Assembly (NCBI GenBank): GCA_013416795.1
Contig: RQSC01000027.1
Span: 639,114-703,113, forward strand
Length of the DNA stretch: 64,000 nt
Direction of reading: 5' to 3'
DNA from: Prasinococcaceae sp. CCMP 1430
Lineage: Eukaryota > Prasinodermophyta > Palmophyllophyceae > Prasinococcales > Prasinococcaceae
Both the position numbers and the translations under genes were made by a program. Position 1 is the first letter of the stretch; each line of letters begins with the position of its first letter. Shown one piece after another: positions 1-64,000 of the stretch. A model generated the notes under the pieces. It searched no databases. It worked only from the letters and a program-made list of their open reading frames with translations, and was not told the DNA's origin.

Positions 1-370
1 AGATACAAGGACCACTGAGAGGCCGAGAGCCACGTTCGCACCCGTCGCCAGCGCCGCCTGCGCCATCCCGCGGTGCTGACCCACAGGAGGGTTTCGGGAA
101 GCTCATGGGGCGCCTGCGTGGCCGCCCGCACGACCGCGTGGGCGAGCGGGTGGTGCTGCATCGCGGGAACGGTCGGCGGCGCGGCGCGCGCGACGCGCGG
201 CACGCCCACGCACCTACGAGATAGATTGGCACGCCATCGATGTGCGGCTTGAGCGCGGCAGCCTTGGTGTCGAGCGCCGACTCGCCAGCGTCCGCGGCGG
301 CGGCCGCGCAGCTCCGGCCCTCTGCGGCAGTGGTACGGTATGAACTCGTTTCCTGACAGTGCATTAGTGA
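1..370 (-). other. Possible 3' exons of a gene running off the left edge
   Basis: On the minus strand, two short protein-like stretches are visible. One (about 345-225) ends in a segment reading HIDGVPIYL just before a GTAGGTGCG donor-like site. The other (about 85-1) reads as a hydrophobic stretch beginning GMAQAALATG and runs off the window after an acceptor-like GTCAG. A third frame between them (about 165-75) contains HELPETLL. No single frame joins them without an intron or a one-base shift. I do not recognise the family; the hydrophobic stretch suggests a membrane protein. Treat it as a weak partial gene. Confidence 0.22.
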
Positions 371-382
371 GCGGACTCAGCA

Positions 383-570
383 AGCTAGTACTAGACTAGT
401 CCTATCCGGATAGTACTCTCTAGCTAGCTAGACTAGCTAGAGACTAGTGACTAGTCTCGACTAGTCTAGCTAGCTAGTCTCTGGAGTCACTCTAGTCCTA
501 GTAGTCTACTAGAGTGGGTGGGGACTAGGACTCGCTAGCTAGACTAGTCTCTAGCTAGCTAGTGACTAGT
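383..570. repeat. CTAG-dense low-complexity block
   Basis: About two dozen CTAG tetramers occur in under 200 bases, interspersed with ACTAGT and GTCTC variants. It is much less GC-rich than its surroundings and strongly self-complementary at short scale. It abuts the left inverted repeat of the 566-2995 interval, whose outermost four bases are also CTAG. Confidence 0.85.
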
Positions 571-631
571 GTTCGGCTCAAAATGTGACGTGTTGCAATT
601 TTTGGGCGGCGACTACATCCAGCTCGCTGCG
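566..631 (+). repeat. Left copy of 66-bp inverted repeat (copy 1 of a dispersed family)
   Basis: These 66 bases match the reverse complement of 2930-2995 at 62 positions by direct alignment. Both copies have CTAG at their outer ends, then TGT(T/C)CGG, and a conserved core containing CAAAATGTGACGTG and GGGCGGCG. A more diverged third copy lies at 53277-53375. The arrangement resembles terminal inverted repeats of a DNA transposon with CTAG as a possible four-base target duplication, but no transposase is seen inside. Confidence 0.75.
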
Positions 632-759
632 TCTCGCTCTGGCCCTAGAGCTCGCTCTGCTTGCAGGCTCGGCGAAATCTCCTCTTAGCTGTAAATCGTA
701 CAGTACCCCCTAATAACAATAGATAGGCCATTGGCACATGAGATTTCGGCACTTGGACA

Positions 760-1867
760 TTAGCGAGCCTCTGGTGTGGGCATGCAAGGTCCAGGAATCT
801 TGTGCTTGTTCGTAGCACGCTCAGCTCGACTGCTTGCTGCGTTCCTTACCGTCCTCACGCTGCCAAGCACTCGTACCTCAGGTCCAGTATCTAGTCGTTC
901 CAAGAGATGCAGGAAGGCGTCGGTATCATTGAGGAAACCTGATCGTGAAGTTGGCGCCTCAACTCCCTCTCCTTCAAGATGTCTCCGGGCGTGTCGATGA
1001 TATATCTGCGTTGAATCTACGGTGATAGGGTCCCAGTTTCTACTCCCGGTCTTGGCATGGCGATCAAAGGTGTTGGGTACCAGATTGTGCCGCAGCGGCA
1101 CGCCAACCGCGCGCAGGATTCTCAACAGCTCTACGCCCGGCTCTTGCCCCCGTACCATTTGATCGTGCAACGCCACAACATAGGATGCATTCGATGCTCG
1201 CAGGCGCGCCACGTTTGTCATGGTGACACGAGCGAGCACCGATAGTGGGTTCTCAGGAGCTCCATGGCTCCAACCATACGCTGGCTGTAGAGGAGAACGT
1301 TTAGAACATAGGTCCGGTCCCGGTCAGCCACCAGGGCATTCAAAAGCGGCTCGGCAACATATGGGTTGGACTGGGACCCACTTCACTTACCTGCAAGAGC
1401 CCATCAGGGGTAATCGTATTTTCCCACGGTTTGTTTTGCATTGATTCCCACCAGTGCTCGTAGCGTCTCACAATCAAGACGGTTATCACGCGCGAGTCGA
1501 GCAGCGATTGCTGTACCATACCATGCTTTGGCTGCCTCGCAACTCTTCCGTCCTCATCTCGGAACTCGTGCATGCTCTTCAAAACTGGTAGCACGCCGAG
1601 GCGCACACCGTCATCCCGCGCGCCAGGAGCAACTTCGCTTGCCCCGTTCCGCATCAGCAAGCAGTGGAGCCAGTTGGTGCCACTGTTGTGAAAGCCAAGC
1701 ACAAAGACACTCCCGAGCTCGTCGAACGAGCCCGCGTTCGCCACGCTTGCGCCACCGGCGGAAGGGATTGTACACAGCGACGCAGCTGCGATATGTAGCA
1801 GCGTGAGCGCCAGAGCGGCCGCACGGGCGCGCCGGCCGTCGAGTTTGCTGTGCCACCAAGCCTTCAT
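760..1867 (-). CDS. Sulfotransferase-like type II membrane protein (2 exons)
   Basis: The reading is join(1391..1867, 760..1284) on the minus strand. The intron 1285-1390 has a GTAAGT donor and a CTCTACAG acceptor, and both exons are in phase 0, giving about 333 residues. The N-terminus has a basic start followed by a hydrophobic stretch (about residues 16-35), consistent with a Golgi signal anchor. The segment VFVLGFHNSGTNWL (about residues 54-67) matches the 5'-phosphosulfate loop of PAPS-dependent sulfotransferases (G-x-x-x-S-G-T-x-W-L). A later VIVRRYEHWWESM-like segment fits the region after the 3'-phosphate site. The acceptor substrate cannot be told. The gene sits alone inside the inverted-repeat-bounded interval 566-2995. 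A cargo gene or a repeat landing on both sides by chance are both possible. Confidence 0.6.
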
Positions 1868-2929
1868 CGCGCACCTGCGCGCCTGTATGTGCCTTCAAAG
1901 CGCCACCGCCCGCCACTCGCAGAGTGATGTGCCCCGCCGATTCAGGACAGGCGCGAGCACGAGTGCCGCGAGCCGCGGCACCAGGGGGCAGCGCGGGCGG
2001 CTGGCGCGGGGTAGGCTGCCGGCAGTGCCCCAGTCACAGCAGCCCCCAGGCACTCAGCGGTGCTCGTTTTGCTAGGCGCCCGACCTCGCGCGCACCTCGG
2101 GACAAGCGCACGCGAGTCGTTTTCAGACGATGCGTCCCGCGCGGCAGCCGGTGCACCGCACGCAGTGCCGTAGCTATGGCGCACGCCTGCAGCAGCAGGC
2201 ACACACGAGTTCTTGACTGCTGCTTGAGCGGGCACTCGCACACCCACAAAGCGCACGCACAAGAGGCGCCGCCGCCGCGGGAGATCCAGCAGTGCTTGCC
2301 CCCGGGGGGCGCTGCGAACTCGTCAGGCGTGGTGAGGTGGGCGAGAGCAGCGTCGCGGCGGTGGCGTCGCGCCGCACAAGCAACGCCGCACAAATAGCCC
2401 CCCCCTCGTCGCGTCGCACAAGCAACGCCGCACAAACAGCACCCCCCTCGTCGCGTCGCACAAGCAACGCCGCACAAACAGCCTCGTCGCGCCGCACAAG
2501 CAACGCCGCACGACCCCCCCATTGCTGCGTACAGACGCACACCTCGGTGCCTCGACAGCACGTCCCCACGCGCATGGCAGCACATACCTTTGAACGCGCC
2601 TTTCTTAAACGCTCTCACGAGACCGGAGACACCGAGGAACGAGTACGGTAGCAGCACCGAGCGCCCGGACGCCTCGACCACGAGGGGTAGCCCTGAGCTA
2701 TCGGCGTGCGCGGTCCCCTCACCAAGGTGTTTTGTGTGCGTGCTATGGCACCCCTTGCCCTAATTTCACTTTTGCGCGTGTCCGGGTGGCCGCGCATTGA
2801 CAAGGTCAAAATCAACGTAAACCACCATCGACGAGGGCGCCCCCTTCCCCCGCGAGGGGCGGAATCGCGCTTAGTTCCATATGGAGATGGGCGAGAGGGC
2901 CCCGAAACGCCCCTCGGCGGCGGCTGGAT
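1868..2929. other. Intergenic region with no confident gene
   Basis: Several overlapping open frames exist but most are shadows of GC-rich sequence. One minus-strand stretch (about 2710-2584) reads like protein (VEASGRSVLLPYSFLGVSG) and ends at a GGTATG donor-like site. It could be a single exon of an unidentified gene, but no partner exon was found. The minisatellite at 2363-2520 lies within it. Confidence 0.5.
2363..2520. repeat. Four-unit minisatellite
   Basis: Four direct repeats of 34-43 bases (2363-2405, 2406-2448, 2449-2482, 2483-2520) share the core GTCGCACAAGCAACGCCGCA with small changes. They differ mainly in the length of the C-rich linker. One minus-strand frame reads through all units as a cysteine-rich CGVACA(A/T)RRG repeat. 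The absence of a recognisable host protein argues against coding. Confidence 0.85.
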
Positions 2930-2995
2930 CGCAGCGAGCTGGATGTAGCCGCCGCCCAAAAATTGCGACACGTCACATTTTGACCCGGACACTAG
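2888..2995 (-). repeat. Right copy of the dispersed inverted repeat (copy 2)
   Basis: Bases 2930-2995 are the inverted counterpart of 566-631 (62 of 66 identical). Inward of that, 2888-2929 (GGGCGAGAGGGCC, AAACGC and CTCGGCGGC blocks) is shared with copy 3 at 53277-53375 but only weakly with copy 1. The end reads CCGGACACTAG, matching the outer CTAG of copy 1. Confidence 0.75.
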
Positions 2996-3586
2996 GGTGT
3001 CACAATGCCTAAAAGAATTTATTTTGATTTTAGGGGCAATTTCGCTCGATAATTCGCTCGGCGTCGACCAAATTGAGTTCATTTCGATATGCAATCGACG
3101 CCTTTTACGCCTCCGATTTTCGGCGGAAAATGCCGCTGCGCGCCGACCGACGCCTACGTATGGGCTTGGATGGGTTGAAGTTCGGCCGTTTCTTCATAGC
3201 TTCCATAATTTTTGGGCATAAATTCTTGCGTCGGCCGAGAATTTATGCCATTACCCTGTGTGGACGTGACCGTGTATGCCAATGCCGCTCGCGCGGGTAG
3301 ATCGTTCCCGCACCCACACACCGCGTGCAATTTGGCCTTCCGATTCCGATTCCGTGACCTGCACCATCATCTGACGGCCTTACAAACTACACCATCAATT
3401 ATTTTGTCGGTCGCCGCCCGCGTGAGCGCGCGCCGCACGGCCGACCTCGCCCCGCCGAGTGGATAAAAAAGAAGATGAGGCGGGGCGCGACGCGGCGCGG
3501 CGCGTGCGCTCAGCGCGTGGTGCGCCACAGGACTGCGCGCGCGGCGCATGAGGGGTGGGCGGGTAGAGGAACGGCGCCGACGACAG
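2996..3586. other. AT-richer intergenic stretch upstream of the KMO-like gene
   Basis: No gene is seen. The segment 2996-3250 is clearly less GC-rich than its surroundings and contains the perfect hairpin at 3215-3249. The rest is probably the promoter or an unidentified 5' exon of the downstream monooxygenase gene. Confidence 0.5.
3215..3249. repeat. Perfect 12-bp hairpin with 11-nt loop
   Basis: GGCATAAATTCT at 3215-3226 is exactly complementary to AGAATTTATGCC at 3238-3249, separated by an 11-base GC-rich loop. No coding signal overlaps it and no U-tract follows it, so it does not look like a simple terminator. Confidence 0.8.
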
Positions 3587-5311
3587 GTCCAGGCGGTCGA
3601 AATCGTCCTGCGAGGACGCGGCGCGTGATGCGGTGGTGGTCGGCGGGGGGCCCGCGGGGCTTGCCGCGGCGCTCATGCTGCGCCAGCGCGGCTTCGCGCC
3701 CGTGCATGTCTTTGAGCGCCTCCCACCGCCCCCAGCGCCACGAGACGAGGTCTACTCGGAGCAGCCGGAACGAAGTTACAATCTCGGCCTGGGCGCTCGC
3801 GGGCAGAAGGCACTCGCCGCGCTGGGCGCTGCCGATGCGGTGGACGCATTCTGCGCGCGAGTGGTCGGGCGGCAGGATTGGGACGCGCAGGGAAACTCCA
3901 CCGTCAAACTGCAGACCGCTGAAAAGGGCTACACGACGAAGGTACGGCACGGCGCGCGCTCGCACTTCGGCGCCAGGCGCCGCCCGGCCGCGCCGTCCAC
4001 ACGGCGTCGCTGACTCCCTGCACCCAATGACGCGACCTGCATCACGGCCACGCAGTGCATCCAACGCGACAGGCTTGCGGCAGTGCTGAGGGATGTGTGT
4101 GAGGCCGACGAGCACATAACGGTGCGATACGGCATGCACGCCCAAGTCGAGTGGCCAGCGGGTAGCGCGGCGGAGGCGGCGCGCTCTGGTGGGACGCGCG
4201 TGACGCTGGCGCCGACGGAGTGCGCGGCCTCTGCTGGCAGCCACGACGAGAGTGAAGGCGAAGGGGCGCAGGGCGCGACCGAGGTATTCGAGCCCTTCCT
4301 GCTGGTTGGTGCTGACGGAGTCGGTAGCGCAGTGCGCGACGCGATGGAGCGCGAGGGCGTGGTGAAGCACACACGCTTCGAGGACACCAACGTTCGGCGA
4401 TACAAGACCATCCCGCTCCACCCGGACCTGGCTTCGGATCCTTCGCAATGGCGAAAGGACCTGAACCTGAGCGCGCGCTCGCGCGGAGGTGGCGGGAAGG
4501 ATCAGATCGTGCTTGAGGTACTGCCGACTGCCGAGGGCGTAGGCGTTGGCGTCGCGCTGTTCAAGCCGGGCAACACCGCCATCGCGGACGCCGACACCGC
4601 TGACGGCGCGGAGGCGCTCTTCAATGAGCACTTTCCTCAATTCAAGGAGGTAATTCCCCCGGGAGCGTACGCGAGATTTGCGGCGCAACCCGAGCAGAAG
4701 CTCCCCACGTTCTCCTACGTAGCGCCAAGACTGCACGCGCGAGGCACGGTGCTCGTGGGAGACTCAATAAAGTACGCGTGTGCGCCCCCGCGCGCGTGTG
4801 CATGACGTGCAGCTTGAGGAGCGCTGACGGCGACGCGCCCGATGCGCGCACTGTCAGGTCGGTGAAGCCGTACTTTGGCATGGGCGTGAACAGCGCGCTG
4901 CAGGACGTCACCATTCTTGGCGAGTGCCTGAGCGCTGCCGACGGGGACAGGGACGAGGAAGCGCTCAACGGCGCGCTCGCGGCGTACTCTGCGCGCCACG
5001 CGCGGGATGCTAAGGCACTTGTGACGATGAGCAAGAGCTTTGACGGAGGTTTTGCCACCTTCGTACTTCCCATCATACTCGATTCAATCTTCAACAAGGC
5101 CATGCCTTCGCTCTTCGCCCCCAATGGCATCAGGATGCTGCAGGACGATTCAAGAACCTTCTCGCAGGCGGCGGCGATCAAGCGCCGTGATCGGGTGCTC
5201 CAGGTGGCCATCCTGGCCACCGTGCTCGCGTGTGCGTGCAGGGCGTTGTGGTGGGCGGGCTGCTCGCTCGCGAGCCTGGTTCTGCCTCGGCTGCTCGGTG
5301 TCACAGGATGA
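3587..5311 (+). CDS. KMO: Kynurenine 3-monooxygenase-like FAD monooxygenase
   Basis: The reading is join(<3587..3941, 4056..4771, 4858..5311). Both introns keep phase (GTACGG donor/CGCAG acceptor; GTACGC donor/GTCAG acceptor). An N-terminal VVVGGGPAGLAAAL segment is the dinucleotide-binding Rossmann motif. LLVGADGVGSAVR matches the GD/DG motif, and VLVGDS followed after the intron by VKPYFGMGVNSALQD matches the FAD-ribityl region of KMO. The C-terminus ends in a hydrophobic anchor, as in mitochondrial outer-membrane KMO. KMO hydroxylates L-kynurenine to 3-hydroxykynurenine with NADPH and O2. No in-frame ATG precedes the FAD motif after an upstream TAG, so a 5' exon is missing from this model. 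A related FAD hydroxylase of other specificity is possible; the nearby TDO and KYNU-HAAO genes favour KMO. Confidence 0.7.
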
Positions 5312-5486
5312 TGGATCAATCCTCTCCGCACCTTCGTTCGTCGTATGGACGCGTGCACGCCATTGCTGCAGCGTGGACACGAGGGACTCGCGTCAAGCGT
5401 GCTACTTTTTCTTTAAATGCTGGGATCCAAAGTTCAACACATGAAAACATGAATCGGTACTTGTACGGGAGGAGCGACACCGCGCG

Positions 5487-8400
5487 TCACTCCACCATGT
5501 TGGAGATCGGTGCGCGATCCATCGCATCTGCCGCGCCGCGTGCCTTCTGCACGATTTCCTTCGGTATGAACGGCAGGCTAGGCAGCTGCAGCAGCAGCTC
5601 GCGCACGCGGCGCAACACGCGAGCGAGGTCACCCTCGTCGAGCCCACCGCACGCCGACATGAGCTCCTTGAACTCAACGCCTGCGGCCCACGCCTCCACC
5701 GCGCCGACCATGCGCAGGTCAATCTCCGTCGCAGAGGTCACACCCTGGGCGCCCTGCGCCTCCTGAAGGGCCTCCAGCGTCGGCTCGAACGCCTCGAGCG
5801 CCAGCAAAACCTCTTCCGAAGGCGGCAGATTGCTCGATGCCATGCGCCCTCCGATGCTATCGGCTGTCACCAGTGCTGCTGCAAAGCCCGCGAAAGCGCC
5901 CTCCGTGAGGTGGTCTGCGGGGGCCTCGCGATCGGTGCCGGGTGCCAGCGCCAGCGCGAGCAGCAGGCCATTCGCACCCCGCAGGCGCGCGGCATTCTCG
6001 CCCAGCGGCGACAGCCGCCAGTTCTCCTGCCCTGGTTCGGCCATCGCATCCGGCCCTTCCTCCTCCTCCAGCACCTGCCTTGACAGCCCGCCCATGCTCT
6101 CAAGCACCTCGACTAAGAGCGTCGATTCGGGCACGCGGTGTGAGACGAGCGCAGCAAAGGCGAGCGAGCGGCACCGACATCACACGCGCGCGCGGGAGCG
6201 TTTGCAACGTGCGTCAGAGGGCGCATGCATGCCTAGACCCACGCGCGTGATTGGAAGGGCAACGCGATGCGCAGCGCACTCACCGTGCGCCATGAACTCT
6301 GCCCAACCCGCGGCGCCGTACGATGCCACGCGCTCTCGGAGCTCAGGCAAACGCCGCTCGAGCTCGCGCGCCTCGCGGAGCGCCTCAGATGCAGCCGCAG
6401 CACCTGCACGCAGTGCGGGCGTGGCGCCCTCAAGCGACGCCAATTCGTCGCGGGTGGCGGCCACGCGCTCGAGCTGGTCAGCGACCGCTCGTGCCAGCTC
6501 CGCGTTGGCGCCAGAAGTCCCCGCAGCGCCCGCGCTCTCGTCGAGCGCGTCGCCTTCGAGCGCCTCCGCCACGCCTTCCAGTGCTCCAGCCGCCGTGTCG
6601 GTCTCATTTTCGCACCGCCAGCACGGCGCCCCCGCCAGCGCGCCCTCGACTGGCTCCCATGAGAACGAGAGCTCGCCGGGGCAGGACGCGCGCAACAAGC
6701 CCGCTCGCCTGAAGTCGCCGGCCGCCTCACCAACACCGACGCCGTCACCGCTGTCTTCGCCGGGCGACTCAATGCCAGCGTCTGCGACGCTCGAGGGGCT
6801 CCCGGGGGCGAATTGTACCAATGCCGTAATACGCTCGGCGCCCACGTCGTACCACGCTCCGTCCACGCCCAGGCACGCAGCACGCGCGCCGGTGGCGCCG
6901 CTCACACCACCGCTCGCGCGGGCGAGCAGCGCCGGCAACTGGTCGACATAGCCGCCGTCGGCCCCGTCAACCTGGAGGCCGCTAAGGTCGAGCATGACAG
7001 CCGCGCCACCGGAGGCGTACGCCGCCAGCACGGCATCCGCGCGCGCACCAGCGGTGGCTTCGGCCTGCTGTGCGCGCAGCAAGGCAGCCGCTCGCTCCTC
7101 CTGCTGCAGCCGACCGCACGCGGCGGCATGCTTGCTCCAAATATGCTCGCCCACTGCCTCGGGCGCAGCCTGCGCGCGCCGGCGCGCTGCGCGCAGCGCT
7201 GCCTCGCACTCGTCGAGAGCAAGGACTGCCCTGCGGCGTCCCTCGCCGCCGAGGTAGTTGCCGAACGAGCGCTCGAGCAATGCACGCGCGCGCTTCGGCG
7301 GCAGACGCCGCAGCAGGCTCAGGACCATCCCATACGACACTGCGAATTGAGAGCTCATCGCCTCGGGTCCATCCTTGAGCACCCCGATCGCGGCGTCAGC
7401 TCCCTCGAAGGGGCTCTGACGCACCACGACATGGCCCATCGTGTCCTTGCCGCGTCGCCCCGCGCGCCCAGCCATCTGCAGCAAGGCGTTGCCTCCTAGC
7501 GTGGCATGCGTGCGCGCGCCCGTGCGCTTGCTCATGGTGTGCAGCACGGCGGTGCGCGCGGGCATGTTGAGGCCGGCCGCCAGCGTCTCCGTGGAGAACA
7601 CCACCTTCAGTCGTCCAGCGATGAATTGCTCTTCAACGAAGCGCTTCCAGGACGGGAGCATGCCCGCGTGGTGAGCTGCCACGCCGTTAAGAAGAGGGCC
7701 CCGTGCGCCCGCGCGCACGGCGCCTGGGTGCTCTGCATCAAACGCCTCGAGCGCGCGCTCGAGCGCCGCACGCTCGCCTGCATCCACCATCGGCTCCTCG
7801 CACGCGACGGCCGCGGCCTTCTCACAGCCGAAGCGGCTGAAGATGAACCACACCGCCGGCAGCATATCGCGCGCGCGCAGTTGGCGTAGTGTCGCACCCA
7901 CGGATGGCACGAGATCCTCCTCATCCTCGGGCGGATCGGCCGCGTGCGCGGCCATGAGCTGCTTCACCTGTGGGCTTGCTGCAGACGTCGAGCGGTACTC
8001 GAGGAGGGGGAGCAGACCGTCACCGGAGGGGAGCTCAACTGCCGACCTTTGTTTGCCGCGGCCTGGTTTCCTACTGCCTGCGCCGCCACCGCGCCCCGAG
8101 AAGCGCCCGCCGCCGCCCATGCCCCGCGTGTCGCTTCCGCCCGCGGCGCGCCGCGCCGCCTTCTTTTGCGCGGCGCGCAGGCTGCCCGGGCTGCGCGTCG
8201 AGAAGTGCCAGCGCAGCGGCACGGGTCGCCAGTCGGTAGTCACGAGCGACGTTGGGCCATGCACGCTGCGCATCCATTCGACGAGCTCGTGCGGGTTGCT
8301 CACAGTAGCGGACAGGCACACGAGCTGGACGTGGTCGGGGAGGTAGATAATTGTCTCCTCCCACGCTGTGCCGCGGTCGGCGTCCGAGATGTAGTGCACC

Positions 8401-9209
8401 TCATCCATGACCACGAAAGCGACATCGGCGAGGCGCGAGCGCTTCCCACTTTCCCGCGCGGCAGCGGGCGATGCACTGCGGCCGGATCTTGCGCTCGCGC
8501 CAGCGCTACTGTACAGCTCGTCGACGTCGTCGGGCATCGCCGCGAGTGCATCCGAGGCTTCAGCGCCCTCCGCACCCTCCTGCCCGGCGTCGCCCTTGCC
8601 TGCGTCGACCAATTCGCTGTACAGGATGTTCCTGAGGATCTCGGTGGTCATGACCACCACCGGGGCGTCCGGATTGATGGAGGCGTCGCCGGTCATGAGG
8701 CCAACATTGGCGTCGCCGAAGAGCTCGCGCAGGTCGGAGAGCTTTTGGTTCGAGAGCGCCTTGAGCGGCGTGGTGTACAGCAAGCGCTTCCCCGCGGCGA
8801 GCGCGGCGACGGCGGTGCCCTCCGCAATCATAGTCTTTCCACAGCCAGTGGGCGCAGACACGACCACCGATGCGCGCTCATCCCCCGTCACAGCCTCGAA
8901 AGCCTCGCGCTGGAAGGCGTCGGGCGCGTACGGGAAGACGGCGCACAGCTCGGCAGCTGTCGTCGCACCGCCGGCGCGTGCGCGGAGCACGTCGGCGGCG
9001 GCGGCCAGTGGGGCGTCAGATGCTGCCTGCGCCATCTCGATCTCTTCGTCCACCACGCGCTCCTCCGCCGCCGGTGCGCCATGGGCGGCAGCTGCCGCGA
9101 GCGGCGGACGCCGACGCGCCAGCGCTTGGCGCGCGCTCGGTGCGCGCAGCAGCGGCGCGGCGCGTGGCGCCCGGTCGCGCGCAGCCACCACGCGTGCCCG
9201 GTGCACCAT
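5487..9209 (-). CDS. ISE2: ISE2/Ski2-like DExH RNA helicase, probably organellar
   Basis: The reading is join(6284..9209, 5487..6112) on the minus strand, about 1183 residues. Intron 6113-6283 has a GTGAGT donor and a CTTAG acceptor, and phase is preserved. The first ~50 residues are Arg/Ala-rich and nearly free of acidic residues, as in a transit peptide. Walker A is SAPTGCGKT (about residues 118-126), the DExH box is MDEVHYI, motif III is LSATV, and motif VI contains QMAGRAGRRG. The second exon carries a DSHCT-type C-terminal domain (FKELMSACGGLDEGDLAR). Arabidopsis ISE2 is a chloroplast helicase for RNA processing and intercellular trafficking; this order of domains and the targeting-like start fit it best. 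A nuclear Mtr4/Ski2 paralogue is less likely because the Mtr4 arch is absent. An Ala/Gly-rich insertion separates motifs II and Ib. Confidence 0.82.
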
Positions 9210-9478
9210 GGCACACCCCCTGCTACAAACGCCCGAACCCCCTCTCCTACGCCCGCCCTCTTCCCTCTCCTTGCATGCACGCGCCGCGCGCGCTGTGTGG
9301 CCGCGTCCGCTCGGGCGCGCGCGCGCCTCGGATCTCTCCAAATCCGTTGCATGCACGGGCGCCGGCGGCACTCGTCGCGCTGTGCGCGCGCGCGCTTCGC
9401 TGAGCCAGGCGCACAACACATCCGGGCAAGTGCGCACGGAGGACTCTACAGGGAAGGAGGGGCCTGCTGTCGCCCGCG

Positions 9479-10712
9479 ATGGCCGACGTTGGAGTCGGCG
9501 GCCTCCGGCTGGCGACGGTGCGCACCGCGAGCGGCACGGCCGCGCGCGCGGCTGTCATCGACGCCCGGGCGCCGCGCACCAGCTCGGCAGTGGCGCACCC
9601 GCTGCCGTTTGCCGACGGCGCGGACGCGCTGCGTGCTTGGGCGGCGGCCGATGCCGAGCGCGCAGCGCGCGGCGATGCGCGCATGCCACCATCCCGGATG
9701 CTTCAGGAGGCACTGGATGGCTGCGACCCGGCGGGCGCCCTGCCACTCGCTGACGTGGAGCTCTTGCCGCCTGTGGCATCGTCGAGAAATGCCTTCGCCA
9801 TCGGGCTCAACTACGGAGAGCATGGTGCGCGCGAGAGCGCCATGCGGTCGGCAGAGCCTCACGCGATGGAACGCACGGAGCGGCGCGTGCCTCTGACGAT
9901 CGCTGACATCCCTGCGCGACTGCCCTGCCTCGCAGTCACCGAGGTGAAGGAGCGCTTCCAGGGCGACATCGTGCGCCGCGAGCGCCCCTCGCACCCCGTC
10001 GTCTTTACCAAGGCACAGACGGCGGCCGTCGGCGCGGGGGCTCCCATCGAGCTGCCTCCGCCGGCTGTCTCGTCCGAGGTCGACTACGAGGGCGAGCTCG
10101 GCGTTGTGCTGCTCAGGGGCGGGAAGGCGATTGAGAAAGAGCACGCGCTCGAGCACGTCTTCGGGTACTCTGTCATCAATGACGTCACCGCGCGCGACAT
10201 GCAGCGCAACCACCAGCAGTGGCATCTCGGAAAGTCGTGCGACACATTCATGCCCCACGGACCGTGCGTACCGGCGCGAGTGGTCTAGCGGAGTGGGCGT
10301 GACATAGGCCGCTGACATGCTGCGCGCCTCACGCGCGCGCGGGGCTCGACGCGCCCGACCCCAGCCAATGAAGCGCTGACCCGCAGCGCTGCGCGCGCAC
10401 GGCGGCGCCTGGGCTGCCTCGCGCAGGTGGGTGGTGCCCCGTGACGAGGTGGATCTGGCGGCGTGCCGCGTGCGCACGCATGTGAACGGCGAGCCGCGGC
10501 AGGACGGTGCGAACACGGATATGCTCTTCAGCGTCCCCGAGCTGATCGCAACGCTCTCGTTGGGCATGACGTTGGTCCCCGCGGATGTGATCGCCACCGG
10601 CACTCCAAAGGGAGTGGGCTCGGGGTTCGACCCACCACGATTTCTCAAGAAGGGCGACCGCGTCACGATAACCGTCGACGGTGTCGGGAAGCTCGAGAAC
10701 CCCGTGGTGTGA
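9479..10712 (+). CDS. Fumarylacetoacetate hydrolase (FAH) family protein, FAHD1-like
   Basis: The reading is join(9479..9824, 9936..10263, 10427..10712), about 319 residues. The second intron (10264-10426, GTGCGT...GCGCAG) splices to give GPWVVPRDEV, a family landmark. FAH motifs are GLNYGEH, PVVFTK, the metal-binding SSEVDYEGELGVVL (three acidic ligands), the VINDVTARDMQ helix and VIATGTPKGVG near the C-terminus. Family members hydrolyse or decarboxylate beta-diketo or oxaloacetate-type acids with Mg2+. The short single-domain form resembles FAHD1/acylpyruvase rather than tyrosine-pathway FAH. The first intron (9825-9935) is 111 nt without a stop, so an unspliced message would still be open and add 37 residues. 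The start ATG follows the divergent helicase promoter. Confidence 0.85.
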
Positions 10713-10825
10713 GCGCGCGCGCGGCGGCGCACACCTGTAATCAATGCTGTGTACAATACGCCGCCGCTCGCACGTGCACGCGAGCGCGCATCGCCCCGTC
10801 GCATCTGCACTTCCATTGCCATCGC

Positions 10826-11629
10826 TCAGAAGAAGTCGTCCTCATCGTCGCCGCCCGCAAAGTACATGTCAGCCATGGCGTCCTCGTCCTCGTCCGGAGG
10901 GGCGCGGCCCTCGATGTCGTCGGGCGCTGGTGGCTCAAAGTCATCGCCATCGATGTCATCTGGCGGCGGCGGGCCTGCGTCGAGCGCATCGCCCGCCTGT
11001 GCCAGTGGCTGCGTTTGGTGACGCTGCTCGCCCTGCTGCTGCTGCACGTCGTCGCCGCCGAGCTGTCCCACCCCGTCCGCGGCTGCGGCTGCTTCCTCCT
11101 CCCCTGCGCGCTTGGGGCCGAGACCCTTCGCTGCGAGTTCGTCGTTGCGCGCAGCCGAAAGGAAGTTGTGCACCTTCTTCTTCGCGCCTATGTGTGCCAC
11201 CCTCTCCACGAATTGGGCGTACGGCAGCTGCGGGTAGAAGCGTGCGTGCCACGCCTGGTAGAAGCCTAGGATGCGCTCGAGGTCGATGGCCTCGCAACGC
11301 TTGCGCTTGTGGCTCTGGAGCTGGCCCAGCACAGACGGCGCGCGCTTGTACACGTCCAACACGCCCCTCTCGCCGCACAGCAGGATCTCGTTCAGAGGCG
11401 GGCGCCGCTTGACGATGCGCTTCGGCTTCGCGTCGGCCGCGAGGTCCGCGGCGGCCTCGGCCATCTGGCTGCCCGCGGCCGCGGCCGCGCCGACGGCGTC
11501 GAAGCCGTCTCCGATGGCGGCCGCCGCGTCGGCGCCGGCGGTGTCCCCCCGCGTCAGCTCCAGCATCGCCTGCTCGAAAGAGGCCATTTCCTGCGCCATC
11601 GCGCCGCGCGTCGCGCCCGCGCCCAGCAC
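10826..11629 (-). CDS. TIPIN: TIPIN/Swi3/Csm3-type replication fork protection protein
   Basis: This is a single open frame of 267 residues. The central RRPPLNEILLCGERGVLDVYK, then FYQAWHARFYPQLPYAQFVE and KKVHNF segments, match the Swi3 domain of TIPIN/Csm3/Swi3. That protein pairs with Timeless/Tof1 at replication forks, stabilises stalled forks and supports the S-phase checkpoint. The N-terminus is Ala-rich. The C-terminus is strongly acidic with Asp/Glu and PPDDID blocks and a Gln run, and is probably disordered; RPA-binding motifs are usual there. The start could be the ATG at 11629 or one a few codons downstream. It is convergent with the FAH gene (about 110 bases between stops) and divergent from the coiled-coil gene. 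Confidence 0.75.
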   Translation of the reverse strand: MLGAGATRGAMAQEMASFEQAMLELTRGDTAGADAAAAIGDGFDAVGAAAAAGSQMAEAAADLAADAKPKRIVKRRPPLNEILLCGERGVLDVYKRAPSVLGQLQSHKRKRCEAIDLERILGFYQAWHARFYPQLPYAQFVERVAHIGAKKKVHNFLSAARNDELAAKGLGPKRAGEEEAAAAADGVGQLGGDDVQQQQGEQRHQTQPLAQAGDALDAGPPPPDDIDGDDFEPPAPDDIEGRAPPDEDEDAMADMYFAGGDDEDDFF

Positions 11630-11924
11630 GGCGAGCCCCGCCCCTTACTTCCCCTCCTTGACACCCCGCGCGCCTGCTCGCGCGCTCTGTGGCGCCGCGC
11701 CGCGCGGGAGGGGGGGAGGGAGGGGGGAGAGGTGGGTGGGGCTGGGGGCTTGCCCGCGCGCGCGAATTTCGCGTTCGAAAACGGCGCGGCGCCACATTTT
11801 TTTGTTTGTTTGTGTTTGCTCCCCCTATAACTCTCCCTCTCTCCCAAACCTCCCCTGGAAGCACTGCTGCAAGTCTCGAGGTTTGAGGTTGCGGAAGGGG
11901 TGCATTGGGTTTGAGGGTTTGCAG

Positions 11925-12330
11925 GCTGTCGCCGGAGCGTGTGGCGGACGACCGCGAGCTGCTCGCGGAGCGCGCGCTCGCCGCGGCGGGCGAGGACCTC
12001 AGCGCTGTTGGAAGACATGAGAGGGCGTACGCCGCCAAAGAAGCGCGGCTGCGCGGCGCCATACGTCAGCATCTCGACAAGGTGCGCGCGGTGGAAGCTG
12101 AGCTCACCACGTTGCGCCAGGAGATGACGCTCACGTCGCGCCCGAAGAAGGCCGCCATCGAGCACATGCGCTACAAGATCGAGGAGGCATCCGAGAGGTG
12201 CAAGCGCGCCAAGGCGAGGCACGAGGCGGCCGTCGCCCAAGAGGCCGCCGCGGCGGCGGCTGTCAAGCACGCGGAGGAGGAAAAGGTGCGCGACCGCTCA
12301 CGCCGCGGGGCGCACACCCCTACGCACGTG

Positions 12331-12368
<38 letters not shown>

Positions 12369-12920
12369 AACGCGTGGGCGTGTGGCACACGCGACGCGCC
12401 GCTGACACTCGAGGCGCCCACCGGCGGCCTCGTGCACAAACAGGACCGCCTGGCGAGGGATTTGGTGATGCTTGTCCAGCAGGACACCGACAAGGCATTC
12501 AGGCGAATGGAGCAGCTCACCACCCAGCTGGATGCGCTCATGAACACGACGCCGATGGCTGCGATGGAAGCGCAGGACCAGCTTGCGACAGGCGGGGAGG
12601 CGCCCGGCGCCGGTGAGGACGGGTCTGGAGAGCAGCAGCAACAATTCGAGCAGCAAGAAACGCGGCAAGAGGCAGAGCCGCAACCGGAGCAAACGCAGGA
12701 GCCGGCGCGCGCCGAAGCCGCGGAGCGCCAACGAGCACAGGAGGCGGCCTCGCGAGAGGCCGCCGCAAAGGCCAAACGCGCGGCGGCGGCCAAGGCGGCA
12801 CGCGCGGCGCACGTGAGTCCGATGGCCGGGCGTGCGAGGGGGCGCGCGCGGCCCGCGGGTGGCGTACCGCCGGCGAAGGTGCGGCTGGACACAGGTGCCG
12901 GGTTCACGGGCTTCGACTGA
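11925..12920 (+). CDS. Coiled-coil protein of unknown function
   Basis: Two exons are visible. One runs from a probable acceptor (TTTGCAG at 11916-11924) to KHAEEEK with a GTGCGC donor near 12286. The other begins after an acceptor near 12414 or 12447 and ends at 12920. The intron carries a CG run followed by a (GA)13 microsatellite (about 12344-12369). The protein is rich in Ala, Glu, Arg and Lys with heptad-like helices, a Gln/Glu-rich middle, an Ala/Lys helix and an Arg/Gly-rich tail ending GAGFTGFD. No catalytic motif is visible. There is no in-frame ATG in the first visible exon, so a 5' exon lies upstream, probably in the 11640-11915 divergent promoter region, which also holds G-rich tracts. 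Confidence 0.5.
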
Positions 12921-13261
12921 GCCCCCAAGGCCCCCCCTCGGTCGGGGACGCGCGCTCGCCGCGTCCGCGCAGTGGCACGCCGCTGAGTGTATAATCCCAA
13001 GCTTATATTTGTTCTTCTGTGGTGTCTCTATACGAAGTAGTCACTGCGTGTCGCTCGGTTAATAGGGTGGGCGCGTCGTTCTCGCCTCATTATTTGTGTA
13101 CATCTGCTTGGATGAGCTCGCGCTCCTAGTAGTGTCTCACGCACGCTCTGCGTCACCTCTTCAATGGCGTGCTGTCTCACGTACTTCACGCGCGCGCCTT
13201 GGGTGCGTCAGTGTTTGCTTCATCGAGGCCGACATCGTCCGCCATCCGCGGCCGCGCCTGC

Positions 13262-15058
13262 TCAGAATCCGAGGTCGTGGAAGAGGTCGTCGTCTTCGAA
13301 CAGTGTCAACGCCGACGGCAGTTCGCTCATCACATGGTTGGGCCCTCCGCCGTAGCCCATGGACTGGGCGGACATGGGTGGCATCGGCAGCGCACCCATC
13401 GGCGCGCCGCTTCCTCCCATGGCTTGCCCAGGCGCCCCGCCCATGGCGTTGTATCCCGCCCAGCCGCTCATCTGCGCGCCGTACGCGCCGCTGCTGCTGC
13501 CGCTCGCGGCCATCGCTGGCAGCCGCTGCTGCGAGTGCATCGCCATCACGTCGCCGCCATAGGCGTTGTACTGCCCCGGCGGCACGGCGCCGGCGCCCAA
13601 CGGACCCTGGAGCTGCTGCTGCTGCCCCTGCTGGTACACGCCGGCGCTCTCCTCCGGAGACAGGGCACCCACGAACGGAAGCATGCCGTCCACGTTGCCA
13701 ACGGCGCCCGCGCCGCCCATGGCAAAGCCCATGCCCGGCGCCGCGTGCTGCATACCCATGACGTGCCCCATGCCTGACGGCCCGGCCAGCCCCTCCGCCA
13801 TGTCACTGAGCATGTTGCCGTCCGCGGAGCTCTCGATGCCGCCCGAGGCGGAGTCCGCAGCTGAGTCCGTCGACGTCACCGCCTTCAGCGGAGCCTCCGA
13901 CAGCGCGGCCGCCTTTCGCGCCGCGCGTTGGATGGAGGCAGGGCCCAGGTGGTTGGCCACCAGCGCTTCCTTGAAGTTGACGCGCGCCTGCACACCACGC
14001 AGCGCAACGGCCACGTTGTCGTACGCTCGCGCGGCCCGCATCTCGTCGCGGAAGTAGCCGATGTGTCGCAGCTTGCCGTCGCCCAGCGTGCGGATGGTCG
14101 CGCGCCACTTCTTCTGCGAGCGGTCGAAGTACACGCCGAGGTACTTGGACTGTTTCTTGGGCTCGGTCGCCTTGACGATCGAGTCGTTGGCCGGATCCTC
14201 GACGTCCGGGCCCTGGCCCTCGGGGAAGTTGCACAGCGCGTCGGGGCCGAGGTGCTTGCGCGCGAGCGCGTCGTGCGCGACGGCCGCCTGCTCCTCGGTG
14301 CGGTACGAGCCGAACTGGTGTCGCGACACGTCGGGGATCTTCTTGTAAAGCCGCCACGACTTGGAGTGGTGGTCGCGGTACACGCCGCGGTAGATGCTCA
14401 CCTTGCGCTTGGTGGGCTCGCGCAGCGCGCCGCGCGTCAGGTCGGCCGCGCCAGCGCGCGGCGTCTTGCTGGCCGCCTTCTTCGCCGGCGCCTTGGCGTC
14501 CCCCCCGTCCGCGTGGCCGCCGTCGTCGCCCGCGGCGGCGCCCTCGCCCGCGTCTGCCGATTGCTCCGCGGGGCCGCCCACGGTCTGCACGCCGGTGCGC
14601 GCGTAGAACTCCGGCTCGAAGTTCGTCCTCGCGCCGGGCACCCCGAGCTCGATCACGGCCTTGTCGTACGTCTGCGCCGCCTCCTCCTCGTCGACGTAGT
14701 ACCCGAAGTGCTTGTTGTTGCCGCCCATGCGCACGAACACCTTCCACTTGCGCGACTGCTTGTCCCAGCAGACGCCCTTGTACGCGCTGCTGGGCTGCTT
14801 GCGGCCATCCGCGCCGCCGCCCTCGTCCGCGCCCTTGCCGCCGCCGCCCGCCTCGGGCTGCTTGCCCTTGTCGGCCGCCTTGGCCGCCTTGGCCGCGGCG
14901 GCGGCGGCGGCGGCGGGCGGCTTGGCCGAGCCCCTGTCCCTCCTCGCGCCTCCGGACCTCGACTTGTGCTCGCCGCTGCGCCGCGGCTTCTTCGCCGGCG
15001 GGGGCTTCGCCTCCGCAGGGGAGGGACGCTTGGCGGACGCGCGCGCCGCGGGCGCTCC
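13262..15058 (-). CDS. Triple-AP2-domain transcription factor, 5' end missing
   Basis: The frame is open from the single N at 15059 to a stop at 13262, giving at least 598 residues without a start. The Lys/Arg/Pro-rich N-terminal part has nuclear-signal-like KKPRRS. Three AP2/ERF DNA-binding domains follow: YKGVCWDKQSRKWKVFV..., YRGVYRDHHSKSWRLYK... and YLGVYFDRSQKKWRATI.... Each keeps the GVxxD and W residues of the beta-sheet and an AAxxYD/AAxAHD helix. The C-terminal half is rich in Gly, Met, Gln and Pro, typical of an activation region. AP2 proteins regulate transcription by binding GC-rich DNA. The loss of the start coincides with N15059, beyond which an unrelated gene on the other strand begins. 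Confidence 0.85.
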   Translation of the reverse strand, partial: GAPAARASAKRPSPAEAKPPPAKKPRRSGEHKSRSGGARRDRGSAKPPAAAAAAAAKAAKAADKGKQPEAGGGGKGADEGGGADGRKQPSSAYKGVCWDKQSRKWKVFVRMGGNNKHFGYYVDEEEAAQTYDKAVIELGVPGARTNFEPEFYARTGVQTVGGPAEQSADAGEGAAAGDDGGHADGGDAKAPAKKAASKTPRAGAADLTRGALREPTKRKVSIYRGVYRDHHSKSWRLYKKIPDVSRHQFGSYRTEEQAAVAHDALARKHLGPDALCNFPEGQGPDVEDPANDSIVKATEPKKQSKYLGVYFDRSQKKWRATIRTLGDGKLRHIGYFRDEMRAARAYDNVAVALRGVQARVNFKEALVANHLGPASIQRAARKAAALSEAPLKAVTSTDSAADSASGGIESSADGNMLSDMAEGLAGPSGMGHVMGMQHAAPGMGFAMGGAGAVGNVDGMLPFVGALSPEESAGVYQQGQQQQLQGPLGAGAVPPGQYNAYGGDVMAMHSQQRLPAMAASGSSSGAYGAQMSGWAGYNAMGGAPGQAMGGSGAPMGALPMPPMSAQSMGYGGGPNHVMSELPSALTLFEDDDLFHDLGF

Positions 15059-15059
15059 N
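15059..15059. other. Single-N assembly join
   Basis: A lone N separates the interior of an AP2 gene (minus strand) from the interior of a cysteine synthase gene (plus strand). Both genes are truncated at the same base, so unknown sequence is missing and the true distance between the two sides is not one base. Confidence 0.85.
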
Positions 15060-15060
15060 G

Positions 15061-15840
15061 GACGGGACGGGGGCGGAAATATGCGAGCAGCTCGAGGCGC
15101 AGTGGGGCATGCGGCCGGCGGACGGCTCGCGGCTGGCTTTCATATGCGGCGCGGGCACGGGAGGCACGCTCGCTGGCGTGCACGCGGCGCTGTGCGAGCG
15201 GTTCGCAGGCGCGCGAGCGTTCCTCGCCGACCCGCAGGGTTCGTCCCTCTTCAATCGCGTGGTGAAGGGGGTCCTGTACACGCGCGAGGAGGCCGAGGGG
15301 AAGAGGCGGGCGAATCCGTTCGATACGGTCGTCGAAGGTGTGTGCGCGCGACGCTGCGGCCCCAGGGCCGCGCCTGCAGCAGTGGCCGTCGCGTCAGGTG
15401 CTGCCGTCGAAAGCTCACCCCACACCCTCGCGCGGCACTGCCCTCCTCGCCATCCCCGCGCGGCGCAATGCCGCCCTGCGCGTAGGGGTGGGACTCAACC
15501 GCCTGACGGCCAACTTCTCGCTGGTGGTCGACCAGCTCGCCGGCGCCGCGCGCGTGAGCGACCGCGAGGCCGTCCTGATGGCGCGATACCTCCGGGCGCG
15601 CGAGGGACTCTGGGTGGGCTCGAGCTCCGCCATCAACGCCGCCGCCGCGACCAAGCTCGCGCGCGCCCTCGGTCCGGGGCACACGGTCGTCACGGTGCTG
15701 TGCGACGGAGGGCACAGGCACCTGAGCAAGTTCTGGAGCGACGAGTACTTGGCGGGCGTCGGCCTGGGCGTCGAGGAGGCGTTCGAGAGGCGGATGCTCG
15801 AGCGCGCGTGCGGCGCCGAATTGTCGGAGCGCGGGGGGGT
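15061..15840 (+). CDS. Cysteine synthase (O-acetylserine sulfhydrylase family), C-terminal part
   Basis: The reading is join(<15061..15337, 15486..>15840). The first visible residues are DGTGAEICEQ, then ICGAGTGGTLAGV. This is the TGPEIWEQ...GTGGT region about 180-200 residues into fold-type II cysteine synthases. The intron (GTGTGC donor, GCGTAG acceptor) joins VVEG to VGLNRLTANF, matching the family's VEGIG segment. WVGSSSAINAAAATKLA, TVVTVLCDGGHRHLSKFW and a final SDEYL complete the domain. The enzyme makes cysteine from O-acetylserine and sulfide with PLP. The PLP lysine and substrate loop lie in the missing part before N15059. The stop codon is unclear: the frame stays open to 16513 but the reading after about 15840 is low-complexity and not family-like. 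Confidence 0.78.
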
Positions 15841-17003
15841 TTCGCGTCGACGGCGCCGCGAAACCGCGGGCGATTCGCAGTGCTCGTCGATGCGCGCGGC
15901 GAGCGCGCGCCTTCAGCGGCTTTTCCCGCGGCATCTGGAGGGGCGCGCGCGCGCGCGTGGCGCGCCGGGCTCCACGTGGGCAGCGCCGTCGCGCTCCCAT
16001 CGTTCCTTCACCCAAAATAAAGATGAAATGTACCCACGGGAGATCATGTCTGCGCATGCGGCGAGTGCGGGCGCTCCCGCCGCGCTGGCGCGTGTGGCCC
16101 GCGTGCGCCCTGGCGCCGCGAGCGCTTTTCCCCCTCGCCCGCCTCGCCCCCGCCCTCCGCGCGCCGCCGCCGACGGGATCGAATCCTGCGGCCGCGCGCC
16201 CCAGTGTCCCGGGGTCGGTCCCAGCGGGCGCCGCGGCCACACGCGCGGCCACACTACCACTCCGCCCGGCTCGACCGACCACACGCGCCGGGAGACACGC
16301 GCACAGACACACGCGCCACGCGCAGACGCACACACACGACGCGAGAGCGCATGCAGCAGCCTGTGCCTCATCACAAGGACTGTAAGCCGGTGCGAAGTGC
16401 GAAGCGCGGTACCGCGGGAAAACATCCAACGTACCGTCAGGGTTCGAGGTTTGGTATCGTCGCAATTGGATGTGACGGCGGGGTCGTCGCCGGATGGGTC
16501 GGGGTTGGGCTGAAACGTGTGGCCACCGCCCGGCACACGCCTCTGCAGCAACGCCGAGCCTGCCGAGCTGGCTGCCGCTGCCGCTGCTGCTGCTGCGTGT
16601 GCATGGGCTCACGTTGGGGAGGCCGCAGGGGCGGCTCGCTCGCAGGCTCGTGCCGCGCATGCTCGCGCGTGACGACAACGTGTGCTGCGAGCGTCGGCGT
16701 GCTGGCCCCTGCACGCTCGGCCCCATCCCTCCCTGCGGTGTGTGCAGGCGACGGACCCGCGCGGCCTCGCGGGAGGATCTTCGGCCCGCGGCGCGTCACT
16801 GCCGCGAGTCACTGCTGGGGCCTTTGAGGTTAAATTAAAAACGGGTTTGAACTTTGTATATAATTTCATTCATTTTGAGCTACGGCGGCGTGGGTGGGTT
16901 GGGGTTGGGGGCGCGCGCGGCGGCGCCGCGCGCAGCACTTCGGCGAGCGCGCCCGCGGGGTGACGGTCGCGCGTACACCCCCGCGTGCGGGGGGGGGGGG
17001 GGG
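15841..17003. other. Non-coding stretch with a TATA-like element before a gap
   Basis: This is 3' flank of cysteine synthase (AATAAA at about 16016) followed by GC-rich sequence with CA/CG-rich runs near 16290-16350. An unusually AT-rich patch at 16832-16880 contains TATATAA at about 16857-16863 and could be the core promoter of the ankyrin gene that starts inside or beyond the gap. The stretch ends in 15 consecutive Gs. Confidence 0.5.
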
Positions 17004-17294
17004 NNNNNNNNNNNNNNNNNNNNNNNNNNNNNNNNNNNNNNNNNNNNNNNNNNNNNNNNNNNNNNNNNNNNNNNNNNNNNNNNNNNNNNNNNNNNNNNNN
17101 NNNNNNNNNNNNNNNNNNNNNNNNNNNNNNNNNNNNNNNNNNNNNNNNNNNNNNNNNNNNNNNNNNNNNNNNNNNNNNNNNNNNNNNNNNNNNNNNNNNN
17201 NNNNNNNNNNNNNNNNNNNNNNNNNNNNNNNNNNNNNNNNNNNNNNNNNNNNNNNNNNNNNNNNNNNNNNNNNNNNNNNNNNNNNNNNNNNNNN
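17004..17294. other. Assembly gap (291 Ns) with poly-G edge
   Basis: Undetermined sequence, preceded by a run of 15 Gs at 16989-17003. The start of the ankyrin gene is probably within it. Confidence 0.99.
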
Positions 17295-18391
17295 GCGCGC
17301 GCGACCCGGTGCGCGCGAACGCGTCGAGCAGGAGGCGTCGCTCGCGCCACTTCCTGGCGCGCGACGTGAGCACCCCGGCGCAGCTGCGGTGGGCCGCGCG
17401 CGAGTGCATGTGGGCGCAGCCGCTCGGCGTGGGGGACACCCGCCCGCCGCGCGACCTGCGCGACCCGCGGCTCACGGCGGCGGCGGCCCGCAGCGGCCAC
17501 ACGAGCGTGCTCAAGTACCTCGTCCACGAGCGCCGCTGCCCGGTGGACGAGCGCGCCTGCGCGGGGGCCGCCGCCAACGGCGACCTGGAGGCGCTGCGCT
17601 GGCTGCGCGAGCAGTGCAACTGCCCCTGGGACCGCCGCACGCCGGCCCTGGCGGCCGAGGGGGGGCACCTCGACGTGCTCAAGTACTGTCGCAGCGCCGA
17701 GGACGAGGCGCAGCGCTGCCCGTGGGATAGCTGGACGTGCGCGCAGGCCGCGCACAGCGGACAGATGGAGGTGCTCATGTGGGCGAACACGAACGGCTGC
17801 CCGCACGGCGACTCGAAGACCATCACGGTGGCCGCCGGGCGCGGCGACCTGGCGATGGTCATGTGGTGCGAGCGCAACGGCTTCCCGTGGGACGACCGCA
17901 CCGCGATGGCGGCGTGCGAGGGCGGGCACCTCGAGGTGCTCAAGTACGTGCACGAGTACGGGTGCCCGTGGAGCGAGGCGTGCTTCGCGATTGCGGCGGC
18001 CGAGGGGCACGTGGAGGTGCTCAAGTACCTCCTGGAGGAGGGCTGCCCGTGGAACACGGACGCCGTGAACGAGGCGGCCGGGGCGGGGCAGCTCGGCGCG
18101 CTCGCGTGGCTGCACGAGGAGGGCGCCCCCTGGGACGCCGCCGTGTGCGCCTTCGCCGCGCGCAACGGGAACCTCGCGGTCCTCAAGTGGCTGCGCGAAC
18201 ACGGGGCGCCGTGGGACTTCCGCGTGCGCGCGTTCGCGGACGCCCGCGGCCACACCAAGCTGCTGCGCTGGGCGCTCGATAACGGCGTGCCCGCCCACTT
18301 CGATCCCGCGAACCTCGAGGAGATCGACGAGGACGCGCTCCTGGACGCCGAGGACGGCTTCGCGGAGGTCGAGCCCCAGCAGATGGACTGA
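17295..18391 (+). CDS. Ankyrin-repeat protein of the CPW type, 5' end in gap
   Basis: About 365 residues remain after the gap. At least nine repeats of about 27-35 residues follow the pattern AA..GHLEVLKYL.E.GCPWD (for example GGHLEVLKYVHEYGCPWSE and EGHVEVLKYLLEEGCPWNT). This Cys-Pro-Trp variety of ankyrin-like repeat is abundant in stramenopile and haptophyte genomes and in giant DNA viruses. Such repeats mediate protein binding; no other domain is visible. The acidic tail ends in DEDALLDAEDGFAEVEPQQMD without a membrane segment. Exchange with a large virus is conceivable for this family but cannot be judged from one gene. Codon and base use match the neighbours. Confidence 0.8.
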
Positions 18392-18923
18392 TGTGCAGCT
18401 CCCGCAAGCCAGCGGTTGAGCGCGACGGAGAGATGAGGGCGCCCGCGCGACCATGTGGAGTGCGCGCAATTAACGCGTCCCTGCGTGAGGACCAGCCAAG
18501 GCAACAGTTTTCCTCGTCATGCGCCGCCTCGCGTGCGGCGACGCTTGTTGTCTCTATCAAAGTATGTAACGCGAAGAAGGATACTGCCAACTAGTACTAC
18601 ACGCGCGCAGCGCATCCGCCGATTGGCGGCCGAGCTCGAGACCTTGGCCGGCGCCTCTTTCCCAGCAGCGACGAGGATGGCGTCGCGCTCGATGCCCCCT
18701 GTGAGGACAGTGAGGCGCGGCAGCAGGCGGTGGGACCCGCCGATTCTTGTGAGGTGCGAGGCGACCCTCGAGGCCTCGACGCCCCGGCACGCGCCACCCC
18801 TCGCCGACAAACTCGCCCGTGGTTCACTCTCACAACAATTTGAACATACGAATGTCGTCTTTGTTTTGCGTCGCGGCGCGATGCGAATGTGATGACATGA
18901 CGATGTGATGGCGGTTGATTTTG
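18392..18923. other. Intergenic, no gene seen
   Basis: Several short open frames occur but none has a recognisable motif or splice continuity. The last 90 bases (18835-18923), immediately before the ISCA1 ATG, are comparatively AT-rich and are probably its promoter. Confidence 0.45.
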
Positions 18924-19775
18924 ATGGCGGCTTCAAACGTTCGTGTGCCGGTGACTTCGGGTTGGGGGGAAAGGGGGGCACACGCGCCGTGCCGTGCCGC
19001 CCCGGTGGCGTGCATTTTGACCTCGCTTTGGCGAGATGGGAGATCCGCCTGCGCGCGAGGGCGAGCGCGCGCGCGCTGCTGCCACACGGTGCGCGGGGCG
19101 CGGGCGGGCGCGGGACGCGCGGCGCGCAAGCAGGCGGTCGAGCTGACCGACGCGGCGGTGCGGCGCGTGCGCGAGCTGCTCGAGGGGCGCGGCGCGGCGT
19201 TCCTCAAGCTGGGCGTGCGCACGCGCGGGTGCAACGGCATGACGTACACGATGAACTACGCCGACGAGAAGGCCAAGTTCGACGAGGTGCGTTCGCGACG
19301 CGCTGCGGTGCGCCCCGCGCCTGCGACGGGCGCGCCACTCGCTCCGCCTGGCGCGCTCTGTGAAAGCTCCGATGTCGAGCTCTACTCGAGCCACGCGGCT
19401 GCGATGGGCGCACGCGATCGGCGTGTCCGTTGCTGACCGAATGCTCGCCTTCCCTGCCACCGAACCCCTTCTCACCGCACGTGTTGGCGTCTGTGTGCGT
19501 GTATGCGTGCGCGCGCGCGTGCGCACTCGCGCATGTGCATGTGCATGTGCATGTGTGTGCGTGTGTGTCTGTGGGCCGCGCAGGTGGTGTCGCAGGACGG
19601 CGTCACGGTGCTGATTGAGCCCAAGGCGCTCATGCACATCATCGGCACGCGCATGGACTACGTGGAAGACCGGATACGCTCCGAGTTCACGTTCGACAAT
19701 CCGAACGCGGCCGGCAGCTGCGGGTGCGGCGAGTCGTTCAACCCTATCGAGAACCCCCTGAAGATCCGGCGATGA
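18924..19775 (+). CDS. ISCA1: A-type iron-sulfur carrier ISCA1 (HesB/IscA family)
   Basis: The reading is join(18924..19286, 19584..19775), 184 residues. The intron has a GTGCGT donor and CCGCGCAG acceptor in phase 0, joining KFDE to [16 protein letters not shown]. The three cysteines of the family are present: RTRGCNGM and the C-terminal GSCGCGESF. The segment [20 protein letters not shown] is diagnostic of ISCA1. The first ~75 residues are rich in Arg and Ala and nearly free of acids, fitting a mitochondrial (or plastid) targeting sequence. ISCA1 works with ISCA2 and IBA57 in making [4Fe-4S] clusters. The intron contains long alternating TG/CG/CATG repeats (about 19490-19575). Confidence 0.88.
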
Positions 19776-19940
19776 GCGGCGAGCTGCGCCACTGGCGCCC
19801 CCGCCACGTGCGGCCCCGCACGGCGATATTGAGAGGGCGCACGGCGCCACGGGGCGCGCCCAGGCGCCGGCGCGGACTGGAAGCGCGCGCGCACACACAT
19901 AGGCGAGATGTACATTATTTTTTGTTACTTGTTCGGGCGC

Positions 19941-21950
19941 TCAGTACCTCCCGCGGCCTCCGCGACCGCCGCGACCCCCACGCCCGCCGCGGCCACGGCC
20001 GCGCCCGCGGCGATCGCCTCCACCTCGGCCGCGACCAGCACCGCGTCCGAAAGACTGCCCCTCGCTGCTGCCCCAGTCCTCCTCGCCGGGGTACCGCTGC
20101 GGCCTCTGCCTGCGGGACGTCTGGGGCCGCCACGCGTCCGCGTAGCCCTCGGCCACCTCAGTGCCGCCGTACCCACTGGTCTCGGCACGGTATTCGCCCT
20201 CGACCTCAGGGCCGCGGCTGCGATACTCACCGCGTCCGCGACCTCCACTGCCGCGCCCTCCGCGCCCTCCGCGCCCTCCGCGCCCGCCCTCGCGCGCGTG
20301 CGCGTTGTAGCTGAGCTGGTCGCCGTATTCGCCCCGGCCACCGCGGCCGCCGCCGCCACCACGACCACGGTCGCGGCCGGCGTACGCTCCCCTTCCGCTG
20401 CCACGGCCTCCGCGGCCGCGCCCTGCGCGGGCGCCTCCTCTGTAGCCGTACGCAGGATCCGCCTCCGCATCGTCGACCTCGCTGTGGTGCGCGCGCGCAC
20501 CACCACCGCCCGCATTGCGCTGCTCGCGCTGCTGGCGCCGCGCGTCGAGCGCCTCGGCCTTCATCTCGCGCGTGACCTCCTGCAGCTCCCCCTCGCGCAG
20601 CACGACCTCCATGAAGCGCACGTCGCCGCCGAGCTCGCGCTCGAACTTGTTCACGACGAAGGCCTCCGCCGGGTCGACGATGGTGAGCACGAGCCCCTCG
20701 CGGTTCATGCGCCCCGCGCGCCCAGCGCGGTGCACGTAGTGCCTGCCATCCGCTGGAAGCTCGAGGTTGAAGACGCCGTCGCACTCGGGCACGTCGAGCC
20801 CGCGCGCGCCCACCTCATTCAGCAGCAGCACGTCCACATCGCCGCGGCGGTACTTCGAGAGCGCGTTACCACGCTCTATTTTGTCCATGCCGCCGTGCAG
20901 GCTCACGCAGGACACACCCGCCGCCTGCAGGCGCTGCTCCGCGTCGGGGAGGCGACGCGCGTAATTCATGAAGACAGCCGCGCGCGAGACGCCGCTCGCG
21001 CGGAGGGAGCGCCGAAGCGCGTCATACGCGTGACGTCGCGGCACCACCAGGTACGCGTGCGTCAGATTGGGGGGCAGGCTCTCCCCGAGTCCTGCCTGCG
21101 CTGCGCGCTCGCCAGCACCGACGCTCGCGCCGCCCGCGGCCCCCGGAGCGACGAGCTCGATGTCCGCGTGGCCCGCGGCGGCAGCGGCTTCCAGGGTGCG
21201 TTGCGCCAGCGTGGCGGACACGAGCACGAGTTGCCTGCCTTGGTCGCCCGGCGCGTTCTTGCCAACGTGCGCGAGCAGCCTTCCCATCGGCTCTGCGAAG
21301 TTGTCTGCGGCGAGGTCGTCGGCCTCGTCGAGTACCAGCACGGACGCGCCGTGCGTGCGCAGCGAACCCTCGCGGCTGAGGTCGGCCAGGCGGCCGGGCG
21401 TGCCCACCACGATGAGCGGGCGGTTGGTGCGGAGCGCGTCGATCTGCCTCGGCATCGACGCGCCGCCGATGGCCTGCTGCACCATGCGGTGGCCGTCGTC
21501 GCCCGCGCGGCGCCCGAGCAGGCTCTGCCCCTCACGCACAATCTGCATGGCGAGCTCGCGGCTGGGGGCCACGATGACCGCGTAGGGGCCGCCGTCGCCA
21601 GGCGAGGCACCCTCGCGGGCTGCCTCCGCCGCGGCGGCCAGAGCGCGCGCGACCACCGGCACGAGGTACGCGAGCGTCTTGCCCGAGCCGGTGTAGCTCT
21701 TGATCGCTACCGAGCGGCCCTCGAGCAGAGCTGGCACACTCTTAGCCTGCACGGGGGAGGGAGAGGGCGCGCCGAGCTCGGCCAGACGCGCGGCCAAGCC
21801 CGCGGGAACGCCCGCCGAAGCCCATGTCGGCGCCTCGCCCGCCGCCTCCCCCGCGCGACCGTCGGCGTCGGCGGTCGCGGACGGCGGCCGCCGCCGTCCG
21901 CAGGGCGCTCGCCCTCGCCGCCATGCGTCCCTCGCGAGAGGTGTGCCGCC
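19941..21950 (-). CDS. DEAD-box RNA helicase with RGG-rich tail
   Basis: A continuous frame contains all the usual motifs in order: the Q-motif region (SPSPVQAKSVPAL), SYTGSGKT, APSRELA, TPGRL, VLDEADDL, SATLAQ, FMNYARR, SLHGGM, LLLNEVGARGLDVPE and HRAGRAGR. The last ~190 residues are rich in RGG, GRG and YGG repeats, a typical RNA-binding tail. DEAD-box helicases remodel RNA and RNPs with ATP; plastid, mitochondrial and nucleolar members all carry such tails, so location is open. The start is unresolved: there is no in-frame ATG near the beginning of the helicase core. A poly-T tract on the coding strand (complement of about 22001-22016) precedes it. A short upstream exon, possibly from an ATG at about 21924 in another frame, may encode a targeting peptide. 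Confidence 0.85.
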   Translation of the reverse strand, partial: GGTPLARDAWRRGRAPCGRRRPPSATADADGRAGEAAGEAPTWASAGVPAGLAARLAELGAPSPSPVQAKSVPALLEGRSVAIKSYTGSGKTLAYLVPVVARALAAAAEAAREGASPGDGGPYAVIVAPSRELAMQIVREGQSLLGRRAGDDGHRMVQQAIGGASMPRQIDALRTNRPLIVVGTPGRLADLSREGSLRTHGASVLVLDEADDLAADNFAEPMGRLLAHVGKNAPGDQGRQLVLVSATLAQRTLEAAAAAGHADIELVAPGAAGGASVGAGERAAQAGLGESLPPNLTHAYLVVPRRHAYDALRRSLRASGVSRAAVFMNYARRLPDAEQRLQAAGVSCVSLHGGMDKIERGNALSKYRRGDVDVLLLNEVGARGLDVPECDGVFNLELPADGRHYVHRAGRAGRMNREGLVLTIVDPAEAFVVNKFERELGGDVRFMEVVLREGELQEVTREMKAEALDARRQQREQRNAGGGGARAHHSEVDDAEADPAYGYRGGARAGRGRGGRGSGRGAYAGRDRGRGGGGGRGGRGEYGDQLSYNAHAREGGRGGRGGRGGRGSGGRGRGEYRSRGPEVEGEYRAETSGYGGTEVAEGYADAWRPQTSRRQRPQRYPGEEDWGSSEGQSFGRGAGRGRGGGDRRGRGRGRGGRGGRGGRGGRGRY

Positions 21951-22151
21951 CTCCGCCGCCGCCTCGGCGAGGGCTTCGGGCGGACAGTTTCGCCCCCGAC
22001 AAAAAAAAAAAAAAAAGTTGGGGGGCGCGGCGGCGCACTTGCGATCATACCTGCAACTGAAAAAAAAGACACCCAAAAAGTCCAACCGTTCAGAAGACTG
22101 GAAACGGATTTGAATCCACCTGACCCCGGTCTGATCGAGGCGTGACCGGAG

Positions 22152-24428
22152 ATGCACTGTACGCCTCGAAAGATCCGGGTTATGGAGGGACGGCTGACCG
22201 GGGCAGCTGGGGACGTGTCGAGCGGGTGCGTTCTGATGGCGCAGGGAGGCGGTGGTGGCAGCGTGGCGGACGAGCTGTTGGCAGTCGTCGAGACTGGCGC
22301 CGGCGGCGGGGGCGCGGCGGAGGCGGAGGCGGCGGACGGGAGCAGGGTGTTCGCCACGGTGGCTCTCACGCTGTGTGACCCCTCGCGCGACGGGCTGCGC
22401 AAGGAAGGCCGCGTGTCGGTCACGTTCGGGCGCGCGCCGCTGTGCAGCGCGCGCGCGTCTGCCGGGGGCGGCGCCGCGCTCGCCGATGACGAGCTCGAGG
22501 CAGGCAGGCAGCTCGAGCGCGCGCTGGTGGGCACGGGGGCTGTGGACGTGGAAAGCCTGTGCGAGTGCCCTGGCCGCGCGGCCTGGCGTGTAGATGTTCG
22601 CTGCGCGGTCCTCGACGATGGCGGCGCCGCGCTCGACTGCGCGGCGGCGGCGGCGGCCGCTGCGCTGCTTGCGACGCGCGTGCCGCAGGTCACCGTGGAC
22701 GAGGAAGGGGGCGAGGTCACGGTGCACTCTCCCGAGGACAAGGAGCCGCGCGCACTCACCCTCCACCACCTCCCCGTGTGCGCCACCTTTGCCGTGCTGC
22801 CGGTCGATCCGTCGCACAGCAACAGCGGCGGCGGCATCCCGGCACAGGCGGGCGGCAAGGCGGGAGCGGCGGGCGTGTCAGTGGACGAAATGCTGCTTCT
22901 GGACCCCAGCGTCGAGGAGGAGGCTGCCGCGGCGGCAGGTGGGGCCACCATTACGGTGTTCGTCACCAAGCACGGCGAACTGTGCGGGCTGCGCCAGGCG
23001 GGCGAGCTTGGCGTGCCGCGCGACCTCGTGTCGCGGTGCGTGCGCATCGCGTCCGCGCGCGCCGGGGAGCTCTCGGACGCCATCCGAGAGGCCGCCGAAG
23101 AACACGCCAAGGCCGAGGTCAAGCGGCGCGTGAGGCGCGCGGCGGACGAGGTGGGCGAGCCGCAGGAACCCTTCGTGGTGGGGTATGTCTGCGCGCCGGG
23201 GCGCGCGCAGTCGCTGCGCGAGCGCGGCCTGCTCGCGGACTGCGACGCGGCGCAAGGACCGGAAGGCGCCCCGGCGCGGGCACACGCACACGCACACGGC
23301 CAGGCGCAGGGCGCAGGGGCCGGGGGAGGCCGCAGCAGCGACGGCGGTGCAGGCAGCGTGCGTTTCCTGGCGCTGACGGAGGCGCGGCGGCGCGGCATTC
23401 CAGTCGCACTGGTGCTGCACAAGCTGTCTGACTTCCTGCACGAGGAGACTTCCGACGGAGCAGCTGCGGCAGTGACGGCGGCAGCTCGATCGCTGAAGAG
23501 CGCCACTCGACTCCGAGTGGCGCCATCGGGAAGTGATGGCTTCTACGCGGTGCGAGGCGAGGTAATGGAAGCGATCGAGGCTGCCCGCGCGCCGCAGCTG
23601 GACGTTCTCGAGCGCGTAGCTGTAGTGCTCGACCGCGCGGCGCTTCTGGACCTGCTCGCGCGCGGCACCAACGGCAGTGCGCTACCCAAGGGCGTGCGGC
23701 TGCCCCGATGGGGCCACGTGCGCGCGCGGGTGGGCGATGGCGCAGGCTCAGGCGTCCACGTTGACGCGGCCGCAGCTATTGCTGCCGCCGAGGCTGCTGG
23801 CGTGGTCGGCGCCGGCTTGCAAGTATGCATGGTGAAGCCACGCGTGGCCGCTGGCGCGCCCGGAGCACACGCTATCTCGCTGGTGCCCGCGTCGGGGCCC
23901 GCCGGTGCCACTGCGCGCAGTTCTCTCTCGTCGCTGGGGGTTCCGCCCCCCGCAATCGTGCAGGAGTGCGTGCTGCACTCTGGCGTGCTGCACAAGGTGT
24001 ATTGCATCGGTGATGCCACACTGCATGTGCGAAAGGGCTCGTTGCTCAACGCTGCCGTGCGCGCTATCGGCAAGCCCCTCACATTCGACTCGCAGATCAA
24101 GGCGGCGCCCGACAGCGGTGCGATCGAGCGCGTTGGCTCGTCTATCACCTCGATGACGGAGTTATGTGCCATCGATGTGTCACATGCGGAACCGAGCGCG
24201 CTCCCCGCGGACGAGGCCAAGCTGCGCGCGTCGGCGGACGCGTTGCGGCGCGCTCTGGGTCTGACGCTCTTTGGCTTCGATGTGCTCGTCGAGGACGGCA
24301 CCGGCGATCATGTAGTCGTCGACGTCAACTACTGGCCCTCGTTCAGCGGTGCTGACATTGGCGACGAGGAGATGGCAAAGCTGTTTCGCCGGGCACTTAT
24401 CGGCGCGCACATGAATCGCGTAGAATAA
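22152..24428 (+). CDS. ITPK1: Inositol-tetrakisphosphate 1-kinase (ITPK) family protein with long N-terminal region
   Basis: One open frame of 758 residues. The C-terminal third has ITPK/ATP-grasp landmarks: VGYVCAPGRA near the start of the kinase module, IVQECVLHSGVLHKVYCIGD, HVRKGSL, GLTLFGFDVLVEDG and VVVDVNYWPSFSG (metal-binding DVNYFP equivalent). ITPKs phosphorylate inositol tris/tetrakisphosphates toward phytate and pyrophosphates. The N-terminal ~320 residues are Ala/Gly/Glu-rich and not part of the catalytic fold. In plants, some ITPKs have an N-terminal haloacid-dehalogenase-like region, but no HAD motif is visible here. The start ATG at 22152 is about 200 bases from the head of the divergent helicase gene, so the two may share a promoter. 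An Ala/His-rich insertion (AHAHAHGQAQG) interrupts the early kinase module. Confidence 0.85.
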   Translation: MHCTPRKIRVMEGRLTGAAGDVSSGCVLMAQGGGGGSVADELLAVVETGAGGGGAAEAEAADGSRVFATVALTLCDPSRDGLRKEGRVSVTFGRAPLCSARASAGGGAALADDELEAGRQLERALVGTGAVDVESLCECPGRAAWRVDVRCAVLDDGGAALDCAAAAAAAALLATRVPQVTVDEEGGEVTVHSPEDKEPRALTLHHLPVCATFAVLPVDPSHSNSGGGIPAQAGGKAGAAGVSVDEMLLLDPSVEEEAAAAAGGATITVFVTKHGELCGLRQAGELGVPRDLVSRCVRIASARAGELSDAIREAAEEHAKAEVKRRVRRAADEVGEPQEPFVVGYVCAPGRAQSLRERGLLADCDAAQGPEGAPARAHAHAHGQAQGAGAGGGRSSDGGAGSVRFLALTEARRRGIPVALVLHKLSDFLHEETSDGAAAAVTAAARSLKSATRLRVAPSGSDGFYAVRGEVMEAIEAARAPQLDVLERVAVVLDRAALLDLLARGTNGSALPKGVRLPRWGHVRARVGDGAGSGVHVDAAAAIAAAEAAGVVGAGLQVCMVKPRVAAGAPGAHAISLVPASGPAGATARSSLSSLGVPPPAIVQECVLHSGVLHKVYCIGDATLHVRKGSLLNAAVRAIGKPLTFDSQIKAAPDSGAIERVGSSITSMTELCAIDVSHAEPSALPADEAKLRASADALRRALGLTLFGFDVLVEDGTGDHVVVDVNYWPSFSGADIGDEEMAKLFRRALIGAHMNRVE

Positions 24429-24459
24429 TACATACTAGCGCTAGACACCCGAGCCCTCG

Positions 24460-26882
24460 TCAATACGGCGCGGCGCTGTACTCTCTGTACAAGTCACCCG
24501 CGCGATTGCAGTCGTGGATGCTGCAGTCCCACTTGGGCCGTTTGCATACGAGCCGGTGCCCCCCTTCCTCCCAATCCTTTCGTTGGCACACCGCGTCGCA
24601 GTAGAAGGCGGATTTGCACACCTGCCGTGCGAGCAGAGGACGGTGGGCGCGCAGGATGATGTTAGCTCCACGCCACCAGCAGTCGCGTTTTGGCTGCGGT
24701 GACTGCACGCGCATGTTGCTGGCCTACGCACTTTGCACCTCTTAGCGTCGAAGAGAAATTTGCCGCATCCCTTCCATGAGCATTGCCTTTCTCTGGCGAT
24801 CTCGCGCACGCGGCGAGCGGCCATGGCCTTACGCACGTATCGCAGACTCGTATGCTCCATCACGCTCGTGTAATCCCAGCGCGCCTCACCGACCGCGCCC
24901 TGGCGTTCCGCCTCCCAGTCACGCGTTGGCGGCGGTCGTGGGGGTGCATCGCGAGCAGCGATTTGCTTTGGGCTCTCACCGGTTGCATCGCGGTCGGACT
25001 CATCGAGTCCTATCTCAACCAAGGCCTGTGGAACAAATGCGCAAGGGCGAAGACGCGCCCATCGCACAAGCGCGCGGTGTCAGCCTGACCGCGCGCAGCA
25101 GGTTTGCACGATGCGCCGCGAGTAGCCGCACGCACACACCCACCCCTCTGCCCCCTGGCCCCACGCGCGCGCCCCCCACGCGCGCACCTTGAACGTGCGC
25201 CTCGCGCCGAACGTGGCAGCGTAGTGCAGCGCGGTGCGCCCGCGAGAGTCTGCGCGGTGCACAGCGCTGGGCCACGCCTCCACGAGCGCCGCGAGCGTCC
25301 TTGGCGCGTCGTGAATAGCTGCGAGCATGTGTGGGGTGCGACCACCGCGCACGGTCGGACATTCGTCAGGGCCGTAACGCTTCGCGTGTATCTCACAGAG
25401 CTTGGCCACCAGCGGGATCGTCTTGGACTCGATTGCGTAGAAGAGTGCCGGCCATCCGGCGGAGTCGTGGTCCCAGGTAGAAACGAGATCTCCCTCGTCT
25501 CCGTCCCTTTCCTTCGCTTGTCTCGCAGCCTGCCCACATGCGAGCGAACGCATCAACGGATTCGCTCCAAGCGCCAGAAGCTCGTCGAAGGCCTCGACGC
25601 AGTTAGGTCCAGCGTAGTGCGCGGCGTAGTGCACAGGCGCGCGCCCGCCGTCGCCATCAGCACGCTGCGCGGGCGTGCGAGCGTGAACATCTGCGCCTGC
25701 CTGCGCGAGGTCACCAAAGCATCCGCTCGCGCCTACGGCAGCCGCAACATGCAGCGGCGTTAGGCCAGCGTCATTGGTCGCGCGAGCGTCCGCGCCGAGC
25801 TGCAGGAGCCAGCGCACGAGCTCCGTGTGGCGGCCCTCCACCGCGCGCATGAGCGGCGTATCACCACCTTCGTCTCGCGCATCGATATTGGCGCCCGCCG
25901 CCGCAAGCTCCTCGGCAACTTCGACATGGCCGCAACGGCAGGCGATATGTAGTGGCGTCGAGCCATGTGGCCCACCCGCGTGGTCGGCACGCGCACCCGC
26001 CGCGAGCAGGGCGCGCGCAACCCCGAGCCGGTCGGCGGCGGCGGCCACATGCAGCGGCGTGCCACGACGCGCCACGTAGAGGCTGGCGCCCGCAGGCACG
26101 GCACGCTTGAATCCTAGCCTGCGTGCCGTGTTGATTTCTTCCTGGGTCGCACCAGTGGCACGCATGCGCTCCTCAAGGTCGGCGTCGGCGTCGCCGTCAC
26201 CGTAGTCGACCGCGTCGACGTCCGCCCAGTTGTCTGCGAGCATCGTGACGACTGCCGCATGGCCGTTGTTCGCCGCGAGATGCAGCGGCGTGAGCAGCTC
26301 AGCGTCGGCCTCGGAGGGGCGTGCCCCAGCCTTGAGGAGCAGGGAGACGCACTGTGGCTCGCCTGCGGCGGCTGCGCAGTGCAGAGCCGTCGAATCAGCG
26401 AGGTCGGTTGCGTCGACGCTCACGCCCTGTGCGAGCAGGTAGCCGACCATGCCGAGGCGCGCGCTCACGCCGGCGCCCGAGCACGTCGCGAGATGCAGGC
26501 ATGTCATGCCGCACGCCGACCTGTCCTCGTCGCGCCACTCGAGCGAAGCCCCCGTGCTGACACAGGTCGCGACATCGGCCACACTGGCGTGCACCCCGAT
26601 GGCATTGTGCAACGCCGCGCGCAGCGTGGCGGGCGTCCAGCGAACGACGCGGCCCTTGCCCTCGTCATGCCGCCGGAAGATGTCGGCGTCCTCTCGCTCG
26701 AGCTGCGAGCGCGTACCGAGCAACTCGTCGACGCGCTCCGTCGCCTCGCGTGCCAGCTCCGCGGCCGCTCTCGCCCGCCGCTCCCCCTCGCCGCGTTCCT
26801 CGTGCGCCGGGCCATCTGGATCGTACTCGCGCAGCCGCCACGCCGGCCAGCGCACTCGTCGCGGCGCCACGCGCGACGCCAT
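24460..26882 (-). CDS. Ankyrin-repeat MYND zinc-finger protein (3 exons)
   Basis: The reading is join(25188..26882, 24732..25025, 24460..24621), all junctions phase 0. Exon 1 encodes about ten canonical ankyrin repeats (for example DEGGDTPLMRAVEGRHTELV and NDAGLTPLHVAAAVGA). Exon 2 finishes an ankyrin stretch (DATGESPKQIAARDAP) and starts a MYND finger, CSWKGCGKFLFDAKRCK. Exon 3 completes it as VCKSAFYCDAVCQRKDWEEGGHRLVC. Intron 24622-24731 therefore splits the zinc finger between its second and third cysteine pairs. Ankyrin-MYND proteins act as scaffolds in ciliary, signalling and transcription complexes; no specific partner can be inferred. The tail ends SAAPY. Confidence 0.85.
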
Positions 26883-27039
26883 CGCAGCCGTGCGCCGGGG
26901 CGAGTGCGTGGTGGTCTACCCCGAGGGCACCTGGTACACCTATGTGGACGCAGCCGATATCGACGAGATCGTCGAATCGCACCTCAAGAACGGCCAGGTG
27001 GTGGAACGCCTGGTCACGCCAGCGGAACTTGGTCGCTGA
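26850..27039 (+). pseudogene. C-terminal fragment of a thioredoxin-like [2Fe-2S] ferredoxin
   Basis: One frame reads ECVVVYPEGTWYTYVD then DIDEIVESHLKNGQVVERL and stops at 27039. This matches the C-terminal half of the (2Fe-2S) ferredoxin family with a thioredoxin fold, where VVVYPEG.WY is followed by EIVEEHL..G..VERL. The upstream part with the family's four cluster cysteines is not seen. The space just upstream is occupied by the first exon of the oppositely oriented ankyrin-MYND gene. Either the remaining exons lie elsewhere on the plus strand, overlapping that gene, or this is a truncated remnant. Only one cysteine (in GECVVV) is left, so this piece alone could not hold a cluster. Confidence 0.5.
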
Positions 27040-28326
27040 TACGGGCTCCATCCCGCTTCGGTTTTTGAATGATTTGGCTGCTTGCGCCTGATGGATAAGC
27101 GTTTGCAGCTATTAATAGAGTAGCAATCCCGTGAATGCCCAGACCGAACGCCTGACCCTGACCGGCCCCGCAGGCGCCAACATTAGATATGCACGCTGGG
27201 TGCCTGCGAAGAAGTTGCTCCATGGATAGATGTCCGAGAGGTTACCCGGGAAGAGTCCTGCAAACGAGCTCCCCGCCCCGGGCCCACCCACAACTCCGCC
27301 ACTCGAGACCAGCGCCGCGCCCCACCGCACTTGCTCGTGGGAAAAATTGGTTAGGGTTATGATTAGGGTTAGACCCCGACAATACAAATTATCGATGCGT
27401 GCACGCGATCTTTTTTGCACGCCATCAAATGAATCATTGATGGCGGAGGGACCCTGTGCGCGTTGACGCGGGGACCCGCGGCATCGGGCGGGACTCGGAC
27501 CCTCGGCGCACCGGTTTTGACGCCAGGACCCGCGGATGGGTGACGGGGGCGCGAGCGCCAGCCCGTCTGCATGCATGCATGCCTGCATGCGAGCCCTCGG
27601 GCCGCCGAGGTCCTCCGGTCGGCCGCCCGCGTGACGCACGACCTTCGTGGTACACACACGGTAGAAGCGCGTGCGCCCATCACACCAGCACCCTGAGGTC
27701 GCCGAGGGAGTCGCAAAGGCGCTTAGCCCTGTCTGTGCAGGCGCAGGCGCCGATTGCGGCAGCAGCGAGTCTCGCGTAACGCCGCTTGCTGATGGCCGCG
27801 GCGCCACGCCTGCGCCTGCTCCTCGACGCGCGAAAAGATACGTGACAGTGCCGCCGCGCGTGCGCTCGCGACCATGTCAGCCGCACACCGGTCAGCACCG
27901 GGACGGACGCGTGGTACGCACACACGCTCTCACCTCGGGTCGCCGACGAACGAACGATGGTGGCTCACGAACGCCGAGTGACCTCGGAGGGAGCCGCGCG
28001 CGTGGCACACAGTCCGACCGGGGCGTGGGGGGGCGCAGCCGGCGCCGAGCCGAGGTCGCGCGGTCGCGTGGGGGCCGTGGGAGTGCGTCTCCGCGCGGAC
28101 AATGGCAATGTCACGCGATGCGCCGCGTGCGTTTTGATACGAGGAAAATATGAAAAATGGATGGCTTCGGCTTGCCGGGAAAACGCCGCGAGCGTGCGCG
28201 CGCCCGCAGTTACCTGCTGCGATGGCGAGCGCCGCGCCGCGCCGCGCTGACGCGCGGCGCGATCCTCTCCCCGACCTCTTTCCCGTGTGCGCACTACCCC
28301 GCACGCGCTTGCGCGCGCACCCACAG
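27040..28326. other. Intergenic with telomere-like motifs; one weak minus-strand ORF
   Basis: A minus-strand frame at 27330-27112 reads protein-like (LFPGNLSDIYPWSNFFAGTQ) and ends VWAFTGLLLY-stop, but no family or partner exon was recognised. Two TTAGGGTT units lie at 27351-27370 within AT-richer sequence. A short GCATGCATGCATGC run is at about 27570-27590. The rest is GC-rich without a supported gene. The first exon and promoter of the selenoprotein gene should lie here but could not be identified. Confidence 0.4.
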
Positions 28327-29033
28327 AGGCCGTCCTCGGCTCGGGTAAGGCCTCCATCGTCAAGTTCCTCGCTCCTTGGTGAGGTCACTGTAAGGCCATG
28401 AAGCCCGATTGGGACAAGCTTGGCAAGAAGTACGCAGACAACAGCAACGTGATGATCGTTGATGTTGACTGCACCGCGGCGGGGCAGGGTACCTGCCAGA
28501 AGGTCGGCGTCAAGGGCTACCCGGTGCGTGCGCGCGAAAGCGCATGCTTCGCACTCGCGGGCTCAGCCGGCTGCTGCCGAGCCGCGCGAGGTCGGCGCGG
28601 CCAGCGCACGGCTGACGCGTGCGCGTGTGTGCCATCGCGCTTGCTGGCCGCGCAGACCATAAAGTATTACTTGCCCAACGAGAAGAAGGGCAAGGACTAC
28701 CAGGGCGGACGTGACTTCGACTCGCTGGCATCGTTCGTTGAGTCGAAGCTCAACAAAGCCACCTGCGACGCGGTCACGAAGAAAGGCTGCGCGGCGAACG
28801 AGATCGCCTTCCTCGAGAAGCACGCCACTTCCACGCTCGACGAGATCAAGGAGGCGCTCAAGGGCAAGAACGACGACCTCAAGCAGATTCGCAAGGACAA
28901 GTCGAAGGCACAGGCCGAGGCCAAGCAGAAGGAGAGGGAGTTCACGAAGAAGGAGAAACTCACGCAGAAGTCCATCGGCCTGCTCAAGCAGCTCGAGAAG
29001 GCCGGCGGCGCTCCCAAGAAGGAAGAGCTCTAG
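28327..29033 (+). CDS. PDI/thioredoxin-domain selenoprotein with in-frame UGA (Sec)
   Basis: The reading is join(<28327..28523, 28656..29033), with UGA at 28380-28382 read as selenocysteine. The first exon after a CCCACAG acceptor gives ASIVKFLAPW-U-GHCKAMKPDW: a thioredoxin CGHC active site with the first Cys codon replaced by TGA. VDVDCT and VGVKGYP, spliced (GTGCGT donor, CGCGCAG acceptor) to TIKYYLPNE, complete the fold with its cis-Pro. The C-terminal part is a Lys/Glu-rich helical region (ERp29/P5-like D-domain position). Sec-containing PDI homologues are known in Emiliania and other algae. The enzyme should act in thiol-disulfide exchange, probably in the secretory pathway, but the signal-peptide exon is not found and no KDEL is present (ends KKEEL). 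A nonsense mutation is the alternative; intact downstream coding and the candidate SECIS argue against it. Confidence 0.85.
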
Positions 29034-29640
29034 CTCGCGGCCTCGCGGCAGTCGTGGGCGTACGCCGAGCCCAGCGCTCCAGCGCTTGCGCGATGGCTTC
29101 CCACGCAGCGCCCGCCGGCGCCACCCGCCCCGCTGGGCGGCTCCTTCCCGCAATGCCACCACGTGCACGGTGCTCATGACGCCGCCTCCCACAGGCCATT
29201 GTGCCGGGGGGAAGGCCGACACAGTGAATCATCATCACTGACCGCGCGCGGCAGCGAGGGGAGGGGTCGGACGGCTGGCGGCGGGAGGCGGCGGCGCTGT
29301 GCTGCGTGTGCTGCCTGCCGGCGCTGAGACGCACACGGTTTTCCAGTCAAGAGAGGGTAGGGCGGCCCTCACCCACTACTGTAATCGGGGGGGGCACGCG
29401 CTGCCAAATCTCAATCCGTTCACTTCGAGCGCGGCTGCGTGTGTCGACGGCTGCGCGCTGACGATGCGCGCTCGAGGGCCCAACCCCCAAGCGCGAGCTG
29501 CCGCGCGGCGCTGCGCAGCGCGACGGCCACGTGCGCCACGCACTGTGTCACTTGTGCAAGTCGAGGTCTTAAAATTTAGCTCTCCGAGTCGGTAGCACTG
29601 CGACTCGTTCCCATCTGTGTCGCCGTTCACATTCGACGTA
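29034..29640. other. 3' region of the selenoprotein gene and tail-to-tail spacer
   Basis: No gene is seen. The first 200 bases are interpreted as the selenoprotein 3' UTR with the SECIS candidate. The remainder is GC-rich, with an AT-richer patch at about 29565-29585, and leads to the stop of the convergent copper transporter. Confidence 0.5.
29166..29226 (+). promoter_or_regulatory. Candidate SECIS element in the selenoprotein 3' UTR
   Basis: It begins 133 bases after the stop. A lower stem CACGGTG (29166-29172) pairs with CACAGTG (29220-29226) with one mismatch. A CTC internal loop leads to ATGA (29176-29179) opposite GA (29218-29219), the position of the non-Watson-Crick quartet. The upper stem is GCC/GGC (29181-29183 with 29214-29216), a GC/AA mismatch, then CTCCC with GGGGG (one T-G pair). 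The 16-base apical loop starts ACA rather than the usual unpaired AA, so it departs from consensus there. Folding by hand only. Confidence 0.55.
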
Positions 29641-30288
29641 TTAGAACGGCCCGTTGCTCGCGCTGGGCTGCACAAGCAACTCCGTGCTCTGGTCGCCAAT
29701 GAGCGGGTTTGCTTCACCGCTGCCGACGGGAACCATCAGGTCGTCGTCCTCGCGCACAGCGCAGCACGCGAGCGCGGCGGTCGCGCCCTCTCGAAGGGTG
29801 CCGCCATGATTTCTCCGGACGGAAGGTCGGTTGAACACCATGTGGCCCACTGCCAAGCCAACCGCCACAGCGAGGAACAGCTCCAGCTGGTATGTCATGG
29901 CCACCAGCATGAGGGTGTAGCCCAAGATGACCTGCACGAGGTAGAGCATGCCTTCCACGAGCGTCCAAAGCATCCTGCTGGCGTTGCTATCGATGAGGGA
30001 AGCACCGCTGCCCTGTGCCGACGCCAGCGCGGAGACCCCCCCCCAGTGGCCTCCGCCGGCGACTGCCGCGCGACGCAGCGCGACGCACGCCTCTGCCATC
30101 ACCGAGAGCACGAACGTGCCCGCCACCGCGTACCAAAACTTGTAGGGCGTGTCGATCACCCACTTCGGCCACAGGTACGCGATGCAGCCCACGTCGCCGT
30201 CGCCGTATTCTGAGTACATGCGGAAGCCCTGCATGGACATGTCCATTGCCATGCCCTGCACGCAGAAACCGCCATCTCCCGCCGACAT
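29641..30288 (-). CDS. Ctr-family copper transporter (SLC31-like)
   Basis: A single open frame of 215 residues. The N-terminal Met-rich segment MAMDMSMQGFRMY fits the extracellular copper-collecting motif of Ctr proteins. Three membrane segments follow: WVIDTPYKFWYAVAGTFVLS, then MLYLVQVILGYTLMLVAMTY, which contains the invariant MxxxM of TM2, and LFLAVAVGLAVGHMVF, which has the GxxxG packing motif of TM3. The loop between TM1 and TM2 is extended by a Gly/Ala/Ser-rich insert. Ctr trimers import Cu(I) across plasma or organelle membranes. The cytosolic tail includes CC in ALACCAVRE, compatible with a metal-handling motif. It is convergent with the selenoprotein gene. Confidence 0.9.
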   Translation of the reverse strand: MSAGDGGFCVQGMAMDMSMQGFRMYSEYGDGDVGCIAYLWPKWVIDTPYKFWYAVAGTFVLSVMAEACVALRRAAVAGGGHWGGVSALASAQGSGASLIDSNASRMLWTLVEGMLYLVQVILGYTLMLVAMTYQLELFLAVAVGLAVGHMVFNRPSVRRNHGGTLREGATAALACCAVREDDDLMVPVGSGEANPLIGDQSTELLVQPSASNGPF

Positions 30289-30322
30289 CGCCGCGGCGTG
30301 GCCACGGCCGCGGCCGCGGCCG

Positions 30323-30445
30323 CGGCCACCTCCTGCGCGCGGGCGCCAACCGCGCGCTGCAGGCGCCCCCTACCCCCTACAGCGGCCGCAGCCACCTCCT
30401 GTGCGCGGGCACACGCCGCGCGCTGCAGGCGCCCTTTCCCCCCCC
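30323..30445. repeat. Two-copy tandem repeat of about 62 bp
   Basis: Both copies begin GGCCGC(A)GCCACCTCCTG and contain GCGCGGGC and CGCGCGCTGCAGGCGCCC, differing by a few substitutions and by linker length. It lies in the promoter side of the copper transporter gene. Confidence 0.7.
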
Positions 30446-30566
30446 GCCCCACCCCACCCCCGGGCGCGCGCGCGCGTGAGAGAGCGAGGGAGTGGGTGCA
30501 CGGGCAAGCGAGCCAGCGAGCGCGAGAGAGCGCTGGCGGAGCGCGTGGCCGCCTCCGACTGGCCTC

Positions 30567-30567
30567 C

Positions 30568-30660
<93 letters not shown>

Positions 30661-30661
30661 N
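30567..30661. repeat. 94-base poly-C run ending in N
   Basis: Ninety-four uninterrupted Cs from 30567 to 30660 are followed by one N. A run of this length directly at an N is most likely an assembly or base-calling artefact at a gap edge, although a shorter genuine C tract may underlie it. Confidence 0.95.
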
Positions 30662-30974
30662 CGTGCTGGGCGTGCCCATGGTGGTCGTGCTGCCCACGCA
30701 AGCGCTGGAGGTCTTCAAGGGCGGCGCCGGGGGGATCGCCGGCCTCTTGTGCCGCCTCCCAGGCGCGCTGGGAGACTTCTTTACACGTCGCGTCAATGCT
30801 GCCCTTCTCGCTGCGGCGGGTGCGTTGGCATGGCCGAACCGATGGGCAGGTCGTGTTTGGTGCGTGGCGGGCGCCGCGAGGGCGTGGGCGTGTGCCAATG
30901 CACTCGCGCGTGGCTGACCGTGCGCACCACGACTTGCCGCCACCGCGCGCGGGTTCGCGCGCCCCGCCGAACAG

Positions 30975-31594
30975 ACCTCGACGGCCTGCTGTGGCGGCCT
31001 GAGCTCTATCAGATGCGCATGCCGTTGAGAAGAACGAAGGAAGGCACGGTCGTCGACGCCACAGGCGAGGAACTGACTTTGTATCCTGCCGCGCGGCGCG
31101 TGCTCGCTCAGCTCGCCTTTGACGCGCGCTTTGAGAATACGAAGGTCGCGTGGGCCTCACGAACGCACCAGAAAAAGGACGCCACGCGGGCATTTGACTG
31201 GTTCTTCGTGAGCGAGGCTGAGGCCCCAGGCAGCGCGGGCGACAGCGGCGACGCGGCGTCACTGGCGCTGTCGGAGATTGCTGCACACTGCCAGATCGCG
31301 AGCGGCACTAAACAGGTGCACCTGACGAGGCTCTCCGAAGCCTCCGGCGTGCCACTCTCGGAGTGCGTCTTCCTCGACAACGAACGCTGGAACATCACCG
31401 AGGTGTCCAAGTTGGGCGTCATCTCCATTTACTGCCCACGGGGGCTGACGGACGCGCATTGGGAAGAGGCGCTCTATGAGTACGAGAAAAAAGTCGCGCG
31501 TAGAGGGGGCGGTGGTGGTGGTGGCGGCGGCGGCGGCAGTAGGAAGGCTGGCGCCACCGTGAAGCGCCAGAAGGGGCGCTCGCGCCGGCGATAG
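30975..31594 (+). CDS. MDP1: MDP1-like magnesium-dependent phosphatase (HAD superfamily), first exon unclear
   Basis: From a GAACAG acceptor the frame reads (D)LDGLLWRPELYQM, matching the DxDxTLWP nucleophile motif of MDP1. The incoming codon is split by the intron, so the first Asp depends on the preceding exon ending in G. VDATGEELTLYPAARRVL, VAWASRT (motif II Ser/Thr), HLTRLSEASG and CVFLDNERWNITEVSKLGV (motif IV acidic pair) follow in MDP1 order. The enzyme dephosphorylates protein tyrosine or fructosamine phosphates and glycated products. The C-terminus carries an uninterrupted run of 11 glycines and a basic RSRRR end, both absent from animal MDP1. The 5' exon is unresolved because the region upstream contains N30661. 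Confidence 0.8.
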
Positions 31595-31611
31595 GGACTT
31601 GTACACATATC

Positions 31612-33108
31612 TTACAACACCGGAGGCGCAGAGACGTCGAGCAATTGCGCACACAGCGGCGCCACGCAGGCAGCGTCGGCGTCCCCCAAGACGACCGCGA
31701 GAAAGCGGCGGTCCGAGCGGCACACGCTCACCTCGATCACGCCACTGAATCCGAGCGCCTCAAGAGTAGGCGCCAGTGGCGCCGGCGAGAAGAACGCGTG
31801 CGCCCTGGCGAGCGGGCGCAGTGCGACCAGCAGCGAGCGCAGGGCGGTGCAATTGTCACCACCGCCCATTGCCCTCGCCGCCGCGCCTCCGACGTGCACC
31901 ATGCGGCCATGCGGCAGGTTGCTGACGCACGCGTCGGCCTGAAATCCCAGCCCCTCACAATCGAGCGCGGAGGCATCCCAAACATCGACATGCGGGCGAG
32001 AGGACGCAGCCTGGGCGTCTTCTCCTGCTGCCATGCCGAGGCGTGTCACGTGCGCCTCGTCGACGGCGTCTTCGAAGGCCGCCAGGTTTGCCGTGGCCGT
32101 CGCGGCCATCGCGGGCACACAGTCCCCGCCCTGGGCGATGGCGCCGCGCAGCCATGCCGCATGCAGCACGCCGCCGCTGCCGCAACAGGGGTCGAGCACG
32201 CGCGCGCCGTGCGCCCTCCCCGCGGCGGCGCGTGCACGTAGCGCGGCATTCACCGCCACACCCGCCAGGTCTGCCTTGATCCCCGCGCAGTACACGGTCG
32301 GCGCGAGCGCCCAGTCGGCCGCAGCTGGCCAGGGCGCGCGGGCAGCCTGGGTCACGAGGCCCAGCAGGTAGCCAAAACGAGTCTCAACACAAGCGACCCG
32401 CATCGGTGGCGCGGTGGCTGGGGCGCTGCCATCGCACACGCGCGGCGGTGTTGGCCCGAACGCACGGCGCAGCGCGTCGTGTAGCTGAGTCTGCGAGCTG
32501 TCGCGGTGCGTCGAGCACCGCTCAATCGTCTCGTAGTGCACAGCCAACCCCACGCCGCCCAAATGCGCCGCCACGTCGTGCGCAGCAGCGACGATGCCGT
32601 CCGGCGTCGCGCTGGCACCGAGTGGCAGCAGCTCAGCGCGCAACGTGACGGCCGCGGCGAGCGTTCCCGGCGCCAGTGGTAGCGGCATGGCGACCAGTGC
32701 GCGAGACAGAGGAGCACTGCCCGGCGGGGCAAATGCAGCCGCCTCGAGCGCCGCCGCACCTCCGATATCGACGCGGCGGCTGAGGAGCAGCCAACGCCGT
32801 GCTGTCACTGCAGCTGCCGATGGCGGCGCTCCTCCAGCGCAGAGTGCTGCAGCGGCGGCGGCCGCGCGAGCTACCACGTCGCAGGCCTCCAGCGCGTCAA
32901 CGTGCCCAGCGGCCGGCGCAGCCGCGGCCGGAAAGCGCCCGCGCCGTGGGCCGCAGCGCGTGCGCCAGCGAAGCGCCCCCACAGCCGCGGCATCCGCCGA
33001 GGGCGCGCGCTGCGCGCGCCCCCACCGGCGCCGCCGCAGCGCGCATTGCGGCGCGTGTGCCGCGGCGAGAGAGCCTGCCGAGCGGATCGGCGCGAAGGTT
33101 TTTGACAC
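31612..33108 (-). CDS. RNA N2-guanosine methyltransferase-like protein (THUMP/Trm11/UPF0020 family)
   Basis: One frame of 498 residues. The C-terminal half is a Rossmann methyltransferase: RVLDPCCGSGGVLHAAWL is motif I, GGDCVPAM the acidic loop, DVWDAS the motif III region and ACVSNLPHG the catalytic (N/D)-(P/L)-P-(Y/F/H) motif IV. NLPxG is the form found in THUMPD2/3 and Trm14-type enzymes that make m2G in tRNA or U6 snRNA. The N-terminal half, rich in Ala, could hold a degenerate THUMP/NFLD domain (VETRFGYLLGLV). The first ~75 residues are Arg/Ala-rich and may be a mitochondrial or plastid signal. Its start is 190 bases from the divergent deadenylase gene. Confidence 0.75.
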   Translation of the reverse strand: MSKTFAPIRSAGSLAAAHAPQCALRRRRWGRAQRAPSADAAAVGALRWRTRCGPRRGRFPAAAAPAAGHVDALEACDVVARAAAAAAALCAGGAPPSAAAVTARRWLLLSRRVDIGGAAALEAAAFAPPGSAPLSRALVAMPLPLAPGTLAAAVTLRAELLPLGASATPDGIVAAAHDVAAHLGGVGLAVHYETIERCSTHRDSSQTQLHDALRRAFGPTPPRVCDGSAPATAPPMRVACVETRFGYLLGLVTQAARAPWPAAADWALAPTVYCAGIKADLAGVAVNAALRARAAAGRAHGARVLDPCCGSGGVLHAAWLRGAIAQGGDCVPAMAATATANLAAFEDAVDEAHVTRLGMAAGEDAQAASSRPHVDVWDASALDCEGLGFQADACVSNLPHGRMVHVGGAAARAMGGGDNCTALRSLLVALRPLARAHAFFSPAPLAPTLEALGFSGVIEVSVCRSDRRFLAVVLGDADAACVAPLCAQLLDVSAPPVL

Positions 33109-33299
33109 GCTCGGGGACGGGGACGCTCACCACACGGCGCGCGCAAGGCGTGCGCTCTGTGTGTGTGTGTACTCGCGCCGAGCGCGCCCGCGCGCTTGCG
33201 TGCCTGTGCGGCGCGCCCTCCGCCCTGCTCGGTGCGCGGCTGGCGCGGGCGCCCGGCAGGCGCAGGAGGGACCTGCGGGCTCCCCCGCGGCGGCTCGGC

Positions 33300-35426
33300 A
33301 TGGAGGTCACAAAGGAGAATGTGTTCAGCGAAGCGGTGCCCTCGCTGCGGTCGGCGCTGTCGTCGGCAGCCTTCGTCGCCGTCGACCTCGAGATGACGGG
33401 GATCCACGCGCCGACGCGCGCCGATAGACCCGACCGGTTCGACGACGCGGCCGAGCGCTACGCCAAGCTCCGCGCGGCGGCGGCCGCGTACCGCACGGTG
33501 CAGTTCGGAGTGTGCGCTATGCGCTGGGACGCCGCAGATGCCAAGTATGAGGCGACCAGCTTCAACGCGCTCTGCTGGCCGCGCGCGCAGAAGTTCACCG
33601 TGGACGCCGGTGCCATGGAGTTCCTGGTGGAGCACGGCTTCAACTGGCAGGAGCTTGTCACTCGTGGCCTGACGTACAGCGACCAGCGCTCCGAGCGCCG
33701 CCTGCGTGATCAGCTGCAGGCGGAGCTCGATGGCGGGCGCGAAAGGGTTGTCATCGCGCGCGCTGACGACGCCAAGTTCATCGAGGGCGTTGGGGCCAAG
33801 GTGACAGCGTGGCTCGCACTCGGCGATGAAGATGCAACCGCCGCCGCTGCGCCGCCGGCTGAGCTGCTGCTAGACCCGTGCCCCAATCGCTTTCTGAAGC
33901 GAGCTGTGTACGAGATGCTGGAGGTCTCGTTCAAGGGGAAGCTCACCGTCGAGAAGGCAGACAGTTACAAGGAGGGCGCGCTACGCCTGCTACGCGGAGT
34001 CGACGAGGCCGCCGCCGCCGCCGCTACCGCCGCGCGCTGGGAGGCTATCGACCGCCAGTGCGAGCTCAACGCGCTGTGGGTCGAGCTCGTGCGATCGGGG
34101 AAGCCGCTCGTTGTCCACAACGGCCTGGCGGACGTCGCTTACATGTTCCACCACTTCCAGCAGCCACTGCCCGAGCTCGTGGAGGACTTCAAGACGCTGG
34201 TCGCGGAGACCTTCCCGGGCGGTGTTTACGACACCAAGCATGTGGCCTCCCTGCCGCAGATCGAGGCGTACGGCTTCACCCGCGGGATGCCCCTCGGTGA
34301 GGCTTACCAAACCGCTTCGCAGAAGACCAGCACGGGCACACCCAGGCTCGCCACGCGCTGGTTGGACACTCCCACGAGCGCAGCAGACGTTGCGGGCAGC
34401 AGCGATGGCGGCGCCGTCGGCGGGGGCGCGGAGGGCGGCGCGCAGGGGCCAGAGGTCGCGCCACCGCTGCGGCAGCAGGTCAACTGCCCGCTTCCCATCG
34501 CCACGCATGGTGAGTGCACCAAGGCGAGTGCCGCGGCGCGCGCATGGTGCGATTGCCGCGCGCGCTACCACGCACGCGCGCGTGTTCAGCACTGACGCAC
34601 GCGTCCGTGGGCACGCACGTGCCCCCGTGCCCCCGCGCGCGCTGCTCGCGCAGCGACGCTCTCGCCGCGCTATGGCGAGGCGAACAATGGCGGCTCGGCG
34701 TGCCACGAGGCAGGGTTTGACGCATGGCAAACCGCCTACGTCTTCGCCTCGTATCTACGTTTACTGCACGCGGCGACGCTGCCCGCGGGCGAAACTCCCA
34801 TCTCCCTTTTCAAAGTTGAGCCGCCGCTCACGCTTGCCGCCGAGCACGTCGGTCGCCTCGCTCTCCCGCGCCGCGACTTTCCATATCTGAGCTTGAGAGG
34901 AGACGATCCGCTCGAGGACCAGAGCAACGTCTTTGTCATCACAGGCACGGTACCACTTGCACCACAGCCAGCTGCAGGGGGTCAGGACGCGCAGGAGAGT
35001 GAGGTCCCAGCAGACGGCGAGGCCAGCGTCGCGGCCGTAGCTGCTGCGCAAACTCCCGTGCCCATGCCCAGGTCGCCGCAAGAGGCGTCCAGGGCGGCTT
35101 TTGGGCTGGGGCTAGGAAGGTGGGACGCGTTTTGGCGTCCAACAGGGGAGTTCGTGCTGGCGCTGCAGGACCGTTCCAAGCTCGAGGTGCGCCTACCCTC
35201 TCGCGCACGCTGTTGTGCGCGCGAGCACTTGCGATTGCCCCGCTGACCTGCGCCCCCCCGCCCACTCGCACCGGTGCGCCACCCATTTCAGGGCGCCGCG
35301 GAGCTCCTGCTGCGAAGACTCGGATGGGAGGTAGTTCCGCTGCCCGAATATCGCGCCCAGCAACGCTCGTCTGCTGCCGCCGCCGGCACGCCTGGCAGCT
35401 CGCGCAAGCGCCGCCGCGAGGAATAG
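33300..35426 (+). CDS. CAF1/PARN-family poly(A) ribonuclease (DEDD nuclease)
   Basis: The reading is join(33300..34509, 34654..35186, 35292..35426), 625 residues. Intron 1 (GTGAGT...GCGCAG) and intron 2 (GTGCGC...TTTCAG) keep phase. All four acidic residues of the DEDD exonuclease are visible: VAVDLEMTG (D, E), HNGLADVAYMFHHF (D) and, after intron 1, CHEAGFDAW (D) with its preceding His. YDTKHVA and PRYGE are further PARN/TOE1 landmarks. The enzyme removes 3' poly(A) or trims small RNAs. The C-terminus ends in RKRRREE, a plausible nuclear localisation signal, which points to a PARN/TOE1-like nuclear role rather than cytoplasmic. Low-complexity Gly/Ala inserts flank intron 1. Confidence 0.87.
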
Positions 35427-35543
35427 CGAGCCGGCGCGCCCGCGGCACGCGCACTGCTTCTAAACGTCGCTACGAGCCGTCAAAATCGTCCTGCTGCATA
35501 CAGAAATCGCGCTGAGACGCGTACGCGCTGGAGCGTCTCTCAC

Positions 35544-37811
35544 TCACTTCGTCGCCTCCATGTAAAACTCGAGCGTGACGGCGGTGTCGGAGTCAGGCTC
35601 GACAGTGTACGGCGTGGCGGGTGGCACAAGGCGCAGCTGACCCTCTCGCATCTGCACGCCGCCCACCGCGGCGCTGCCCGCCGCCTGCATGATGAAAGTC
35701 TCGCCCGCGTGCGAGACCGTTTGGCCGCCGCCCGCCTTGCGCGTCACCATGCGCCCCTGGAACTCGGCGCCCTTGAAGAGCGGCGCGCGGCCCGCGCTCG
35801 TCGAGCGGGCGTCATCCAGGCAGCCCGCAAGCGAACGCGGCGCCGCCACGTCCACCGCGTCGTCGATCGCCACGGGCGGCACGTCGAGCACCTTGCCCGG
35901 CACAGCAGCGCCACTCTTGGACGCCTCGGACGCGAAGTACGCCTCGATGACGGGCTTGAGCTCCTTCCCCAAATCCTGGCAGTGCCACCACTCCTCGTAC
36001 AGCACCTTGGTGGCGTCGGCGCCCTCGCCGTAGAAGCGCAGGCCGTCGAGTTCTCCCTCCAGGCGCTTGCGCTCCGCCACCAGCCCGATGGTGTGCGCGC
36101 CGCGCTGCGGCGAGTGCGGCACGCGCGCGGGCAGCAGAAAGATCTCGCCTTCGCGGATGGGTATGTCGCGCCGTGCGCCGTGCTCGAGCACCTGGAGCAC
36201 CATGTCGCCCTTGAGCTGGTAGAAGAGCTCCTCGCCCTCGTTGATGTGGAAGTCCTTGCGCCGGTTGGGGCCACCCACAGCCATAACCAGCCAGTCGCCC
36301 GCGCCGTATACCATCGCGTTGCACACGGGCGGCGCGAGTCGCGCGGCGTTCACCCGCGCCCACTCGCCGAAGTGCACCGGGGCGTCCGCCGTCGCCGCCG
36401 CCTCCATCTTGGCGAGCTCCTCCTTGAGCATGAGCACGAAGAGCCTGCAGTCCTCGTAGGTGTTGTACAAAGGCACGGGCGCCACGCGGATGACGTCCGG
36501 CTTGCGCGAGTCGACGACGGCGCCGCGTGCGCGCAGCGCCTTCTGCACGGCGGCGGCATCGCGTCCCTTGATCACCACCGACAGCATCGCACCGCGGCGT
36601 GCCGGGTCCCGCGGCGTGAGCACGTGCACCCTGCTGCTGCCGATCTGCTCCTCGAGCAGCGCCTCCAGATAGGCGGTGAGGCGAATCGACTTGGCGCGGA
36701 GGGCCGCCATGCCAGCCTCATCATGGACGTCGAGCGACGTGCGCAGCGCGACCATGGACAGGGTGTTGGGGTTGGACAGCATGAACGAGTACGCGCCCTC
36801 CTGCGGCACGAACTCGAGGCCCATGTCGAAGCGGTCGGAGCGGCGGTGCCCCCACCAGCCGGCCAGGCGCGGCAGCTCGTCCAGGCTCGCCTTCGCCCAG
36901 CGCTCGTGCACGAAGAGCCCCGCCATGCCGCCCGGGCCGGAGTTGAGGTACTTGTAACTGCACCAACACGCAAAGTCAACGCCGTCATCGTGCAGCGACA
37001 GGTCGACGTTGCCGGCCGCGTGCGCGAGGTCGAAGCCTGCGACGGCGCCCACCGCATGGGCGGCGTCAGAGATGGCCCTGAGGTCGAAGCGCTGACCTGT
37101 GTAGTACTGCAATGCGCCCATCATGACCACCGCGAGCGTTTCTCCGAGCTCCGCTATCTTGGCGAGCACGTCCTCCTCGCGCAGGTGCACCTCGCCCTCG
37201 CGCGGCCACACCCGCACGAGCACATCCTCGTGCTTCAGCCCGTGCAGGCGCGCCTGGCTCTGCAGCGCGTACTCGTCCGATGGAAAGGCCTTGCCCTCCA
37301 GCAGGATGACGCGGCGCGTTTCGGTCGGCCTGTAGAAGGCGCACATGAGTATGTGGAGGTTGGCGGTGAGCGAGTTGCAGCACGCGACCTCAGCGGGCGT
37401 CGCGCCGAGCAGCCGCGCGCACTGCTCGCGCACGGTGTCCTCGATCGTCCACCACGGCGTCGCGCACTCGGCGCGCGACTCGTCGAAGTGCCCCTCAACG
37501 CCCATAGCGGCCCACTGATCCAAATCGGCGTCCACGGCGGCGCGCACGGCCTTTGGCTGCAGCCCGAGCGAGTTCCCACACAGGTACACCAGCCTCTCCG
37601 CGCTCTCGTCGTCGGCGGCAGCCGGGTCGCGCGGCGGCACGGCGTAGCGGGCGCGGAAGCGCGCGAGCGCGTCGGCGGCGTCGAGCGCTGCGGCCAGCTT
37701 CACGATCCCGGTGGCCGCGCCCGCGCCGACGCCGGCGTCGGCCAGCGCGCCCGCGAGGTGCCCCGCCGCAGGCAGCCTGCGCCAGCCACCCCGTCCCGCC
37801 ATCGTCACCAT
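35544..37811 (-). CDS. KYNU-HAAO: Kynureninase - 3-hydroxyanthranilate 3,4-dioxygenase fusion
   Basis: A single intronless frame of 755 residues from the ATG at 37811 (752 from 37802). Residues ~35-465 are kynureninase: YLCGNSLGLQPKAV, MGVEGHFDE, NSLTANLHILM and CWCSYKYLNSGPGG, whose Lys (about 287) would hold PLP. Residues ~478-755 are HAAO: VGGPNRRKDFHINEGEELFY (metal ligands His ~522 and Glu ~528), then a third ligand in VPHSPQR, and a second cupin half to the end. It would turn 3-hydroxykynurenine into 3-hydroxyanthranilate and alanine and then open the ring to the quinolinate precursor. Fusing consecutive steps could limit escape of the reactive intermediate. The start is preceded by an AT tract (about 37835-37850) and a 25-base CG run at 37981. 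No targeting peptide is obvious. Confidence 0.93.
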   Translation of the reverse strand: MVTMAGRGGWRRLPAAGHLAGALADAGVGAGAATGIVKLAAALDAADALARFRARYAVPPRDPAAADDESAERLVYLCGNSLGLQPKAVRAAVDADLDQWAAMGVEGHFDESRAECATPWWTIEDTVREQCARLLGATPAEVACCNSLTANLHILMCAFYRPTETRRVILLEGKAFPSDEYALQSQARLHGLKHEDVLVRVWPREGEVHLREEDVLAKIAELGETLAVVMMGALQYYTGQRFDLRAISDAAHAVGAVAGFDLAHAAGNVDLSLHDDGVDFACWCSYKYLNSGPGGMAGLFVHERWAKASLDELPRLAGWWGHRRSDRFDMGLEFVPQEGAYSFMLSNPNTLSMVALRTSLDVHDEAGMAALRAKSIRLTAYLEALLEEQIGSSRVHVLTPRDPARRGAMLSVVIKGRDAAAVQKALRARGAVVDSRKPDVIRVAPVPLYNTYEDCRLFVLMLKEELAKMEAAATADAPVHFGEWARVNAARLAPPVCNAMVYGAGDWLVMAVGGPNRRKDFHINEGEELFYQLKGDMVLQVLEHGARRDIPIREGEIFLLPARVPHSPQRGAHTIGLVAERKRLEGELDGLRFYGEGADATKVLYEEWWHCQDLGKELKPVIEAYFASEASKSGAAVPGKVLDVPPVAIDDAVDVAAPRSLAGCLDDARSTSAGRAPLFKGAEFQGRMVTRKAGGGQTVSHAGETFIMQAAGSAAVGGVQMREGQLRLVPPATPYTVEPDSDTAVTLEFYMEATK

Positions 37812-37980
37812 CGCCACCCGCCGGCGCCCGGAAAATTTGAAAAAAAAATATGTGGAAGGGAGCGCGCGAGGCGGAGGGCCTCGAGGGGCACGTCGAGGCG
37901 CTCGAGTCCGGAGCGGACGCCGACGCGCGTGCGCGGTGCAGGGTGGGGGGTGGGGTGGGGTGGGGCGGGGGGCACGCGAG

Positions 37981-38006
37981 CGCGCGCGCGCGCGCGCGCG
38001 CGCGCT
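37981..38006. repeat. (CG)n tract upstream of the KYNU-HAAO gene
   Basis: About 25 bases of uninterrupted alternating C and G, preceded by a GGGGT-rich stretch (37935-37975). It lies about 175 bases upstream of the fusion gene's start. Alternating CG of this length can adopt Z-DNA. Confidence 0.85.
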
Positions 38007-38560
38007 GAGTACCGCAGCAGCGATGGGACCGCGGCGTTCGTTCCCCCTCCTTTTTTCAAGGGTCGTCTCCCATTTCTTTCCCGCCACGACTCGCCGCGCG
38101 TACGTTTTCACCACGCATTCCACAACTCACCTCCAATTCAACTCTTCTTCCGTGAGTTGTGGCGGTTACACAAGAAGCTGCGGTTCCCGCGTGAATTGGC
38201 GCGCGAATCGACGCGCGTTCAATTTGACCTCCAGAGTGCTCGCGCGTGCGATGTGACGTGTGATGTGTGACTAGTCTACTGAGGTCGATGTGATGTGATA
38301 GGGCGTCACCAAGCCAAAATCTTTTTTTTTTATTTACTGTACATTGTTGTGTATGGGCTCTTGAATTCGGCACACAAAAAAGAGCGGCAGCGGCTATTCG
38401 AACACTGCGCCACAGCGCGCGCGCGGCGCGGTGACGGGCGCTGCGGGCGCTGTGCGGGAGGAGGGGGGGCGCCCTGAGGCGGTCGCCCCTCCCGCTTCGC
38501 GGTGCTCCGCCGAGGCGCATGGCGCGGCGCGCATGCGCCACGCGCACACGCGCCTGGCGG
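38007..38560. other. Intergenic, no gene seen
   Basis: Flank upstream of the KYNU-HAAO start. The 38115-38170 and 38265-38400 parts are relatively AT-rich with an uninterrupted T tract at 38322-38331. No gene is supported. Confidence 0.4.
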
Positions 38561-38767
38561 CCTGCGCGAGCACCTGGCGACCATCGCCGCCACGCATGCC
38601 GCCAGCGCCACCGGGCCGCAGGCCGTGCTCCAGGGCGTCGTGAGCGCCGAGGAGGAGGTCCTCGATACCGAGGACGGCGCGCTGTACACCGAGCACATCG
38701 ATGAAGGTGGCGATCAGGACATCGAGGAGCTGCTCATGCACGGGGGCGAGGACGATGAAGCGAGGTG
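38561..38767 (+). CDS. Possible exon of an acidic hypothetical protein
   Basis: One frame gives a convincing amphipathic and acidic stretch (LREHLATIAATHAA, then VVSAEEEVLDTEDG and DIEELLMHGGEDDEA), ending at a GAGGTGCGCG donor-like site near 38765. A possible last exon reads GLVDRGARRGIGAVTSALRP and stops at about 39203. No family is recognised, and no start codon or joining exon could be fixed. Confidence 0.3.
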
Positions 38768-39203
38768 CGCGCTGAGGAACGGTGCGGTGCCCACGCCCGC
38801 TCGGCGGCGCGCCTCCAGCGCGGCCGAGGGGGCGCGTCGCGCACGTTTGGCGGCTGCGAGTGCCTCGAGCTGTAGGGGGGAAGGAAGGTGTGTGGGGACG
38901 TTGGCACAGCATGCACGTGCCCCAAGCTCGCTCGGGGAAACTGGGCAGCGGCTGGTGCGCAGCGCGCCGGGTGTGTGCACAGCGCACGCTGGGCGCAGCA
39001 GCGCAGCGCTCGCACTCTCGCGTTCGCCCGCCGCGCGCGACGCGCGCTCTGCATCTGAGAAGGGGGGTTGAGGAGGCAGCCAAAGGCACGCACGGACGCG
39101 AAGCGCTCCAGGCGCACTCGGCCTGGTCGACCGAGGCGCGCGGCGAGGCATCGGAGCTGTCACGAGCGCGCTCCGCCCCCGCGCCGGCGCTGCCGCCCCC
39201 ATG

Positions 39204-41854
<2,651 letters not shown>

Positions 41855-42067
41855 GCCACGCGCCCGAAGCGAAGCTACGAGCTGGGGCGGACACCACCGA
41901 CACAGATAGAGAGAGAGAGGGGGAAGGGAAAGAGATGCCTAAGCTTTACGCTTTCAAATTGTTCCGGTGGGAGGCGCGAGCTCGCGTGGGGCGGCGTTGC
42001 CGCTGCGTCCCCGCCGCCTGAATGGAGCGGCCGGAGCTGCGCGCGCGCGCGCGAAGGCCCCTCTGGC

Positions 42068-43054
42068 TCACTCCTTCGGCTTGAGCCCCAGCCTCTCCTC
42101 GAAGTCAGCCTTCATCAGCCCGAGCCCCTCCTTCAGCGGCACCTTGGGCTCCCAGCCGAGCACCCGCTTGGCCTTCGAGATGTCGGGCTTGCGCTGCGTG
42201 GGGTCATCCTGCGTGTTCTCCACGAACACAATCTCGGCGTCCGGGTTGCACACCTCCCTGACGAGGTTGGCGAGCTCTATCATGGTGAACTCGCCGGGGT
42301 TGCCGATGTTCATGGGGCCGGTGTCGTCGCCATCCATGAGTTTGGTCATGCCCTCGATGAGGTCGGACACGTACTGGAAGGAGCGCGTCTGCTTGCCGTC
42401 GCCGTAGATTGTGAGCGGCACACCCTTGAGCGCCTGCGCCACGAAGTTCGACACGACGCGACCGTCGTCGAGCGCCATGCGCGGGCCGTACGTGTTGAAG
42501 ATGCGGATCACGCGCACCTCGACGTCATGCTCGCGCATGTAGTCGAAGGTCAGCGTCTCCGCCACGCGCTTGCCCTCATCGTAGCACGAGCGCACGCCGA
42601 TGGGGTTGACGTTGCCCCAGTAGTCCTCGGTCTGCGGGTGGACGGTCGGGTCACCGTACACCTCGCTGGTCGAGGCCAGGAAGAAGCGCGCCCCCACGCG
42701 CTTGGCGAGGCCGAGCATGTTCATTGTGCCGATGAAGGAGGTCTTGACGGTCTTGATCGGGTTGTGCTTGTAGTGAACGGGAGACGCCGGGCACGCGAGG
42801 TGGTAGATTTGGTCGACCTCGAGCAGGATGGGCTCGACGATGTCGTGGCGGATCATCTCGAAGTTGGGCTTGTCCAAGAGGTGCGCCACGTTCGCCTTGC
42901 GGCCCGTGAAGAAGTTGTCCAGGCAGATCACATGGTCACCGCGCTCGACGAGGAAGGTGCACAGGTGCGAGCCCACGAAGCCAGCGCCGCCCGTCACCAG
43001 CACGCGGTTCTGCGAGGACGAGGGCGGCGCGAGCGCCCGGGTCAGCCTCAGCAC
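42068..43054 (-). CDS. UXS: UDP-glucuronate decarboxylase (UDP-xylose synthase)
   Basis: One frame of 328 residues. [15 protein letters not shown] is the NAD-binding GxxGxx[12 protein letters not shown] is a typical UXS segment, and [11 protein letters not shown] plus [11 protein letters not shown] carry the SDR Ser/Thr and the YxxxK catalytic pair. [10 protein letters not shown] and [16 protein letters not shown] follow in family order. It converts UDP-glucuronate to UDP-xylose for cell-surface polysaccharides or glycoproteins. The N-terminus is short ([16 protein letters not shown]) with no clear membrane anchor, so a cytosolic form is likely, unless an upstream exon adds one. It is convergent with the TDO gene (about 210 bases between stops). 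Confidence 0.95.
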
Positions 43055-44821
43055 CGCTCACAGCGCGCGGGCGCGACGCGACGCCGCTGCGCACGGCCGT
43101 GCGAGCCTTGGGCAGCGGGGGGGGGCGAGCGCCAATGCGCCAGGGGGTGCGCAGAGGGAGGGCCGGCAGCGGACCACATAATGTACTGGGGCCGCCCGTC
43201 GGCCCTCGAGCGCCGCGGCGTCCGCGGGACCCATCTCGGCCGAACCAGCCGCCCGCGCGCCCGCGTGGATCGAGCGCTGGCCACGCCCCCCAACAGCCCC
43301 CTTCCGCTTCCCCCCGCCCCCCCCCCTTCTCTCTCGCGCCCAACGCTGCCGTCGCAGGCCGCCTCCGCCGATCGGCGCGCGGCGCGCGCGTTCCGCGAGC
43401 CGCCGCCGCCACCGCCGCCGCCGCTGTCCGCTCCCTCGGGGGCGGCGGTCGCCGCGCGGTCCACACATTCGACGCCAATAGGGACATTTCGACGCGTCAA
43501 TCCGCATTTCCTCCGCGCGCGCGCGTGAGCCCCGCGACCTCCTCCGCCGAAGCCGCGGAAGGGCATTTCGATCCCCGCGCCAGCGCCCAACAACTCCCAG
43601 TGCGCGTTGCATCGGCAGCATATCACAGACCCTAATATCCAAAAACCTTTACGTAGTGTGAAACCATCTGGACCCTAACCCCATCCCCACCCCGTTGTCG
43701 CGCCCACAGCGCGGCGGCGCGGCCGTGCCCCGTCCGCGGCTCGCCAGACCGGGTCTGTCACGGGTCAGACCGGGTCTCTTCTGGCACCGCCGCGGATCGA
43801 ACCGGTTCCACGCGCGCACTCGGCCGTCGAACCGGGTCCAGCGCCCGGCCGAACCCGGGCCCACACGCACGCCCACGCACAGGCTCTCCTACATGTGCAC
43901 ACACGATACCATCTGTGCTCGAGCACCCACACACGGTTCACAGCCCCCACACCCAACCACACCGGCGGGGGTGCGGAAAGTCTCCATGAGTAGCGCGCTC
44001 CAACCTGGGCGCCCTCTGGCCAAGCGGCGCGCGCTGGAGCGATTTTTAGGCGGGCGTACATCCGCCTGGCGAGGTTGCGACGATGGTGCAGTCGACATCT
44101 GTACAACTAACTACGCGCACGCGTTGTGACCGCGCCCGTCCTCGTCACCGCCGCGTGTGCCGCGCGCGCGCGCGCGCGGCGCTCGCCGATCTGTCGCGCA
44201 TTTCGCCTCCGCGGGATCGGGTTTTGTAGGTTCGTTCGCACCTCGCGGCGCGCGCGTTCGCCGCGGTTCGCCCGCGCGTTTCGCCGCGCCGCGCCGCCGC
44301 GGATTGGGGGGGATTTTCGGCGCGGGCGCGCATCCGCGCCCGCGCGCGGATCTGCGGAAGGCGAAACGCGGCGCCGCGGACGAAACGCACGCGGCCGAAC
44401 CTGCGCGCGCGCGCGGGAAAGGGGGAGGGCAGAAAGCACCGAGGCCCCCGCGGCCCGAGCGAAGCGCGTGCGAAGTGATGGCGACAGGGGGCGCCCGCCG
44501 CGCGACCGAGCAACCACAGCGCATCTCCAACCCAAACCGACGCCCCTCATCACAACGAGTATGTTTCCCGTGGGTATATGTAACGACTTCATCAAGGATT
44601 CGTCGGAGGCCGCGCGCGCGCGCGGCGCGCTCCGATGTCAGGTGAAGGTGCGCACCGCGTCATCAGATGTGATGCGCGCGCGTTGCGCGAGGAGGGTTTA
44701 GGGTTGGGCGTCCTTACCGTAGAAAAGACTCTGAGGTTTTCTCACGAGTGCGCTTGACATACGTGTTCATGAATCATGTTTATAAACCCTATTGCGACGC
44801 GCCGCGTCACGGGGGGGGGGG
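43055..44821. other. Long intergenic region, no gene seen
   Basis: GC-rich sequence with no supported gene. It holds telo-box-like motifs at 43629 (ACCCTAA), 43673 (CCCTAACC), 44694 (GGGTTTAGGGTT) and 44779 (TTTATAAACCCTATT). A duplicated GACCGGGTCT lies near 43749 and 43769. CG-rich runs occur at 44160-44420. The 44700-44800 part, with TATAAACCCTA, is a likely promoter for the antenna gene. It ends in 11 Gs at the gap. Confidence 0.5.
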
Positions 44822-45161
44822 NNNNNNNNNNNNNNNNNNNNNNNNNNNNNNNNNNNNNNNNNNNNNNNNNNNNNNNNNNNNNNNNNNNNNNNNNNNNNNN
44901 NNNNNNNNNNNNNNNNNNNNNNNNNNNNNNNNNNNNNNNNNNNNNNNNNNNNNNNNNNNNNNNNNNNNNNNNNNNNNNNNNNNNNNNNNNNNNNNNNNNN
45001 NNNNNNNNNNNNNNNNNNNNNNNNNNNNNNNNNNNNNNNNNNNNNNNNNNNNNNNNNNNNNNNNNNNNNNNNNNNNNNNNNNNNNNNNNNNNNNNNNNNN
45101 NNNNNNNNNNNNNNNNNNNNNNNNNNNNNNNNNNNNNNNNNNNNNNNNNNNNNNNNNNNNN
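44822..45161. other. Assembly gap (340 Ns) with poly-G edge
   Basis: Undetermined sequence, preceded by 11 Gs. It hides the start and first part of the antenna protein gene. Confidence 0.99.
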
Positions 45162-45674
45162 GAGATCATCCACGGCCGCTTCGCCATGCTCGGCGTGACC
45201 GGCGCGTGGGCCTCGGAGAACGGCACCGGCATCCCCTGGTTCGAGGCGGGCGCCCTGTGCACCCCCGACGACTGCACCGCCGTCGCGGACAAGTTCCCGG
45301 GCGCCATCGCCCCCCTCGCGCCGGAGGGCTCCGGCTACCCCTCGTACTGGGCGGTGATCGGCATTGAGATCGTGCTCATGGGCCTCGCCGAGGGCTACCG
45401 CACCGGCCTCGTCGACCCCGCGTTCGACGAGCTCACCGTGGGCGACGCCAACCCGGGCGGCCGCTTCGACCCCCTCAACCTCGCCGAGTCGGGCGACCTC
45501 GACGAGCTGAAGCTCAAGGAGCTCAAGCACTGCCGCCTGGCCATGGGCGCGTGGTTCGGCTGCATCTGGCAGGCGATCGCCACCGGCGAGGGCCCCATCG
45601 CCAACTGGCGCGCGCACGTTGCGGACCCCGTCCACAACAACCTGATCTCCGCCCAGTACGCCCCGTGGCTGTAA
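45162..45674 (+). CDS. Fucoxanthin-chlorophyll a/c type antenna protein, 5' part in gap
   Basis: 170 residues remain. EIIHGRFAMLGVTGAW is the first chlorophyll-binding helix motif (E-x-x-H-G-R-x-A-M-L-G). YWAVIGIEIVLMGLAEGYR is the second helix, and LKLKELKHCRLAMGAWFG the third, with the paired E-x-x-H-x-R. A long loop between helices 1 and 2 carries GALCTPDDCTAVADKFPG with two cysteines. The C-terminus HNNLISAQYAPWL lies in the lumen-side tail. LHC proteins bind chlorophyll and carotenoids in thylakoids. The three-helix layout and helix 3 are of the FCP/Lhcr-Lhcf kind found in chlorophyll a/c algae, not the plant Lhcb kind. The transit peptide and start are in the gap. Confidence 0.88.
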   Translation, partial: EIIHGRFAMLGVTGAWASENGTGIPWFEAGALCTPDDCTAVADKFPGAIAPLAPEGSGYPSYWAVIGIEIVLMGLAEGYRTGLVDPAFDELTVGDANPGGRFDPLNLAESGDLDELKLKELKHCRLAMGAWFGCIWQAIATGEGPIANWRAHVADPVHNNLISAQYAPWL

Positions 45675-45815
45675 ATTTTGCGAACGCAGTATAACTTCTT
45701 GATCCGCCCCGTCCCTGCGCTCCCCTCTTGAGCACCCGCACACCCAGCAGGTGCTCTCTGGCGTGCGCGGCGCGTGCGTGCGTGCGCACGAAGGAGCGCC
45801 CAGTCTTTTACCTCA

Positions 45816-47148
45816 TCACGCCCCGAGCATGCGCGGGACTGTAGCGCACTCATCGCGCCAAGCGTTACGGCGGCCTTTGCTGTGGCTGTTGAGCACGTCC
45901 TTGAGCACCGCGCGCGTTCCGTCGGGCAGCGCGCCGTCGGCACACAGGCATGCAATCGCCATGTCGCGTGGCGTGCGCGCGCTCGGGGAGGTAGAATCGG
46001 CAGAGCCGTTGTCTGCGGATGACTCAAACGTCGTGTCCGCTGGCTCCGCCTCGAGCACTTCCTGGGCGAGCCCCGCGGGCGCCGCGAGCACGCTGGCCGG
46101 CCCGAACATGGCCGCCACGCTGACCCACGCACCCGCCGGCAGTCGCAGCATCTCAAGGGTCGACAGGGTGGGCGCGACCGCCTCAGGAGGTAGGGCCCCC
46201 ACCATGTGGCATGCCTGTGCGGGCGGGCACGCGCGCGTGCGCGCGAAGGCCGCGCGAGCGTCAGCCCTGGGCCCCGGACGCACGCGCACACGCTCCAGAG
46301 CGCCCGCACGCGAGCAAACGCACGCCGCACCTCAATGTTCGGCTGGGCACCCTTCCCATCGGCGCTGTGAGCAACGAGCACTGCGCCGTGGGCTTGGGCG
46401 ATCGTCAGCGGGGCGCGAAGCGGCGCACGCGACGCGCGCACCGCCTTGCCGCCAAGGCCGTGCAACGAGAGACCGTCGGCGCCGTCCATGGGCATCTGCT
46501 CGAATCGGCGACTGTGGCGCACGCGCATGTGCGATTGCGCATGGCGGTGTCAGCGCGCACGCGCGCGCGCTTCCGCGTGCGCGCGCCGGTGTGCGCGCGT
46601 AAAGACGTGCGTGCTGCACACCTACGAGGGCGTACGGTGCGCGCGTGCTCACTCACGCGCGCGTGTTTGAGCGCCCTCTCACCTCTCCCCGCCCTTGCCG
46701 TCCTCCATCGCCTGCGCGCGCTTTGCCATGCGCTTCGCTGCCCCACCGGACGCACCGGCGGCGCCCGCGCGCAGCTCCTCCGTTGCAGGTGCGTTGGCGG
46801 TGGCTATGTGCGTTCGAGTACCGCGCGTGCACGCGCGCGCGAGCATGCGCGCGTCAGGATGGGCGCGCAAAAGGCGCTTGTGCATGCGCGAGCGCACTCG
46901 GGTGTGTGCGAGCGAGCTGCATGGCACGGTGTCCGCTCGCACGCACCCTTGGCGGCGCTCTCGCGTGCGCGGTCCCTGGCCGCGTTCACGACGCCGCCCT
47001 GCTGCGGCTTCGCACGCTTGTGCGCTTGCGTGCTGCTGAGCAGCGCCAGCCCCGCGACCACGAAGACCAGCGCGCACACGAGCACCACGCGCTCGCGCAT
47101 CGAGAGGTGTACGAAGTCGCGGCTGGGGCGGCGGCGGGTGCGCGCCAT
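45816..47148 (-). CDS. Single-pass membrane protein of unknown function (4 exons)
   Basis: The reading is join(46947..47148, 46683..46803, 46331..46511, 45816..46214) on the minus strand, 300 residues, with every junction in phase (donors GTGCGT, GTGAGA, GTGCGG). The N-terminus is basic (ARTRRRPSRDF) and is followed by a 20-residue hydrophobic helix, VVLVCALVFVVAGLALLSS. A basic helical stretch (KRMAKRAQAMEDGKGG) leads to a lumenal or cytosolic domain with QMPMDGADGLSLHGLGGKAV and ACHMVGALPPEAVAPTL. I recognise no family. The signal-anchor layout suggests the endomembrane system. The introns hold alternating GC/GT repeats. Confidence 0.55.
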
Positions 47149-47490
47149 GGTGCGCGGGGGCGTGGGTTCGGGCGCTCGCGCGCACGGGTGACCGTCTCGA
47201 GGCGCGCACACGTGCGCGCGCACAGGGCCGTGTGGCCACCGCCGCTCGCCCGCCCCGCGGGGCACCGGCGCCAGCGCGGCGCAGCCGCCTGCGCCTCGGG
47301 GAACGGCGCGAGGTCAAAGCGAACGCGATTCGCGATTCGCTCGTCGGGTTGTGCAAACAAACACACAAACACAATTGATGTCACATTCAAATCGACAGCC
47401 AGCAGGTCGGTCGCTCCGAGGTCTGAAATCGTGCAGGGTTGGGGTTGGAATCGAGGTCACACCCTCCTGTGCAGTGAGAGGAAAAATGGT

Positions 47491-49067
47491 TTACGCTGGG
47501 CGGGTCCAGGACGTCTCGCCCGAGGCAGGGTTGCCGTAGTACACGCGCTTCGACGCCTCGTCGTACATCGCGCGCCAGCCCAGCGGCAGCCCGACGGTGA
47601 GCGTGACCAGGTCAGGTGCCCCCGCGGCGGCGACGACAGCGCGAACCTGCCGCGCTTCCGCGCCCTTGGACCCCTTGACACGCTTGCGATCAGGGGCCTC
47701 CTTGGGGTCCACGAAGGTGGTCTCGCCTGCCAGCTCGCGGCTCTTGGCGGCCCATTGGCTGATGAGCTTGTCCGTCTTCTTTCCCTTTGAGACCGAGCGC
47801 TTGCCACCAACGGCCGCTGCTGAGCGTTTGGCCGAAACGCTCGCTTGCTGCTGCTGCTCCTGCTCCTGCAATTGCTGTTGGCAATCGTGTCGCTGTTGTT
47901 GCTCGCGTCGGCGCTCGTCGGCCTCGTGCAGCAGCTGCTGCTGCTGCTGCAATTCAGCCGGATCCTGCTCGTGGGCTTGCCCTTGGGCGTTCTCGCCGCC
48001 TTCAGGCCCCGCGTTCTCGGCAGCGTCCGGTTGTGCGGCTGCAATCGAGGACGCGTGCGAGGCAAGCTGCGCCTGCACGGTGCGCGCAAGCTCGAGCGCG
48101 GCACTCGACAGGAAGGCAAAGCCCGTCGCAGGGCCTTCATCCTCGCACATTCCGAGGGCTGCGTGCGCGCGCGCGTCGGCGTGTCAGGTAATTCAGCAAC
48201 GCCCAGCGACGCGCGCGCGCGCGAGCACGCACAGGCACACGATCCGCGACCGCGCGACCGCGCGGCTCACCCCTCCAGTCAGCCACGCGCATCTCGAGTT
48301 CGATGGCAAGGCGTACAGCAGGCGGTACCGCAGCCGCCATGGGTGCGAGCGCGGCCGCCGCGTCCGACTGCAGCGCGGCCTCGCCGAGCGCAACTGCCTC
48401 GCGCAGCGATGCAAATGCCGGATCGGGGGCAGCCGCGGGCGCGGGCGCGTCCGAGCCCGCGCCGGCGGCTGCTCCCGAGGCTGTGCCATTCGCCGCTTCG
48501 ATGTGTTCCACATCGTCGACCTGGACGCGCGTACTTTCCCCTGTGCCGCCCGCTCGAGCAAGTCGCTCGCCCTCGCCGGCCTCCGCAGCGGGAAGCTCCC
48601 ATTCAGACGCGCCCGTCGCGGCGTTGTAATAGTAAGGCTGGCCAGTCTGATCGTCGAGGTGCTGCTCCCATCCTGTGGGCAAGGCTGGTGCCACCGCGCT
48701 CTCGGGCTGAGCTGCTCGCTCGGCGGTGTCGCCGTCGTCGAAGCCGCCGCCATCGTCGTCGTCGTCGCTGCCCGCGCCGTATGCCTGCACCAACGAGAGT
48801 GCGCCAGCCGTCGCCGCGCCTCCGTCTTTGCCGCCAGAGTCTGCGCCTGCGGCGGGCGCCGTGTCCCTAGCCGCCGGCGTGCCGCCGTGGCAGGCGTGCG
48901 CGACCATCCACGGCGAGGGCGCCGCTGCCTGGGCGTCGGCGGGTGCGGCGCGGGTCGGGACGGCCGCGCCACGCGGCGTCGCGGCGCTTCTCCTCGAGCA
49001 CGGTGCCGCCAATGCCCGGCGGCGGCGCGGCGTCGACCGCGGCCGCGGACGCGGGCGCGCGCGGCAT
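47491..49067 (-). CDS. Two-WW-domain protein (FNBP4-like)
   Basis: Two exons are clear: about 48950-48271 and 48134-47491, joined by GTGAGC and a GATGAAG acceptor in phase 1. WW domain 1 is LPTGWEQHLDDQTGQPYYYN...WELP; WW domain 2 is LPLGWRAMYDEASKRVYYGN...SWTRP at the very C-terminus. Between them lie helical Ala-rich, Gln-rich (QQQQQ, EQEQQQQ) and basic regions including RKRVKGSKG, probably nuclear. An acidic LVQAYGAGSDDDDDGGG segment precedes WW1, as in FNBP4. WW domains bind proline-rich ligands, and FNBP4-like proteins link to formins or splicing. The start is uncertain: an ATG at 49067 (MPRAPASAAAVDAAPPPG) is in another frame and would need a short intron near 48990-48930. Confidence 0.68.
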
Positions 49068-49147
49068 GACGGCGCGGCGTCAGCCGGTGCAGGTGTGGCA
49101 TCCACGCAGAGGTGGGTAGGGAGGACCACGGAGCATTTTTGGAGCTG

Positions 49148-49466
49148 GCGGCGTGGCCACTGAAAAGGCCGACGGTATGTACTTGAGCGGTTGTACTCAT
49201 GGTGTGTATGTGCATCAACGGGACGTGTGCCGCGTCGATCGACGACGTGCGTTCGCTACGCCCCCCTCCTCCCCCGACGGTAGCTCGCCGACGTGTGCAG
49301 GCTGGGCGCGACCGAGCGTGGGCTTGAGCTCGCTCGCGACAGGCCGGTACAGGAATGGGCAGTGTCGCCTCAGGAGTTGCAATTACAGGAGCGTGTGGAG
49401 GTGGGCTGGGGCGCTTACTACTGTACAGTGAGGCCCACCCCGTCCGCGGCTGGCGAGCAGCGCATA
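49148..49466. other. Short intergenic stretch, no gene seen
   Basis: It lies between the start region of the WW gene and the stop of the nuclease-helicase gene, both on the minus strand. It probably contains the WW promoter and the nuclease-helicase 3' UTR. No motif stands out. Confidence 0.4.
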
Positions 49467-52400
49467 TTAGGCATTCTCGAGCAGCTGCAGCAGGCGCTCG
49501 GCGGTGGAACGGCGCGCCATGCAGACGGTGCCACCCTCGCGGAGGCGGCCCGCCAGCTGGATGAGGTCGCCGTCGGTGAGCAGGCCCTCAGCGTCGGGAA
49601 AGGTCGACACTCGCGTGAGCGCCTTGCAGTCGAGGCCGTACACGCACGAGTAGTCCACGTACAAGCGGCGTACGGGCGTGGCGCCGGCAGACTTCGCCGG
49701 CGGGCGCAGCAGCAGCGGTGCGAGGTGCAGGCGCAGCGCGCGCGCGTTCTCGCCGGTCTCGCGCGAGTCGATGTACGCCACGCCCGCGCTGAGCATGCCG
49801 GCGGTGTCGTAGCCGAGCGAGTCGACCGAATCGACGTACAGCGTGGCCTTGCCGGCCTGGAAGGAGCGCGGCGGGCCCTCGTCCTCCTGCCCGGGCTCGG
49901 ACTTGAGCTTCGCCAGCCTCTTCTGGTACTTCTCGAGTGCCTTGGTGGTCTCAGCGTGCAGCTTGCGCACCTCGGTCTGGCGCTCGTGCGTGGCGTAGCG
50001 CAGCGCGCGTTGCGCGGGGTGTGCGCACAGCACCAGCTCGATGCCGTTGTGCTCGGCGGGCTCGGCGTACTTCGGGCCGACCACGCCGACTTCCACCTCC
50101 TTCTTGTTCTCGCCATCCGAGTCAATGTACGTCACGCGCACGGCGAACTCCTTGGTGCCGCCGCCGACGCCCGACTCGAGCTTGAGCGGGCGCTCGGGCG
50201 GCAACAGCCACTCGGCCTCGGCCGGCGTGAGCGTCGCCGACGCAAGTACGCTGAAGTCCGGGCACAACTTGAGCAGCGCGCGCATGCGCTCCTTGACGCC
50301 CGGCCACCCGAAGGCGAAGTTGGGCTCATCGATGAACAGGCACACCTTGCCGCCGTTGATGCTGTTGCTCTGCATGAGCAGCTCGCCGACCGAGTCGATA
50401 TCGCAGACGATCATGCCCGGGTTGCCCACAGGAATGCCCTTGGCGAGCCGGTCCTTGTGCTCCTTGGCCTGGAAGGCCGCCAGCTCGAGCTGCTGCGTCA
50501 TCGAGCCGCTGGTGCCGCCAGCGCCCTTGGTGCGCAGCGTGCGCACCGAGTACGGGCGGCGTACCTCGAACTGCCCGGCCGACGCGCGGGTGACAACCCA
50601 GTACACCACACCCGCGACCTCGCACTCCTGACCGACGCGGATGAGCACCTGCTTGGTGGGCACACTGTACACGAGCACGTAGCCCATGTCGTTGAGGACC
50701 TTGTGAAGCAGCACGGCACCGCACGTCTTGCCACTGCCGGGCGGCGTGGCCAGGCCGAGGATGGGCGGCGCGTCCTTCTCATTGTTGATGTACTTGGCGA
50801 AGTGCTTCGCGTGCTTCAACATGAAGTTTTGCGTCTGGTTTGGTTCGTACGACCCATCGAGAAGCTTCTTGCCAGTGATCATGCGCTGGCGGATCGCGCG
50901 CGACGCCTGCTTGGCAGCCTGGTGCCTGCCCCTGCCGTCGAGCTCGTCCCACTCCTCCTTGGTCACGCGCCCGACCTCGGTCATCTCCTCCGAAAGCTCG
51001 TACGCCGAGCCCTCGTGGCGGCGAAGGCGCCGCAGCACGTCCACATCATCCTTGGCGAATGTGGGCGCGATGGCCTCTAGAGCGTCCATCTTGTCCTCGT
51101 CCGACCCGCCACTCGCCCAATAGCTGAGCAGCGTGTGGAAGGTGTCGCACACCAGGACCTCCCAAGTCTTCTCCTTGTGGCGGGGCGGCGCGGCGGCGTC
51201 CTCGGGCGCGGGCTCTGATGCGGTGTGCTCCACGAGGACCTTGGCCGTGGTGGCAGAGAGCTCCTGCAGCGTATCGCGGCCGCCACGCTCGAGCACGGGC
51301 TGCAGGCATCGCCTGCGGATGGCCACGTTGGCCGGATGGTTCCACGCCTCCCGCGGGCCACCGCGCTCGGTGGTGGTGCCCGTGGCGAACATGTGATGGA
51401 TGTACGCGGGGCAGAAGGGATCGCGCAACGGCTTGACCATCCAGAACATGGCCTTGTATGCGGCCTTGTCGTCGACCGTCTTGGCGGTGACCCTGTCGAC
51501 GGCCTCGCCAAACGCCTCGCGCCTGTCGACGTCGGCAAGCAGGTTCTCAGCGCCCTTGCCGGTCATCTTCAGCTCCTTGGTCAGGAATGCCGCCTCGGGG
51601 CGATCCAGCTTGCCCGCGTGCACGTGCTCGAGCAACGCCTTGCAGGCCGCCGCGAGGCCGCCCTTCTTGCGCCACTCGCGCTCGATCTTGCCGCGGTTCT
51701 GGAGGCCCTCGTCGGCCTTGTACAGAGCACCCACGAGGTGCATGTCCAGGGCGGTCTTGCATCCCAGCATCATGCGGCACGCCTCGCCGTCCCACACCTC
51801 GGCGTCGGCCTGAGCGTCGCCGAGGGTGAGCGTCTCGATCATCGCGAGACGGGTCACGCCATAGCCGAGCAGGTCCGGGTTGCTCGTGAGCACCGCAGCG
51901 ATGCGGTCCTGGTGGCGGCCCCAGTACGCCAGCATCGCGGCGTCCGACCGGCCGCCCTCCATGCGCGCGAGGTACACCTCGTGCGCGCCTCCCTCCATGA
52001 GGCCAACCTGCGCGGCGCCCAGCGCGGCAGCTGCAATGTCAGCGCCCCGCACGAACGCACGGGCAGGGCAGGAGCGAGCGGCGGCGCGCCAGCGCGCGAG
52101 CGCGTGTGCCTCAGACATCCAAGGATGGGGCCCCAGCCGCGCTCAAGCCCCGGCAGAGGCGAGCACGATCGGTTGCTGGTACTGCGAATGTGTTTGGAGA
52201 AATGGAAACCAGACTTGTGTGTCTTCCTCATAGGCAACGCAGCGCTCCGCGCACACGCTCGCCCCTGCGCGCACTTCAAGCGACGAGGACGTACCATGAA
52301 AGCGACATTGGCGAGCGGGCCGTGGTCGATGCCCTCCCGCTCGCGCGCGGTGCCCTCATCAGCGGCAGTCGCGGACGCGTCCATGACGACGACGACGGCG

Positions 52401-52867
52401 AGGCCCGACTGGCGGAGCTCCTTCACAGTCTCCTTGGCCGCATGGCGCATGAGCGTGTACGACACGGGCTGGCCGTGCTCGTTCTGTGGCGGCAAGCGCC
52501 CGCAGCGAGGCGGCGCTCATGTCAGCACACGCCTCGGGCGCGATGACGCGACCAGAGAGCGCACTGCAGCACGCCAAGCGGGCGACCGCGCGAGCGCACT
52601 GCCTGCAGGCACGCTTGGCCCAGCCCCCCGAATTAGGGTTGTCGGTGGTCGGCGCAGCCGCCTCGGCGCAACGCCCACGGCGCTCGGCACAGCGCGCGGC
52701 CGCACCTCTTTGTAGTCCAGCGGCGCGCCAGAGTCCCTCCATAGGCGATGCGCCAGCGCGGGCCCGTCCACGAGCAGCACGGAGCGCTGCTCGGTCGAGA
52801 CCTTTGCGAGGCGGCCCGGGATGTACGAGTGCTTGGCGAGCGCCGACAGCAGCCCCGAGATCGGCAT
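49467..52867 (-). CDS. FEN1/XPG-like nuclease fused to an SF2 helicase
   Basis: The reading is join(52706..52867, 52295..52483, 49467..52109), 997 residues, all junctions phase 0 (GTGCGG...CCACAG; GTACGT...TCTGAG). Exon 1 (MPISGLLSALAKHSYIPGRL, then VLLVDGPALAHRLW) matches the XPG/FEN1 N-domain. Exon 2 has VVVVMDASATAADEGTARERE, the second acidic site. Exon 3 opens with an XPG-I-like stretch: HEVYLARMEGGRSDAAMLAYW and AVLTSNPDLLGYG, where canonical EADAQ and DSD are altered to EGGRSD and NPD. The last ~480 residues hold an SF2-type ATPase: GLATPPGSGKT, CLFIDEPNFAFG, VLASATLTPAEAEW and IQLAGRLREGG. Nuclease activity may be weakened; helicase motifs look intact. No standard family has this order, as far as I know. 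A role in DNA or RNA processing is inference. Confidence 0.72.
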
Positions 52868-53598
52868 GGCGGCCGGCCGCGCGCGCGCCGCGCGGGGACG
52901 CGCGGCGCGCGCGGGGAGGGGAGAACGGGGGGGCGGTCGGCGGCCGAGGGCCGAGGCGCGATCGCCCTCCGCTCGCTGCGAGGGGTGCGGGGGGAGACTG
53001 AGGGGTGGGTGGGGGGCTTTGACCAGCGTTCGGCTGCGCGGTGTGGCGCACCCAGCCGCCAGCCAGCGCCGCCCGGGTGCGCGGATATACGCGCGCTTAT
53101 CCCCGCGCGCAATTGCCGCGCGTTTCCCCTGTGTTTAAACCTATGAACGCTTCGGAGCGGCGCGCCGAAATGCCCGCGCGGACAGCCGCCGCGAGCACCG
53201 CGCGCGCGCGCGCTCGCGCGCTTTGCTTGCGCGCGAGCGCATTTCCATCCCATCGCGGTGCGGTCCAATGTGCGGCTGGGCGAGAGGGCCAAGAAACGCA
53301 CCTCGACGGCCGCTGGATCGCAGCGGAGCTGGATGTACTCGCCGCCCACTTTTTGACGCGCGTCGTCACATTTTGGCTGGTCTGTCTGTCCTGTCGCCGG
53401 CGTGCTGAATGGACTACTTGTACAAGCGTGCTTAATGTGACACGCAATTGGTATCAGTGCGGCAGAGCGCAGCATCGCTGGGCGGCTACCTGAGCAGGGG
53501 ACGCGGAGGGGGGGAGAGGGGGGAAGGGGAGTGGGAGCGAAGGGGTTCGACATCGCGGCTCGCGCGCCCGCCACCCAGCCTGGGCCCACTACAGCCTG
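52868..53598. other. Intergenic region with dispersed repeat copy 3
   Basis: No gene is seen. The nuclease-helicase promoter side is GC-rich (52868-53050). Copy 3 of the dispersed repeat is at 53277-53375. A short AT-richer part (53120-53150, 53400-53460) flanks it. The remainder is G-rich and leads to the eEF2 kinase stop. Confidence 0.45.
53277..53375 (-). repeat. Diverged copy 3 of the dispersed repeat
   Basis: It shares GGGCGAGAGGGCC, AAACGC, CTGGATCGCAGCG(G)AGCTGGATGTA, CGCCGCCCA and GTCACATTTTG blocks, in order, with 2888-2985. Small insertions (for example an extra G in GCGGAGCTGG) and many substitutions show it is older or from another subfamily. No inverted partner was found nearby, so it looks like a solo end. 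Confidence 0.7.
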
Positions 53599-55539
53599 CT
53601 AGTCATCCTCCACGAGCGCGCTGGCCTCCTCCGCAAGAGCCTCAAGCTTCATCGCAACCTTGGGTTTCAGGAGCTCCATTGCGCGCTCGGCGCCCTCGGC
53701 CGCTGCCTCAGCTGCTCGCGCCGCGTCGCCCTCGCCCCCACGAGCGAGAAGAGCGCGCGCGAGCCGCTCAAGCACGTGGTACTGCGCGTTGCCGAATGCA
53801 GCTGCCTCGACGTCCTGTTCGTATCCCCAACCGTCGACATTCGCGGCGAGTTGAAGGTAATGGACCTCGTCGTCCGCACTAGTCGCGAGCCCCGCGAGCT
53901 CGAGTGCGGCGTCGCGGTCGCCACGAGAGGCCATCTCGCGCGTCAGCCGCTGCACGAGCGCCGACGCAGTGCCTGGGTCGGCAGAGGTGTCCACGGAGAG
54001 CTCGGGACAGTTTGCCCATTCCTGACCACCGAGCAGGCACTTCAACGCAGCGCAGGCCTCGACGCAGGGCACCCCCGGCGCGCCCGCGGCCGCGCTGCAC
54101 AAGTGGAAGAGCGCCGCCGCGGGATCAGGAAGCTGATTCTCGTTGCACGCCGCTTGGCCACAGCCGTGAAGACGCGCGAGCTCGAAGTGCACGTCGGCCT
54201 GATGGGCCAGGCGCTGTGCGTCAAGCGCGACAGCGCCCTCGCCCTCGCCGGCGCCCTCGTCCGAGCAGCCCCACGCGGACTCAGGCGCGTCTCCATAGAA
54301 GGGGGCGAGGTCGTCCAGCGTCACCACCAGGTCGGCCACGGCCTGCGCCCTCTCACGCGTCTCCACCGCGCGCGCTTCGCAAGAGCGCACGGTGCCAAGC
54401 GCCGTCCGTGCATCGAGCGTAGACGAAGGTGTGGCAAAGTGCGCAGAGTGCGTGGCGAGCGCCGCTGCCACGAGCGGCGCGAGCGGGAAGCGCGGCAGGC
54501 CGAGCCGCGACGCCAGCGGGCGATGAACGTACGTGCTGAAGAAGTGCGCGAAGCCTCGAACGCCTAAGTTGCCCTCTCCGTAGTTCTTCTTGTCGCGCGA
54601 GTGAATCTGGGGGTCGGTGTAGAGGTCGCCCACGCCTTGAATGTCGACGATGATGAGCTCGCCGCCGCTGGCGTGGTACGTGAAGTGCGAGAAGAGCTGC
54701 GGTGTCGTGCGCATGTGCTCATCGACGAATCCGCTGTTGTTGTTGTGCTTGATGTACTCCCCCTCGACGAGGCGTTCCACGGCGAACAGCGAGGGCTCGC
54801 CGCACGCCGCTCGATTGGGCATCTCGAAGTACGACCCTTGAAGGAAGTCCACTTTCTTGGGCGGATCCAGGTCGTTGAACCGCTCCGCCCACAGTTTGGA
54901 TTCCATTTGCAGCACGACATCATCCGCGTACGCCTCGCGCCCGACGCCCTCTTGCTTGTACTGCTTTGCCACGTAGTTGCTCGCGTGCTCCCAGTCCATT
55001 GAGTAGCAGGCCTTGGAGCCTGGCTGCTGGGACAGCTTCTTTAGTCGGTAGCACTGACGCATGGCACCCTCGGCGAACGGTTCGCGCTCCATCTTGATGA
55101 GCATCTCAATGGTGGACCACGTGCGAGTGGCGGCGTTGTAGTCGTGCCGCAGCGCGAGCTCCGTGGGCAGGTGCGTAATGCCGCGGTCCGCCCACGGGTC
55201 GAAGCGCGCCGTGTTCAGCCATACCTCGGTTGCCTTGCGCTGGGCCGCCTGCCAGCGCGCAGCAACCCCCACGGCATCGCTCACGCAGGTGACCTCGCCA
55301 TCCCCCGCCCCATCCGCCGCACCTTCATCCCCTGCGGCGATGCGAACCGCCTCGATGGCGCCGGCCTCGGCAAGCAGCGGCACGAGGTCCGCCTCTGCGA
55401 CGGTCGCGCGCCCGCCGAGCAGCGCGCGCAGCGCCGCGTCGGCGACGCGCAGCCGCTTCGCGCCCGCACGGCCGGGCGCGTCGACATCGGCCGCGTCGTC
55501 TATGTCCAGCAGCTGCACCTGGATCGGGGAAGGCCTCAT
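53599..55539 (-). CDS. EEF2K: Elongation factor 2 kinase (alpha-kinase) with C-terminal helical repeats
   Basis: A single frame of 646 residues. Alpha-kinase landmarks include EPFAEGAMRQCYRLKKL, NYVAKQYK with the ATP-binding Lys, RLVEGEYIKHNNNSG, LFSHFTYHASGGELIIVDIQ and the loop GVGDLYTDPQIHSRD with catalytic Asp, then NLGVRGFAHFF. This set is diagnostic of eEF2K, which slows translation elongation by phosphorylating eEF2. The C-terminal ~270 residues are helical, with LGG.EW and GNAQYHVLERLARAL segments in the place of the Sel1-like repeats of eEF2K. The N-terminal ~110 residues are not like the animal calmodulin-binding helix, so Ca control cannot be claimed. The start ATG at 55539 is 587 bases from the divergent enolase gene. 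Confidence 0.9.
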   Translation of the reverse strand: MRPSPIQVQLLDIDDAADVDAPGRAGAKRLRVADAALRALLGGRATVAEADLVPLLAEAGAIEAVRIAAGDEGAADGAGDGEVTCVSDAVGVAARWQAAQRKATEVWLNTARFDPWADRGITHLPTELALRHDYNAATRTWSTIEMLIKMEREPFAEGAMRQCYRLKKLSQQPGSKACYSMDWEHASNYVAKQYKQEGVGREAYADDVVLQMESKLWAERFNDLDPPKKVDFLQGSYFEMPNRAACGEPSLFAVERLVEGEYIKHNNNSGFVDEHMRTTPQLFSHFTYHASGGELIIVDIQGVGDLYTDPQIHSRDKKNYGEGNLGVRGFAHFFSTYVHRPLASRLGLPRFPLAPLVAAALATHSAHFATPSSTLDARTALGTVRSCEARAVETRERAQAVADLVVTLDDLAPFYGDAPESAWGCSDEGAGEGEGAVALDAQRLAHQADVHFELARLHGCGQAACNENQLPDPAAALFHLCSAAAGAPGVPCVEACAALKCLLGGQEWANCPELSVDTSADPGTASALVQRLTREMASRGDRDAALELAGLATSADDEVHYLQLAANVDGWGYEQDVEAAAFGNAQYHVLERLARALLARGGEGDAARAAEAAAEGAERAMELLKPKVAMKLEALAEEASALVEDD

Positions 55540-56126
55540 CGCGCGCCCGCGCGCCCGCGCGCCGCGCGTCCGCTGTGGCGGGCGACACAGCCCCCTTCCC
55601 CCCCACCCCCTCCTCCCACCCCACCGGCGCGCGCGCCCGCCCAACCGCACCTCGCCGGCGTCCGGTGTCGAGGTTTCCTTCTCGAGCACTTGGGGTTATC
55701 ATTTAGGGTTCAATTCCCAGTCGCGACCCGACGTCGCACACCCGATCCATTGAATCATTTCCCCACGGGAGCGTCATCCTTGCGCCGAAGCACCATCGCG
55801 GCGAGCAGCTGGCAGTTCGCGGTTGACCCGTGCTCTCACCTGGCTGTGACCTGGGCCTTCGTAGGGCGACGCGTCCGCCTCCGCCGGCCGAGGTCCAGCC
55901 AGCCGGCCGCGTGGAGGAGGGTTCATGGTCCAACCCTAAACATCCAACCCCACGTTTTTTTTTTTTTTTGCGCGCGCGAGCGCCGCGTTTTTCCGGCGGC
56001 CGAACTGCGCGCTGCTGTGACTGACTGCGGCGCAGGCGCGGTGTTGATGCTGACGTCCGGCACACCGCGCGCCGCAGACGCCGCCGCCCCCGCCCCGCCG
56101 GCCCGATCGCCCACCCCCCCGCCGCG
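55540..56126. other. Divergent promoter region between eEF2K and enolase
   Basis: Telo-box-like TTTAGGGTT (55702-55710) and AACCCTAAA (55932-55940) lie in opposite orientations, each 160-200 bases upstream of one of the two divergent starts. A 15-base T run (about 55955-55969) lies between the second motif and enolase. No gene is seen. Confidence 0.5.
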
Positions 56127-57811
56127 ATGGCGTCGATCCAGGAGTACATCGACAAGCACGACATCTCGAAGAAGGTGGAGGAGGCCGTCAACGCCACCGT
56201 CAAGGCGCGCGCCGCCGACCCGTGCGCGGCGCTCGCCGCCGAGTTCTCGCGCATGGCGCCGGCGGCGATCTCGGGCGTGCGCGCGCGGCAGGTGTTCGAC
56301 TCGCGCGGCAACCCCACCGTCGAGGCGGACGTCACCACGGGGAAGGGCATGTTTAGGGCCGCCTGTCCCAGCGGCGCGTCCACCGGGATCCACGAGGTGA
56401 GAGAATGGGGGGCCGCCCGCGCCGGCTGCGTGCTGCGATGCGCCGCGCCGGTGGTGCGCGAGAAAACTCGTAGGGGTGGGCAGCCAGCGCAAGCGATGGG
56501 CAGTCAATACCTGCACGGCCGACGCGGCGACGCGCGCGCTCTCCGGCACACTCGCGATGCTCACGCCCTCTCTGGCGGCGCTGCCACCGGCGCCTGCGCG
56601 CACGTGTGCCCCTCACCCGCTCCTGTCCGCTTCGCGCGCAGGCCGTGGAGCTGCGCGACGGTGGCGATGCCTACATGGGCAAGGGCGTCTCCAAGGCCGT
56701 GGCCAACGTGAATGAGATCGTCGCCCCCGCGCTGATCGGCCAGGACCCCAAGGATCAGCGCGGCATCGACAAGATCATGTGCGATCTGGACGGCACGGAC
56801 AACAAGGGCAAGCTGGGCGCCAACGCCATCCTAGCGGTGTCGATGGCCGTGTGCAAGGCGGGCGCGGCCGAGCTTGGCATCCCGCTGTACAAGCACATCG
56901 CCGAGCTGGCGGGCAACCCCAAGCTCGTGCTGCCCGTGCCCTCGTTCAACGTGATCAACGGCGGCTCGCACGCTGGCAACAAGCTGGCCATGCAGGAGTT
57001 CATGGTGCTGCCGGTGGGCGCCGCGACGTTCACTGAGGCCATGCGCATGGGCGGCGAGGTGTACCACAACCTCAAGAAGGTGATCAAGGCGAAGCACGGC
57101 CAGGACTCCGTCAACGTGGGCGACGAGGGTGGCTTCGCGCCGCCCATCCTCTCCAACGAGGAAGGACTCGACCTGCTTGTCGAGGCCATCGAGAAGGCGG
57201 GCTACACGGGCAAGGTGAAGATCGGCATGGACGTGGCCGCCTCCGAGTTCTACACCGAGGACAAGATGTACGACCTCGACTTCAAGACCGAAGACAACGA
57301 CGGCTCGCACAAGAAGTCGGGAGCGGAGATGATCCAGCTGTACAAGGACTTCTGCGAGAAGTACCCCTTCGTTTCCATCGAGGATCCCTTCGATCAGGAC
57401 GACTTCGACAACACCGCCCAGCTCACCGCCGACCTCGCGGGCGTGCAGATCGTCGGCGACGACCTGCTGTGCACCAACCCAAAACGCGTGGCCGCGGCCA
57501 TCGAGGGGAAGACGTGCAACGCGCTGCTGCTGAAGGTCAACCAGATCGGTTCGGTCACCGAGGCCATCGAGGCCGTGCAGATGGCCAAGGGCGCCGGCTG
57601 GGGCGTCATGACCTCGCACCGCTCCGGCGAGACTGAGGACACTTTCATTGCTGACCTCGCCGTGGGCCTCTCCACCGGCCAGATCAAGACCGGCGCGCCC
57701 TGCCGCTCCGAGCGCCTTGCCAAGTACAACCAGCTGCTGCGTATCGAGGAGGAGCTCGGCGAGGCCGCGACCTACGCCGGGGACGACTTCCGCTTTATCG
57801 CCATTAAGTAA
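56127..57811 (+). CDS. ENO: Enolase with an N-terminal helical extension
   Basis: The reading is join(56127..56396, 56642..57811), 479 residues. The intron (GTGAGA...GCGCAG) joins GIHE to AVELRDGG in phase 0. Typical segments are [46 protein letters not shown] (catalytic Glu), [12 protein letters not shown] (metal ligands), [15 protein letters not shown] (catalytic Lys) and [12 protein letters not shown]. It converts 2-phosphoglycerate to phosphoenolpyruvate. Compared with ordinary ~430-435-residue enolases, about 45 residues are added at the N-terminus: [20 protein letters not shown]... then [14 protein letters not shown], a predicted amphipathic helical pair. It does not look like a plastid transit peptide, so a cytosolic enzyme with a dimerisation or docking region is my inference. 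Strong codon bias toward C/G-ending codons fits high expression. Confidence 0.97.
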
Positions 57812-57894
57812 ACACGCCCTCGCGGCACACGCGCGCTCACGCGCACGCGTCCGACACATTTTGTAAAAACCCGGAAACGGGGAGTTTAGCTTCC

Positions 57895-58815
57895 TCAGGC
57901 GTCGGCGTAGACGACGCCCTCCGTCGCCTTGGCGGCCAACGCCAGGATCTCGGCGTCTGTCTCCGCGCTTAGAGACTGCAGGTAAGCGTCGTAGGCGATG
58001 CCCGCCGCTTCGAGGTCGTCTGTCTCGGTGTACACGTCCGCGAGGGATCCCAGCGCGTCTGAAACGCCGACAGGGTCGTCGTTACGCACGCTGATGACGA
58101 GCGCGTGCTTGAGCTTGGTGATGGCCTCCGGAAGTCGGCCGAGGCGCCGAAGCGCGGCCGAGGCACCCCGCTCGGCCTTCCTCTCCGCCTTCCACGCGCA
58201 GTCGAGGCTCTCGCGGATCGCCGCGTCAGTGCGCAAGTCCTTGACGACGCCCTCGAAGACGGCGAGCGCCTTCGCGGAGGCACTGTCACCGGCGCCTTCG
58301 TCGCACTCTCGCAGGAGCTTTTTGCCTGCCTTCAGGCGCGCGACAACGTCGAAGCGCGCGAGCTCGGCGTCGGCATCCACGCGCTCGCCATCGCTCGTAA
58401 GATTGACTTTCACCCCGGCCTTAGCCTCGCGCTCGCGCTGGCGCAGCTCGGCGTTCACGGCGACGAGCGTCGCGTTGAGAACCTCGAGCTCCTTCTTGCG
58501 CCGCCGCAGGCCGACACCCGTCACGGAGGCGCCAACAAAGCCAACAACCTGCCCGAGCACGAGGTACCCTAACAGCGACTCGTGGGAGACGGCCGTGCTG
58601 CCGAGCAAGGGCAGATCGACCACAAAGTCCGGCGCCTTCTCCAGCGTCGCCGATGCGGTCTCGGCGAGTGCTCGGGCGGGATCGCCGAGCGCCGCAGCGA
58701 GCGCCACGCCAGCGACTGCGCCCCCCGCGCCGCTGGGCCCTCCCGCGCACCGCGCCGGGACACTCACGCGCCCTCCCTCCCTTCCCACCTCGCTGCGCCT
58801 CGCAACGCCTCGCAA
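57895..58815 (-). CDS. FLU: FLU-like TPR protein of tetrapyrrole control (plastid)
   Basis: One frame of 306 residues, with the start possibly extended by an upstream exon. The N-terminal ~50 residues are Arg/Ala/Gly-rich and targeting-like, with an ALA-type cleavage region (ARALAETA). A hydrophobic segment, LLGYLVLGQVVGFVGASVTGV, is followed by a basic RRRKKELEVLNATLVAVNAEL coiled coil, then three TPR-like units (RGASAALRRLGRLPEAITKL; GVSDALGSLADVYTETDDLEAAG). This order, plus LPLLGSTAV before the membrane helix, matches FLU/FLP. FLU holds glutamyl-tRNA reductase at the thylakoid in the dark to stop chlorophyll-precursor synthesis. The catalytic partner is not in the window. Another thylakoid TPR protein is the alternative. 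Confidence 0.7.
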   Translation of the reverse strand: MRGVARRSEVGREGGRVSVPARCAGGPSGAGGAVAGVALAAALGDPARALAETASATLEKAPDFVVDLPLLGSTAVSHESLLGYLVLGQVVGFVGASVTGVGLRRRKKELEVLNATLVAVNAELRQREREAKAGVKVNLTSDGERVDADAELARFDVVARLKAGKKLLRECDEGAGDSASAKALAVFEGVVKDLRTDAAIRESLDCAWKAERKAERGASAALRRLGRLPEAITKLKHALVISVRNDDPVGVSDALGSLADVYTETDDLEAAGIAYDAYLQSLSAETDAEILALAAKATEGVVYADA

Positions 58816-59352
58816 CTTCCCGCCCCCGCGCCACCCGCCCCTCCCACAACAGCCGCCGCGCGCAGTGAGTGGCGCGCGCGCGCGCCCGCGCGCTGCTGCC
58901 CTCGCGCGACAAGATTACGGTTTAAAATGAAGGGTTTATACTACCCATCGCATCGCGTTTGCCAGGTGCGGGGTTTGGGGAGGAGGTTGAGGTTGCGGGC
59001 GCGCTCGCAGAGAAAATCCGCCAGCGCGCCGTGCAGGATATGGTTCCTCCAGTACATAGATACGGGGGCCAATACCCCAGCCGCGACGAGCGTGGCCTGA
59101 TGTAGACTCCGGTCGGAACGCGGCGGCATGGCGCTGCGCCTGGCGTGACTGAGCTGCCCGAACCAGGTAATGGATTGGATTTCCGAGGGACGCGAGTCGC
59201 GCGAGATCGAAAAGGGCGGCAAACGCGGGATTCGAAACGGCTGCGGCGGCACGGAGCGCGCGAGGGCGAGGGGCGCCCCCCCCTCCCGTCGCCGCGGGAG
59301 GTAGGGGAGGTGCGCGGCGCGGCGGCACTCGCGCGGTCCGCGGCGGGAGGCC
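58816..59352. other. Divergent promoter region upstream of FLU-like and coiled-coil genes
   Basis: It contains AGGGTTTATA at 58931-58940, reading TATAAACCCT toward the FLU-like gene, about 115 bases from its start. No gene is seen. Confidence 0.45.
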
Positions 59353-61311
59353 ATGGCGTCGCCGAGCGTGCTCGAGTCGTACGCCGCCGACCACGCGCTG
59401 CGCGCCGAGGGGCACGCGCGGGCGCGGCGGGGCGCGCGGTGGACGCGGCCGACTACCACGCGTACCTCGAGGACAGGCTGGCGGCGGACGAGCGCGCGCG
59501 CGCGCGAGGCGGAAGGCACGGCGGCGCCGGTATCGTCGCCGTGGTGGAGGCGGAGGATGCTGCGTCGGAGGCGGTGGCCTCGCTCGAGGACAAGGTGCTC
59601 TCGCTCGCACGGCTCGTGCGGGCGCAAGCCGACGCTGCCACCGAGCGCGGCGTGGCAATGGCGGCACGCGTGGCAGCGCTTGAGGAAGAGCGCGCGGCGG
59701 CGGCGGAGCGAGCCGCGAGAGCTGCCGCAGATGCAGTGTGCGCACGCCTCGATGACAAATTGCGCGCCGCCGATGGGTTGGAGGCGCGAGCACGCGACGC
59801 CGCCGAGGCAGCTGCAGAGGCCGTGCGAGCGACGCTAGCAGGCAGCGCGGCCTCCGCTGCGGAGGAGAAGGTCGCGTCGTCTCTGACGGCTTTACTTCCA
59901 CGCATGGAGCAGCGCTGCAGAGCTGCGGCCGACGCGGCTGCGCGCACGCTCACGGAGGAACGCCTGGCGCGGCAGGCAGAGGTACGTGCAGAAGCGTGGC
60001 GGGCATTGTTGCTGATCGTCTGTTTCCCCGTGGTGCTCTCCCTCTCTCCCTCTCTCTCTCTCTCTCTCTGACGCGCGCGATCCTGTGTGCGTGACCGATG
60101 TGCGCACACTTTCGCCACAGGCAAACGACAGGGATTTCATGTCTCTCGCGCAGCGGTTGGAGGCGTTCGAGGCTAGGCTAGACAGGCACGCTGAGGCGCA
60201 GGCGGCAGCCATCGAGGGCGCCGTGCGCCGACAGCTGGAGCTGGCGCGCGCGGGGCATCCGGCGCAGCCGCGCGCGGAACGCACGCCTTCCGAGGCTGAA
60301 TTGCCGAGGGGTGAGATTTTCGGCCTCGCGGGCGAGGTACGCGCTGCGCTGGCGCGCGCCCCCGCTGCAGCTGAGCCCGTACCCGCCGGCGTCGAGGCCA
60401 GGGGAACCAGCGCGGAGGGCTCGCAGGGCGCAGAAGGCTCGGGTACATGCATCAGCGCGGACGAATGCGCGCATACGACCAATTCGGACGCGACGGGATC
60501 ACTACCGCCCGCGGTGCAGCCAGACATGCATGGAGCGCTCTTGCGCAGCCTCGCTGCCGACGTGCAGTCTTTGCGCGCCTCGCAAGCCGCCGAAGCGGCG
60601 CGCTTCGAGAGTGCAGTTGAGTCGTTGCGCGGGAGTGTCGACGAGGTTCGCGCACGCGCGCGCGCTCTGGACGATGGCGTCAGCGCTCGGGATGCAGACG
60701 GGACGATAGGCGCAGACGCAGAGCAAGGTTCGGGCAAAGACTGCAGTGAGAGCGAGGTCAGCGACAGCAGCGACGGCTCGGAAGACGTGGAAGAGGACGA
60801 GCACGTGCATGTACCGGCAGGCCGAAAGGATGGCGAGGATGAGCGCAAGGAAGCCGCCACGGGGGTCCAGTCACCGCTGCGCACGCCGCCACGCGCGGCG
60901 ACGGCCGCCGTGGGCCCCACGCAGCGGTCAGCACGCAACGCGCGCACGCGAGTAGGCGATGGTCCGCTCGCGTCGCTCGCCCTGGCCGCGCCCTCGCGCG
61001 CGCCACCGCGCAGGCGCGAGGGCAGCGCGCGTGGCAAGGCATCGGCCGCCTCGGTGCGCCGTGCTCCCTACTACGGGCTGTACTCAAAGCCTCCCAAGGG
61101 CGCCGGCGCCAAGGGCGCCAAGGCACCCAAAAGGGTTACAGAGCGCGACGAAGGCGCGGCACCCACTGCCGCCGGCGCGGGCGACGCGGCCGCAGCGCAA
61201 CGCGCGGCGGGTCTCGAGGGCGCCAGCGGCACGAGCTACGCCGGCGAGCGCTCTGAGCGCTTGGGCCGCCTGCGTGAGCTCTACGCCGAGCTCACGTCGC
61301 TCGAGGAGTAG
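59353..61311 (+). CDS. Coiled-coil protein of unknown function with an apparent frameshift near its start
   Basis: Exon 2 is 60121-61311 and exon 1 ends at 59981 (GTACGT donor; CGCCACAG acceptor; phase 0). Exon 1 has long Ala/Glu/Arg coiled coil (for example LEDKVLSLARLVRAQADAAT). Exon 2 continues it (MSLAQRLEAFEARLDRHAEA), then becomes Ser/Glu-rich and finally basic with APYYGLYSKPPKGAGA and a C-terminal helix RLGRLRELYAELTSLEE. The intron contains a (TC)n tract. The natural start MASPSVLESYAADHALRAEG (59353) is in a different frame from the coiled coil that follows (VDAADYHAYLEDRLAADERA). The two frames meet in a very GC-rich stretch at about 59415-59450 with no visible intron. A base-level sequence error is the simplest reading. 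Confidence 0.62.
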
Positions 61312-61851
61312 CGGTGCCCGCGACCTTCTAGCTCCGGCCGGGCGGCGGCCATCCGAAGGGAAGTCACCAAGCGTGCGCGGAGGCGGCGGAGGCTCGTTGC
61401 GCGTGGCCGCACGAGCAGGCGCACCCTCGAGCCCGTTTAATAATTCTCCGAGGGCGCAGGTAAAATGTAAACGTTCTTCAAGGAATCAGATGATCAAAGC
61501 CTGCGGGCACACACGGCACACGGCCGCGCGCGGTGGCGGCGCTCTCGCTCTCGCAGTGAGATATGTGACAACATTTTACTGCAACATGAAGTCTTGGCCC
61601 GCGCTCGCCGGGAAGGCATATGCACTCCCCCTCGCTCGTGCCCTCGCACGTCTCTCTCAATGCTGTGTATGCTATCGTACAGGTGTTTTCAGGGTTATGG
61701 TAAGCAAGGTACTGTAGTGGACAATGGTAGTCGATGGTACAAGGTGGGCTGACGCAGGAATCTTGAGCCCGGTGGTCCCTGCAGTGTGCGCGCTCGTGCC
61801 GTCGTATGCGACGGCGCGTGCGCGACGCTCTGGCAAACTTGGCGGGGCGTC
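61312..61851. other. Tail-to-tail intergenic stretch
   Basis: No gene is seen. The 61435-61500 and 61555-61590 parts are AT-richer and may hold polyadenylation signals for the two converging genes. Confidence 0.4.
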
Positions 61852-63169
61852 TCAGCCAAAGACGCTACTGATGAATCCTGTAGCCATCTGGACCGCTTCT
61901 GCGGCGTGCTCGTCGTGCTGCGCGTGCAGAACAGCGATGCCGATCGACGCCGCTGCCAACGAGCCCATCAGCCCGCGCTCGCGTGGCGACACCGCCACGC
62001 AGTCCTGCCCGCCACTAAGCTCGCACACCTCGTCGAACTGCTGCTGCCGAAGCCCGAGAAGCATGAGCGGCGGTAACAGGCCGAAGAGCACCGTCATGCC
62101 ATAAGCGCCAGCGAACTCGGTGATGACCAAGAAGTCCGCCGGGTGCTGAAAGGTGGCGTATAGTGGCGGCAGCACGGTGCCGGCGACGCTGATGGCCGCG
62201 ACGGAGCTGGCCAACGCCTTGGACGAGGCGTCGACGAAGGGCACGCGCGCCATGGCCGCCTTGCCGAAGTCGGTCAGGTGCAGCGCGTTGCCGAGGTATG
62301 AGGTGGCGACAGCACCGAGCGTGAACGCGGGCAGGGCGGCCCTGAGGAAGGGACCACCGGTCGATTGGATGAGATCCAATGGGTCCACTCCGGCCGCGGA
62401 CGCGCTGCCGCCGGGCACCATCGAGAGACACACGGACGTCCACGCGAGCAGAATGCCAAGCGGCATCAGCGACCCGAGTCCGAACGCGAGCCGGATGCGG
62501 TCCTTGTCGCCGTCCAGGCCCGAGCACACTGTCGGCACGAGCTTGTGGAAGACCATCGCCAGGAAGGCGATGGGCATGACCTCGGGCGCCCCCGCCCAGT
62601 CCGCTCGCGAGAGGTTGGACGGATCGCCCGCGTGCCAGCCGCCCGCGCAGAGCGCGAGGAACGAGACGAGCAGCGCGCCCGTGGCTGGCCCGTTCGCCTT
62701 GGCGACGGCCGCGCGCCCGCCGCTCAGCAGCAGCCACGCGACCGCGGCCGTGAACGCCGCAGGCGCGAGGTCGCTGCCGAAAAGCTCCGCCAGCTTGACG
62801 TCGTACGCCACCATCACCGTGTACGTGAGCACGAGGTACAGCCCCGTGGTCAGCGCGGCCCCGGTCGGCCCGAGCGTCTCGCCCGCCATCGCGGTCAGCG
62901 TGACCGTGTCCGTGCTACCCCTGCGCTCCATGAGGGCGACGTTGACCTCGGTGAGCAGCAGCGCCTCAGCGTAGAGCAGCGCCCACGCGCCCACGAGCAC
63001 AGCCGCGGACGGCTCGAAGCCCGCTGGGAGCGCGGCGGACGGAAGAGCGAGCGTGCCCGCGCCGACCGACGTGCCGGTGATCAGCGCGATGGCGCCGGGC
63101 ACGCCTATTCGCTCGCGGCTGCCCTCGCCGCCCTCGCCGCCGTGCGCCACGCCCGCCTGCGGCGGCGCG
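61852..63169 (-). CDS. Tryptophan/tyrosine permease family transporter, 5' end at N
   Basis: About 435 residues are readable from N63170 to the stop. GVPGAIALITGTSVGAGTLA is the first helix with the G-x-x-G-x-G substrate loop of the aromatic amino acid permeases (HAAAP/TyrP-Mtr). LLLTEVNVALMER, MAGETLG and then eight further hydrophobic segments, including PIAFLAMVFHKLVPTVCSGL, make 11 membrane helices in total. Plastid members of this family occur in plants and algae and have been called tyrosine-specific or aromatic transporters. Substrate choice cannot be fixed by eye. The N-terminal sequence with any transit peptide is beyond or before the N. The gene lies 20 kb from the TDO gene, so a link with tryptophan use is only suggestive. 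Confidence 0.82.
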
Positions 63170-64000
63170 NGGGGGGGGGGGGGGCACGGGGGGACTGAGC
63201 GAGGGAGGGAAAGGACTGGGTGAGGGGCGGGGCGCGCGCGCACGCGCGCGCTGTGCCCCCCCTCTCCACCCCCCGCCCCCCCCCCTTTCGCCTCACTCAC
63301 CCGCGTTGCGTCGCGCGCCCAGTGAGGGGTACTTTCCGCCCGCGCTCGCGCACCCCTGCGCTCCCGCGTTTTCTCCCCCGCCCTTTTTCCCCGGAAGCCG
63401 CGCGGCGCTTCCGTCGAAACGCCCCCGGAAGCGCACCCCAACGCACGTGCCCCGCCGCGCGCCCGGAAGCGCCGCGCCGCCGCGAAATATCCGCCGCGCA
63501 ACCGCCGGGTGGGGGGGAATTTACGGAAGCGCGCGCGCGCGGCGAGCGGCGCGCGGGGCGCTTCTTCCGCGCGGCGCCACAACAGCTACGCGGCGGCCGG
63601 GCGGCGCCGCATGCGTTTCGACCAGCGCCGAGAACCGATCACGAAGGGAGCTCTCACAGGACAATATCACCCACGGGAGAGCACCCCCGCGACGGCACGA
63701 CGGACGTCACACTGACGCTCGGGCCGAGGGCGTCGCAATCGTTCTGATGATGGCGAATCGGGCGAATCAACGGAAATGATTTCAAAATGCACAAAACCGC
63801 GGTTGTGACGCCCAATGGAACCGGAGCCTGCGGCCCGGTGGATGGATGGAGGGCGGGACGGAGGGAGTGTTGCCTCATCACATTGCACTGAGCTGCGGGC
63901 CGTGATCAGAACGCATGCGCGCGCGCTCGCCGCGGAAAATTTGGCGGGAAGCGCGACGCGACCCGCGGGCCGCGGGCACAAAAGAGAGCGCGGGGGGGGG
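63170..64000. other. GC-rich region after an N with poly-G; no gene seen
   Basis: It starts with N63170 and 14 Gs. The stretch to 63640 is very GC-rich with repeated GGAAGCG-like words (63395-63550). 63700-63900 is less GC-rich. The last nine bases are G, suggesting that another gap edge follows outside the window. Confidence 0.5.

Follow-up and report, generated by a model that had tools for sequence, protein, structure and literature searches.

FEN-type nucleases are normally separate enzymes. A structure-specific nuclease and an SF2 helicase share one chain in archaeal Hef, but the nuclease of Hef is of the XPF type, which belongs to another superfamily, and its domains stand in the opposite order to those of the protein analyzed here. 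Bacterial PhoH2 resembles this protein in carrying a PIN-type RNase ahead of a helicase (the PhoH RNA helicase) in a single chain; it differs, in the part of its description available to us, by a VapC-type rather than FEN-like PIN domain, a PhoH ATPase and a toxin–antitoxin setting (PMC4826407). Another likeness is found in Mkt1, whose FEN-like PIN domain has lost catalytic residues and probably has no nuclease activity (PMC7026591). Mkt1 keeps two of six catalytic residues, neither of which is needed for its silencing role, and no helicase is mentioned in the available part of its description (PMC7026591). Within the open-licence literature, as judged by titles and the first lines of abstracts, we found no described family with the domain order reported below, as the original prediction for this locus had stated, and the green-lineage family that joins a FEN-type domain to a helicase is apparently undescribed.

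We analyzed a green-algal nuclear gene on the minus strand (positions 49467..52867) of a 64,000-nt stretch of DNA, hereafter the window (GC-content of 68.2%), from a eukaryotic genome assembled into 145 contigs (24.5 Mb in total). The gene is predicted to have three exons and two introns and, as corrected here, to encode 963 aa; the nuclease–helicase architecture of its product is firm. Our preferred explanation, to which we assign a probability of about 0.7 as a whole, is that this is a single fusion gene with an impaired FEN-type domain and an active motor, that it represents a branch without W2 in a helicase family of the green lineage, where several members share its N-terminal domain, and that it plays a role in RNA or translation. 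The protein consists of an N-terminal domain of the FEN/EXO1/GEN1 superfamily (~320 residues) and a C-terminal SF2 helicase (~480 residues), connected by a linker with little order. Under this explanation, the helicase motor would be intact and ATP-driven, and would translocate along nucleic acid or unwind it. The N-terminal domain, in which two of the seven metal ligands are replaced and the helical arch of FEN1 has only a short counterpart, would bind a 5' end or a branched junction and so position the motor; its cleavage activity in this species would be weak or absent.

A protein search with the initial 997-aa model returned 14 proteins with E-values of 10 or less. The first (P0001) is essentially the window protein minus its first part and the second (P0002) is 84% identical to it over an equal extent. 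The third (P0003; 953 aa) aligns with 100% of the query at 49% identity (E = 1.4e-277), with 48% identity in the N-terminal domain, and its nuclease and helicase parts lie in one uninterrupted frame that occupies ~2862 nt of a 2962-nt contig, a contig size which suggests that the sequence derives from mRNA. The helicase core is also homologous to a family of proteins with a W2 domain (P0004–P0014; E from 4.4e-26 to 3.7e-33). With residues 520–1270 of P0004 as query, 73 proteins were retrieved with E no higher than 0.01, many of them near-copies. Many of these entries are unlabelled, and the labels that name an organism name green algae only (Ostreococcus, Mantoniella, Chlamydomonas species, Pleodorina, Edaphochlamys and Volvox); we read the shortened labels Mesvir1 and Tetstr1 or "Tetr..." as Mesostigma and Tetraselmis. 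These protein searches scored only the ~8000 candidates with most words in common and are silent on land plants and other eukaryotes. A search with one of our alignments (A2) returned P0003 only, which we read as a limit of word sampling since the P0004 query gave 73 proteins. Searches of IMG/VR with six peptide patterns of P0003 and of INPHARED phages gave no match.

The precomputed W2 domain (PF02020) is present in 67 of the 73 proteins, the others being P0025, P0039, P0070, P0071, P0072 and P0077. A related N-terminal domain precedes the same helicase in 15 relatives: nine are included in an alignment (A6) and six were found by its profile (P0004, P0014, P0021, P0025, P0056 and P0063), whereas the Mamiellales-like members are devoid of this domain and begin shortly ahead of the helicase. 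Against a profile of nine other proteins, the N-terminal part of the window protein, as corrected, obtains a score of 51.4 bits. The original prediction had called for the taxonomic spread of the fusion to be checked; these 15 relatives lie within a green-algal family, and this W2 family had been missed. The W2 helicases (e.g., P0012 of Ostreococcus lucimarinus and P0014 of Chlamydomonas sp. UWO 241; unnamed proteins) are 36–41% identical to the window helicase in the matched part and have its motifs in common, but they usually end in a W2 domain and have motifs III and IV separated by more residues. The window protein has no C-terminal W2 domain and ends 23 residues after motif VI. When the W2 domain was searched in the same genome, the matches listed fell on contigs C76 and C21 and none on the contig of the window (C73). 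The Ostreococcus protein matched only the window gene and the W2 domain on C76, an ORF that by eye looks like eIF2B-epsilon. In the helicase tree, the window protein, P0002 and P0003 form one group (100/100) on long branches far from the rest; with midpoint rooting and very long branches between groups, the tree does not distinguish loss from gain for either W2 or the N-terminal domain.

The nuclease domain (residues 1 to ~321; 51396..52867, minus strand, a span that takes in both introns) had been predicted to adopt a FEN/XPG fold, and this is supported by profile and structure tests, which lead to EXO1 and FEN1, with Pfam in agreement below its cut-off. Both the profiles and the model indicate the XPG-N/XPG-I fold. 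EXO1 and FEN1 are the closest solved structures in the profile search of the PDB and for the structure model; GEN1 appeared in the profile search with E = 2.0, below three unrelated chains. The model of P0003, which is of middling confidence (mean pLDDT of 67.9; pTM of 0.44), presents a FEN-type fold over residues 2–314; as regards a possible C-terminal part of the nuclease fold (helix-turn-helix region) after XPG-I, the alignment runs through EXO1 residue 340. In the window protein, all Pfam models of nucleases and helicases stay below their cut-offs, and the N-terminal 416 residues have no XPG_N or XPG_I match at E up to 1. XPG_I scores 13.4 bits in P0003 (cut-off of 24.9). With E-values of up to 5 admitted, 6 of 11 domains matched XPG_I and 2 matched XPG_N (best E = 5.4e-4). 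The profile built from the window protein and P0003 retrieved no FEN structure from the PDB when used alone (one chance match only), and a four-row alignment still containing the wrong insert discussed below gave chance matches only. Against Rad2-type genes of the same genome, this two-protein profile matched weakly (18% and 36%; 70% and 81% with the profile of W2-type relatives). The FEN-type assignment is made through the W2-type relatives and the model.

Several features are common to this domain and EXO1, FEN1 and GEN1: an MGxxGL-type start in the relatives (MPISGLL in the window protein), XPG-N followed by XPG-I, and most acidic positions. The window protein differs from these enzymes by the replacement of two of the seven acidic residues and by its covalent SF2 helicase. 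The helical arch of FEN1 and EXO1 sits between the D86 and E158 positions. The equivalent segment is 48 residues long in the window protein, 46 in P0003 and 48 in the Rad2-type gene L006 of the same genome, as opposed to 85 in the EXO1-type gene L007. The genome contains at least three other XPG_I loci (L005, L006 and L007 on contigs C124, C120 and C62, respectively), which by eye resemble XPG, an enzyme of the GEN1 type and EXO1; the matches listed in this search included no canonical FEN1 exon.

The SF2 helicase occupies residues ~490–963 (49470..50891, minus strand, from the ranges of the P0003 and window exon-3 models). Its motifs occur in order on the same strand: motif I (TPPGSGKT, residues 538–545, 50724..50747), motif Ia (YSVPTKQVLIRVGQECE, residues 564–580, 50619..50669, which includes YSVPTKQVL), motif II (FIDEPN, residues 675–680, 50319..50336), motif III (LASATL, residues 705–710, 50229..50246), motif V (VDYSCVYGLDCKALT, residues 901–915, 49614..49658) and motif VI (QLAGRLREGG, residues 934–943, 49530..49559). 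All the nuclease and helicase motifs quoted in the original prediction are found in the translated sequence. Two RecA-like lobes are present in both models, with structural matches to SF2 helicases over residues 484–953 of P0003 and residues 370–846 of the 846-residue window exon-3 model. The latter is of middling confidence (mean pLDDT of 60.7; pTM of 0.37) and omits exons 1 and 2, so that its lack of FEN1-type matches is no evidence against the fold. Pfam DEAD scores 12.5 bits in the window protein (cut-off of 26) and neither the DEAD nor the ResIII cut-off is reached; some W2-type relatives pass a Pfam helicase cut-off (e.g., P0019, P0061 and P0063). RECQL5 is the top structural neighbor of the P0003 model (Foldseek) and of the window exon-3 model (VIA), and eIF4A ranks first in another comparison of the P0003 model. 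The top rows lie close together, with eIF4A, Mfd, Prp2 and BLM within ~2 Z units of one another for P0003, and RECQL5, Ski2, Mtr4, Prp2 and WRN within the same range for the window model; we therefore assign the motor to no named SF2 subfamily (DEAD, Ski2-like, RecQ or DEAH).

The weakest step of our explanation is the biological role. We propose that the family would act on RNA near translation, in surveillance or decay, and not in DNA repair. This is a guess, prompted by the W2 domain of the eIF5/eIF2B-epsilon type at the C-terminus of most relatives; since the window protein has no W2 domain, its link to translation is by kinship only. The strongest competitor, possible in our view but clearly the less probable of the two, is a DNA-repair or replication enzyme that processes flaps or junctions as FEN1, EXO1 and GEN1 do, with the helicase opening the substrate. 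The proximity of the N-terminal domain to the solved structures of EXO1 and FEN1 is consistent with such a role, as are the 48-residue segment that equals that of L006 and not that of L007, and the rank of RECQL5 in the Foldseek and VIA comparisons. Two observations argue, not strongly, against it: outside this family, the W2 domain that most relatives carry belongs to translation factors (according to PDB names), and RNA helicases make up most helicase rows in one comparison of the P0003 model. RecQ DNA helicases nonetheless tie with RNA helicases as structural neighbors of the motor. We tentatively retain the role in RNA or translation and, more speculatively, it is conceivable, though doubtful, that green algae have their own class of FEN-type PIN, SF2 helicase and W2 proteins, an mRNA surveillance endonuclease acting at translation initiation whose cutting center decayed several times (by changed residues in the window clade, the Tetraselmis-like members and other lineages, and by absence of the whole domain from Mamiellales), so that the motor would now carry a dead junction reader. 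The suggestion of a defense enzyme found no support: PADLOC assigned no family to the window exon-3 ORF and gave nothing beyond short helicase-motor matches for P0003, P0061 and P0012. The fusion to an SF2 helicase, and the translation-factor domain added in this family, suggest that the green lineage put a fold known from DNA repair to use in another process.

We compared the metal site across an alignment of 16 N-terminal domains, using the positions D34, D86, E158, E160, D179, D181 and D233, which we take to be those of human FEN1. The site of human GEN1 likewise comprises seven acidic residues, given in the available part of the source as D30, E75, E134, E136, D155, D157 and D208 (PMC5039027). 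The window protein presents acids at five of the seven positions (D34, D89, D139, D162 and D216). The two replacements, R137 (E158 position) and N160 (D179; 51879–51881), lie in the XPG-I-like center (51858..51950, minus strand) together with D139 (E160) and D162 (D181), and D216 (aligned to D233) lies in LYKADEGL (51702..51725, minus strand). The alignment thus bears out the earlier statement that the acidic residues are partly kept and partly changed (DSD to NPD). That statement had overlooked that one relative, P0003, keeps an acidic residue at every site. Six acids are found in P0061, P0062, P0070, P0071 and P0077, where S or G replaces the residue equivalent to E158, five in P0024 and P0073, and four in P0019, P0020 and P0021; P0002 has the same pattern as the window protein. 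The site is eroded further in the N-terminal domains of P0014 (three acids) and of P0004, P0056 and P0063 (two each). Erosion apparently happened more than once among the green-algal relatives, and those with six or seven acids (P0003 and several volvocine algae) may still cut.

In Chaetomium GEN1, as reported in the available part of the source, replacing any of the acidic residues by alanine impaired cleavage, in most cases by orders of magnitude, but left binding nearly intact (PMC4695337). Because such changes impair cleavage and spare binding, the window protein is expected to bind but cut poorly, and by this analogy its cutting center is likely impaired. The alternative that the center is still active, with N160, the five acids and perhaps a neighboring carboxylate holding the metal in an enzyme that would first unwind and then cleave flaps or junctions, appears unlikely. 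It is favored by the five retained ligands (equivalents of D34, D86, E160, D181 and D233), by the complete site of P0003 and by the small effect of D38A on cleavage by Chaetomium GEN1 (PMC4695337), but most single changes cripple that enzyme, D30N abolishes the activity of human GEN1 (PMC5039027; both sources as available to us), and the window protein combines two changes, one of them to arginine, in common with P0002. The family, which includes members with seven, six, five or fewer acids or with no domain at all, constitutes a ready series for the role of a FEN fold in a non-cutting helicase. Knock-outs would be feasible in laboratory algae, since relatives occur in Chlamydomonas species and Ostreococcus.

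That the N-terminal exons form a separate small gene wrongly joined to its neighbor agrees with the weak Pfam signals of this part but is highly improbable, since the single frame of P0003 spans both parts, 15 relatives present the same domain order as had been proposed for one gene here, and the codon signature and phase of exons 1 and 2 agree with those of exon 3. Exon 1 (52706..52867, minus strand like all features of the gene) encodes residues 1–54, starting with MPISGLL and covering the XPG-N part with D34 (LLVDG, 52763–52777). It is colinear with MGVSGLL...LLVDG of P0003 and is followed by a GT donor after 52706. Intron 1 (52484..52705; GT..AG; 222 nt) contains an in-frame stop codon. 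Exon 2 (52295..52483; residues 55–117) carries VVVVMDA with D89 (52379–52381), the equivalent of D86 in human FEN1 numbering. The difference in GC-content between third and second codon positions (GC3–GC2) is a signature common to exon 1 (0.43), exon 2 (0.45) and the long ORF of exon 3 (0.46), as opposed to –0.09 for intron 1.

The three-exon model was corrected at one junction. The original 997-aa frame (52867..49467) is open, with both splices (52706/52483 and 52295/52109) in phase 0, but its acceptor at 52109, which ended intron 2 at 52110, was not borne out. P0003 presents a 34-residue gap opposite residues 119–152 of the 997-aa model, and the corresponding 102 nt (52008–52109) have a GC3–GC2 of 0.00, a value as low as which was observed in none of 813 windows of the same length in the exon-3 ORF. 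Because of this gap, the lack of periodicity and an in-phase AG at 52008 (GCGCAG|GTTGGC at 52008/52007), we place the start of exon 3 at 52007, which yields the 963-aa protein with intron 2 at 52008..52294 (GT..AG; 287 nt) and exon 3 at 49467..52007 (residues 118–963 and the stop codon). An acceptor near 52031 (ATTGCAG), 23 nt ahead of the chosen one, would break the phase, and a micro-exon within intron 2 was rejected because P0003 offers no room for an additional exon.

Upstream of the gene and on the same strand lies an alpha-kinase (53599–55689; PF02816; E = 9.4e-49). Downstream, two minus-strand ORFs (47491–48150 and 48137–49129) each encode a single WW domain (PF00397; respective E-values of 7.5e-10 and 9.6e-12) and are probably exons of one gene. 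Opposite the gene, the plus strand contains open frames at 49293–51080 (595 codons) and 51225–52715 (496 codons); mirror frames are common in GC-rich coding DNA and these are taken as by-products. Elsewhere in the assembly, contig C136 carries two different complete rbcL-like ORFs (40–42% GC), which we take to be of the green type, and a third copy that runs into a masked stretch (L011, L012 and L013). One of these rbcL sequences looks like that of a land plant, and the contig may therefore be mixed or contaminated.
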